From: Candidatus Gemmiger stercoripullorum
GTDB lineage: Bacteria; Bacillota; Clostridia; Oscillospirales; Ruminococcaceae
NCBI GenBank assembly: GCA_019119365.1
Contig: DWXD01000008.1
Coordinates: forward strand, 1 to 44,679
Direction of reading: 5' to 3'
Length of the DNA: 44,679 bases
Under the pieces are notes generated by a model. That model was not told where the DNA came from and made no database searches. It saw nothing but the letters and a program-made list of their open reading frames with translations. Positions 1 through 44,679 of the stretch are shown in pieces (the first letter of the stretch is position 1; every line of letters begins with the position of its first letter). Made by a program: the position numbers and the translations under genes.

Positions 1-131
1 GTTGCCCTATGTAGCTTAGCATATATGGGGATGGGAGGATTGATTCCACCATCCTGCTCCCTGTAACTTATCCACCATATCAGTTCATTATAAAAATCTT
101 AGATTTTTGTCTTGACAACTGAGCCACTATA
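1..131. mobile_element. AT-rich foreign DNA, possible insertion-sequence end
   Basis: The first ~130 bases are far more AT-rich than the rest of the window and break the coding sequence of the neighbouring GGDEF gene around base 131. They contain a palindrome (AAAAATCTAAGATTTTT, 92-108) next to TTGTCTTGACAACTGAG. A short open frame runs in from the left edge and stops at 64-66. The layout suits the terminal part of an insertion sequence whose transposase lies outside the window. I cannot identify the family because neither the transposase nor the other end is visible. Confidence 0.4.
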
Positions 132-976
132 ATGCCGATGGACAGCCGCACCGTGCAGCCGGCCGGCGCGCCCGCCTGCGCGTTGACCTGGCGCAGGATG
201 CGCCGGGCGATGGACAGCGCGGTCCCCTCTTTTTCGACGCGCGGGCAGAGCACGGCGAATTCGTCGCCGCCGATGCGCCCGACGACGTCGACGCTGCGGG
301 TGGCGGCGCGCAGGACCTTGCCGGTGCAGGCCAGCACCTCGTCCCCTTTCATGTGGCCGCAGGTATCGTTGATCTGCTTGAAATCGTCAAGGTCAAGCAC
401 CATGAAGCAGACAGGCCCCTGCGCCAGCAGGCGCTCCGCCTCCTCAAAAAAGGCGCGGTGGTTATACAGGCCGGTCACGGGGTCGGTCCGGGCCAGGCGG
501 GTCATGCGGTCGGCCTCCTGGCGGGCCATGCGCACCTGTTCGGTCAGCGTGCGTGGGTAATACTCACCGGGGGCTTGCTCGCGGTAGGGCATCGACTGGT
601 GGACATGGCGGACCTTCCAGGCCCCATCCTGCAGGCAGTAGAGCAGCGAAAAGCGTGAATCCATATCGACGAGCGCCGGGCGGCCGAGCTCCGCATCCCG
701 CACCCACACCCCGCCGTAGACCAGCACGGTCTGTGCGTCCAGCGGCAGCGCCTGGTACCATTCGTCCACAATGGTGAACGTTTTGGCCTCCGTCGTGGTC
801 AGCTCCCGGGCAAGCGCCTGCTCCATGCCCGCGCGGGAGAGATAAAATTCATGCTTACCGGTGCCGATGATGACGCAGTCGTCCGCCAGCTGGGCCATGG
901 CGCGGCCGAGCGCTTCCGGCGTGCGCAGGAGGATATAGTCGTGCCAGAGGAGCTGCGCCTGCTTGCAGAGATCCAT
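80..976 (-). CDS. SnoaL-like/GGDEF diguanylate cyclase, C-terminally truncated
   Basis: Predicted cytoplasmic diguanylate cyclase (2 GTP to cyclic di-GMP). Residues 1-145 look like a SnoaL/NTF2-type cone fold, probably a ligand or dimerisation domain. A short helical linker (145-163) leads to a GGDEF domain starting at DPVTGLYNHRAF. The active-site GGDEF is at 236-240, and a product-inhibition site RSVD (227-230) sits exactly five residues before it. The domain stops abnormally: after LSIGI (about 282) the expected last ~30 residues, including the AD.AMY.AK segment, are replaced by about 16 unrelated residues encoded by AT-rich DNA. The start is supported by GGGGAGGG upstream of the ATG. The catalytic motif is intact but the fold is probably destabilised, so it is likely a pseudogene or an altered enzyme. 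Confidence 0.8.
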   Translation of the reverse strand: MDLCKQAQLLWHDYILLRTPEALGRAMAQLADDCVIIGTGKHEFYLSRAGMEQALARELTTTEAKTFTIVDEWYQALPLDAQTVLVYGGVWVRDAELGRPALVDMDSRFSLLYCLQDGAWKVRHVHQSMPYREQAPGEYYPRTLTEQVRMARQEADRMTRLARTDPVTGLYNHRAFFEEAERLLAQGPVCFMVLDLDDFKQINDTCGHMKGDEVLACTGKVLRAATRSVDVVGRIGGDEFAVLCPRVEKEGTALSIARRILRQVNAQAGAPAGCTVRLSIGIIVAQLSRQKSKIFIMN

Positions 977-1022
977 GGTTTGCCCTCCCCTTTTCCGGCC
1001 GGCACGGGCCGTTTTTTATTAC

Positions 1023-1051
1023 AATATAGGGCATACAGGCCGTGTTGTCAA
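1023..1051 (-). promoter_or_regulatory. Sigma-A promoter of the GGDEF gene
   Basis: On the minus strand TTGACA (1051-1046) and TATATT (1028-1023) are separated by 17 bases, about 47 bases upstream of the ATG at 976. This is a near-consensus vegetative promoter, so the truncated gene is probably still transcribed. Confidence 0.75.
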
Positions 1052-1069
1052 GGCTGTATTTTGTGGAGC

Positions 1070-1088
1070 CTGCCGCGAAAGCAGGCAT
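1070..1088 (-). terminator. Possible eno terminator hairpin
   Basis: Downstream of the enolase stop on the minus strand a perfect 6 bp GC stem (GCCTGC/GCAGGC) with a 7-base loop is followed only by a weak T-containing stretch. It may end eno transcription, but the missing U-tract makes this uncertain. Confidence 0.4.
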
Positions 1089-1109
1089 TAACAGCAGCGG
1101 TCACGATCT

Positions 1110-2587
<1,478 letters not shown>

Positions 2588-2596
2588 GATATTTTT

Positions 2597-4258
2597 TTAA
2601 AACAGGAACCACAGCAGCGCGCGGCTGAGCGGGGCGCACAGCGCCATGGCGACGACGGCGGCCAGCGTGATCTGCGCGTAGCGCAGCCCGGGGCGCGGCG
2701 CCGGGGTTTTGCGGGGCTGCGCTGCCGGGGTTTCGGGCCGGGCGGGCGGCTGCGGGGCCGTGGCGGCGGCCAGCACGCCGAACAGCAGCATGACGAGCGG
2801 GAACAGCATGGACACGCGGATGGAAACCGCCGCCTGCACCAGATAGCTGCACAGCGCCAGCAGCACCGGCGCGGCATGCGGGCGGTACCACCCGGCAAAA
2901 CCGCGCCGCAGGTGGAAGAACAGGAACGCGCCCCACGCCGCCAGGCCCAGCAGGCCGGTGGAGAGCAGCTGTTCGATGTACTCGCTGTGGGCGGCGTAGA
3001 ACGTGTTGAGGCGCGCCGTCATGGCGTCGCCCGCCCAGGCGGCGATGACTTCATGGAAGGTGCCGGGGCCGTAGCCCAGCAGCTTGCGCCACAGCGGCGC
3101 GTCCCACCAGGCGGCAAAGGCGGCCTTCCAGGCGACGCCGCGGTAGGTGCCCCAGTCGTCGTTGAACTTGAAGAAGTTGTCCAGCGCGCCGAGGCTCGGG
3201 AAGCCCGGCACGAAAGTCGCCGCCAGAAACAGCGCCGAGACGGCGGCCAGCGTCACGGCGGTCAGCACGCGGCCAAGGCGGCAGAGCGAAACTTCCGGCC
3301 TGCCGCGCCAGGCGCGCCAGCGCAGCCCCGCCCACACAGCCAGGCAGAAGAGCGTGCCGGGCACGGCGAGGTCCCAGTCCCCAAAGCGGGACAGCAGCGA
3401 GCGGCCGCCCTGGGTGTAGACGCTTGCGCGCATCAGGTGCATCCAGCCCGCACAGAGGAAAAAGGAGATGCCGATCCACGCGCCGCGGCGCACGGTGCGG
3501 GTGGTGAAGTCCCGGTGGCAGACAAGGATCATGGCCGCCGCAACAATGCCCAGCGTCAGCGCCTCGGCGTCGACGACGGCCATGGCCAGCGCGCCGAAGA
3601 CCATCGGCACGGCATAGAGGGCGGTGCGGCGGGGGCCTTCGGCATGCAGGTAGGCGTAAAAGACGATGGGCAGCGCAAGGGCGAAGAAGCCGCCGCAGAA
3701 GTCTTTCTGCCCGAGCGTGGAGAAAAACTGCGCGCGCTCGACGACGGCGGTCTTGGCATAGGCGCCGATGAGGTCGATGTTGAAGATGTTGAGCACATAG
3801 AGCACGACGGCGGCCGACGAGGTCACGCCGATGCCGAAAAAGACGAAGTCAAGGTCTTTGAGCGCTGTGAACGCCCGCGCGCCGACATACCCGACCGCCG
3901 TGAGCAGCACGAGCATCCACCCGCCGTAATAGCTGCCAAGCCCCCAGACAGAGGCCAGCGGCTGCAGCGAAACACAGGTGGAGACGGTGCTGGCAACCAC
4001 GAACGCCGCCAGCGAGAGCAGCCCGCCGCTGCGGCTGGACAGCCGCCCCGGCGCGGGGCGCGCGCCGATGGCCGCGCAGGCCCCCAGCATGAGCGAAAAG
4101 CCGAGCAGCAGCACAAACACGCCGCTGAATTTGACAAGCCCCAGGTTGGAAAAACGGTCGATGTACAGCGGGAACGCGCAGCACACCGCCACGAGGAAGG
4201 CCGTCGCCACCGATGCGGTGAACCGGGCGAGGGCCTGTTGTTGACGCGATGGATTCAA
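2597..4258 (-). CDS. O-antigen ligase / Wzy-like polytopic membrane protein
   Basis: Predicted integral membrane protein of about 553 residues with 11-13 hydrophobic segments and a large extracytoplasmic loop. The conserved O-antigen ligase/polymerase region is recognisable: GTYRGVAWKAA, then LLGYGPGTFHEVI, then AAHSEYIEQLLSTGLLGLAAW, matching the usual R..W......G.G...F......aHn.yl..l...GllG pattern. Such proteins join or polymerise lipid-linked glycans at the outer face of the membrane; in Firmicutes they act on surface polysaccharide. A TTG start at 4258 is chosen because AGGAGGT lies eight bases upstream. An in-frame ATG further upstream (4294) would work only with a poorer site. It follows the MFS gene by 40 bases and is probably cotranscribed. 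No glycosyltransferases are nearby, so the substrate is unknown. Confidence 0.8.
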   Translation of the reverse strand: MNPSRQQQALARFTASVATAFLVAVCCAFPLYIDRFSNLGLVKFSGVFVLLLGFSLMLGACAAIGARPAPGRLSSRSGGLLSLAAFVVASTVSTCVSLQPLASVWGLGSYYGGWMLVLLTAVGYVGARAFTALKDLDFVFFGIGVTSSAAVVLYVLNIFNIDLIGAYAKTAVVERAQFFSTLGQKDFCGGFFALALPIVFYAYLHAEGPRRTALYAVPMVFGALAMAVVDAEALTLGIVAAAMILVCHRDFTTRTVRRGAWIGISFFLCAGWMHLMRASVYTQGGRSLLSRFGDWDLAVPGTLFCLAVWAGLRWRAWRGRPEVSLCRLGRVLTAVTLAAVSALFLAATFVPGFPSLGALDNFFKFNDDWGTYRGVAWKAAFAAWWDAPLWRKLLGYGPGTFHEVIAAWAGDAMTARLNTFYAAHSEYIEQLLSTGLLGLAAWGAFLFFHLRRGFAGWYRPHAAPVLLALCSYLVQAAVSIRVSMLFPLVMLLFGVLAAATAPQPPARPETPAAQPRKTPAPRPGLRYAQITLAAVVAMALCAPLSRALLWFLF

Positions 4259-4298
4259 AAAAGGGACCTCCTGCAATTTGTGATGGCACCACATTATT

Positions 4299-5501
4299 TT
4301 AGCGTCCGCCGCCGCCTTTTGCAACCCGTGTACCGTTTTGACACAAAGGTTTTACAACTGCGAAACAGGCAAGGCCCCCGGCCGCGCAGGCGACGGCCGC
4401 CGCATGGCGCGCGGGCAGCGGCAGCAGCTGGCTGCCTGCATAGCTCAAAAGGCTGCCCGCGCTCATGCCGAGCGCGAGAAAGCCGTAGTTGACCCCGGCG
4501 TGGCGCAGGCCGAACAGGTCGGTGTTGAAAGCGGGCTGCACGGCCGCGCCGCCGGAATAGAAAAAGGTCAGCAGCGCGTAAGCCGCCGCAAAGGCCCAGC
4601 CCCCGGCCCACGCAAACAGCAGCGAACCGGCCCCAAGCCCCAGGTAGACGCCGTACAAAACCGGCTTGCGGCCCAGGCGGTCGCTGGCGGCCGGGCAGAG
4701 CAGCCGCCCGGCCGCCGAGGAGGCAGAGCCCAGCACGACGCAGAGCGGGGCGAAGGCTTCCGGCAGGCCGCGGTTGGCGGCCAGGGTGAGGATGTCCGGG
4801 CTGAACAGCAGCACAGGCGGCGCGGCCAACGCCACCCCCGCCGCGCACAGCTTATACTGCGGCGTGCGCAGCATCGCGCGCGGCGGCAGGCCGCCCGCCG
4901 GGGCGGGCACACTCAGGGCGGCGGGCGGGTTGTGCAAAACGGCGGCCCCGGCCCCGCAGACGGCGAGCACGACCGCGCCCAGCGCCGCAAAGCAGACGCG
5001 CATGCCCCAGCGCCCGCCGACGCCGCGCACAAACAGCGTGAGGAACGCGCCCGAAAGCCCCATTGCCGCGCCGGTGACGCCGGTGGCCAGCCCCTTGCGC
5101 CCGGCGTACCATTTCTGCACGCAGGCCAGCACGGCCGGGGCCAGGAACGCGCTGCCCACCCCGGCCGGGACGCTGTAGACAAGCAGAAACAGCGGCGCGT
5201 TGCCCGCCGGGGCGAGCGCGGCCAGCAAAAACGCCGCGCCCAGCAGCCCCGTGCCAACACCGGCCGCACAGCGCGGACCGCGCGCGTCCTGCACCAAGCC
5301 GCCGATGGCGCAGCCGACGCCGTACCCGGCCACAAGCAGCGCAAAGGCCATGGTCGCCTGCGCGCGGGTAAAGCCGTATTCCTGCATGACCGGGCGCTGG
5401 AACACGCCCCAGGCGGCCGGGATGCCGGTGAGCAGCTGGACGGCCGCCCCGGCGGCGAGGATGCCGGGGGCGCGGCCCGGTTGGTTTTGCTTTTTTGTCA
5501 T
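4299..5501 (-). CDS. MFS transporter, OFA (oxalate/formate antiporter)-like
   Basis: Twelve-helix major facilitator protein of 400 residues. The N-terminal segment GIPAAWGVFQRPVMQEYGFTRAQ and the A-motif-like loop GLVQDARGPR after helix 2 resemble the OFA group of monocarboxylate/oxalate-formate carriers. A second half-motif (DRLGRKPVL) follows helix 8. The substrate cannot be told from the sequence. The start MTKKQNQPGR has GGAAAGGAAG upstream. Its leader contains a 150 bp dispersed repeat (5527-5676) that ends only a few bases before the ribosome binding site. It probably forms a two-gene unit with the downstream ligase-like gene. Confidence 0.85.
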   Translation of the reverse strand: MTKKQNQPGRAPGILAAGAAVQLLTGIPAAWGVFQRPVMQEYGFTRAQATMAFALLVAGYGVGCAIGGLVQDARGPRCAAGVGTGLLGAAFLLAALAPAGNAPLFLLVYSVPAGVGSAFLAPAVLACVQKWYAGRKGLATGVTGAAMGLSGAFLTLFVRGVGGRWGMRVCFAALGAVVLAVCGAGAAVLHNPPAALSVPAPAGGLPPRAMLRTPQYKLCAAGVALAAPPVLLFSPDILTLAANRGLPEAFAPLCVVLGSASSAAGRLLCPAASDRLGRKPVLYGVYLGLGAGSLLFAWAGGWAFAAAYALLTFFYSGGAAVQPAFNTDLFGLRHAGVNYGFLALGMSAGSLLSYAGSQLLPLPARHAAAVACAAGGLACFAVVKPLCQNGTRVAKGGGGR

Positions 5502-5526
5502 GGACGGCAGGCTTCCTTTCCGCTCA

Positions 5527-5676
5527 GGGTGTATCCGATCAATCAAAAGTGCTGAAAAGTTCGCTAAAAGACAGCGAATGCGAGCACGAAACCGCAGGAA
5601 TGCTTTGTGAATTCCAAGGTTTTGTAACGCAGCAGACACCGCTTTTCAAGCGCTGGGGAATTTTCAGCCACACCCC
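5527..5676 (-). repeat. Leader-associated repeat, copy A (MITE-like or structured RNA)
   Basis: Read on the minus strand this 150 bp stretch aligns along most of its length with copy B at 7147-7318. Shared blocks include CTGCTGCGTTAC, AACCTTGGAAT, ATTCCTGCGGTT and CACTTTTGATTGATC. The ends are imperfect inverted repeats related to GGGTGTATCTGA. Internal hairpins recur in both copies (5597-5615 and 5562-5576). It lies between a possible promoter (5699-5720) and the ribosome binding site of the MFS gene, in the same orientation relative to its gene as copy B. Confidence 0.85.
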
Positions 5677-5698
5677 GGGTTTGCTTTGTCATTTCGCT

Positions 5699-5721
5699 AT
5701 AGTATGGCCCGTTTTGGTTGA
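5699..5721 (-). promoter_or_regulatory. Weak candidate promoter of the MFS gene
   Basis: Minus-strand TACTAT (5704-5699) has only a poor -35 at suboptimal spacing, overlapping the hisS -35 region on the other strand. If used, the transcript would start just before repeat copy A and carry it as leader. Confidence 0.3.
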
Positions 5722-5747
5722 CAAAACCGCCGCGCGGGGGCTATCAT
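5718..5747 (+). promoter_or_regulatory. Sigma-A promoter of hisS
   Basis: TTGACA (5718-5723), an 18-base spacer and TATCAT (5742-5747) precede the hisS ATG by 42 bases. The short leader leaves no room for a T-box element. Confidence 0.75.
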
Positions 5748-5789
5748 AGGAGCGGACCATAAAAACGACGGGAAGGAGACCCCTTTGCC

Positions 5790-7040
5790 ATGAAAACACA
5801 ACCCTTGAAGGGCATGCGCGACCTGCTGCCGAAAGAGCAGGCCCTGCGCGATTATATCCAGGGCGAGATCCTGGCGACCTACCGCGCAGCCGGGTTCCAG
5901 CGCATTTCGACGCCGATCCTGGAAGACCTGGAAAACCTGGACAAGAGCGACGGCGGCGACAACCTGAACCTGATCTTTAAGGTTCTCAAGCGCGGCGAAA
6001 AGCTGGCCGCGGCGCTGCGCAGCGGCGACGAGGGCGCGCTGGCCGACATGGGCCTGCGCTATGACCTGACGCTGCCGCTTTCGCGCTATTATGCGGCCAA
6101 CCGCGCCGTGCTGCCGCACCCGTTCAAGGTCATCCAGACCGACCGCGTCTACCGCGCCGAGCGCCCGCAGAAGGGCCGCCTGCGCGAGTTCGTGCAGTGC
6201 GACATCGACATCCTGGGCGACGAGAGCCCCAACGCCGAGGTCGAGCTGATCGACGTGACGGCGCGCGCTTTGCTGCGCATCGGCTTTACCGGTTTCACGG
6301 TCAACCTCAACGACCGGCGCATCCTGCGCGCGATGCTGTCCGAAATGGGCTTTGCGGCCGATACGCTGGATTCTGTCTGCGTCAGCTTTGACAAGCTGGA
6401 CAAGATCGGCGCGGCGGGCGTGCGGGCCGAGCTGGAGGAAAAAGGCTGCCCGGCCGCGGCCGTGGCGGCGCTGGATGCGTTTTTGACCGGCGGGGATTTC
6501 AGCCTGGACGCCGTGACCGCGGCCTGCGGGCCGGAGGGCGCGGCGCTGGCGGCCGACCTGCGCTATGTGCTGACTCAGGCCGAAAAGCTCGCCGCCGGGC
6601 GGTTCCAGGTGGCCTACTGCCCGAGCCTGGTGCGCGGGCAGGGGTATTATACCGGCATGGTGTTTGAGGTGACCTGCCCGCAGTTTTCCGGCGCGGTGGC
6701 GGGCGGTGGCCGCTATGACGAGATGGTGGGCAAGTTCATTGGCCAGAAGGTGCCCGCCGTCGGCTTCTCGATCGGGTTCGAGCGCGTGTGCGGCATTTTG
6801 CTGGAGCAGGGGTACGCTATCCCCGGCGCCAAAAAGCAGCTGGCGCTGCTCTATCTGCCCGAAGCCGATTTTGCCGAAGTGCTGGCCAAGGCCGAGCGCC
6901 TGCGCGGGAAGTACGACGTGACCGTGCTGCCGCAGGCCCGCAAGCTGGGCAAGCAGTTCGGCGCGCTGGAAGCCGCCGGGTTCGGCGCGGTGGCCTTTGC
7001 GGACAACGAGGACATCAAGCTGCTGGGGCAAAAAGGATAA
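5790..7040 (+). CDS. hisS: Histidyl-tRNA synthetase (histidine--tRNA ligase)
   Basis: Class II aminoacyl-tRNA synthetase charging tRNA-His with histidine, 416 residues. Motif 1 region GFQRISTP (35-42), motif 2 FKVIQTDRVYRAERPQKGR (112-130) with FVQCDIDILG, the histidine-specific loop LVRGQGYYTG (280-289), GGGRYDEMVG (305-314) and motif 3 VGFSIGFERV (324-333) are all visible. Two features differ from standard HisS: the loop usually reads RGLDYYT, and the C-terminal anticodon-binding domain stops shortly after FADNEDIKLLG, about 20-25 residues early. The other option is HisZ, the regulatory paralogue of ATP phosphoribosyltransferase, but no histidine biosynthesis genes are near and all ATP-binding motifs are kept. 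AAGGAGA supports the ATG. It has its own promoter and terminator. Confidence 0.88.
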   Translation: MKTQPLKGMRDLLPKEQALRDYIQGEILATYRAAGFQRISTPILEDLENLDKSDGGDNLNLIFKVLKRGEKLAAALRSGDEGALADMGLRYDLTLPLSRYYAANRAVLPHPFKVIQTDRVYRAERPQKGRLREFVQCDIDILGDESPNAEVELIDVTARALLRIGFTGFTVNLNDRRILRAMLSEMGFAADTLDSVCVSFDKLDKIGAAGVRAELEEKGCPAAAVAALDAFLTGGDFSLDAVTAACGPEGAALAADLRYVLTQAEKLAAGRFQVAYCPSLVRGQGYYTGMVFEVTCPQFSGAVAGGGRYDEMVGKFIGQKVPAVGFSIGFERVCGILLEQGYAIPGAKKQLALLYLPEADFAEVLAKAERLRGKYDVTVLPQARKLGKQFGALEAAGFGAVAFADNEDIKLLGQKG

Positions 7041-7046
7041 AATTTT

Positions 7047-7074
7047 GCCGGGGAGCGTCTCCCCGGCTTTTTGT
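7047..7074 (+). terminator. hisS rho-independent terminator
   Basis: A perfect stem GCCGGGGAG/CTCCCCGGC with a 3-base loop followed by TTTTTGTGTTT, starting seven bases after the hisS stop codon. Confidence 0.9.
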
Positions 7075-7130
7075 GTTTCCCTCCCCTGCCGTTTTGCCAC
7101 CGTTTTGTAATGGCGCGCGCGGCGGCGGTG

Positions 7131-7139
7131 TGGTATACT
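7131..7139 (+). promoter_or_regulatory. Extended -10 promoter of the DUF4349 lipoprotein gene
   Basis: TGGTATACT is a perfect extended -10 element (TG-n-TATACT). No good -35 is visible at 17 bases. The predicted start (about 7146) is exactly at the left end of repeat copy B, so the repeat would form the whole 5' leader. Confidence 0.55.
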
Positions 7140-7146
7140 GGAATTA

Positions 7147-7318
7147 GGGTGTATCTGAAAAATCCCCAGCACTGTCTCATTCTACTAAAAAGCAGCGTCT
7201 GCTGCGTTACGAAACCTTGGAATACATCAAGTATTCCTGCGGTTCCGTGCCTTGCATCCGCTACTTCTTAGCGAATTCCTTTTCAGCTTTGGGCACTTTT
7301 GATTGATCAGATACCCCC
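7147..7318 (+). repeat. Leader-associated repeat, copy B (MITE-like or structured RNA)
   Basis: This 172 bp element has 12 bp terminal inverted repeats (GGGTGTATCTGA and, reversed, GGGGGTATCTGA, 11 of 12 matching). It is flanked on both sides by TA (7145-7146 and 7319-7320), as expected for a TA target duplication. Internal hairpins include GGAATAC/GTATTCC (7219-7237), extended by GAAACC/GGTTCC, and CGCTA/TAGCG (7259-7273). The right end is two bases from the ribosome binding site of the following gene. Copy A lies in inverted orientation on the other side of hisS. Confidence 0.88.
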
Positions 7319-7339
7319 TAGGAAAGGAGCGTGCAAAGG

Positions 7340-8338
7340 ATGAAACGGCAGCCTTTATGGAAGAAATTGACCGCCCTGGCCGCGGCGCTGGCCCTGACGG
7401 CGGCGCTGGCCGGGTGCGGGTCGGCCGGCGGCGGGAGCGACGCCGCCCCCGGAGAAACGGCGGCGACCGAGAGCTTCAGCATGGACAACGCCGCGCTGGC
7501 CGCCGCCGACGGCGGGGGCGCCGCCACGCTGACGCCGCAGGCGACCGGCGAGAGCGCGCGCAAGATCATTTACAACGCCGACCTCTCGCTGGAATCGACC
7601 GACTTTGACGCGGCCCGCACGGCCCTGACCGACGCGGTCGAGGCACACGGCGGCTACATTTCGTATTCCGACCTTTCCGGCAGCGCCGAGGATCAGGACC
7701 GCTACAGCCATTACACCGTGCGCATCCCGGCCGACAGCTACCGCAACTTTCTGGAGGCCGTGAGCGGTGCGGCCAACGTGCTGAGCGTGAGCGAGAGCGC
7801 CGAGGACATCACCTCCGAGTACATCGACGTGGAGGCGCGCATCGCCTCGCTGGAAAACCAGCGCAGCCGCCTGAACGAGCTGGCCGACACGGCCGAGACG
7901 ACGGCCGACCTGTTGGAGATCGAGAGCCAGCTTTCGGACGTACAGTACCAGCTGGAAAGCTACACCCGGCAGCGCAGCTGGATGGACGACCAGGTGCAGT
8001 ATTCGACCGTGGATATCCGGCTCAGCGAGGTCAAGACGCTGACGCCCGAGACGCCGGTCGGTTTTGCCGAAGAAGCGGGCCGGGCTTTCCTGGACGGCTG
8101 GGAAGCGTTCAGCCTGTTCATCAAGGGCCTTGTGCTGGGGCTGATCTATGCGTGGCCCGCGGTGCTGATCGTGGTGATCGTCGTGATCGTGGTCGTGCGC
8201 ACCCACCCCGCCCGCCAGGCACGGCGCGCAGCGCGCCTGGCGCAGCGCACTGCGCCCCCGCCCAAGCCCGCCGCCCCCGGCGCGAAGGACGCCCCGCAGC
8301 CCCCGGCGCCGGAAGATACGCCCAAACCCAAATACTGA
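7340..8338 (+). CDS. DUF4349 domain lipoprotein with C-terminal membrane segment
   Basis: Exported lipoprotein of 332 residues. The N terminus (MKRQPLWKKL, hydrophobic stretch, lipobox LAGC with Cys26) predicts signal peptidase II processing. A low-complexity Ala/Gly/Asp linker is followed by a DUF4349 domain (about 74-245): KIIYNADLSLES, HGGYISYSDLSG, YTVRIPADSYRNFLEAV, EYIDVEARIASLENQRSRL and a predicted coiled coil. A C-terminal transmembrane helix rich in Val/Ile (about 262-285) and a basic Pro/Ala-rich cytoplasmic tail follow. The molecular function of the family is not known. ATG 7340 is preferred over GTG 7331 because GGAAAGGAG ends ten bases before the ATG but only one base before the GTG. 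The next genes encode an ECF sigma factor and its partner, suggesting an envelope-stress theme. Confidence 0.85.
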   Translation: MKRQPLWKKLTALAAALALTAALAGCGSAGGGSDAAPGETAATESFSMDNAALAAADGGGAATLTPQATGESARKIIYNADLSLESTDFDAARTALTDAVEAHGGYISYSDLSGSAEDQDRYSHYTVRIPADSYRNFLEAVSGAANVLSVSESAEDITSEYIDVEARIASLENQRSRLNELADTAETTADLLEIESQLSDVQYQLESYTRQRSWMDDQVQYSTVDIRLSEVKTLTPETPVGFAEEAGRAFLDGWEAFSLFIKGLVLGLIYAWPAVLIVVIVVIVVVRTHPARQARRAARLAQRTAPPPKPAAPGAKDAPQPPAPEDTPKPKY

Positions 8339-8350
8339 GCCTGCATTCAT

Positions 8351-8380
8351 GCCCCTTCCCCGCGCGGGAGGGGGCTTTTT
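8351..8380 (+). terminator. Terminator after the DUF4349 gene
   Basis: An imperfect GC-rich hairpin (GCCCC.TCCC.CGCG.GGGA.GGGGC) is followed by TTTTT, 13 bases after the stop codon. It separates the lipoprotein gene from the sigma/anti-sigma pair. Confidence 0.8.
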
Positions 8381-8438
8381 CGTCAGATTTTTGCTGTTTT
8401 TGCGTGTAGATCGGTGAAAGAGAAAGGAGGGCTCCCCC

Positions 8439-8999
8439 ATGATGGACGACGCAAGCATCGTGGCGCTGTACTGGCAGCGCAGCGAGGCCGCCCTGCAGCA
8501 CACGGCGGACAAGTACGGCCGCTACTGCCACGCCATCGCGCTGGGTATTTTGGACAGCCAGCCGGACGCCGAGGAGTGCGTGAACGACACCTGGCTGCGC
8601 GCATGGCACAGCATGCCGCCCAAACGGCCGGAATTCCTGGGCGGTTTTTTGGGGCGCATCACGCGCAACCTTTCGCTGGACAGGCTGCGCCGCCGCCGGG
8701 CGGCGCGCCGCGGCGGCGAAGCCGTGCTGGCGCTGGAAGAACTGTCCGACTGCCTGCCCGCGCGGGAAACGGCCGAAAGCGAATTTGACCGGCGGGAACT
8801 GGCCCGCGCGCTGGAGCGCTTCCTGGGCGGGCTGAACGAACGGCAGCGGCGGCTGTTTTTGCTGCGCTACTGGTACCTGCGCCCGGTAAAGGAAGCGGCC
8901 GCCGAGCTGGGCATGCGGGAAAACGCGGCCTCGGCGGCGCTGTTCCGGCTGCGGCGGGCGCTGCGTACATTTTTGGAACAGGAGGGGGTGGCGATATGA
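8439..8999 (+). CDS. ECF-type RNA polymerase sigma factor
   Basis: Sigma-70 family factor of the extracytoplasmic function class, 186 residues. Region 2 covers about 20-90: the segment SQPDAEECVNDTWLRAWHSMP is the usual D-A-E-.-.-V-.-.-.-W signature of region 2.1-2.2, and FLGRITRNLSLDRLRRRRA is region 2.4. Region 4 (about 127-180) contains LNERQRRLFLLRYWYLRPVKEAAAELGMRENAASAALFRLRRALR, a helix-turn-helix for the -35 element, here named by its segments. AAGGAGG lies eight bases before the first ATG. Its stop codon overlaps the next gene by four bases (ATGA), the usual translational coupling with an anti-sigma factor. Target promoters cannot be read from this window. Confidence 0.92.
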   Translation: MMDDASIVALYWQRSEAALQHTADKYGRYCHAIALGILDSQPDAEECVNDTWLRAWHSMPPKRPEFLGGFLGRITRNLSLDRLRRRRAARRGGEAVLALEELSDCLPARETAESEFDRRELARALERFLGGLNERQRRLFLLRYWYLRPVKEAAAELGMRENAASAALFRLRRALRTFLEQEGVAI

Positions 9000-10444
9000 C
9001 CCGCGCCGAAAAACTGCTGCTGGCGCTGAGCGACATCCGCCCCGACTGGGTGCTGGACGCCGCGCCCAAAAACACGCTGCCCGAAACCGGCCCCCGCCCG
9101 CGCCGCAGTAAAGTGAAATACTGGGGCGCGGCGGGCGCGCTGGCGGCCTGCCTGCTGCTGGCTTTCTGGGGGCGCGAGGCGCTGGGCGGCGGCACGCCGC
9201 CGGCAGCCGCCCCACAGACGCCGCCCGCGGCCGCGGCCTCCCCTGCCCCGACAACCGCGCCCACCCCCGCCCCGGAAAACGATGCGCTTTCCAACGCCCA
9301 GCGCCCCAGCGGCGCGGCGCTGGACGAGCTGCTGGGAGAGCTGGGCACGGCGCAGGACAAGCAGCTGCTGCCCGGCGGCGGCACGGCGGGCGCAGGCATG
9401 GGATATGAGGCGCGGCTGGCTTACACAGTGGATGAGCTGGCCGACGGCAACCCCGGCGCGGGCGCGCCCGGGGTGGAAACGCTGCCGGTGTGGCGGGATG
9501 CCTCCGCCCTGCCCTACGGCCTGCCCGCCGTGGGCCTGAGCGAGCAGGCCATGACCGAAGCGCTGCAGGCGGCGGCCGCCGCGCTGGGCGTGGAACTGAC
9601 CGAAGCGACGCCCCATACGCTGGGAGAGACCGGCAGCGGGCTGGAACACCTGGACCTGCCCGAAGGCGTCGGCCCGGACAGCGTGTACAGCGTGGAGGCC
9701 GCCGCTAAAAACGGCTGGCACCTTTCGATATCCGGCGACGGGACGCTGACCGTGAGCTTTAAGGGGGAAGCCGGTTCAGAGGATTCGCTGCCCCTGCCGG
9801 AGGGCTTTGCCGCGCCCGGGCCCGACACGACGGACGCAGAAGGCCGCGCGCTGACGGCCGCGCTGGCCGAACAGTACGCCGGGCTGCTGGGCATGGAACA
9901 GCCGGTGGCCGTGAGCTATGCGGGCGATTATGACATTTACGGCGAGCGGGACCGGACCTATCTTGCCTATGAAGGCAGCGGGGACCTGGGCGAGCAGATC
10001 GTGCAGTATGCGCTGTGCCGGACCGAGTTTATCCTGGACGAGGAACAGGCGCTGCCCGGCTCGACCGGCGGGCTGTGGATGCTGCGGCGGTACGACCGCC
10101 TGGCGGCGGCCGAGTTGGTGAGCGAATACCCGCTGCTGCTGCCGGAGGAGGCCCGCGCACTGCTGGCGGCCGGTTACTACACGACCGACGTCCCGGTGGA
10201 CTGGCCGGGCGAGGACTGCATTGAAGCGGTGGAGCTGACCTACCGCGAGAGCGGCGGGCTGCTGATGCCGTTCTACCGCTTCTGGGTGCGGTGCGACGAA
10301 GCGCCCCGGAGCGAGGCCGAGCAGGCGCTGGGGCTGAACACCTACGGCGCGTTTTACGTCCCCGCCGTGCGCACCGAATACTGGTCCGCCCTGCCGGAGC
10401 AGGAGATCGCAGACGGCGGCGCCCTGCGCAAAGGCGCGCAGTAA
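8996..10444 (+). CDS. Probable membrane-anchored anti-sigma factor
   Basis: 482-residue single-pass membrane protein. A short N-terminal cytoplasmic part (1-42) begins TRAEKLLLALSDIRPDWVLDA, a pattern often seen in Clostridia proteins coupled to ECF sigma genes. It is followed by one transmembrane helix (about 43-59), an Ala/Pro/Thr-rich linker (64-95) and a large outer domain (about 100-480) that I do not recognise. There is no zinc-binding HxxxCxxC of the ZAS type. The role as anti-sigma factor is inferred from the four-base overlap with the sigma gene and the topology. The outer domain would be the signal sensor. The last residues (GGALRKGAQ) are unremarkable. Confidence 0.7.
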   Translation: MTRAEKLLLALSDIRPDWVLDAAPKNTLPETGPRPRRSKVKYWGAAGALAACLLLAFWGREALGGGTPPAAAPQTPPAAAASPAPTTAPTPAPENDALSNAQRPSGAALDELLGELGTAQDKQLLPGGGTAGAGMGYEARLAYTVDELADGNPGAGAPGVETLPVWRDASALPYGLPAVGLSEQAMTEALQAAAAALGVELTEATPHTLGETGSGLEHLDLPEGVGPDSVYSVEAAAKNGWHLSISGDGTLTVSFKGEAGSEDSLPLPEGFAAPGPDTTDAEGRALTAALAEQYAGLLGMEQPVAVSYAGDYDIYGERDRTYLAYEGSGDLGEQIVQYALCRTEFILDEEQALPGSTGGLWMLRRYDRLAAAELVSEYPLLLPEEARALLAAGYYTTDVPVDWPGEDCIEAVELTYRESGGLLMPFYRFWVRCDEAPRSEAEQALGLNTYGAFYVPAVRTEYWSALPEQEIADGGALRKGAQ

Positions 10445-10471
10445 ACGCATAAAGGCGGCGCGCCGTTTGTT

Positions 10472-11785
10472 TTATGGCAGGGTTTTGCGCATCCGGCGCA
10501 GCAAAAGGAAGGCGACGGCGGCGACGAGGGTTTCGCACACGGGGAAAGCCAGCCACACGCCCGGCATGCCGAAGGCGGCGGCGAGCGCGACGGCCAGCGG
10601 CACGATGACGACCAGCCCGCGCAAAAGCGAGACCGCCTGCGCAGGCACGGCCTGCTCGACGGAGGCAAAATAGACAGCCAGAATGATGTTGGCCCCGGCG
10701 AACGGCGCGGCCAGGAAATAAAGCCGCAGCCCCTGCACGGCAATGGCCTGCAAAGCGGGGTCGCTCTCGCTGTTGAAAATGGCGGCGATGGGCCCGGCGC
10801 CAAAGAAAACCACCGCATACAGCACAGCGGAAAATGCCAGCGCCGCCGCCAGCGCATACCGCAGCAGCGCGCGCAGCTGCGGGCGCTGCCGCCGCCCCCA
10901 CGCGCGGCTGACAAGCGGCTGCGCGCCCTGGGCAATGCCGGTGTAGACCGAGAGCACGACAAGCGAAAGGTTGGCCACAACGCCGTAAGCCGCCACGCCG
11001 GTGTTGCCCGCCAGCCCCAGGATCAGCGTGTTGAAGGTGATCATGACCACCGCGCCGGAAAACTGGTCGAGAAAGGACGGCACGCCGAGCGCCAGCACCT
11101 GCCCGGCCGTGCGCAGCCGCGGCCGCACCCGCGCAAGGTGGAAGCCGCGGCGGCTGCCCAGCCAGTGCGGGGCCTGCACAAGCACGCCGATGACCGGCGA
11201 AAACCCGGTGGCAAGCACCGCGCCGAAGATGCCGAGCCCGCAGGGGAAGATGAAGATATAATCCATGACGACGTTGGCCAGGCTGCCGCTGACCGTGGCC
11301 GCCATGGCCAGCTGCGGCGCGCCGTCGTTGCGCACAAAGCAGACAAGCACATCGTTGAGCAGAAACGCCGGGGAAAACAGCAGCAGCACGCGCAGGTAGG
11401 TGGCGGTCATGGCGGCGGTCGCGCCGTCCGCGCCGAGCAGTGCGGCCAGCGCCGGGGCCGCGAAAGCCCCCAGCGCCGCAAAAACCGCGGCGGCCGCGGC
11501 GGCCATGGCCAGCGTGTGGGTAAAGACAGAATCGGCGCGGCGGGCGGCCCCCTGGCTGCGCAGGATGGCAAACCGCGTGGCCCCGCCCATGCCCAGCAGC
11601 AGCCCGGCGCCGTGGATGACGTTGTAGACCGGGATGGCCAGGTTGAGCGCCGCCAGGCCGGTGGCCCCAAGGCCCCGGGCCACAAAGAAGGTATCGGCCA
11701 GGATGTAGCAGGATACGGCCGCCATGCCCAACACGCTGAGGGAAGCGTAGCGGGCAAATTCGGCGGGCAGGGACGGGTGTTTCAT
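10472..11785 (-). CDS. MATE family multidrug/cation exporter
   Basis: 437-residue polytopic protein with twelve predicted helices in two similar halves, typical of MATE antiporters that expel cationic compounds or metabolites using H+ or Na+ gradients. The N terminus YASLSVLGMAAVSCYILADTFF is the usual first helix with the Asp of the family (ADTFFVARGLGATGLAALNLAIP). The second half repeats the pattern around GVVANLSLVVLSVYTGIAQGAQPLVSRAWG. The start is supported by AAAGGAGC. No adjacent regulator is seen. It is followed on the other strand by the sigma-factor unit, with which it converges. Substrate unknown. Confidence 0.9.
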   Translation of the reverse strand: MKHPSLPAEFARYASLSVLGMAAVSCYILADTFFVARGLGATGLAALNLAIPVYNVIHGAGLLLGMGGATRFAILRSQGAARRADSVFTHTLAMAAAAAAVFAALGAFAAPALAALLGADGATAAMTATYLRVLLLFSPAFLLNDVLVCFVRNDGAPQLAMAATVSGSLANVVMDYIFIFPCGLGIFGAVLATGFSPVIGVLVQAPHWLGSRRGFHLARVRPRLRTAGQVLALGVPSFLDQFSGAVVMITFNTLILGLAGNTGVAAYGVVANLSLVVLSVYTGIAQGAQPLVSRAWGRRQRPQLRALLRYALAAALAFSAVLYAVVFFGAGPIAAIFNSESDPALQAIAVQGLRLYFLAAPFAGANIILAVYFASVEQAVPAQAVSLLRGLVVIVPLAVALAAAFGMPGVWLAFPVCETLVAAVAFLLLRRMRKTLP

Positions 11786-11843
11786 GAACGGGCTCCTTTT
11801 TGCTCTTTTTTCTTGATTTCTTGCTTGCGCTTGCGGATTGCAA

Positions 11844-11897
11844 AAAGCGCCCGCTCTGCCCTTTCAATGGCCTACAGGGCAGAGCCAGGCGCTTTGC
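11844..11897 (-). terminator. aspS rho-independent terminator
   Basis: On the minus strand a long stem (AAAGCGCC..GGCTCTGCCC paired with GGGCAGAGC.GGGCGCTTT) closes a loop of about 15 bases and ends in TTTTTG. It lies about 35 bases after the aspS stop, between aspS and the MATE gene. Confidence 0.85.
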
Positions 11898-11930
11898 AGC
11901 GGCCGCCATCCGGCGATGGCGGGGTATATT

Positions 11931-13712
<1,782 letters not shown>

Positions 13713-13773
13713 ACTTTCATGCCCCTTTTCATGCGGCGGCAGGCCGCAAAAATCATTTGACTTCTGAACCATC

Positions 13774-13802
13774 ATTATACCGCGTCAAAAGCGTTTTGGC
13801 AA
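13774..13802 (-). promoter_or_regulatory. aspS promoter
   Basis: Minus-strand TTGCCA (13802-13797), 17-base spacer, TATAAT (13779-13774). It gives a leader of about 55 bases with no visible T-box. Confidence 0.75.
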
Positions 13803-13816
13803 GGGCTGCGGGGCGT

Positions 13817-15028
13817 TTAGCGGCGATGTTTGCGCAGCAGCGCAAGGCCCAGCGCGCCGAGCGCCGCGCCCGCGCCGAGCAGCGTGAGCGGGAAGGCGTC
13901 GGCTGTCTGCGGCACGGCCGGGGCGGGCGTGGGCGCAGGCGATGCCGCCGGGGCGGCCGTGGGCGCGCCGCCCGCATCAACCCCTGCGACGGGGTTGGCG
14001 GTCGGGGCGGGGGTAGCGGGCCGGGCCGGGGTGGGCGCGGCCGTTGGGGCGGCCGTGGCCGTCGGCACAGGCGCAGCGCTCGGGGCGGGCGCAGCCGTCG
14101 GCTGCGGCGTGGCCGTCGGCCGGGGCGACGGCGTTGGGGCCGGGGCGCTGGCGACGGTGTTGACGAACAGCGCCTGCACGGCGTCCTGCGGGGGCGTCAG
14201 CGTGTTGCCCTGCGCATCCCTCAGGCGGGTAAAGGCGGTCAGCTCCGCTGCAAGGCCGCCCGCGCCGTCGTCGGTGACGGTGATCTGCGCCTCATAGACC
14301 GTGGCGTCGAGCGTGACCGTATCGCCCGCAGGCGCGCCGGTCCCGCTTTGCTCGGTGATGCGGTAGGTATAAACGCCGGTGATCGCACCGGTTGCGGCGG
14401 GCTGCGGCTGGCGGCGGGCACGGGCAGTCTCGGCGGTGGCGGATTCAGGCGTGGCCGGGGCGGCGGCCCCGGCGCTGCCGCCGGGCTGCTGCGCCTGCGG
14501 CTCCGGCTGCGCGCTTTCGGGCGTGGCGGCGTGTGAAGCCGCCTGTGCGCGCGCCGTATCCAGCAGGCGGGACAGATCGAGCGTGAACGCCCCGGCAGGC
14601 CGGGCGGCCGAAAGCGTCAGCGTGTCCTGCACCGGCAGCCGGGCGGCGTTGGGGTTTGTGCCGGGGGCCGGGGCGATGCGGAAGGTATAGCTCTCCCCTT
14701 CCGCCCAGCCGGTGCGGTCGCCGGTCAGCTCTTTCGCGACCGGCAGCTCGATGCGCGCGCCCGCCGGGTCAAAAGCGGCCGTATAGGTGTTTGTGAAGGT
14801 GACGGTGACGGGATCGGAGCCCATCGCGCCCGAAAAGCGCGCGTCCGCCGCCGTGAACGTGCCGCCCGCCGGTTCGGCGGCGGCCCCGGTCAGCGTAAAG
14901 CCGAGCGGAAGCGCGGCGGCGGGTTCGGTCACACTGTAGGCGAGCCCCTGCACGTCGGGCACGGTCAGCGCTTCGCCCGCGCGCAGCGTGAAGGCCGCTT
15001 CGCCCGCAGGCGAAAAGGTCAGGCTTTC
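13817..15028 (-). pseudogene. C-terminal part of the VWA surface protein, after an in-frame TAG
   Basis: This continues the reading frame of the gene at 15029-17587 with no shift; only one TAG codon (15029-15031) separates them. The region encodes a pilin-type isopeptide domain (FSGAMGSDPVTVTFTNTYT, then PVAKELTGDRTGW, ESYTFRIAP, GVYTYRITEQSG, YEAQITVTDDG, ALFVNT), a Pro/Ala/Thr-rich wall-spanning stretch (about 130 residues) and a sorting signal VPQTAD + hydrophobic helix + RKHRR. No ribosome binding site precedes the nearest internal start (GTG 14962), so independent translation is unlikely. Without readthrough or suppression this part is not made and the protein would not be anchored. Confidence 0.8.
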
Positions 15029-17587
15029 CTACGCCGTGGCGCCGTCCGCCGCGCGGCGCTGGACCGGGACGGTCTGCCCGGCTTTGGCCGGGATGGAGAG
15101 GGTGAACGCGAATTCGGCCTGCTGCGGCGCCGTGAAGCCGGGCGCGGCTTCGACCTGCTTGGCGATGGTCAGCGCGGCGGGCGCGCGCAGCGCCAGGCGC
15201 CCGTTGTTGCCGAGATAGCTGACAAAGCGGCCGTCGTAGACATCCTGGCCCCGAAAGGTCGGATAGTACGCGGCGGCGGCCGTGGCCGTGGGGTCGGCGG
15301 TCTTGAGGCGGATCAAATCGCTGAGGTTGCCCAGGCGCGGCGCGCCGCGGCGGATGGACCAGCCTTCCGCCGTGCGCGTGACATAGGGGGCCATGCTTTC
15401 GCCGCTGCGCTCATAGACATAGGTGCGGGCGGTGACGGCGCTGCCCGCGCCCGCGTAGTAGCTCTGCTGGATGTAGTAGCTGCGGCCGGGGTCGAACACG
15501 GCGGCGTCGGCGCGCCGGGTACAGGCGCGGTCAAGGTAGACCGGCAGGTCCTGCTGCAGAAAATAGAAGGGGTTGGTATCCGCCGAGGTGAAAGCCGCGT
15601 TGCTGCTGCCGACCGTGACGGTCCCCTCCCGGTCGTCCTCATAGAGGTTGGAGTAAAAATAGACCTGTCCGTTTTCGGTGTGGGCGGCGAGGTATTCGGC
15701 GCTGACGCCGCCCTGCGCCGGGTCGGTGTTGAGGGTGCCGTCGGCGCGCAGCACGCCGTCCTGCAGCCCGACGGTGTACAGCACGCGCAGCGGGTAGGCG
15801 TTGTTGGTCGTGTTGTCGGTGGGGACGCCGTCCACATCCAGTGTGACCGTGTTGACGCGGATCGGGATGGCCGCCGCGGGCACGGCGACCTGCAGCGTCT
15901 GGCGGCCGCTGGCGTCGGCGCTGACCGTTACGAGAATGTCGTCGATGTTGCCGCGGCCGTAGACCGGGCTGTCAAACGTTTTGCCGCCGCCGGCCGTGGC
16001 AAAGTGGCCGGTATAGGTCTGCAGCGTGCCGCCGCCCGGCTGCGGCACGGCGGCCGGGACAAAGTCCGCTTCCAGGTCAAACTGTGTGCCCGCCCACAGG
16101 ATGCTCTTGACCCGCTCCACCTGCATATAATCGCCGATGGGGTCGGTGTAGGTCAGGTACCCGCTGTGCACAGGGTCGTCGTCCTCGACCTTGGTGGGGC
16201 CCTGGGCCGTGTTGGTGATGGTGCTGATAATCTGCTGGAAAGCGTCCCAGAGGTCGTCGGCGTTATCGGCCGGGTAGTAGGCGTCGGGGTAGTTGAGGCT
16301 GGCCGGGGCATACGGCGGCGGGGCGATGTCGACGGTATAATCCTCCACCCGGCCGGAGCGCGTGTACTGGACGGCGGGCGGCGTGCCGGTGCGGTACTGC
16401 TGCCAGGCCGCGTTGACGGCGTCGACGGCGGGGATCGAGGTCGGCGCAAACTGGTTCTGGCGGTCCCAGTAGGCGCCGGGTTCCAGAACCAGGTCGGCCA
16501 TCGTGCGCATACCCTCGTTCTGGTCAGCGGTCATGAAACCGATGGTGTAGGCCCTGGCCGCGCCGCTGCCATCTGGATAATAGTGGGCGCTGACCCGGTT
16601 TTTCATGTAGGCGGCTGTGACGAGCGGCATAAAGCCGTTGCCGCTGTGCGGCGTGTTGTTGTCGCCGCTGCCGATGGGGGTGTTGGTCAGGCCGTTCCAC
16701 CATTCGCCGCCGGAAGCCGCGGCCGAGAAGGTCGTGGGCGCGCCGTCCGACATCAGGATCAGGTTGGGGATGCGGGTAAAGGTCTGGCCTTCGAGCTCGA
16801 CCGTCGTCGAGGCGGTCGCCGCCAGCATCTCGAACCCGCCGTACAGCCCGGCGTGGATGTTTGTGTAGGAATCGAGCGGGATCGTGCGGTCAAGCCCGAC
16901 CTGGCAGGTGACCTGCACGTTGCCGTTGTTGCCGTCGTCCGCACCCGGCGTGGCCGCCCAGTGTGAGATGACAAGATACTGCTTGTCCGCGCGCGGGGCG
17001 ACAGATTGCAAATCGAGCATATCCTGCGCGCCGCGGTTGAACACGACGATGCCGACGCGGTTTTCCGCGCTGGCGTTGGCAAGCGTGTCAATGGCCTGGT
17101 TGACAGCGTCGACCATGGCCTGCACGCGGGAACCGGCCTGGTCGGTGACGGTCCCCTGGCCGTTTTCGTACTGCCCCCAGGCCATGCTGGCCGAGAAATC
17201 GAGCACAAAGACGACGTCGACCGGGGCGCGGGTGGCCGAGATGAGCTGGGTGGAGGTCGCCAGCGCCGAGTAGGCGATGAGGAAATCGGAATCGTTGTCG
17301 ATCTCAATGGTCCCGACGTCGCCCGCAAACGTCATGCCGGTGGTGGAGACGGTCTTGTCCACCCAGACACGGCCGTCCTGCAGGGTGGAATCGGCCGCGC
17401 CGAGGCTGGCCTGGTAGCCGTCGCGGGTGTCGGGGTCGGCCACGCGCACGCCTTCGGGCGCGGCGGCCGCCCGGGCCGGCAGCGGGGCCGCGAACAGCGC
17501 CGCCGCCAGCACGCAGGCGAGGGCGCGCGCCGCGGCGCGGGCGAAAGAGCGTTTTGCGTTCCGTTCCCGTAGGGGGAGCTTGCACAT
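15029..17587 (-). CDS. VWA-domain surface protein (adhesin/pilin tip-like), N-terminal part
   Basis: 852 residues up to a TAG; the intact protein would be 1256 residues. A basic N terminus and hydrophobic core (about 18-40, ending ARAAAA) form a signal peptide. A von Willebrand A domain starts near residue 123 with the metal site DFSAS (130-134) and continues through NLILMSDGAPTTF. It is followed by Cna-B/pilin-like segments: YLTYTDPIGDYMQVE, VNTVTLDVDGVPTDN and ALTIAKQVEAAPGF near the end. This architecture is typical of Gram-positive wall-anchored adhesins and pilus-tip proteins. ATG 17587 is chosen because GGAAAGGA lies upstream and the signal peptide begins there. The gene lies alone between terminators and no sortase is in the window. 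The TAG falls in the last repeat domain, between GATA and ESLTF. Confidence 0.85.
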   Translation of the reverse strand: MCKLPLRERNAKRSFARAAARALACVLAAALFAAPLPARAAAAPEGVRVADPDTRDGYQASLGAADSTLQDGRVWVDKTVSTTGMTFAGDVGTIEIDNDSDFLIAYSALATSTQLISATRAPVDVVFVLDFSASMAWGQYENGQGTVTDQAGSRVQAMVDAVNQAIDTLANASAENRVGIVVFNRGAQDMLDLQSVAPRADKQYLVISHWAATPGADDGNNGNVQVTCQVGLDRTIPLDSYTNIHAGLYGGFEMLAATASTTVELEGQTFTRIPNLILMSDGAPTTFSAAASGGEWWNGLTNTPIGSGDNNTPHSGNGFMPLVTAAYMKNRVSAHYYPDGSGAARAYTIGFMTADQNEGMRTMADLVLEPGAYWDRQNQFAPTSIPAVDAVNAAWQQYRTGTPPAVQYTRSGRVEDYTVDIAPPPYAPASLNYPDAYYPADNADDLWDAFQQIISTITNTAQGPTKVEDDDPVHSGYLTYTDPIGDYMQVERVKSILWAGTQFDLEADFVPAAVPQPGGGTLQTYTGHFATAGGGKTFDSPVYGRGNIDDILVTVSADASGRQTLQVAVPAAAIPIRVNTVTLDVDGVPTDNTTNNAYPLRVLYTVGLQDGVLRADGTLNTDPAQGGVSAEYLAAHTENGQVYFYSNLYEDDREGTVTVGSSNAAFTSADTNPFYFLQQDLPVYLDRACTRRADAAVFDPGRSYYIQQSYYAGAGSAVTARTYVYERSGESMAPYVTRTAEGWSIRRGAPRLGNLSDLIRLKTADPTATAAAAYYPTFRGQDVYDGRFVSYLGNNGRLALRAPAALTIAKQVEAAPGFTAPQQAEFAFTLSIPAKAGQTVPVQRRAADGATA

Positions 17588-17660
17588 AAGGGCATCGTCC
17601 TTTCCGGTTGTTGTAGAAGTTCGATGCCAGTATACGCCGCTTTTTGTGCGGACATGGTCG

Positions 17661-17693
17661 AAAAAGCGCCCCGCAGGCAAAGCCTGCGGGGCG
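17661..17693 (-). terminator. V-ATPase operon terminator
   Basis: Minus-strand perfect stem CGCCCCGCAGGC/GCCTGCGGGGCG with a 3-base loop followed by TTTTT, starting about 12 bases after the subunit D stop codon. Confidence 0.92.
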
Positions 17694-17705
17694 TGGACCG
17701 GGCGC

Positions 17706-18320
17706 TTATTTCTGCTTCTGGTTTTTGATGACCTTGAGGCGGCCGAACTCCTCGCGCTCTTTTTCGCTCAGCGCTTCGTCGATCATCTTGATCGTGGCCT
17801 GCATCTGCGGGATCTGCACGTTGCCGAGCGCGTTGGCGCGCTTCTGGGTCTTGCGGATGGCTTCGGCCAGGCGCACGACGCTGGTTTCGACTTCGGCCAG
17901 CTCAACGGTCAGGGCCTTGACCTCGTTGAACTTCAGGTAGGCCGTGTCCAGCGTGCCGTTGGTGGATTCCAGCCCGTAGTACAGCCCGAGCGGGGCGCTG
18001 GGCTTGAGCGTGACGGTGGGCAGCTCAACGCCCATGACGCTGCGCCGGGCGACCTGCAGGCCGTGTTCGACCGGAACGCTGGCCGTGAACTCGCCGACCG
18101 AGCCCAGCGTGATGTTGGCGCGCTGCAAGGCGGCGTAGGCTTCGGCGTAGGCGGCGCTGATCTTGTCCTGGATCGCGGCGGCACGGTCGATCAGGCGCAT
18201 CATCTCGCGCACGAGGATGTTGCGCTTGCGGTCCATCAGTTCGTAGCCCTGGCTGGCCAGCGCCAGACTGCGCCGGGTCGCCATCAGGTTGGATTTTGTG
18301 GGAAAGACTTGCTGGGCCAT
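17706..18320 (-). CDS. atpD: V-type ATPase subunit D (central stalk)
   Basis: 204-residue central rotor shaft subunit that turns inside the A3B3 head. The start AQQVFPTKSNLMATRRSLALASQGYELMDRKRNIL is the highly conserved N-terminal helix, and the C-terminal helix contains RLAEAIRKTQKRANALGNVQIP, the diagnostic NALE/NALG..P stretch. Both are long coiled-coil helices. ATG 18320 has AGGGGGTGG upstream. Last gene of the operon, 54 bases after subunit B, with a strong terminator behind it. Confidence 0.95.
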   Translation of the reverse strand: MAQQVFPTKSNLMATRRSLALASQGYELMDRKRNILVREMMRLIDRAAAIQDKISAAYAEAYAALQRANITLGSVGEFTASVPVEHGLQVARRSVMGVELPTVTLKPSAPLGLYYGLESTNGTLDTAYLKFNEVKALTVELAEVETSVVRLAEAIRKTQKRANALGNVQIPQMQATIKMIDEALSEKEREEFGRLKVIKNQKQK

Positions 18321-18374
18321 GTTGCCACCCCCTTGGGAAAGGATACGGGCGGACGGGATATCCGCCCCCACAGT

Positions 18375-19766
18375 TTACTTTTTGGCCTGCAGGCGCGCTT
18401 TGGCCGGTTCATAGTATTTGTCCAGCGTGGCGTCGTCACAGCGGTCAAGCGCGGTGCGCGGCAGCGCCGCCAGCAGCTCCCAGCCGAGGTCGAGCGTTTC
18501 TTCCATCGTGCGGTCGGTGTTGCCCTGGCCGATGAACTTCTGCTCGAACGCGCGGCCGAACTGCATCAGGCGCTTGTCGTCGGCGGAGAGTTCCTCCTCG
18601 CCGATGACGCTGGCCAGCGCTTTGGCGTCCTGCACTTTGGCGTAGCAGGCGAACAGCTGGTTGGACAGCGTGACATGGTCGGCGCGGGTGTAGCCTTCGC
18701 CGATGCCGTCCTTCATTAAGCGGGACAGACTCGGCAGCACCGAGATGGGCGGGTAGATGCCGGTGGCGTCCATGCCGCGGTCCAGCACGATCTGACCTTC
18801 GGTGATGTAGCCGGTCAGGTCGGGGATCGGGTGGGTGATGTCGTCGTTGGGCATGGTCAAAATCGGGATCTGGGTGACGGAGCCCTGGCTGCCCTTGATG
18901 ATGCCCGCACGCTCGTAGAGGCTTGCAAGGTCGGAATACAGGTAGCCGGGGAAGCCTTTGCGGGCCGGGATCTCGCCCTTGGAGGAGGAGAACTCGCGCA
19001 CGGCTTCGCAGTAGCTGGTCATATCGGTCAGGATGACCAGCACATTTTTGTTGAGGTCGAACGCCAGATACTCGGCCACGGTCAGCGCGGCGCGCGGCGT
19101 GATGATACGCTCGATGATCGGGTCGTTGGCGAGGTTGAGCAGCATGACGACGCGGTCCATGGCGTCGGCGCTGACAAAGGAATCGCGGAAATACTCGGCC
19201 ACGTCGTTCTTGACGCCCATGGCGGCAAAGACGATGGCGAAGTCCGAACCATCCGAAACGCTGGCCTGGCGCACAATCTGCACGGCGAGCTCGTTGTGCT
19301 TCATGCCGGAGCCGGAGAAGATCGGCAGCTTCTGGCCGCGGATCAGCGTGGTCAGGCAGTCGATGGCCGAGATGCCGGTGTGGATGTAGTTGCGCGGGTA
19401 GACGCGGCTGACCGGGTTGATGGGCGCGCCGTTGACATCGCGGCGGGCGGCCGGGTAGATATCGCCGAGGCCGTCGATCGGGCGGCCGAGACCGTCCAGA
19501 ACGCGGCCGAGCAGCTCCGGGCTGAGGTCGACCATCATCGGGTGGCCGGTCAGCACGGTGCGGGTGTTCTGCAAGCTCAGGCCGTTCGCGCCCTCAAAGA
19601 CCTGGATGACGCAGCGGTCATCCTCGACCATGACGGTGCGGCCCAGGCGGGTGGAGCCGTTGTCGAGGTGCAGCTCGACCATTTCGTCGTACTGCACGCC
19701 GGGCACGCCTTCGAGCACGACCAGCGAGCCGTTGATCTGGGAAAGACCGATATGTTCAAGGATCAT
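18375..19766 (-). CDS. atpB: V-type ATPase subunit B
   Basis: Non-catalytic nucleotide-binding-fold subunit of the A3B3 head, 463 residues. It lacks a Walker A lysine loop: the corresponding stretch reads [18 protein letters not shown], as in other B subunits. Other landmarks are the beta-barrel start [61 protein letters not shown], and [32 protein letters not shown]. The ATG overlaps the stop of subunit A by four bases (ATGA), indicating coupled translation. Confidence 0.97.
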
Positions 19767-21541
19767 TGCGCCGTGCCTCCTTCCTCTGTACCGGCCGCAG
19801 CCAGCTTCTGGTCAATCTCGGCGCGCAGGCGGTCAAAACCGCTGAGGTCGTCGTTGGGGATATCGTACTTCATGCGGACAAGCTGGTCGAACAGGCCGGT
19901 GTCCAGCAGGCGGCTGACCGGGACCTGTTTGGCGACGAGCGCGCTGCATTTGTCATAGAGATAGAGGATGATCTCCATCATCTTGAGCTGCTTTTCCAGC
20001 GGGACAAAGGTATCCACGGCATGGAAGGCGTTCTGCTGCAGGAAACCGACGCGGATGACGCGGGCGATCTCGATGGTCAGCTTCTGGTCGTCGGGCAGCA
20101 CGTCGGAACCGATGAGCTTGACGATCTGCATGAGGCTGTTTTCCTGCAGGAGCAGGTCGGCCAGGCGGCCGCAGCAGGTCATAAAGCCGGAGCCGACATG
20201 GTCGTAGTACCATTCGGACAGATCGCCGAGATACTCGCTGTAGGAATCGTTCCAGTTGATGGCCGGGTAGTGGCGGGCGTAGGCCAGGCTCTTGTCCAGC
20301 GCCCAGAAGCAGCGGGTGAAGCGCTTGGTGTTCTGGGTGACGGGCTCCGAGAAATCGTTGCCCTGCGGGCTGACCGCGCCGATGACCGAGACCGAGCCCT
20401 CCTGCCCGGACAGCGTTTTGACATACCCGGCGCGCTCGTAAAACTCAGCCAGGCGGCTGGGCAGATAGGCCGGGAAGCCTTCGTCGGCGGGCATCTCTTC
20501 CAGGCGGCCGGAGATCTCGCGCAGGGCTTCGGCCCAGCGGGAGGTCGAGTCGGCCATCATGGCGGCATGGTAGCCCATGTCGCGGTAATATTCGGCCAGC
20601 GTGATGCCGGTGTAGATGGACGCTTCACGCGCGGCGACCGGCATGTTGGAGGTGTTGGCGATGAGCACGGTGCGGTCCATCAGGCTCTTGCCGGTGCGCG
20701 GGTCGGTCAGTTCGCTGAACTCCTGCAGCGCCTGGGTCATCTCGTTGCCGCGCTCGCCGCAGCCGACGTAGATGATGATGTCGGCGTCGCACCATTTGGC
20801 CAGCTGGTGCTGGGTCATGGTCTTACCGGTGCCGAAACCGCCGGGGATGGCCGCCGCGCCGCCCTTGGCGAGCGGGAACATCGTGTCGATGACGCGCTGA
20901 CCGGTGATGAGCGGCCGCGGCGAGGTCATGCGCGCGGCGGACGGGCGCGGCGTGCGGATGGGCCAGCGCTGGCACAGCGTGAGGGTGTGCTCGGCGCCTT
21001 TGGCGTCGGTGACTTTGGCGACGGCGTCGTTGACGGTGTACGCCCCGTTTTCGGCCGTCCAGGTCACGGTGCATTCGCCCAGCAGCGGGCTGAGCAGGCA
21101 GCGGTGGGTGACGGCCGGGGTCTCGGGGCAGGTGGCGTAGACGCCGCCGGGCGCGAGCGTATCGCCGGGCTTGACGGCCAGCGTCACGTCCCAGCGTTTT
21201 GTCTCGTCCAGCGGGGGGTCATGCGCGCCGCGCTGGATAAAGCTGCCCATATCGGCTTCGATGGCAGGCAGCGGGCGCTGGATGCCGTCGTAGATGTTGC
21301 GCAGGATGCCGGGGCCCAGCGTGACCGACAGCGGGCCGCCGGTGGGTTCCACCGGCTCGCCTGCTTTCAGGCCGCTGGTCTCCTCGTAGACCTGGATGGT
21401 GGCCTGGGTATCGTCCAGGCGGATAACCTCACCGACCAGACGCTGGCGGCCGACGTAGACCATCTCCATCAGCGAAAGGGCGGTGCGGCCGCGCACGGTG
21501 ACGACCGGGCCGTTGATGCTGTACAGTTGATAGGTTTGCAT
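19763..21541 (-). CDS. atpA: V-type ATPase catalytic subunit A
   Basis: Catalytic subunit, 592 residues. Hydrolysis or synthesis of ATP occurs at A/B interfaces. The Walker A loop reads GGFGTGKT, where most V-type A subunits have GPFGSGKT; the catalytic Lys and Thr are kept. Other motifs are YNINGPVV-like N terminus ([12 protein letters not shown]), [16 protein letters not shown], the A-specific non-homologous bulge region (about 115-185), [10 protein letters not shown] with the catalytic Glu, [28 protein letters not shown] and [39 protein letters not shown] precedes the ATG by seven bases. It lies 12 bases after subunit E. Confidence 0.98.
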
Positions 21542-21553
21542 ATACTTTCCCCC

Positions 21554-22138
21554 TTACAGCTCGATCGAGAGGCCCGCATTTTCCAAAAACCAGCTGCGCT
21601 GGGCCGCCAGGCGGGTGGAAAGCGTATCGTCCGCCGCCATGTGGGCGGCGCGGTTTTCGGCGCGCAGGCCGCCCAGGCGGATGGAATCGTCCGGCTGCAG
21701 CGTGCAGCCCGCGGGCAGCGCCGTGAGCAGCGCGCAGTCGGCCGGGCGGGCGTACAGCACGGTCCCCTGCCCCAGGCGGGCGGCCAGATCGGCCGCGCTC
21801 GCCTGCAGCCAGGCGGCATAGTCCGCCGTGGCGGTGAACGCGGCAAGCCGGGCTTCCGCGTCGGCAAAAACGCCGTCGGTCAGCGCCTGGCGGCGGGCCG
21901 TGAGCGCGGCGCGGGCTTCGGCGCGGGCGGCCGAAAGGGCGCGGTTGGCCTGCGTTTTGGCGCGGGCGGTCTCAAACGCGATGGTGCGCGCGGCGCGGGC
22001 CTGCTCTTCTTCGCGGGCGGCGGCCAGGCTCTGCGTCACCTCGGTGTCCGTCTTGCGGCGGATGGCGGCGCACTGGCGCTCGCCTTCTGCCTGGATCGAC
22101 TTGAGGAACTGCTCGGCACGGGTCTTGAGTTCGATCAT
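21554..22138 (-). CDS. atpE: V-type ATPase subunit E (peripheral stalk)
   Basis: 194-residue stator subunit. The N-terminal half (IELKTRAEQFLKSIQAEGE..., to about residue 100) is an Ala/Arg/Glu-rich coiled coil that pairs with the G/H subunit. The C-terminal half is a small globular domain ending LSTRLAAQRSWFLENAGL, resembling the family ending. Assignment rests on this architecture and on position between F and A, because sequence conservation is low. GGGGGAAAACC precedes the ATG. Confidence 0.85.
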   Translation of the reverse strand: MIELKTRAEQFLKSIQAEGERQCAAIRRKTDTEVTQSLAAAREEEQARAARTIAFETARAKTQANRALSAARAEARAALTARRQALTDGVFADAEARLAAFTATADYAAWLQASAADLAARLGQGTVLYARPADCALLTALPAGCTLQPDDSIRLGGLRAENRAAHMAADDTLSTRLAAQRSWFLENAGLSIEL

Positions 22139-22157
22139 TCGGTTTTCCCCCTTGCCT

Positions 22158-22466
22158 TTAAATTCGTATACCGACCGCTTCACGGATGTAGCGCGTGATG
22201 CGGTCCTTGCCGGCGGCCGAACCGCCGGTGGACGGCACCGTGACCAGCAGCGGGCCGTTCTGGTCCGCGCGCACGGGGTCGAGCGCAGCGGTGTAGGCGT
22301 CGGCGATCTTCTCGGTGACGAGGACCATGCCGATGTCCGGCTGCTGCGCCACGGCGGCCAGCGCGGCGCGCAGGTCGGCTTCGCTGCGGGCGACGGTGCC
22401 CTCGATGCCGGCCAGGCGCAGGCCGTTCATGGCGTCGGAATTATCGCTGATCAGATAAAAGCGCAT
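22158..22466 (-). CDS. atpF: V-type ATPase subunit F
   Basis: 102-residue small central-stalk subunit with a Rossmann-like fold that binds subunit D. Conserved features are FYLISDNSDAMNGLRLAGIEG at the start, the DIGMVLVTEKIAD strand-helix and LLVTVPSTGG. It begins four bases after the subunit K stop codon, so its ribosome binding site (GAGGCTGGTG) lies inside the K gene. Confidence 0.93.
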   Translation of the reverse strand: MRFYLISDNSDAMNGLRLAGIEGTVARSEADLRAALAAVAQQPDIGMVLVTEKIADAYTAALDPVRADQNGPLLVTVPSTGGSAAGKDRITRYIREAVGIRI

Positions 22467-22470
22467 GGAT

Positions 22471-22848
22471 TTACACCAGCCTCGACAGGATCATGATGGA
22501 GATGACCAGGCCGTACAGGGCGATGGATTCGCCCAGAGCGACGAAGATCAAGCTCTTGCCGAAGGTCTTGGGGTTTTCGCTGTTGGCGGCGATGGCGGCC
22601 GGGGCGCCCGCGGCGACGGCGATGCCGCCGCCGATGCCCGCAAGGCCCGTGGCAAGGGCCGCGGCGATCAGGCCGATGCTGAGGCTGGCGTTGTGCGCGC
22701 TGGTCTCGTCGGTCTCGGTGACGGCGGTGGTCTCGGCGACGGCGGCGGTGTCATCCTCGCCGGCGGCAAAAGCGCCGAGCGTGCCGAAGCAGGCGACGGC
22801 CAGCATGACAAGAACGGTGGCGATCAGTTTACGAACGTTGGTTTTCAT
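22471..22848 (-). CDS. atpK: V-type ATPase rotor subunit K (c), short form with signal-like N terminus
   Basis: 125-residue proteolipid that forms the rotating membrane ring. Residues 1-29 are a signal-peptide-like segment (hydrophobic 8-20, AFAAG), followed by an acidic/Thr-rich stretch (30-52) and one helical hairpin: helix 1 about 55-88 (Gly/Ala-rich) and helix 2 about 96-123. The ion-carrying Glu107 is in VALGESIALYGLV. Many V-type K proteins carry two hairpins; this has one, like F-type c. Ser108 and Tyr112 sit at +1 and +5 from the Glu as in sodium-type c subunits, but helix 1 has no Gln. AGGAGGG supports the ATG. Confidence 0.93.
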   Translation of the reverse strand: MKTNVRKLIATVLVMLAVACFGTLGAFAAGEDDTAAVAETTAVTETDETSAHNASLSIGLIAAALATGLAGIGGGIAVAAGAPAAIAANSENPKTFGKSLIFVALGESIALYGLVISIMILSRLV

Positions 22849-22875
22849 AATAGGACCCTCCTGTGTTTTGTGTCT

Positions 22876-24801
22876 TTAACCGGCTGCCTGTTCGCTGCCA
22901 TAATTCATGGCCTCGAACTTGCGGCCGCCGCCCGTGTAAAAGCGGCTGAACATTTCATAGAACTCCAAACGGATACCCTGGATGGCGGACAAAAGCGCTT
23001 CGAGCGCAATGACCACCCCGTTGCCCAGCACGACCACGATCAGGTTGGCAGGCTCCCCGGCCAGGGTAAACACAACCATCATCATGCTGGCGTGGACAAT
23101 GACGAACGCGCCCACGCGCAAAAACGAGATGGTGTTGGACAGGTAGCTCAGAACGCTTTCGAGCAGCTCGAACACGTTCTGCATCAGGTAGCCGCCCCAG
23201 CCTTCGGCGGGGCGCCAGTCCGGCTCGCCGTTGACGAGCGGAGCCAGGACTTCGGCAAAGAGCAGCGAGGCCAGCCCCAGGCCGACAAGGACGGCGGCCA
23301 GCGGCACCGGCATGAACACCCACGCGCCCATGAAGGCGCTGACCAGGTCGACGCCGGCGAGGTAGGTGATGACGCCGGTGACGCTGTTGGTGCCGAACAG
23401 CACGCTGCCCAGGCGGCCCTGCCGCCACTGGGTATAGATGTTCATGCCCATGGCGGCCAGCACGAGCACGACGCCGATGTAAACGGCGAACAGCAGGATG
23501 CCGGTGATGGAATCCATGACCGAGACCGGCTTGGACGCCATGCCAAGGGCGTGGTAGAGCGGGTCGAGCAGCTCTTCGTAACCGAAGAAGGAACCGTAGA
23601 CAAAGCCCGCGCAGGTGCTGGCGATGCCGCAGGGGATCAGCAGGTGGAAGAGCGCGTTTTTCTTGACCTTCCACATGAAGAGGCTGAACAGCGTCAGCAC
23701 GATGCCCTGCCCCACATCGCCGAACATGATGCCGAAGAGCACGGTGAAGGTCAGCGCCACGAACGGGGTGGCGTCTGTCTCATCATAATTGGGCAGGCCG
23801 TACATCTCGACAAAAAACTCAAAAGGGCGCACGAACCAGGCGTTGCGCAGCTTGGTGGGCGGTGTATAGCGTCCGGCTTTGTCCGGGTCGTCGACGGTCA
23901 CGCGCAGATCGGCGGTCTCGCGCGCTTTTTTCACGATGTCGTCCACTTCGCGCTCGGGCACCCAGCCCACGCAGAAGAAGTGCTGGCCCTTGACGGCCGC
24001 AAAATGGCGCAGGCTGAACACCGCCGCCTGGTAGCGCGCGGCCGCATACAGCTGGCCGATCTTTTCTTCGTGGTTTTCCCACAGTTCGCGCACGCGGGCG
24101 TCGATGTCGTCCAGGCTTTTCTGCACGACTTCGAGGTTTTCGCGGAAGTGCTCGACGATCTCGGCCGGGCTGCCGGCCGCGCCGGGCACGCGCAGCGGTT
24201 CAAAGTAGAGCATCGAGAAGATGCCGTCCGTCTCCTGCGAGCGGCTGCGCGGGGTCAGGTAGATGCCCCAGTAGCCTTCCGGGGTCTGGCTGCAGGGCAC
24301 AAACAGGATGTAAGGGTCGTCCGCGTAGGAGCTCATGAGCTTGTTGTACCCGGCCTGCGGCAAAAAGCCGAAGCGGACCTTGACGTGGTCGCAGCCGGTG
24401 ATCTCGTCGACGTTGGCCTTGAGGCTCAAAAAGTGGCTGTACTGGGCGATGGCGTCCTCGCACAGGCGCTGCTGGTCCTGCAGGCTGTCGCGCTCGGCGC
24501 GCAGAGCGGCGAACTTCTGCGCCAGTTCGTCCAGAAATTGGCGGTCCTGGCGCAGGCCCTGCGGCCGGCCGGGCTCAAGCTCCGGCAGCTGGGCGCCGAT
24601 CTGGGCGGCCAGCGATTCGATCCGCTCCACGAGCGGGGTGTAGGGGTCTTCCTCGTTGAGGGGGGCGTACCCCAGCGACGCCGACATATACTGGCTGGCG
24701 GGCTCCAGGCCGAAGCGGCCGTCCAGGCAGCAGGCGCCGAGGAAATCGTCCAGGCTTGGCAGCGTGCCCTGCACATGGACCAGTTTCATCTTTTCAACCA
24801 A
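22876..24801 (-). CDS. atpI: V-type ATPase subunit I (a)
   Basis: 641-residue stator subunit carrying the ion half-channels. The N-terminal half (1-325) is soluble and largely alpha-helical (MKLVHVQGTLPSLDDFL..., coiled coil around 80-125). The C-terminal half has seven to eight membrane helices, including VALTFTVLFGIMFGDVGQG, a family hallmark. The conserved membrane Arg is in SAIQGIRLEFYEMFSRFYTGGGRKFEAM. Translation probably begins at TTG 24801, which sits eight bases after GGAGGG and directly follows the subunit C stop. The in-frame ATG at 24789 has no good ribosome binding site at the right distance. Confidence 0.95.
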   Translation of the reverse strand: MVEKMKLVHVQGTLPSLDDFLGACCLDGRFGLEPASQYMSASLGYAPLNEEDPYTPLVERIESLAAQIGAQLPELEPGRPQGLRQDRQFLDELAQKFAALRAERDSLQDQQRLCEDAIAQYSHFLSLKANVDEITGCDHVKVRFGFLPQAGYNKLMSSYADDPYILFVPCSQTPEGYWGIYLTPRSRSQETDGIFSMLYFEPLRVPGAAGSPAEIVEHFRENLEVVQKSLDDIDARVRELWENHEEKIGQLYAAARYQAAVFSLRHFAAVKGQHFFCVGWVPEREVDDIVKKARETADLRVTVDDPDKAGRYTPPTKLRNAWFVRPFEFFVEMYGLPNYDETDATPFVALTFTVLFGIMFGDVGQGIVLTLFSLFMWKVKKNALFHLLIPCGIASTCAGFVYGSFFGYEELLDPLYHALGMASKPVSVMDSITGILLFAVYIGVVLVLAAMGMNIYTQWRQGRLGSVLFGTNSVTGVITYLAGVDLVSAFMGAWVFMPVPLAAVLVGLGLASLLFAEVLAPLVNGEPDWRPAEGWGGYLMQNVFELLESVLSYLSNTISFLRVGAFVIVHASMMMVVFTLAGEPANLIVVVLGNGVVIALEALLSAIQGIRLEFYEMFSRFYTGGGRKFEAMNYGSEQAAG

Positions 24802-25893
24802 TCAATGTTCCCTCCCTTGTTGCGTATCCGCATCTTCGCAGCCGATCAGCAGGTTCATGAGCTGGTCGGCGGGCATCCCATAATGGACGCCCTCTATGAT
24901 ATGTTCAAGGTTTTTCACCTCGCACTGGATCAGGTAGAGATAGCACATCATGACCAGCGCGGGGTCGGTGGAAAAGCGCAGCCACTTGCGGCACCAGTCG
25001 TAGCGGCATTTCTGCAGGCCTTCCTTGAGGAAGGTGTACTGCTGGCGGGCCAGCATGCGGCCGTAGGCGGTGGCGGCCAGCGCCTGCCGGAACGCATCGA
25101 AATCCCGGGCGGCCAGCAGCGCCTGCCATTCGGCGGGCTTGAGCGCCGTGCAGTCCCGCCGCACCAGCAGGTCGAACCACTTGGGGTCGGCGTGCATGCG
25201 GATCAGGCGGCCTGCGTTGGAGATGGCGGCGTTGTCGCACTCCATCTCGATGAGGTCCCGCAAACCGGGCGCCTTGCCCGCGCCGCCTTTGCGGGGCTCC
25301 GGCGCAAGGGCGACAAGCGCCTGGTGGCGGTAGGCTTCCAGGTGCGGCTCCGCATAGACAAGCAGCTTGTACCCGGCGGGCACATCGGCCAGCGGGGCCA
25401 GCAGCTTGCGGTAGGGCGTGCCTTCCAGCGCCGCCAGCAGGCTGCGCGCGTCGGTCACGCGGGCCAGCGCGTACAGGTCCACCGTGCAGCGCTGCTTGAG
25501 GAAATCGGGCAGCTTATAGAGGTAGTCGCCCGGGCGGCCCGCGTCCAGGCAGCGCAGGCAGGTGATGATCTCATCGACCTCGCAGCTGACCGTGAAGTAG
25601 CCGTAAACCTGCTGGCCGGAGGACAGCTCGTAGCGGAACAGGCTGTCGCAGCGGTCATACACGGCCTGGCGCAGCAGCGATTCCAGCTGCGCGCGGCGCG
25701 CAAAGGGCGGGTTGAGCGCGGCGAGCGTGGGCGCGTACATGGGCAGCGCCTTGAGCTCGGCGGCCAGCTGCGGCATGGTGCGGCAGGCGGCCAGGCGGCG
25801 GTAGTCCGCCGCCCGCAGGCGCTCGCCGTACATGGCGCGGGCCTTGGCCAGCGCAGCGTTGCTGGCCTTGGAACGCAGCGGCAGTTCCATCAC
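24802..25893 (-). CDS. atpC: V-type ATPase subunit C (d, AC39 family)
   Basis: 363-residue all-helical funnel-shaped subunit that links the central stalk to the K ring. The start ELPLRSKASNAALAKARAMYGERLRAADYRRL and three repeated helical bundles fit vATP-synt_AC39. The segment YDRCDSLFRYELSSGQQVYGYFTVSCEVDEI and a late R.G..ADQLMNLLIGCED-like ending (HYGMPADQLMNLLIG) also match. It overlaps the upstream G/H-like gene by four bases (ATGA) and abuts subunit I, so all three should be translationally coupled. Confidence 0.9.
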   Translation of the reverse strand: MMELPLRSKASNAALAKARAMYGERLRAADYRRLAACRTMPQLAAELKALPMYAPTLAALNPPFARRAQLESLLRQAVYDRCDSLFRYELSSGQQVYGYFTVSCEVDEIITCLRCLDAGRPGDYLYKLPDFLKQRCTVDLYALARVTDARSLLAALEGTPYRKLLAPLADVPAGYKLLVYAEPHLEAYRHQALVALAPEPRKGGAGKAPGLRDLIEMECDNAAISNAGRLIRMHADPKWFDLLVRRDCTALKPAEWQALLAARDFDAFRQALAATAYGRMLARQQYTFLKEGLQKCRYDWCRKWLRFSTDPALVMMCYLYLIQCEVKNLEHIIEGVHYGMPADQLMNLLIGCEDADTQQGREH

Positions 25894-26231
25894 GCCTCAC
25901 CCCCGGCTGCGGGCCGGTCCAGCGTGCGCCGGTACAGCGTTTCGGCCCATTCGCCGCCATGCTCGGCCACGGCGCGCTCCAGCGCCTGCGCGGCTGCGGC
26001 GCGGCGGCTGGCCAGCTCGTCCAGCGCTTCGCGGTTGGCGGCCTCGGCGGCGGACGCCGCCGCCCGGGCGCTGGCGGCGGCACGGTCGGCGCATTCCTGC
26101 GCGATGGCCCGCTTTTCTTCATCCAGGCGGCCCAGGCGCTCCTCGCGTTCGGCCGCGGCCTCGGCGGCGGCTTTGCGCTGGGTGGCGTCCATGTCCAGGA
26201 TCGCCTGCATCAAATCATTCAAATCTTTCAT
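25890..26231 (-). CDS. V-type ATPase G/H-type stalk subunit
   Basis: 113-residue protein that is almost wholly an Ala/Arg/Glu-rich coiled coil (about 15-95, from DATQRKAAAEAAAEREERLG onward), the expected shape of the peripheral-stalk subunit that pairs with E. The N terminus KDLNDLMQAILDMD is not diagnostic. Identity is inferred from size, coiled-coil content and position as first gene of the operon; direct homology is not visible. ATG 26231 is chosen because GAGGTG lies eight bases upstream. The stop overlaps subunit C. Confidence 0.75.
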   Translation of the reverse strand: MKDLNDLMQAILDMDATQRKAAAEAAAEREERLGRLDEEKRAIAQECADRAAASARAAASAAEAANREALDELASRRAAAAQALERAVAEHGGEWAETLYRRTLDRPAAGGEA

Positions 26232-26332
26232 TGTAACACCTCGATCTGCCAGGGGCATCCCGGCCGCGCGGCGCACCGCCCGCCGGGAAAGCGCGGCAGG
26301 GGGAGACTGCGCTCCCCCCTGCTCACGACCTC

Positions 26333-26360
26333 ATTATAGCACTTTGCCCAAAGATTGCAA
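26333..26360 (-). promoter_or_regulatory. V-ATPase operon promoter
   Basis: Minus-strand TTGCAA (26360-26355), 16-base spacer and TGC-TATAAT (extended -10, 26338-26333). The leader of about 95 bases includes a hairpin GGGGGAG/CTCCCCC (26310-26327). Confidence 0.8.
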
Positions 26361-26444
26361 GAGATATTTGTGCAATCAAGGCATGGATTTTTGCTGTAAG
26401 GAACGCAGCTGCGCTCTTTGCGGCACACAGAGCCCAACGGCAGC

Positions 26445-26484
26445 AAAAAGCGCCGCAGGCCCCCGGCAGGGGGGCTGCGGCGCT
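26445..26484 (-). terminator. Pullulanase gene terminator
   Basis: Minus-strand stem AGCGCCGCAG(C/G)CCCCC closed by a short loop and followed by TTTTTGC, about 27 bases after the pulA stop codon. Confidence 0.88.
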
Positions 26485-26511
26485 GGGTTCTGGCTGGTTT
26501 TTGCCCAGGGA

Positions 26512-28461
26512 TCAGCCGCCGGGCGCGGCCTGCGCGGCCAGGATGACGGCGCTGACCGGCGGCAGTTCGATCTGCCCCGAACGCACCGGGCCGAACGGCT
26601 GCGGGCTGGCGGTGACGCCGTCGCAGACGGTGCGCCAGTTCCCGGCCGGGAGCGCCACGGTGTGGGGCACGTTTTCGGGGTTGTAATACACGGCCAGGCG
26701 GCCGGGGCCGCTTTCGTCGGTGCGCTCGGGCACAAAGCCGACAAGCCAGCCCGGCAGCGCCAGCAGCATCGGCTGGGGCTGGGCCGGGTCGGCCAGGGCG
26801 GACAGCTCCGGCCAGGCACGGCGGATGCCGAACAGGCCGCGGTAGAACTGCACGAGCAGTTCGAGCTGCGCGGCGCGGGTCCAGTCCAGCCGGTTGAGGG
26901 CCAGCGGACCGCGGTAGGTATTGGGGTCGCCGTTTTTGGTGCGGGCGAACTCCTCCCCCGCCTGCAGAAACGGCAGGCCCTGGCAGGTCAGGCAGATGGC
27001 CGCGCACAGGCGGTTCTGGGCCAAAAGGTCGGCGTCGGGCGCGGCAAAGTTCCGCCGGCCGGCCACGCATTTGAGCTTGTCCCACAGCGTGAAGTTGTCG
27101 TGGGCGGAGACATACTGCACGATCTGCCCGGCCGCTTTGGGGTGCACGCCGTCGGCGCCGTCACGGAAAGCGCCCACCGCATGCAGCAGCGTGTAGGCCG
27201 CGCCCGGCGCGCCGTTGACAAAGCCGGGGGCTTTGGCGTCGAACACGCCGCCCTTGACCGCATCGCGCGTGTTGTCGCAGAAAATGCCGATGCGCTCATC
27301 CAGCAGCGGCAGCGCGCTTTTATCGGCCGGGCGCGCGCCGAGGTCCATGCGGGTGCCGCCGCCCTGCCACGGCTCGCCGTACATGAGGATCTCGCGCCCG
27401 CCGGGCAGCGCGTCCAGCGCGGCGCGGATGACGTTCATCGTCTCGACGTCGTGCAGGGCCATAAGGTCGAAGCGGAAGCCGTCGATGTGGTAGGCCGTGG
27501 CCCAGTAGACGACCGAATCCACCATGTATTTGCGCACCATCGCGCGCTCGCTGGCCAGGTCGCAGCCGCAGCCGGAGCCGTTGGTCAGGCTGCCGTCCGG
27601 CCAGCGGCGCAGCCAGTAGCCGGGCACGGCGCGCTCCATCCAGTTATCGGTATAATAGGTATGGTTGTAGACGACGTCCATCACGACGCCGAGCCCGGCG
27701 CGGTGCAGCGCCGCGACCATTGCCCGGCATTCGCGCACGCGGACTTCGCCGTGCCAGGGGTCGGTGGAATAGGAACCTTCCGGCACATTGTAGTTGAGCG
27801 GGTCGTAGCCCCAGTTGTAGCCGCCGGGGCGGGTCTCGTCGACGGTGGCGAAGTCAAAGACCGGCTGCAGCTGCACATGGCTGACGCCGAGACGTTTCAG
27901 ATAGTTCAGGCAGGTCGGGTGCTCGCCCGCAAGGTCAAGCGTGGTGGCGTCCTGCGTGAAGGCGAGGAACTTGCCGCGCCATTCCGGCCGCACGCCGCTG
28001 TGTTCATCGGCCGAGAAATCGGCGACATGGACCTCCCACACGCTGGCGGCGCCGGGGTCCCGCGCCGCGGCGGGGCGGCGGTCGGCGGCCCAGTTTTCCG
28101 GCGCGGCGGCGTCCAGGTCCAGCACCATGCCGCGCTCGCCGTTGGCCCCGGCCGCGCGGGCGTAAGGGTCGACCAGCACCGCGGTATGGCCGTCCGGAAA
28201 GGACAGTTCATAAACATAATACTGCCCGGCCAGATCGCCGCCGATGGTCGCGCGCCAGACGCCGCCTTCGGTCAGCTGCATCGGCGCAAGGCCAAGGTCG
28301 GCCGCGCCGGGTTCGGCGTCGGTGCCGGTGGCGTACCGGTGCACCGCCGCCGCGGCCGCCGTGGGCGCCCACAGCGCAAACGCCGTGTGGCGTTTGGCGT
28401 ATACCGCGCCCAGGTCCTGCCCGCTGTAGACCGGCAAGGCCGCAGCCTGTTCAGATGTCAT
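26512..28461 (-). CDS. pulA: Type I pullulanase (glycogen/starch debranching)
   Basis: GH13 enzyme cleaving alpha-1,6 branches in pullulan, limit dextrins or glycogen, 649 residues. An N-terminal CBM48-like domain (about 20-110) precedes the catalytic barrel. YNWGYDP (215-221) is the diagnostic type I pullulanase signature; DVVYNH (262-267), GFRFDLM with nucleophile Asp332, MYGEPW with acid/base Glu363, and YVSAHDNFTLWDK with the third carboxylate complete the active site. A small C-terminal beta domain follows. There is no signal peptide, so it is probably cytoplasmic and acts on glycogen or imported maltodextrins. AGGGGGAAAC precedes ATG 28461. The leader carries a long nested inverted repeat. 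Confidence 0.95.
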   Translation of the reverse strand: MTSEQAAALPVYSGQDLGAVYAKRHTAFALWAPTAAAAAVHRYATGTDAEPGAADLGLAPMQLTEGGVWRATIGGDLAGQYYVYELSFPDGHTAVLVDPYARAAGANGERGMVLDLDAAAPENWAADRRPAAARDPGAASVWEVHVADFSADEHSGVRPEWRGKFLAFTQDATTLDLAGEHPTCLNYLKRLGVSHVQLQPVFDFATVDETRPGGYNWGYDPLNYNVPEGSYSTDPWHGEVRVRECRAMVAALHRAGLGVVMDVVYNHTYYTDNWMERAVPGYWLRRWPDGSLTNGSGCGCDLASERAMVRKYMVDSVVYWATAYHIDGFRFDLMALHDVETMNVIRAALDALPGGREILMYGEPWQGGGTRMDLGARPADKSALPLLDERIGIFCDNTRDAVKGGVFDAKAPGFVNGAPGAAYTLLHAVGAFRDGADGVHPKAAGQIVQYVSAHDNFTLWDKLKCVAGRRNFAAPDADLLAQNRLCAAICLTCQGLPFLQAGEEFARTKNGDPNTYRGPLALNRLDWTRAAQLELLVQFYRGLFGIRRAWPELSALADPAQPQPMLLALPGWLVGFVPERTDESGPGRLAVYYNPENVPHTVALPAGNWRTVCDGVTASPQPFGPVRSGQIELPPVSAVILAAQAAPGG

Positions 28462-28477
28462 GACGTTTCCCCCTGAC

Positions 28478-28574
28478 AAGGCGGCACAAAACACCGCGGC
28501 GCATATGCCGAAGGCCCGCCCGGGTCTTGGCGCATGCGCCGCGGTTGGTGGTTCGTTTGGGACTGTGCCGCCTT
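28478..28574. repeat. Nested inverted repeat in the pulA leader
   Basis: Outer arms AAGGCGGCACA (28478-28488) and TGTGCCGCCTT (28564-28574) and inner arms ACCGCGGCGCAT (28493-28504) and ATGCGCCGCGGT (28534-28545) are both perfect. In pulA mRNA this would fold into a ~97-base stem-loop ending 16 bases before the start codon. It could be a regulatory structure or a small palindromic element. Confidence 0.8.
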
Positions 28575-28582
28575 CAGTGTTC

Positions 28583-28620
28583 CTGTTCGTTATAATATAG
28601 ATATGTATTATTGTAACAGG
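28583..28620 (-). promoter_or_regulatory. Candidate pulA promoter within an AT-rich dyad
   Basis: Minus-strand TTACAA (28616-28611) and TATAAC (28594-28589) are 16 bases apart. The region is symmetric: CCTGTT, ATAATA, centre, TATTAT, AACAGG. This suits a promoter overlapped by an operator, but the -10 is non-consensus and the assignment is tentative. Confidence 0.4.
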
Positions 28621-28684
28621 TGTTTTGCCCGATTGCAAGCGCCGGGCGGCACAAAGGCAGATGCTGCGCTTTGAGATTTCACGC

Positions 28685-30232
28685 TTAATGCTGCATCTGC
28701 ACGCCGCCCTCGCGGATGCGACGGCCGAGTTCGGCCGCACAGGGGGCCAGCGCCTGGACAAAGGTGCGGTCAAAGTTTTCGGCCGCGCGGGAGCGTTCGC
28801 CGTACAGCATGGTCACATCGGTCTCGGCCGTGGTGGCGGGCCAGCGCGGCAGGCCCACGCCGTTGGGGCTGCCCGTGCGGGCGAACGCCAGCAGCGCGCC
28901 GGACATTTCTTCCTGCAGGCGCTGGGTAACGCCGGGGATCTGCGCGCTGGGCACAAGGTCTGTGTTGTGGAAGAAAAACGGGATATCGGCGCAGTGCCAG
29001 GCGACGCGGCCGCCCTCGAGCGGGAAATCGAGCGCAAACAGGTAGCCGTAAACGCGCCCGCCCGCCGCCGCGCGGCGGCGCAGGTAGTCCAGCGTCGGCA
29101 GGCGGCAGACCGTATCGGCAAAGACAAGGTCCGCCGGGTTGCGCCCCGGGTAGGCGGCGGCAAACAGCGGGATCAGCCGCGCGGCCGCTTCGGGGCCGAA
29201 CATCTGCTCCACAAAAGCCGCGCCCTGCGCCTGTGTCATGTGGGCGCGGTCAAGCCCAAGGCCGGTAAACGCGACGAATTCGCCGAAAACGGAACCGGCC
29301 ACCAGCGGCACAGGCAGCGTTTCGGGGCGGAAGCCGACTTCGAGCGGGTCCCCGAGATAGTGCCTGCCGCGCTGCGGGCAGCCGCCGACATTGACGCCTT
29401 TGGCCGCCAGCGCCGGGGCTACTTTGTTGTACGCGGCGGCCAGCTGCGCATACGGCACGGTCTCAAGCGCCCCGATGCCGGACAGGCCGAGCTCTTTGAG
29501 CAGCGCTTCGGCGCAGGGGCGGCCGCTGCCCTGTGCGTCGGGCAGCAGGGCGGGCAGGATGCCGCTCTGGATCATGACCTTGTGGTACAAGCCGTCTGCG
29601 GCCGGGGTCTGCAGCAGCGTTGTGACTTTACCGCCGCCGCCCGACTGGCCGAACACCGTGACGTTGCCGGGGTCGCCGCCGAACGCGGCGATGTTGTCCC
29701 GCACCCAGCGCAGCGCGGCGATGATGTCCTCCCCGCCCGCATTGCCGGAGTTTTCATACGCGGGGCCGAAATCGGACAGATCCAGGTAGCCGAGCACATT
29801 GAGGCGGTGGTTGAGCGAGACGACGACGCAGCCGCCAGCGCGGGCCAGCGCGCCGCCCTCGTAGGCGAGCTGTTCAATGGAAGAGCCGTCGGTGTAGCCG
29901 CCGCCGTGCAGCCAGACCAGCACCGGGCGGGCCGCTGCGTCGCAGGCGGGCGTCCAGATGTTCAGGTTCTGGCAGTCTTCGTCCTGCACCCAGTAGCGGT
30001 GCGGGACCAGCAGCTCCCCGGCCGGCCGGCTCATGCGCAGCAGCGGGCAGACGCAGCCGTAGCTGGTGGCGTCGAACGTGCCTTCCCACCGCGCCGGTTC
30101 CGGCGCATGGAAACGCCGCGCTTTGGCGTAAGGGATGCCTTTGAAGATATCGAGCCCGTTATGCCGGTACCCGCGCACCGCGCCGCCGGTCGTGCTTACG
30201 CGCGGGGCGTCCTTCTCACACAAAAATTCCAT
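28685..30232 (-). CDS. Type-B carboxylesterase family hydrolase
   Basis: 515-residue alpha/beta hydrolase. The oxyanion hole HGGGY (109-113), nucleophile motif FGQSGGGGK with Ser197 and the catalytic His region RVAWHCADIPFFFHN (about 411-425) are all visible. The N-terminal GAVRGYRHNGLDIFKGIPYA is characteristic of the family. There is no signal peptide, so it is probably cytoplasmic; natural substrate unknown (small esters, for example acylated sugars or xenobiotics). AAGGGGAC precedes the ATG. It starts 20 bases after the citrate synthase stop codon and is probably cotranscribed with it, an unexpected pairing. Confidence 0.9.
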   Translation of the reverse strand: MEFLCEKDAPRVSTTGGAVRGYRHNGLDIFKGIPYAKARRFHAPEPARWEGTFDATSYGCVCPLLRMSRPAGELLVPHRYWVQDEDCQNLNIWTPACDAAARPVLVWLHGGGYTDGSSIEQLAYEGGALARAGGCVVVSLNHRLNVLGYLDLSDFGPAYENSGNAGGEDIIAALRWVRDNIAAFGGDPGNVTVFGQSGGGGKVTTLLQTPAADGLYHKVMIQSGILPALLPDAQGSGRPCAEALLKELGLSGIGALETVPYAQLAAAYNKVAPALAAKGVNVGGCPQRGRHYLGDPLEVGFRPETLPVPLVAGSVFGEFVAFTGLGLDRAHMTQAQGAAFVEQMFGPEAAARLIPLFAAAYPGRNPADLVFADTVCRLPTLDYLRRRAAAGGRVYGYLFALDFPLEGGRVAWHCADIPFFFHNTDLVPSAQIPGVTQRLQEEMSGALLAFARTGSPNGVGLPRWPATTAETDVTMLYGERSRAAENFDRTFVQALAPCAAELGRRIREGGVQMQH

Positions 30233-30252
30233 CCTGCCGTCCCCTTTTGCGG

Positions 30253-31611
30253 TCAGCCACGCTGTTCAAGCGGGATATATTCGCGCGGTTCCATGACGCT
30301 TGCATAGGCCGGGCGGATGATCTTGTCCACATTGACAAGCTCCTCCAGCCGGTGGGCGCTCCAGCCGACGATGCGCGCGATGGCGAAGATCGGGGTGTAA
30401 AGCTCGAGAGGGATGTCCAGCATGTTGTAGACAAAGCCGGAATAGAAGTCGACGTTGGTGGAAACGCCCTTGTAGATGTGGCGTTTTTCGGCAATGACCT
30501 GCGGGGCCAGGCGCTCGATCATGTTGTAGAAATCGAAATCCGCCTTGCGGTCCTTGGCTTCGGCCAGCTGCTGGACGTAGCTCTTGAAGACGACGGCGCG
30601 CGGGTCGGACAGAGAGTAGACCGCATGGCCCATGCCGTAGATGAGGCCCTTGTGGTCGAACGCCTGCTTGTCGAGGATCTTGCTGAGGTAATCCTTGACT
30701 TCGTCCTCGTCGGTCTCGTCGTGCACCGCGCCGCGGATGTGGTTGACCATCTCGACAACCTTGATGTTGGCGCCGCCGTGTTTGGGGCCCTTGAGCGAGC
30801 ACAGCGCCGCCGACATGACCGAGTAGGTATCCGACCCGGACGAAGTAACGACGCGGGTGGTGAAGGTCGAGTTGTTGCCGCCGCCGTGCTCCATGTGCAG
30901 CAGCAGAGCGGTGTCCAGCACATGGGCTTCCAGCGGGGTGTAGCTGCGGTCGGGGCGCAGCATCTGCAAAAGGTTTTCCGCTGTGGAAAGCTCCGGCTGC
31001 GGGCGGTGGATGTACATGCTGTCGCCGTTGACATAATAGTTGTAGGCATGGTAGCCGTACACCGCCAGCATCGGGAAAACGCTGATGAGCTTGATGCACT
31101 GCTCCAGCTGGGTCTGCAGGCTGCCGTCGCCGACGGTATCGTCGTAGGAGGCCAGCGTCAGCACGCTGCGGGTCAGGCTGTTCATCAGGTCCTTGCTGGG
31201 GGCTTTCATGATAACGTCGCGGATGAAGTTGGTGGGCAGGTCGCGGCATTTGGTCAGCACGCCGGTGAAATCGGCCAGCTGGGCGGCGGTGGGCAGATCG
31301 CCCATCAGCAGCAGGTAGGCGGCTTCCTCAAAGCCATAGCGCTTGCCGCGCAGGCCGCGGATGAGATCATAGACATTGTAGCCGCGGTACCACAGCTTGC
31401 CTTCGCAGGGGACCTTTTTGCCGTCGCGCTCCTCAAAGGCGTCGATGCGGGAAATGTTGGTGATACCGGTCAGAACGCCCTTGCCGTCCTTGTCGCGCAG
31501 GCCGCGCTTGACGCCCAGCTGATCAAACAGCGCAGGGTCGATGCGGTCGCGCTGCTCGCACAGTTCGGTATAGATCCTGGCTTCCTTTTCAATGGCTCCG
31601 TACTCGCTCAT
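30253..31611 (-). CDS. gltA: Citrate synthase
   Basis: 452-residue enzyme condensing acetyl-CoA with oxaloacetate to citrate, the first step toward 2-oxoglutarate and glutamate. Catalytic residues are recognisable: MEHGGGNNSTF (first His), YGMGHAVYSLSDPRA (second His), NVDFYSGFVYNML (Asp). KGPKHGGANIKVVEMV and ELSTAENLLQML also fit the family. The N-terminal extension of about 40 residues and the long length resemble the larger citrate synthases common in Clostridia. GGAGGTCTAAGCC precedes the ATG. It has a consensus promoter and a terminator-like hairpin in its leader, suggesting attenuation. No aconitase or isocitrate dehydrogenase is nearby. Confidence 0.95.
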   Translation of the reverse strand: MSEYGAIEKEARIYTELCEQRDRIDPALFDQLGVKRGLRDKDGKGVLTGITNISRIDAFEERDGKKVPCEGKLWYRGYNVYDLIRGLRGKRYGFEEAAYLLLMGDLPTAAQLADFTGVLTKCRDLPTNFIRDVIMKAPSKDLMNSLTRSVLTLASYDDTVGDGSLQTQLEQCIKLISVFPMLAVYGYHAYNYYVNGDSMYIHRPQPELSTAENLLQMLRPDRSYTPLEAHVLDTALLLHMEHGGGNNSTFTTRVVTSSGSDTYSVMSAALCSLKGPKHGGANIKVVEMVNHIRGAVHDETDEDEVKDYLSKILDKQAFDHKGLIYGMGHAVYSLSDPRAVVFKSYVQQLAEAKDRKADFDFYNMIERLAPQVIAEKRHIYKGVSTNVDFYSGFVYNMLDIPLELYTPIFAIARIVGWSAHRLEELVNVDKIIRPAYASVMEPREYIPLEQRG

Positions 31612-31686
31612 GGCTTAGACCTCCGTTCTGTAAGTATCGCGCCGCATACCGCGGGCGCGACCCGATTTTCCGAATACAAAAAGATA

Positions 31687-31744
31687 CAAAAAGGCCCTTT
31701 CGGCGTTTCTTCGGCGTTTCTTTGTTGAAAACGCACAAAAGGGC
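31687..31744 (-). terminator. Terminator-like hairpin in the citrate synthase leader (possible attenuator)
   Basis: On the minus strand GCCCTTT (31744-31738) pairs with AAAGGGC (31700-31694), with an inner GCGTTT/AAACGC pairing, and is followed by CTTTTTG. It lies between the promoter (31774-31802) and the gene start (31611). Since the upstream gene is divergent, it has no neighbour's transcript to end. Confidence 0.6.
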
Positions 31745-31773
31745 ACAGCTGGCAGTGTAAAATGCTTGGTTCT

Positions 31774-31802
31774 ATTATACACTTTGTTGTACAGGCTGTC
31801 AA
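31774..31802 (-). promoter_or_regulatory. Consensus promoter of citrate synthase
   Basis: Minus-strand TTGACA (31802-31797), exactly 17 bases, TATAAT (31779-31774). A perfect sigma-A promoter, giving a leader of about 155 bases. Confidence 0.9.
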
Positions 31803-31866
31803 ATAACCGACCCGTAAATTTTGTGTGAACGAGCGCAGGCGGGCGCTGGCCCGCCGCGCGCAGATG

Positions 31867-31875
31867 TGCTATAAT
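31867..31875 (+). promoter_or_regulatory. Extended -10 promoter of the UDP-glucose dehydrogenase gene
   Basis: TGCTATAAT precedes the ATG by 33 bases. No clear -35 is seen at 17 bases, as is often the case with extended -10 promoters. Confidence 0.6.
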
Positions 31876-31908
31876 AGGGCAAATACTTGTTGCAGAGGGG
31901 TGCCGTGT

Positions 31909-33093
31909 ATGAAGATCGCCGTGGCCGGGATGGGCTATGTAGGGCTTTCCAACGGGGTGCTGCTGGCCCAGCACAACGAGGTCTGGGCCGTGGATGTGGT
32001 GGCGCAGCGCGTGGCGGACATCAACGCCCGCCGCTGCCCGCTGGCAGACAAAGAACTGGCCAACTATATGGCGAACCGCCCGCTTGACCTGCGGGCCACG
32101 ACCGACGCGGCCGCCGCGTATACCGGGGCGGATTGGGTCATCATTTCGACGCCGACCAACTATGACGAGAACAAAAACTATTTCGACACTTCCAGCGTGG
32201 AGGACGTGCTTGCGCTGGTTGGGCGGTATGCGCCGCAGGCGACGGTCGTGATCAAATCGACGGTGCCGGTGGGCTACACGGCGGCGGCGCGCGAGCGTTT
32301 TGGCAACCCGAACCTGCTGTTCAGCCCGGAGTTTTTGCGCGAAGGCCATGCGCTGTATGACAACCTCTACCCCAGCCGCATCGTGGTGGGCGCGCCGCAG
32401 GGCGACGAACGCATGGCCGCCAAAGCGCGCGAATTTGCCGCGCTGCTGCAGCAGGGCGCCTGCAAGCAGGACATCCCCACGCTGTTCCCCGGCCTGACCG
32501 AAGCCGAGGCCGTCAAACTGTTTGCCAACACCTACCTGGCGCTGCGGGTGGCTTACTTCAATGAGCTGGACACCTATGCGGCGCTGCGGGGGCTGGACAC
32601 ACGCGCCATCATCGACGGCGTCTGCTTGGACCCGCGCATCGGCGACCATTACAACAACCCCAGCTTCGGCTACGGCGGCTACTGCCTGCCCAAAGACACC
32701 AAACAGCTGCTGGCCAACTATGACAGGGTACCGCAGAATCTGATCGGCGCCATTGTGGAGAGCAACCGCACGCGCAAGGAGTTTATCGCCGAGCAGGTGC
32801 TGGCCCGCCGCCCGCGGGTGGTGGGCGTGTACCGGCTGACCATGAAGGCCGGCAGCGACAACTTCCGCCAGTCGAGCATTCAGGGCGTGATGAAGCGCAT
32901 CCGCGCCGAAGGGGTCCCGCTGGTCGTCTATGAGCCGACGCTGCGCGAGGACAGCTTTTACGGCAGCCGCGTGGAGCGGGATCTGGACGCCTTCAAGCGA
33001 GACTGCGATGTGATTTTGGCAAACCGCCGCACGCCGGAACTGGAAGACGTGAAAGAGAAAGTGTATACGCGCGATTTGTACAGCCGGGATTGA
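31909..33093 (+). CDS. ugd: UDP-glucose 6-dehydrogenase-type nucleotide sugar dehydrogenase
   Basis: 394-residue NAD-dependent enzyme that oxidises a UDP-sugar (most likely UDP-glucose to UDP-glucuronate) for capsule or exopolysaccharide synthesis. The Rossmann motif is [13 protein letters not shown] (4-16). Other landmarks are [21 protein letters not shown] (around 80-100), [27 protein letters not shown], and the catalytic Cys259 in [21 protein letters not shown] precedes ATG 31909. It stands alone between a promoter and a strong terminator; no glycosyltransferase cluster is adjacent. Other nucleotide-sugar 6-dehydrogenases cannot be excluded. Confidence 0.92.
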
Positions 33094-33100
33094 GATACCC

Positions 33101-33150
33101 AAAAGGCCCGGGCCGCAGCAGGGAAAGCTGCGGCCCGGGCCTTTCTTATC
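33101..33150. terminator. Strong bidirectional terminator
   Basis: An 18 bp stem AAAGGCCCGGGCCGCAGC/GCTGCGGCCCGGGCCTTT with a 7-base loop followed by CTTATCTTTTG. It lies between ugd (plus) and the ABC permease gene (minus), which converge here. Confidence 0.9.
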
Positions 33151-33159
33151 TTTTGTGTT

Positions 33160-33768
33160 TTACCGCAGGTCGCGCCGGGGCAGAAGGCGGGCGGCCAGGA
33201 GCCAAGAGGCGGCGTAGGCGGCGGCGCTGCAGCCGATGAGGACGAGCGCGGCGGGCAGCACTGCGTCGATGGCGAGCACAAGCGCCACTAACAGCGCGCT
33301 GGCCAGCGGGTAGGAAAACATCATCACGAGCATGTTTTTATCCTCGCCCAGCAGGAAGGCGGCGGGCAGCCCCACCGCGCCGGAAAGCAGCGGAAGCGCC
33401 AGGCCGATGGCGAAAAAGATGCCGAACGTCTCGCCGCCCCAGCCCCGCAGCAGCGCCGAGCCCGCCACCGCCAGCAGCAGGCCGAGCAGCACCCCGCCCA
33501 GCGAGAGCAGCAGATAGAGCAGGTATTTGCCGCCGATGGCCCGCGCCGGGCCGCAGGGCAGCGTGGCGGCCAGACGGTTCCAGCCGTCATGGCGGTCGAT
33601 GTTGACGGTGGTGAGCGCCACCAGGCCCAGCACGACCGGCGCAATGGCCAAAAACACATTGGCCGAGACGAGAACGCTCAGGCAGCCACCGGCCACCAGC
33701 ATCGCAAGGCAGGCCAGCGGCAGCGTGGCGCGGATCAGGTAAAAATCTTTGCGCAGCAGACCTTTCAT
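33160..33768 (-). CDS. ABC-2 type transporter permease
   Basis: 202-residue membrane protein with six predicted helices, beginning KGLLRKDFYLIRATLPLACLAML, a typical ABC-2 permease N terminus (cytoplasmic RKDFY then helix 1). The segment VNIDRHDGWNRLAATLPCGPARAIGGKYL is the coupling-loop pattern often seen in small Clostridia ABC-2 proteins. It overlaps the ATPase gene by four bases, so the two form one transporter; the substrate is unknown (often antimicrobial peptides in GntR-ABC cassettes). AAGGGGGAAACGCC supports ATG 33768. Confidence 0.85.
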   Translation of the reverse strand: MKGLLRKDFYLIRATLPLACLAMLVAGGCLSVLVSANVFLAIAPVVLGLVALTTVNIDRHDGWNRLAATLPCGPARAIGGKYLLYLLLSLGGVLLGLLLAVAGSALLRGWGGETFGIFFAIGLALPLLSGAVGLPAAFLLGEDKNMLVMMFSYPLASALLVALVLAIDAVLPAALVLIGCSAAAYAASWLLAARLLPRRDLR

Positions 33769-34643
33769 GGCGTTTCCCCCTTCACATACATCAGCAGGAT
33801 ATCGTCGATGGACGCCGGACCGACGGCGGCGTCTTTGTACTTTTGCGCAGCGGCCGCGCGGTCGGGCACCAGCACCTGCCAGGCGTAGTCCAGCCTGCGC
33901 CAGGCGAGGATGTCTTTTTTGTTGAGCGCCTGGAACTGCGTTTCGCCGCACTGCAGCAGGCCGTAGCCGTCGCGCAGTTCGTCGATCGGTTTGTGGAAGC
34001 GCACGCGGCCTTCATGCAGGAAAACGATGGAATCGGCCACCTTCTCAAGGTCGCTCGTGATGTGGGAGGAGATGAGCACGGCGTGCTGTTCGTCCTGCAC
34101 GAATTCGAGCAACGCGTCGAGAATGTCGTCGCGCACGACCGGGTCAAGGCCGCTGGTCGGCTCGTCCATCACAAGCAGGCGGGCTTCGCGGCTCATGGCT
34201 GCGGCCAGCGCCAGCTTGGCCCGCATGCCTTTGGAAAAGCTCTTGAGCTTTTTGCCGCCCGGCAGGCCGAGGCGCTCCAAAAGCGCGGCGTAGCGGTCGG
34301 GCCGCCAGCCGGGGTACAAATCGCCGAGCACACGGCCGAGCGCGTCCGGCGTGAGGGCGTCCGGGTAGCCCCCGCTGTCCAGCACCGCGCCAAGGCCGGC
34401 GCGGTCGGCCCCGGTCCAGCTCTGCTGGCGGCGGCCGTAAAGGCGGATGTCGCCCGCGTCTGGGTGGATGACGCCGAGCACGGCGTTCAGGGTGGTGCTT
34501 TTACCGGCGCCGTTTTCGCCGACCAGGCCGACGATGGAACCGGCCGGAACGGTGAAGGATACATCGCTAAGCGTAAAGCCCGGGTAGCGCTTGGTCAGCC
34601 CGCGGACCTCGAGCGCCGGGGGGTGTGGGTTCATTTTGGACAT
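33765..34643 (-). CDS. ABC transporter ATP-binding protein
   Basis: 292-residue ATPase partner of the permease. Walker A GENGAGKST (42-50), signature KSFSKGMRAKLALA, Walker B RLLVMDEPTSGLD and the switch His in SSHI are present. The signature reads FSKGM instead of LSGGQ, common in ABC-2 exporters of the YtrB type. The C-terminal ~70 residues are an accessory domain. The ATG follows GGAGGATTGAACG and lies three bases after the GntR stop, so translation is probably coupled. Confidence 0.95.
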   Translation of the reverse strand: MSKMNPHPPALEVRGLTKRYPGFTLSDVSFTVPAGSIVGLVGENGAGKSTTLNAVLGVIHPDAGDIRLYGRRQQSWTGADRAGLGAVLDSGGYPDALTPDALGRVLGDLYPGWRPDRYAALLERLGLPGGKKLKSFSKGMRAKLALAAAMSREARLLVMDEPTSGLDPVVRDDILDALLEFVQDEQHAVLISSHITSDLEKVADSIVFLHEGRVRFHKPIDELRDGYGLLQCGETQFQALNKKDILAWRRLDYAWQVLVPDRAAAAQKYKDAAVGPASIDDILLMYVKGETP

Positions 34644-34646
34644 CGT

Positions 34647-35027
34647 TCAATCCTCCCTGTAAAACAGCTGCAGCAGCTCGCAGAGCTTTTCCGCCGGGAT
34701 GCCCGCGGCGCGGCCGATATCGGCGGCCGCCTGCAGGTGTTCTTCGGCCTGGCGCTGCTGCTCCTCGCGGTAAAATTCTTTGTTGGGGGCGGCCACATAA
34801 CTTCCCCGCCCCACCGTTGTGACGATGAACCCGTCCCGCTGCAAGTCTTCATAGGCTTTCTGCACCGTGATGACGCTGATGTGCAGCGAACGCGCAAGCG
34901 CGCGCATGGACGGGATGGCCTGGCCGGGTTCCAGCGCGCCGCTCAGGATCTGGGCTTTGAACTGGGCTTCGATCTGTTCGTAGATCGGTTTGGGCGAACC
35001 GGCGCTGAGGATGATCTCCAACTGCAT
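34647..35027 (-). CDS. GntR family regulator, YtrA subfamily
   Basis: 126-residue repressor-type protein. The winged helix (about 8-75) contains SPKPIYEQIEAQFKAQILSG, PGQAIPSMRALARSLHISVITVQKAYEDLQRDGFI and the wing VGRGSYVA. The short helical C-terminal part (about 80-126) has no large ligand domain, as in YtrA proteins, which repress their own ABC operons until a cell-wall antibiotic or similar cue appears. First gene of the GntR-ATPase-permease operon. The palindrome GTACAAGTAC at the start site of its own promoter is the likely operator. Confidence 0.95.
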   Translation of the reverse strand: MQLEIILSAGSPKPIYEQIEAQFKAQILSGALEPGQAIPSMRALARSLHISVITVQKAYEDLQRDGFIVTTVGRGSYVAAPNKEFYREEQQRQAEEHLQAAADIGRAAGIPAEKLCELLQLFYRED

Positions 35028-35064
35028 CGCCTCCGTTGCGTCGTGTGTATTTTGTGTGCTTATC

Positions 35065-35103
35065 GTACAAGTACAGTATAGGCGTTCAGCTGGTTGTTGT
35101 CAA
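35065..35103 (-). promoter_or_regulatory. GntR-ABC operon promoter with likely operator
   Basis: Minus-strand TTGACA (35103-35098), 17 bases, TATACT (35080-35075). The dyad GTACTTGTAC (35074-35065) lies immediately after the -10, at the predicted start of transcription, a good place for repression by the YtrA-type regulator. Confidence 0.8.
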
Positions 35104-35180
35104 GGGGGGCCGCGGATTTTTTCTCTTTCGTTGCCGGTCAAAGTGTGCTATGCTGGGGAATATCAACGCGAGGAGGATAC

Positions 35181-35918
35181 ATGATGCCAAGCCTATACGA
35201 TGACGAGACCTTTTTTGCCGCCTATGCAGCCATGCCGCGCAGCCGCGGCGGGCTGGCCGCCGCCGGTGAGTGGCACCAGCTGCGGCCGTTGCTGCCGCCG
35301 CTGACCGGCAAACGGGTACTGGACCTGGGGTGCGGTTATGGCTGGCATTGCCGCTATGCCGCCCAGCAGGGCGCCGCCAAGGTGCTGGGGCTGGATGCAA
35401 GCCGCCGGATGATCGCGCAGGCCCGGGCCTGCAACCCGGGCGAATGCATCAGCTACCGCGTATGCGGCATAGAAGAATATGAATACCCGGCCCGGCAGTG
35501 GGACTGTGTGATTTCCAACCTGGCGCTGCACTACCTGGCCGACCTGGACAGCGTATACGCCAACGTGTTCCGCACACTGACGCCGGGCGGGGTGTTCCTG
35601 TTCAACATTGAGCACCCTGTATACACCGCAGGCGTAGGGCAGGATTGGCTGTATGATGAAAACGGCCGCCCTATCTGCTGGCCGGTGGACGATTACTATT
35701 ATCCCGGCGCGCGGCGCACGCACTTTTTGGGGTGCGAGGTAACAAAGCAGCACCACACACTGACACAGATCCTGATGGGCCTTTTGCGCCAGGGGTTTGT
35801 GCTGCAGGCCGTGGAAGAAGCCCAACCCCCGCAGGAAATGCTGGACGAGCCGGGCATGGCGGACGAAATGCGCCGCCCCATGATGCTGCTGGTCAAAGCA
35901 GCCAAACCGGGCGACTAA
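35181..35918 (+). CDS. Class I SAM-dependent methyltransferase
   Basis: 245-residue protein with a Methyltransf_11/25-type fold. Motif I is VLDLGCGYGWHC (about 45-56), followed by the acidic end of strand 2 in VLGLDASRRM, motif II-like YEYPARQWDCVISNLALHYL and LTPGGVFLFNIEHPVY. Substrate is unknown; it may act on a small molecule. AGGAGG precedes ATG 35181 by six bases; an ATG follows directly, so the exact start is ambiguous by one codon. A weak extended -10 (TGCTATGCT, 35145-35153) lies upstream. The stop codon touches a short repeat (35919-35966). Confidence 0.9.
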   Translation: MMPSLYDDETFFAAYAAMPRSRGGLAAAGEWHQLRPLLPPLTGKRVLDLGCGYGWHCRYAAQQGAAKVLGLDASRRMIAQARACNPGECISYRVCGIEEYEYPARQWDCVISNLALHYLADLDSVYANVFRTLTPGGVFLFNIEHPVYTAGVGQDWLYDENGRPICWPVDDYYYPGARRTHFLGCEVTKQHHTLTQILMGLLRQGFVLQAVEEAQPPQEMLDEPGMADEMRRPMMLLVKAAKPGD

Positions 35919-35966
35919 GGCGTATCTGATACATTGAAAGTGCCGGGAATTTTTCAGATACACCCC
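35919..35966 (-). repeat. Deletion derivative of the leader-associated repeat (copy C)
   Basis: These 48 bp keep only the two ends of copies A and B: read on the minus strand, GGGGTGTATCTGAAAAATTC at one end and ATCAGATACGCC at the other, with almost the whole middle missing. It begins directly after the methyltransferase stop codon. Such internally deleted copies are typical of miniature transposable elements. Confidence 0.7.
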
Positions 35967-36103
35967 AGGAAAAAGAAAACCGGCGTCTCTTCCTTTTCAC
36001 AAGCGGACGCGCAGAAAGCATGTTCCGCCGCCCCCGGAACAGAAGACAACGCATGTCCCCGGCGGGACGGAGAAGAGAAGGACACCTGCGAGGAGACAAA
36101 CAC

Positions 36104-36134
36104 GGAGCGGCGGCGCAAACTGCGCCGCCGCTCC
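36104..36134 (-). terminator. Hairpin downstream of the DUF3795 gene
   Basis: A perfect 13 bp GC stem (GGAGCGGCGGCGC/GCGCCGCCGCTCC) with a 5-base loop. On the minus strand it follows the DUF3795 stop codon by about 24 bases but has only GTGTTTGT behind it, so termination may be partial. Confidence 0.55.
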
Positions 36135-36157
36135 CCAATGTATGGCAGGGTCCTGCT

Positions 36158-36592
36158 TTATCTCTTTTTGTACAGCACCAGTTCCGGGTCCCGGCCTTCG
36201 CAGCCGTAGCGGCAGACAAGCAGGAACGTCTCGTCTGCCACGACGCCGTAGCAGCGCTCGCTGCCGGGGACTTCGATCTGGTTGCCCCAGTAGACGCGGT
36301 TGTCTTGCAGGAATCGGGCCGCCTGCCCGCCGGGCAGCGGGTAGGCCAGGTTGACATAGCTGCCGTTGAGCAGGTTCAGGTCGTTCACCTGCAGGCCGGG
36401 CAGTGCCAACGCGTTGAACTCCGCGATCAGCGCCTGTTTCTGGCGCAAAAGTTCTTCCGGCCCGGCGCGCCGGACCGCCTCGGCCGCCGTGCAGCTGCCG
36501 CCGAACGGACGGCCGTTCGTCTGTTCGCAGCCGCCGCAGGTCTTTCGCTGCGCGCAGTTTTCGCAGCAGTCTGTGCCGCAGATAGATGCCAT
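36158..36592 (-). CDS. DUF3795-type cysteine-rich protein
   Basis: 144 residues. The N terminus is rich in Cys (C5, C9, C10, C13, C19, C22, C34) in a pattern CGTDCCENCAQRKTCGGCEQ that matches DUF3795-like proteins and suggests a metal-binding site. The middle (about 45-70) is a helical region like ELLRQKQALIAEFNAL. The rest (70-140) reads VNDLNLLNGSYVNLAYPLPG and CYGVVADETFLLVCRYG, a small beta-rich domain of unknown role. GAGGAGGC precedes the ATG. Single gene with its own promoter. Confidence 0.75.
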   Translation of the reverse strand: MASICGTDCCENCAQRKTCGGCEQTNGRPFGGSCTAAEAVRRAGPEELLRQKQALIAEFNALALPGLQVNDLNLLNGSYVNLAYPLPGGQAARFLQDNRVYWGNQIEVPGSERCYGVVADETFLLVCRYGCEGRDPELVLYKKR

Positions 36593-36624
36593 TGCGGTGC
36601 CTCCTCATTCTTTAATGTATTCCT

Positions 36625-36654
36625 ATCATATTACAGGCCGCGCCGGTTTGTAAA
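36625..36654 (-). promoter_or_regulatory. Promoter of the DUF3795 gene
   Basis: Minus-strand TTTACA (36654-36649), 18 bases, TATGAT (36630-36625), about 33 bases before the start codon. Confidence 0.6.
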
Positions 36655-36663
36655 GGCGGACGC

Positions 36664-37830
36664 TTAGCCCGGGCCAGCATAGCTGGCGGAAAAGCCGCCG
36701 CTGTGGCCGTCGGCCTGCAGGGTCAGCGTGACCGGGCCGGGGTCGTCCAGCCGCCACGCGGCGTCGGCGGACGTTGTCTCTTCCAGCAGTATGCTGCCGC
36801 CGGCGCCGGTGACAGTGACAGCCAGCGTGCCGGACTGCGTCTGCACGGTCAGCTCCAAATCGCCTTGGCCCCAAAGGCTGCCGCTGCGCGTGCCTTCAAA
36901 AAATGCGTACTGCGCCCGCCAGGAACCGGGCAGTTTTTGCTGCACCGCGCCGGTCCACACGCCATAACCGCCCGTGCCGCCCAGCGCCAGAACAGCCGCG
37001 AGCGCAACGACCAGCGCGACGGCGTACAGGACCGGCGCTTTGGCCGAAGCGGGCGGATCGGCATGGCGCACGGCGGCCGCGGTCATCGCGCCGAACAGCC
37101 CGCCCAACAGCGCCAGCAGCGACACCATCGGGTAGGCCAACGCAGGCAGCGACGGCAGCAGCGCCCGCAGCGCCAGTTCAAGCGGGTAGAGGCCGACGAG
37201 CAGCGCGAGCATGGCCCGCAGGCCAGCCCGCTTGACATAGGGCCAGTTGCGGTTTGTGAACCGCACGCCGGGCAGGTGCAGGCGGACGGGGCCGTAGGAT
37301 AGGCCGTCCACCTCGTACTGGTCGTAGTAGGCGGGCAGCGTGTCCGGCAAAAAGCAGAGCAGCACCCCCATGCCCGCCGCCAGCAGCGGCATCCCGACGG
37401 CAGGGGCGGCCGCGGGGTCTGCGAACAGCTGCGCGAACGTCCGGCCGGACAGCGCCGCGCCCGCCGCCCATTCGGCTAGCAGCACGAGCACCCCCGCCGC
37501 CAGCACGCCCAGCCAGCGCAGCCGCCGGAGCGGATCGCTGTGAAAGCCGCGCTGCCCGAGCTGCACCGCGCCGGTGACAAGCGCCTCCACCTGCTGCGGT
37601 TCCAGCGGCGCGGCCAGGCGCTCGCCATGCAGCAGTTCGGCCACCGTGACGCCGAGCGCCGCGGCCAGCGGCTCCAGCAGGCTGATGTCGGGCAGGCTCA
37701 GCGCCCGTTCCCATTTGCTGACGGCTTTATCGCTGACGCCAATGCGCGCGGCGAGCTGTTTCTGCGTCCATCCTTTTTCCTTGCGCAAGGCAGCCACGAA
37801 CTGGCCAAAGCGCTGTTGGTCGATTGCCAT
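36664..37830 (-). CDS. XRE-type HTH protein with membrane domain
   Basis: 388 residues. An N-terminal Cro/C1-type helix-turn-helix (about 8-62: LRKEKGWTQKQLAARIGVSDKAVSKWERALSLPDIS, named here by segments) is followed by a linker and six or more membrane helices (about 105-310). The C-terminal outer domain (about 315-388) is beta-rich: TQSGTLAVTVTGAGGSIL, then DPGPVTLTLQADGHSGGF. The design suggests a one-component membrane regulator that senses an envelope signal and acts on DNA directly. AGGGGAGGGGAAG precedes the ATG. No obvious target is adjacent. The regulated gene is unknown. Confidence 0.85.
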   Translation of the reverse strand: MAIDQQRFGQFVAALRKEKGWTQKQLAARIGVSDKAVSKWERALSLPDISLLEPLAAALGVTVAELLHGERLAAPLEPQQVEALVTGAVQLGQRGFHSDPLRRLRWLGVLAAGVLVLLAEWAAGAALSGRTFAQLFADPAAAPAVGMPLLAAGMGVLLCFLPDTLPAYYDQYEVDGLSYGPVRLHLPGVRFTNRNWPYVKRAGLRAMLALLVGLYPLELALRALLPSLPALAYPMVSLLALLGGLFGAMTAAAVRHADPPASAKAPVLYAVALVVALAAVLALGGTGGYGVWTGAVQQKLPGSWRAQYAFFEGTRSGSLWGQGDLELTVQTQSGTLAVTVTGAGGSILLEETTSADAAWRLDDPGPVTLTLQADGHSGGFSASYAGPG

Positions 37831-37865
37831 GATCTTCCCCTCCCCTGGGCGTTTTGTCTGCTTTC

Positions 37866-37895
37866 AGCGTAGCACAAAGGGCGGCCGCCTGGCAA
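37866..37895 (-). promoter_or_regulatory. Promoter of the XRE membrane regulator
   Basis: Minus-strand TTGCCA (37895-37890), 18 bases, TGC-TACGCT (37871-37866), 35 bases before the start codon. The extended -10 compensates for the weak hexamer. Confidence 0.5.
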
Positions 37896-37994
37896 CCGAC
37901 CGGCGGTAGAATGGCGGAGGGATGTTGATTTTTTCGCTTTGAAATACGACCGCTTTCACGAGGATTTTATTGCGGAGCCGGGCTTTTGCGGTCC

Positions 37995-39026
37995 TCACCC
38001 CGTTACCTGCACTTCGCAGCCGGGGAAATAGTATTCCAGAATCTCGCGCCAGGAGGCGCCGCCGGCGGCCATGGCGCGCGCGCCGTGCTGGCTCAGGCCC
38101 ACGCCGTGACCGTAGCCGCGCGTGGTGATGACAAACTGCCCGCCGCGCCAGGCGATGGCAAAGCAGGCGCTGCGCAGCGCAAGCGCCGTGCGCACGGCCG
38201 TGCCGGGCAGGTTTTGGCCGCAGAGAGTGATGCTCCGGACATAGCCCGCCTTGTCCCAGCGGCTGTCCCCCACCCAGGCCGCGGGGTCGCCTTCGGCTTC
38301 CACACCCAGGCTGCGCAGGGCTTCGGCAAGCTGGGTTGAGGTATATTCGATCGTCACCTCAAACTCCTCGCTCTGGCGGTCCCAGGCGGAGTCGACGCCC
38401 TGCAGGTAGGGCAGCGCTTCGGTCCAGACGTTCTGGCTGGCCTCGGTGTGGCCGCTGCTGACGGCGTGGTAGCAGGCCATGGCGGGCTGCCCGCCGTAGA
38501 GCAGCAGCGCCCCGGCAACCTCACCGGCCAGGGCGGCCAGGCGGGCGTGGTTTTCTTCAAACGCATCGCCCCAGCGGGCCTGCAGGGCGGCGGTATCGGT
38601 CCAGCCGCTGCCCAGCGCGCTGTTGACGGTCAGCCAGCCCTGCCCCGCCCCGCCCGCCTGGCCGCGGCAGTACAGCGCATAGCTGTGGCTGGCGACCATC
38701 TGCGCGCGGAAGGCGTCGTCCGGCCAGTCCGGCGGCAACTCGCAGGCCGCCGCGCCGATGAGATAGTCCTGCACGCTGACCGTGCGCACTTCGCCAACGG
38801 CTTCGTCGTACAGTTCGACCGGCAGCGCCGCCAGCGCCGCGGCGGGGTCCGGCGTTTTTTCCGGCGCGGGCGACGGGACCGGGGCGCTTTCCACAGCCGC
38901 CGGGGACGGCAGCGGCGCGGACCCGTTTTGCGCCGCGGCCGGGGCCGCCGGGAACAAAAGGCATACAAACGGGGCCGCCGCGGCCAGTGCCAGCAGCAGC
39001 GCCGTGCAAAGCGACGTGCGTTTCAC
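37995..39026 (-). CDS. spoIID: SpoIID/LytB domain protein
   Basis: 343-residue exported protein. A signal-anchor helix (about 4-31) and a Pro/Ser/Ala-rich linker lead to the SpoIID/LytB domain: VSVQDYLIGAAACELPPDW, FRAQMVASHSYALY, ACYHAVSSGHTEASQNVW, LPYLQGVDSAWD, and the C-terminal GYGHGVGLSQHGARAMA with GASWREILEYYFPG. These match the lytic transglycosylase family that strips peptidoglycan during spore engulfment. The GTG at 39026 is chosen because GGAGGT lies five bases before it. The symbol is given on domain grounds; a vegetative SpoIID homologue is possible since no other sporulation genes are near. Confidence 0.9.
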   Translation of the reverse strand: MKRTSLCTALLLALAAAAPFVCLLFPAAPAAAQNGSAPLPSPAAVESAPVPSPAPEKTPDPAAALAALPVELYDEAVGEVRTVSVQDYLIGAAACELPPDWPDDAFRAQMVASHSYALYCRGQAGGAGQGWLTVNSALGSGWTDTAALQARWGDAFEENHARLAALAGEVAGALLLYGGQPAMACYHAVSSGHTEASQNVWTEALPYLQGVDSAWDRQSEEFEVTIEYTSTQLAEALRSLGVEAEGDPAAWVGDSRWDKAGYVRSITLCGQNLPGTAVRTALALRSACFAIAWRGGQFVITTRGYGHGVGLSQHGARAMAAGGASWREILEYYFPGCEVQVTG

Positions 39027-39048
39027 AGCCAACCTCCGCACAGGCGGC

Positions 39049-39077
39049 TTGCATTTTGCGGCATGACAAGATACAAT
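39049..39077 (+). promoter_or_regulatory. Promoter of the 39167 membrane protein gene
   Basis: TTGCAT (39049-39054), 17 bases, TACAAT (39072-39077), about 90 bases before the start codon. Confidence 0.6.
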
Positions 39078-39166
39078 AGGAATACCTGCCGCAAGGGCCT
39101 GTCCCCCGTGCAGTGTTATTCTATTCGTCGGCAGCGCCGGTTATGCCTGCCGGGAAAGGTCGCCTT

Positions 39167-40048
39167 ATGGCCGCACATCCTGTTACTGACCCCGCCGCGC
39201 CGCAGACCGAGCGGCGGCGGTTTTTCCTGTCTCTGGCGCTGTGCCTGGCGCTGCTTTTGCTGCGCGTGGCCGACCTGGCGCTGTGCACCGACCCCGCCAC
39301 CGGCTTTGTGCGGGACAGCGGGTTCGCGCTGCGCCTGGCCGCGCCGCTGGCCGCCGCGCTGGTCAACTGGCTGCTTGCGCGCAAAGCTGCGCCGCGCCCG
39401 GCCACCCTGCTGGGCGCCTGCCCGCCGCTGGGCTACTGCCTGCTGGCCACCGGCGTGGCGCTGGGGGCGGCGGCCTTCCTGTACTGGGGCGACCCGCTGG
39501 CCGCGCGGCGCTACGGCGTTGTGCTGGTGGTGCTGTTCTGCGCGTGCGGCGCGCTTTCGGCCGTGTGGTTCCTGCGGTTCGGCGTGCGGGCGTTCGCCCC
39601 GCTGGCCGACCCGACCGCCCCGCTGCCCGGCACGCTGAACACGCTGGCCGGGGCGGCGTTTTTCCTGTGCGCGCTGGTGCTGCGTTTCACGGTGGAGGCG
39701 GCTTCGGTGCAGCGGCTTGGCTGCACGCTGCGGGTGTTGAGCGCGGTGATGGCGCTGGTGTTCCTGCTTTCGCTGTTCCGTGTGTTTTTGACCCCGGGGC
39801 TGCCGGTGGGCAAAAAGCTGTATGCCGCCGGGTTCAACGCCTTTTTGTTCTGCACCTGCCACGAACTGCCGCAGGCTTCGTTTGAATGGGCGTGGGGGGC
39901 GCTGCCCTTGAGCGGGCTGGCCGCGGCGCTTGTGTTCGGCCTGCTGGGCGCGGCCGGGCTGGTGTGCGCCTTTTATGCCAGCGGACCCGCCGCCGCACTG
40001 CCGCGCGAGGAACACGGCGGGGCGCAAACCGCGCACAAGGCGGATTGA
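39167..40048 (+). CDS. Unrecognised polytopic membrane protein
   Basis: 293 residues with seven to eight predicted membrane helices: LSLALCLALLLLRVADLAL, LRLAAPLAAALVNWLLA, GYCLLATGVALGAAAFLY, YGVVLVVLFCACGALSAVWFL, TLAGAAFFLCALVLRF and VMALVFLLSLFRVFL among them. I see no motif that assigns a function. The start is set by GGAAAGG upstream of ATG 39167; a further in-frame segment upstream lacks a good site. The C-terminal tail (HGGAQTAHKAD) is hydrophilic. It is divergent from the SpoIID gene and followed by a terminator, so it is a single-gene unit. Confidence 0.7.
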   Translation: MAAHPVTDPAAPQTERRRFFLSLALCLALLLLRVADLALCTDPATGFVRDSGFALRLAAPLAAALVNWLLARKAAPRPATLLGACPPLGYCLLATGVALGAAAFLYWGDPLAARRYGVVLVVLFCACGALSAVWFLRFGVRAFAPLADPTAPLPGTLNTLAGAAFFLCALVLRFTVEAASVQRLGCTLRVLSAVMALVFLLSLFRVFLTPGLPVGKKLYAAGFNAFLFCTCHELPQASFEWAWGALPLSGLAAALVFGLLGAAGLVCAFYASGPAAALPREEHGGAQTAHKAD

Positions 40049-40106
40049 CCGGCGCGGGCGCGCGCCCAAAACTGCGCCCTCCCCTGTTTTTGTATATCCT
40101 GTTTTT

Positions 40107-40138
40107 CGCCCCGGCTGTATGGCCGGGGCGTTTGTGTT
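40107..40138 (+). terminator. Terminator after the 39167 gene
   Basis: Perfect stem CGCCCCGGC(C)/GGCCGGGGCG with a short loop followed by TTTGTGTT, about 58 bases after the stop codon. Confidence 0.75.
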
Positions 40139-40213
40139 GCCTTTGGGGCACCGCCTTTTGCCCCGGCGGAAAAAATTACCGGGCGCAAAGCGGCGCGGCG
40201 GCGGGCACACTAC

Positions 40214-40246
40214 AAAGCGTCCGGAAAGCGTCCGGAAAGCGTCCGG
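40214..40246. repeat. Three tandem 11 bp repeats upstream of an unknown gene
   Basis: AAAGCGTCCGG occurs three times in perfect tandem, one helical turn apart, ending 40 bases before the GTG of the next gene. The spacing could place repeated protein sites on one face of the DNA; it could also be a simple variable-number repeat. Confidence 0.9.
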
Positions 40247-40285
40247 TTCCGCAAAGACCGCAGCCAACGCAAGGGAGGGAGCGCC

Positions 40286-40894
40286 GTGCGCATACCGTGT
40301 GAAGACCCCGTCCGCCGCCGCCTGGCCGAGACCGCGGCCCGCCGTGCCGCAGCCGGGCAGGACAGCGCGCCCGTGCTGGCCGGGCTGCGGCGGCTGAACC
40401 TGCGGCTGCTGCTGGCCCCCGCCCCGCCGCCGCGCCGCCCGCAGGACCTGGCCGGGGCGGCGCATGCCGTGTGCGCGGCCGCACAGGCGGCGGCGCGGCG
40501 GCGGCCCGGGTGGCTGTACGCCATGCTGCCGCCAAACGCCGTGTGGCCGGTGCGCGCCCACGGGGCGCTGGTCCAGGCGGCGCTGCTGGCCGCGCTGCGC
40601 GGGGTGCTGGCGCAGGGCGGCCAGGGCGTGCTGCGCTGCGCCGAACAGGACGGCGCGGTGTGGCTGTGTTTCCAGGGCGGCGCGCCGCGCGCCTGCACCG
40701 CCGCTTTATGGCGGCGGCTGGCGCAGGAATGCGGCGGCGCGGCCGTGTTCGGCACAGGGCATGTGTTCACGGCGGCCGCCCGGCTGCCGCTGTGCGGGGG
40801 CGTTCCGGCCGCCGCGCCCGAAGCGCGCGAGGCGCTGTGCGACCGGTATTCGCTGCTGTACCAGTTTTTGGGCGAATGGGCCGCGCTGCCGTAG
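40286..40894 (+). CDS. Unrecognised Ala/Arg-rich protein, possibly a degenerate histidine-kinase-like fold
   Basis: 202 residues from a GTG start preceded by GGGAGGGAGCGCC. Very rich in Ala, Arg, Leu and Gly; no signal peptide or clear membrane helix. The middle (about 88-135) reads GALVQAALLAALRGVLAQGGQGVLRC followed by GAVWLCFQGGAPRACT, loosely like the ATP-binding region of GHKL kinases (helix, N-box region, strands), but the conserved Asn, DxG and GxG residues are missing. I therefore assign no function. The three tandem 11 bp repeats lie just upstream. It could be a fast-evolving regulator. Confidence 0.6.
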   Translation: MRIPCEDPVRRRLAETAARRAAAGQDSAPVLAGLRRLNLRLLLAPAPPPRRPQDLAGAAHAVCAAAQAAARRRPGWLYAMLPPNAVWPVRAHGALVQAALLAALRGVLAQGGQGVLRCAEQDGAVWLCFQGGAPRACTAALWRRLAQECGGAAVFGTGHVFTAAARLPLCGGVPAAAPEAREALCDRYSLLYQFLGEWAALP

Positions 40895-41005
40895 CCAGGG
40901 CCGCCCGCCCCCGGCGCAACGCCCAAAAAACGCCCCAAAAAGCCGCCGAATATGGCCAGATGTCATATTTTTTTGATTTTCGATGTTAAAACAATAACAA
41001 TACTC

Positions 41006-41034
41006 TTGCAGTTTGCGTTTGAATCGAGTACAAT
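41006..41034 (+). promoter_or_regulatory. gap promoter
   Basis: TTGCAG (41006-41011), 17 bases, TACAAT (41029-41034), in an AT-rich patch unlike its surroundings. It gives a leader of about 80 bases. Confidence 0.75.
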
Positions 41035-41119
41035 AGGTACAGACCGATTAAGCGGCGCAGGCCGCCTAATGGTGGGGCGGCAAACGCCTCAATATACAAA
41101 ATCTTGGGAGGATTTTACT

Positions 41120-42148
41120 ATGGCTGTAAAAGTTGCTATCAATGGTTTTGGCCGTATCGGCCGTCTGGCTTTCCGTCAGATGTTCGAGGCGGACGGCTAC
41201 GAAGTCGTCGCCATCAACGACCTGACCAGCCCCGCTATGCTGGCGCACCTGCTGAAGTACGACACCGCGCAGGGTTCTTTCCTGGGCAAGATCGGCGAGA
41301 ACAAGCACACCGTTTCCGCCGGTGAGGACTACATCGAGGTCGACGGCAAGAAGATCACCATCTACGCCATCAAGGACGCCAAGGATTGCCCGTGGGGCGA
41401 GCTGGGCATCGACGTCGTGCTGGAGTGCACCGGCTTCTACACCAGCAAGGCCAAGAGCATGGCCCACATCGAGGCTGGCGCCAAGAAGGTCGTCATCTCC
41501 GCCCCCGCCGGCAATGACCTGAAGACCATCGTCTACAGCGTCAACGAGAAGACCCTGACCCCCGAGGATCAGATCATCTCCGCCGCTTCCTGCACCACCA
41601 ACTGCCTGGCCCCGATGGCCGACACCCTGAACAAGACCTATCCGGTCGTTTCCGGCATCATGACCACCGTTCATGCTTACACCGGCGACCAGATGATCCT
41701 GGACGGCCCGCAGCGCAAGGGCGACCTGCGCCGCGCTCGTGCCGGCGCGCAGAACATCGTGCCCAACTCCACCGGCGCTGCCAAGGCCATCGGCCTGGTC
41801 ATCCCCGAGCTGAACGGCAAGCTGATCGGCTCTGCTCAGCGCGTGCCCGTTCCCACCGGCTCCACCACCATCCTGGTCGCCGTTGTCAAGGGCACCGACG
41901 TGACCAAGGAGAGCATCAACGCCGCCATGAAGGCCGCCGCTTCCGAGAGCTTCGGCTACAATGACGAGCAGATCGTCTCCTCCGACGTCATCGGCATGCG
42001 TTACGGCAGCCTGTTCGACGCTACCCAGACCATGGTCACCAAGATCGACGACGACACCTATCAGGTCCAGGTCGTGTCCTGGTACGACAACGAGAACAGC
42101 TACACCAGCCAGATGGTCCGCACCATTAAGTACTTCGCTGAGCTGTAA
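41120..42148 (+). CDS. gap: Glyceraldehyde-3-phosphate dehydrogenase, type I
   Basis: 342-residue NAD-dependent glycolytic enzyme. The Rossmann start [16 protein letters not shown] (5-20) has Asp34 in AINDLT, which favours NAD over NADP. The catalytic Cys158 is in [12 protein letters not shown] and the phosphate-binding segment [14 protein letters not shown] follows; [26 protein letters not shown] and [16 protein letters not shown] are also standard. GGGAGGATTTTACT precedes the ATG. Codon choice is visibly different from its neighbours (more GCT, GTT and CGT near the start, uniform AAG/AAC), as expected for a very highly expressed gene rather than a transferred one. Confidence 0.98.
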
Positions 42149-42169
42149 TCCAAATCTTCCCGCAAAAAA

Positions 42170-42208
42170 CGCCGCCGCACTCCTTTCGGAGCGCGGCGGC
42201 GCTTTTGT
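42170..42208. terminator. Bidirectional terminator between gap and the histidine kinase gene
   Basis: Stem CGCCGCCGC/GCGGCGGCG with an inner CTCC/GGAG pairing, followed by CTTTTGTTATT on the plus strand and preceded by AAAAAA (a U-tract on the minus strand). It serves both convergent genes. Confidence 0.9.
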
Positions 42209-42225
42209 TATTGCGGGCGATGCGG

Positions 42226-43632
42226 TCAGGCGTGGCCTGCGCAGGCGGCTTGCACCGCCAGCGTGGCGCGGGCCCCGTGGCCGGTGTTCTCCAGCGTCAG
42301 CCGGCCGCCGTGGGCCTCGGCCACCGTGCGGGCCCCGTAAAGCCCCAGGCCCTGGTGGCCGTCGCTGCGGGCGGCGTCCCCGGTGGCGAACGTCCGGCCG
42401 CAGCCGCGCAAGACCTCCTGCGGGAAACCCGGCCCGTCATCCTCCACGGTAAAAAGGATCTGCCCGCCCTCCTCGCGGCAGGCCAGCGTGACCAGCCCGT
42501 CCCGGGGCGCAAAGCGGGCGGCGTTGGCCAGCAGGTTCTCCACACCGCGGGCCAGGTCCTGCTGCCGGGCCTGCAGTGTGCATGCCCCGGGCAAGTGGTC
42601 CTCCCAGGCGAACCGCACCCCGCGGGGCGTGCAGAGGGCTTCGCCGGTGGCGGCCAATTTTTCGCAGAAGGGCCGCAGCGGGAATTCCTCGCTGGCGGCC
42701 GGGGCGGGCTGCGGCGTGCATACGTCCCGCAGCGCGGCCAGGTACTGCCCCGCCCGCCCGGCGCCGCGCAGGATCGCTTCCACCAGCGGCCGCTGCCCGG
42801 CGGAAAGTTCCTCCTCCGCCAACAGTTCGGCGTTGCCCTGCACGATGGCCAGCGGCGTTTTCAGATCGTGGGTCAGGGCGGCCATACGCTCGGCGCGCTG
42901 CTGCTCCATGGCCCACTGGGTTTTCAGCGACTGTGCCAGTTCCCCGCGCAGCCGGTCCATCGTCTGCAGGGCTTCGTCGAACTCCCGCACCCGGGTGGGG
43001 CCGGGCATGGGGGCGGCCAGGTCGCCGCCGGCCAGCAGGCGGCAGGCTTCGGCCAGCTGCCCGGCGGTGGTCCGCAGCCGTCGGGCCGTGCGTCTGGTCA
43101 TGGTGAACACCACCCCTGCCAGCAGCAGGAACAGTATCACGGTCATGCAGCTTTGAAAATCCGGCAAGACGCCGCGCAGCGCCGGGTCGGCGTAGGGGAG
43201 GGCGAAATCGTACTGCAAACGGCAGAGCGTGCCGTCGATCAGCGGCACGTCCCGGTAAAACTGGGTGTAAAGCGGCGGCGTGTCCAGCCCCAGCGCCAGT
43301 TCCAGGCTGCGGCTGTCCATGTTGGTGGCCAGCACGTTTTCGGGGGCGGCGTCCCCGCCGGGGGCAACGGAGGTGTCCAGCACCACCCAGCGGCAGAGCT
43401 CCGGCAACGCGCTTGCGTCAAAATGCTCCGCCGACATCTCGGGCAGGATCTCCATGGCCCGCAGCGCTGCGTCGGAGCCGCTGTAGGCGGGCAGCACGAA
43501 CCCGGTCTCGATCACGGCCAGGATCGCCCCGAACCAGAGCACCGCCGCGGCAGCGCAGGCCAGCCCGGTGCGCAGCAGGTAGCCCAGCAGCAGCCCGTGC
43601 AGGGTGCTGCTGCGTTTCACTCGTTTTTCCAT
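42226..43632 (-). CDS. Sensor histidine kinase
   Basis: 468-residue membrane kinase. Helix 1 (about 20-43), an extracytoplasmic sensor domain (44-160), helix 2 (about 161-178), a HAMP-like linker (about 180-235), the phosphorylation site LTHDLKTPLA with His255, and an ATP-binding domain with NLLANAARFAP (N box), VEDDGPGFP (G1) and GHQGLGLYGARTVAEAHGG (G2). The outer domain is unrecognised, so the signal is unknown. The ATG overlaps the response regulator gene by 16 bases, indicating translational coupling. Confidence 0.95.
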   Translation of the reverse strand: MEKRVKRSSTLHGLLLGYLLRTGLACAAAAVLWFGAILAVIETGFVLPAYSGSDAALRAMEILPEMSAEHFDASALPELCRWVVLDTSVAPGGDAAPENVLATNMDSRSLELALGLDTPPLYTQFYRDVPLIDGTLCRLQYDFALPYADPALRGVLPDFQSCMTVILFLLLAGVVFTMTRRTARRLRTTAGQLAEACRLLAGGDLAAPMPGPTRVREFDEALQTMDRLRGELAQSLKTQWAMEQQRAERMAALTHDLKTPLAIVQGNAELLAEEELSAGQRPLVEAILRGAGRAGQYLAALRDVCTPQPAPAASEEFPLRPFCEKLAATGEALCTPRGVRFAWEDHLPGACTLQARQQDLARGVENLLANAARFAPRDGLVTLACREEGGQILFTVEDDGPGFPQEVLRGCGRTFATGDAARSDGHQGLGLYGARTVAEAHGGRLTLENTGHGARATLAVQAACAGHA

Positions 43633-44282
43633 CGGTATCCGATCCCCCAGACTGTCTCGATCGGCTGCAGGCCGCAGGCGCGCAACTTGGCGCGGATGTT
43701 CTTGATGTGCTCGGTCACGGCGGATGTGTCGGCGGTGCCGTCAAAGCCGAAGGCCGCTTCGTAGAGCTGCTCTTTGGAAAAAGTGCGTCCGGCATGCAGC
43801 GCCAGGTACTCGCAGAGGGCGTACTCGCCCCGGGTCAGGTGCAGCGGGTTCTCGCCGCAGCAGGCTTCCCCCGCCTGTAGGTCAAAAGTCACGCCGCCGC
43901 GGCGGATGCGGTGGCTCGGCACCCGGCTCTGCCGCCGCAGATGCGCCTGGACGCGGGCCCGCAGTTCAGCCAGCCGGAAAGGCTTGGCCAGATAGTCGTC
44001 GCCGCCCAGGCCCAGGCCGCGCAGCACGTCGGCTTCCTCGGTGCGGGCCGTCAAAAACAGGATGGGGCAGTCCGCCAGTGTCCGCACCCGGCGGCAGGTG
44101 GCAAAGCCGTCCTCCCCGGGCATCATCACGTCCAGCAGGATGCAGTCCGCCCAGGCACAGTGCCGTTCGGTTACCAGCGCGCCCCGCGGCAGGGTGGCAA
44201 CGGTGTGGCCGTCGCGCTCCAGGGCCGTGCGCAGCAGCGCGCACAGGTCGGCGTCGTCGTCAACGACCAGCAGATTGGCCAT
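43617..44282 (-). CDS. OmpR/PhoB-type response regulator
   Basis: 221 residues. The receiver domain (1-115) has acidic residues DDD at 8-10, phospho-acceptor Asp51 in ILLDVMMPGEDG, the switch Thr in FLTARTEE and Lys in LAKPF. The DNA-binding winged helix (about 130-221) ends AVTEHIKNIRAKLRA and VWGIGYRW, characteristic of the OmpR/PhoB class. ATG 44282 (ANLLVVDDD) is favoured by GGAGGGG eight bases upstream. Cognate kinase is the next gene. The TraX-like gene lies directly upstream on the same strand. Confidence 0.96.
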   Translation of the reverse strand: MANLLVVDDDADLCALLRTALERDGHTVATLPRGALVTERHCAWADCILLDVMMPGEDGFATCRRVRTLADCPILFLTARTEEADVLRGLGLGGDDYLAKPFRLAELRARVQAHLRRQSRVPSHRIRRGGVTFDLQAGEACCGENPLHLTRGEYALCEYLALHAGRTFSKEQLYEAAFGFDGTADTSAVTEHIKNIRAKLRACGLQPIETVWGIGYRWKNE

Positions 44283-44299
44283 AGGGAACCCCTCCTTGC

Positions 44300-44679
44300 T
44301 CAACCCATCCAGAGCATCACGGCCCAGGACAGGGCGTACAGCAGATATACATGGGCCGGGTAGAATACGTAAAACAGCTGTTTCAGCCCGCGCCCGCGCT
44401 GACCATTATACAACAGCATGGGGACGACTGCAAATGCGCCGTACCATTCGTAATACTGCGTGAACATTTGCGAAAGCTGGAAGTCCGGCAGGGCGGAAAG
44501 CTGCCCGCAGGGCAGTACGAAGTAGAACAGCATCGTCAGCGCCACATAGGCCGCGGCCTGCATCCCCCGGCGGCCGCGCAGCAGATACAGCGCGATGCCG
44601 AGGAGAATGTAGGTGATGCCGCCATCCGTGATGAAGAACCAGACGGGGAACGCCGTGTAAGCCAGCGCCGCCAGGATGG
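44300..44679 (-). CDS. TraX-family membrane protein, C-terminal part (runs off the window)
   Basis: The frame is open from the window edge to the stop at 44300, giving the last ~125 residues. Membrane helices and the ending FYVFYPAHVYLLYALSW match the TraX family (acetyltransferase-like membrane protein, the F-pilin N-acetylation protein in plasmids; chromosomal copies in Firmicutes have no proven function). The preceding segment LLYNGQRGRGLKQLF is also typical. The true start lies outside the window. It precedes the response regulator by 17 bases and is likely cotranscribed. Confidence 0.8.
   Translation of the reverse strand, partial: ILAALAYTAFPVWFFITDGGITYILLGIALYLLRGRRGMQAAAYVALTMLFYFVLPCGQLSALPDFQLSQMFTQYYEWYGAFAVVPMLLYNGQRGRGLKQLFYVFYPAHVYLLYALSWAVMLWMG

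Follow-up and report, generated by a model that had tools for sequence, protein, structure and literature searches.

A structured core shared with repeats of distant bacteria lies within two MITE copies beside hisS in Candidatus Gemmiger stercoripullorum

The 44,679-nucleotide stretch of Candidatus Gemmiger stercoripullorum DNA analysed here as a whole (the window; contig DWXD01000008.1 of assembly GCA_019119365.1) contains hisS, coding for histidyl-tRNA synthetase, between genes for an MFS_1 transporter and a DUF4349 protein. Two related repeats, copies A and B, lie on either side of hisS, an arrangement proposed in an earlier sequence-only reading that holds up, with the MFS_1 and DUF4349 neighbours confirmed by Pfam. 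The features are listed below; R2 is a model of the core strand that is described further on.

5527..5675, minus strand: MITE copy A, 149 bp, shortened (74% DNA match to B; aligned with the family)
5527..5538, plus strand: terminal inverted repeat of A, transporter-gene side (terminal-repeat comparison)
5570..5643, plus strand: structured core of A, core strand (R2 52.8 bits, E=1.6e-14)
5664..5675, minus strand: terminal inverted repeat of A, hisS side, diverged (family alignment)
7134..7139, plus strand: TATACT, probable -10 of the DUF4349 gene, upstream of B
7145..7146, no strand: TA target copy left of B (the second TA copy is 7319-7320)
7147..7318, plus strand: MITE copy B, 172 bp, with a 10-bp insertion relative to the family (DNA match, alignment)
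7147..7158, plus strand: left terminal inverted repeat of B (terminal-repeat comparison)
7191..7265, minus strand: structured core of B, core strand (R2 88.1 bits, E=5.3e-26, B itself being part of the R2 training alignment)
7307..7318, minus strand: right terminal inverted repeat of B (terminal-repeat comparison)
35919..35965, minus strand: 47-bp core-less derivative of the A/B element (DNA match, matching ends)

Copies A and B are homologous, as had been claimed, and belong to one family, a dispersed element of ~162 bp with 23 DNA matches in its own genome; several of these matches end at contig edges, and the copy number may therefore be underestimated by the assembly. An alignment of 14 copies (172 columns) has the terminal repeats GGGTGTATCTGA and TCAGATACACCC and a conserved middle. 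The element is thus short, multi-copy and bounded by terminal inverted repeats, as MITEs are, and it has a target-site duplication of TA at B and none at A, with 3-bp target copies at its relatives in R. flavefaciens. The transposon origin suggested from terminal repeats and TA flanks stands for B, which has TA on both sides; A has changed terminal repeats, but it is without a TA duplication. Core-less derivatives of ~47 bp (window 35919-35965; also L290, L291 and L292) have the same ends and differ from one another, and the one in the window lies between convergent genes.

Both sites appear empty in related genomes. Among 21 genomes of the genus, hisS was recovered in 20 including this one, leaving 19 congeners for comparison; the transporter gene is beside hisS in all 19 and the DUF4349 gene in 15. 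The core pattern was undetected at the A and B sites of all 19 congeners, and four of these, when aligned, run through both sites without insertions. Because of the inverted ends, the TA flanking B and the lack of the core at both places in 19/19 congeners, A and B are best regarded as MITE copies, and a MITE origin is supported. We note that A and B are inverted around hisS and resemble the ends of a composite transposon; since hisS adjoins the transporter gene in every congener, hisS has not moved.

B starts 7 bases past the TATACT at 7134-7139, and the exact sequence TATACTGG is found at a comparable distance, 97 to 109 bases past hisS, in five of the 19 congeners; a consensus promoter scan did not include the TATACT site upstream of B in its reports. 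Taken together, the TATACT spacing, the congener TATACTGG matches and a terminator-like stem after hisS indicate that B is probably within the DUF4349 leader. The 3′ ends of A and B (in the orientation of B) stop a few bases short of a purine-rich, ribosome-binding-like stretch of the next gene, in agreement with the sequence-only reading.

Most of the folded copies exceed dinucleotide shuffles on each strand, and intact copies do so by a wide margin (B has z -5.7 and -8.8 on the two strands, and the best copy -12.8); A is weakly folded relative to such shuffles (z -2.3 and -3.1), and the partial copy C52 folds no better than they do. Two hairpins had been described in A and B. The GGAAT/ATTCC stem is real and corresponds to the apical helix of the core, and the CGCT-A/G ... 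T-AGCG stem is not a conserved local structure, its fourth pair being broken in seven of 14 aligned rows; in the consensus the partner of this CGCT/AGCG arm is the left arm of a long hairpin. The fold had also been placed on the ‘sense’ strand of the downstream genes, and it is the opposite strand that is the more stable in 13 of the 14 folded copies.

Three further repeats in the same genome match B only in its middle, with other stems and ends and identical unpaired letters, and in an alignment of both kinds of repeat there are two-sided changes at 10 of 29 predicted pairs. This shared core lies on the strand opposite to B's orientation and has, on the core strand, the layout outer stem, AAGGC, 8-bp stem, GCA, 7-bp stem with a 5-base loop, AA, 8-bp stem, AACGCA, outer stem. 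A model built from the alignment (R1) locates cores in 21 of 119 genomes of the same taxonomic family, this one included, and these sit in elements with other ends. The register of the core is fixed in many members. In a set of 32 core sequences, found by the structure model and chosen by the analyst, 25 of 28 core pairs have two-sided changes, and 89.9% of cells are paired, compared with 59.5% when shuffled and 33 to 48% when slid. The loops of this model-found set are near-invariant, and the stems are rewritten yet still pair. That loops hold from clostridia to proteobacteria as the stems are rewritten suggests that something reads the fold of the core.

Since these 32 sequences came from a structure model and personal choice, an independent set was needed, and we searched genome contigs with a pattern that fixed 21 letters in loops and junctions and left the other stem positions free. 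The pattern has at least 123 matches in at least 119 stretches, and approximately one match is expected by chance in the collection (our own arithmetic, assuming equal base frequencies). Among the matches listed there are 67 non-redundant elements, in which the free stem positions of P2 are paired in 79.3% of cases (31.0% shuffled) and those of P1 in 69.9% (30.3% shuffled), with 58 distinct P2 heptamers. We regard the shared core as very likely to be real. Mismatches in the pattern-found elements, again among the matches listed, are predominantly G-U rather than A-C when read on the core strand, both in P1 (87 to 24) and in P2 (27 to 10), and P3 has no strand asymmetry (31 to 26). A fold of one strand seems to be favoured, and a mutational strand bias could contribute to, or be the source of, the G-U excess in P1.

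The core is spread widely but patchily. Model R2, the core-strand model, was trained on genomes of the same taxonomic family and without Neisseria. It matches 20 of 398 genomes of the same phylum and, at an E-value of 1e-4 or lower, 89 of 398 Pseudomonadota genomes (up to 12 places scored per genome, the phylum name being inferred from the Polaromonas centre of the sample); most sampled genomes are without the core. It also matches all 20 named genomes that were chosen for matching the 21-letter pattern, with 3 to 119 copies in each. Named records with the core include isolates of clostridia, Paenibacillus, and alpha-, beta- and gammaproteobacteria, and the cases in Campylobacterota, Desulfuromonadales and Bacteroidota are from metagenome-assembled genomes, where contamination is possible. 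Among the 123 matches listed, a terminal-repeat search located ends for 64 elements; the ends vary between groups, and 36 of the 64 elements are 147–171 bp long and 20 are 98–120 bp. No common gene was found beside Pseudomonadota loci among 30 proteins at 12 loci (12 of the 30 had no Pfam match, and the frames of some were wrong).

Some of these loci have unusual arrangements. One example is Silvimonas terrae (L132:1824-2091), where there are three tandem cores at a spacing of ~106 bases, and pairs of cores in inverted orientation ~105–115 bases apart are present in L306 (G679) and L097 (G141). CCCGAAGGG or something similar comes after the core in several Pseudomonadota loci. A known Rfam family can be set aside for the 21 stretches scanned, as window positions 5000-8000 and 20 further loci gave no match to Rfam 15 at gathering score and weak sub-threshold matches only.

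Among short bacterial repeats, REP and REPIN elements have a GTAG foot and a Y1 transposase partner, RAYT. Among the known systems closest to the core is the Correia element of Neisseria (CREE, NEMIS), a gonococcal copy of which is matched by R2 at 31.5 bits (E=1.6e-7). This copy is 106 bp long with inverted ends, and it contains CAAGGC, CCGCAG, CAAGG and AACGC in the same order as in the core, although its second stem pairs poorly, unlike that of the core. Correia ends are TATAGTGGATTAA, whereas those of B are GGGTGTATCTGA; B and Correia share the core model and are related, and B is not a member of the Correia family. (Two N. gonorrhoeae records, L259 and L260, are each ~2.17 Mb and filed as plasmids; their size suggests that they are chromosomes.) The available portion of one account of Correia reports target duplication, RNase III, IHF and leader insertion, and terms the mobilising mechanism undetermined (PMC2649163). 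The element is described as the first prokaryotic MITE in the accessible part of a review of bacterial MITEs (Minnick 2024, PMC10969869), which are likewise short and multi-copy with inverted ends, target duplication and hairpin transcripts; that part of the review has no mention of a covarying fixed-loop core common to families with different ends. A survey of stem-loop repeats recovered the central 46-bp core of NEMIS, and the available part of it does not link that core to other genera (Cozzuto et al. 2008, PMC2267715). Among the titles and abstract openings listed in searches of the open-licence literature, none describes the shared core.

A second comparison is with the ERIC repeat of enterobacteria. 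Inspected by eye, one E. coli copy has AAGGC and GAACGCAG around a hairpin (L323:190-270), and its intervening stem is longer than in the core; R2 did not match this one copy, with a best score near the repeat of 3.4 bits. The ERIC copy is a possible distant relative. More broadly, the presence of a matching core in distant bacteria, including the Neisseria repeat, points to an old shared signal.

The 3-bp target copies in R. flavefaciens (e.g. TTA, TCA), together with the TA at B, suggest ordinary cut-and-paste transposition in trans; no transposase with matching ends was found in the own genome, in R. flavefaciens FD-1 or at the 100 of 198 Oscillibacter sp. 1-3 places listed, in what are draft assemblies. 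Among elements with the same ends, core-length copies account for 22 of the 27 found in R. flavefaciens FD-1 and for 30 of 31 in Oscillibacter sp. 1-3 (with 100 of 198 places listed). The five R. flavefaciens elements outside this class comprise four in which the core has been partly or wholly lost and one composite holding a single core. Core-less derivatives with intact ends and target copies do exist, and they may have lost the core after insertion; the excess of core-length copies could also result from recent expansion. The prevalence of core-length copies, together with the weak fold of A, suggests that selection acts on the element for the core and not on host genes. In R. flavefaciens FD-1, elements in L285 and L288 are apparently nested in, or composed of, other core-bearing elements.

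The explanation we favour, with a probability of about 0.5, is that A and B arose by insertion of a non-autonomous MITE with an ancient core inside, and that the core is a signal favouring the spread or tolerance of the element. A transposase acting in trans would have moved the MITE to both sites, and its interior would belong to an ancient core that MITEs carry in many bacteria. The core would fold as one particular single strand, with an outer stem, an asymmetric loop AAGGC/AACGCA, an 8-bp stem, a loop GCA/AA and a 7-bp apical stem. The data show directly the family and its insertions, stems that covary around near-invariant loops, the wide distribution of the core, its significant match to a Correia element and the strand asymmetry of mismatches. 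We infer that the core would serve as a cis-acting signal read by a widely conserved factor when one strand is single, as RNA or single-stranded DNA, and that individual insertions such as A would then decay. Transcription of B into the DUF4349 leader would probably be a by-product of where it landed.

The sequence-only reading was a different one, namely that the element has turned, or tends to turn, into a structured mRNA leader. A and B do each precede a gene in the same sense, and among 15 copies of the own genome, core-bearing or partial, whose two neighbours are known there are eight in divergent gaps, seven in co-directional gaps and none in convergent gaps; of two short derivatives in this genome, one is in a convergent gap. 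The shared orientation of A and B does not extend to the family, however, where 14 long copies, scored against the nearest gene starting beside each and taking B's sense as sense, include seven sense, four antisense and three undecided (genes called with a codon model in this high-GC genome, with Pfam support for nine of 10 proteins). Among the 123 matches listed from elsewhere, 68 were classified by the gap they occupy, a further 54 being at a locus edge or far from genes; 46 of the gaps are co-directional, 16 convergent and 6 divergent, and one element is inside a gene. The Pfam families adjoining tested copies are unrelated, A is shortened and weakly folded, and orthologous leader insertions are absent, 19/19 congeners being without both. 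Neither the fixed orientation nor the shared downstream function typical of structured leaders and riboswitches was found. That reading had named random orientation combined with a lack of compensatory changes as the outcome that would tell against it; orientation is indeed mixed, yet compensatory changes are abundant. As the structural constraint also falls on the complementary strand, and shows up across mobile families and not at individual genes, the structured-leader claim is unsupported. We rejected a domesticated leader on the basis of mixed orientation, unrelated genes and the weakly folded A, and consider a domesticated or preferential leader very unlikely; a leader position such as A and B have is common without being a rule.

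A role in RNA is less easily dismissed, although we think it doubtful. In this case the core would act in read-through RNA, its hairpin being a processing or stability element, such as a substrate for RNase III, that makes insertion less disruptive and is kept by selection. The probable leader position of B and the G-U excess on one strand are in its favour, and according to the available part of PMC2649163 RNase III binds CREE transcripts and cleaves or protects them, and one CREE separates the mtrCDE genes from their promoter. Against it, read-through of A and B yields the complement of the core strand, and in the 46 co-directional gaps among the matches listed from other taxa the core strand is antisense in 30 and sense in 16. 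RNase III is not known to require fixed loop letters. It is quite improbable that an enzyme recognises the folded single-stranded core itself and transposes it as a hairpin, the differing ends forming simply the hairpin base. Such a mechanism would accommodate the constancy of the core where ends differ between groups, as well as the strand asymmetry of mismatches, but target copies of 2–3 bp fit ordinary cut-and-paste enzymes and are kept by core-less derivatives. Nor is there a clear replication-strand bias in Polaromonas, where 50 places divide 31 to 19 (p 0.12), 30 to 20 (p 0.20) or 33 to 17 (p 0.03) under three assumed turning points, and a second genome has none at 18 places. Neither the replication strand nor the orientation to transcripts distinguishes RNA from single-stranded DNA as the acting form. 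Template switching is a source of compensatory changes in palindromes, and plain palindromes could be kept paired in this way, producing a fold without selection; we give this the least weight of all, as template switching would pair the loops too, yet the unpaired loop letters are near-invariant where stems are wholly different, the loop conservation being that of the model-found set, since the loop letters of the pattern set were fixed by the search. Of the explanations weighed, a role of the core in the spread of the element is the most likely, at about even odds.

The interiors of MITEs are commonly regarded as leftover sequence. What is ordinary at this locus is a MITE of which one copy probably sits in a leader, and what is notable is the core. 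More tentatively, the core may represent an ancient pan-bacterial structured nucleic acid in a class of its own, a folded single strand read by a conserved host factor and carried by short mobile elements with many different transposase ends, of which Correia would be one branch and ERIC perhaps a distant one. If read as a fold, the shared core would link the Correia element with those matched in 89 of the 398 Pseudomonadota genomes sampled, and it makes an old question testable, namely what binds the core, and whether the element spreads without it.
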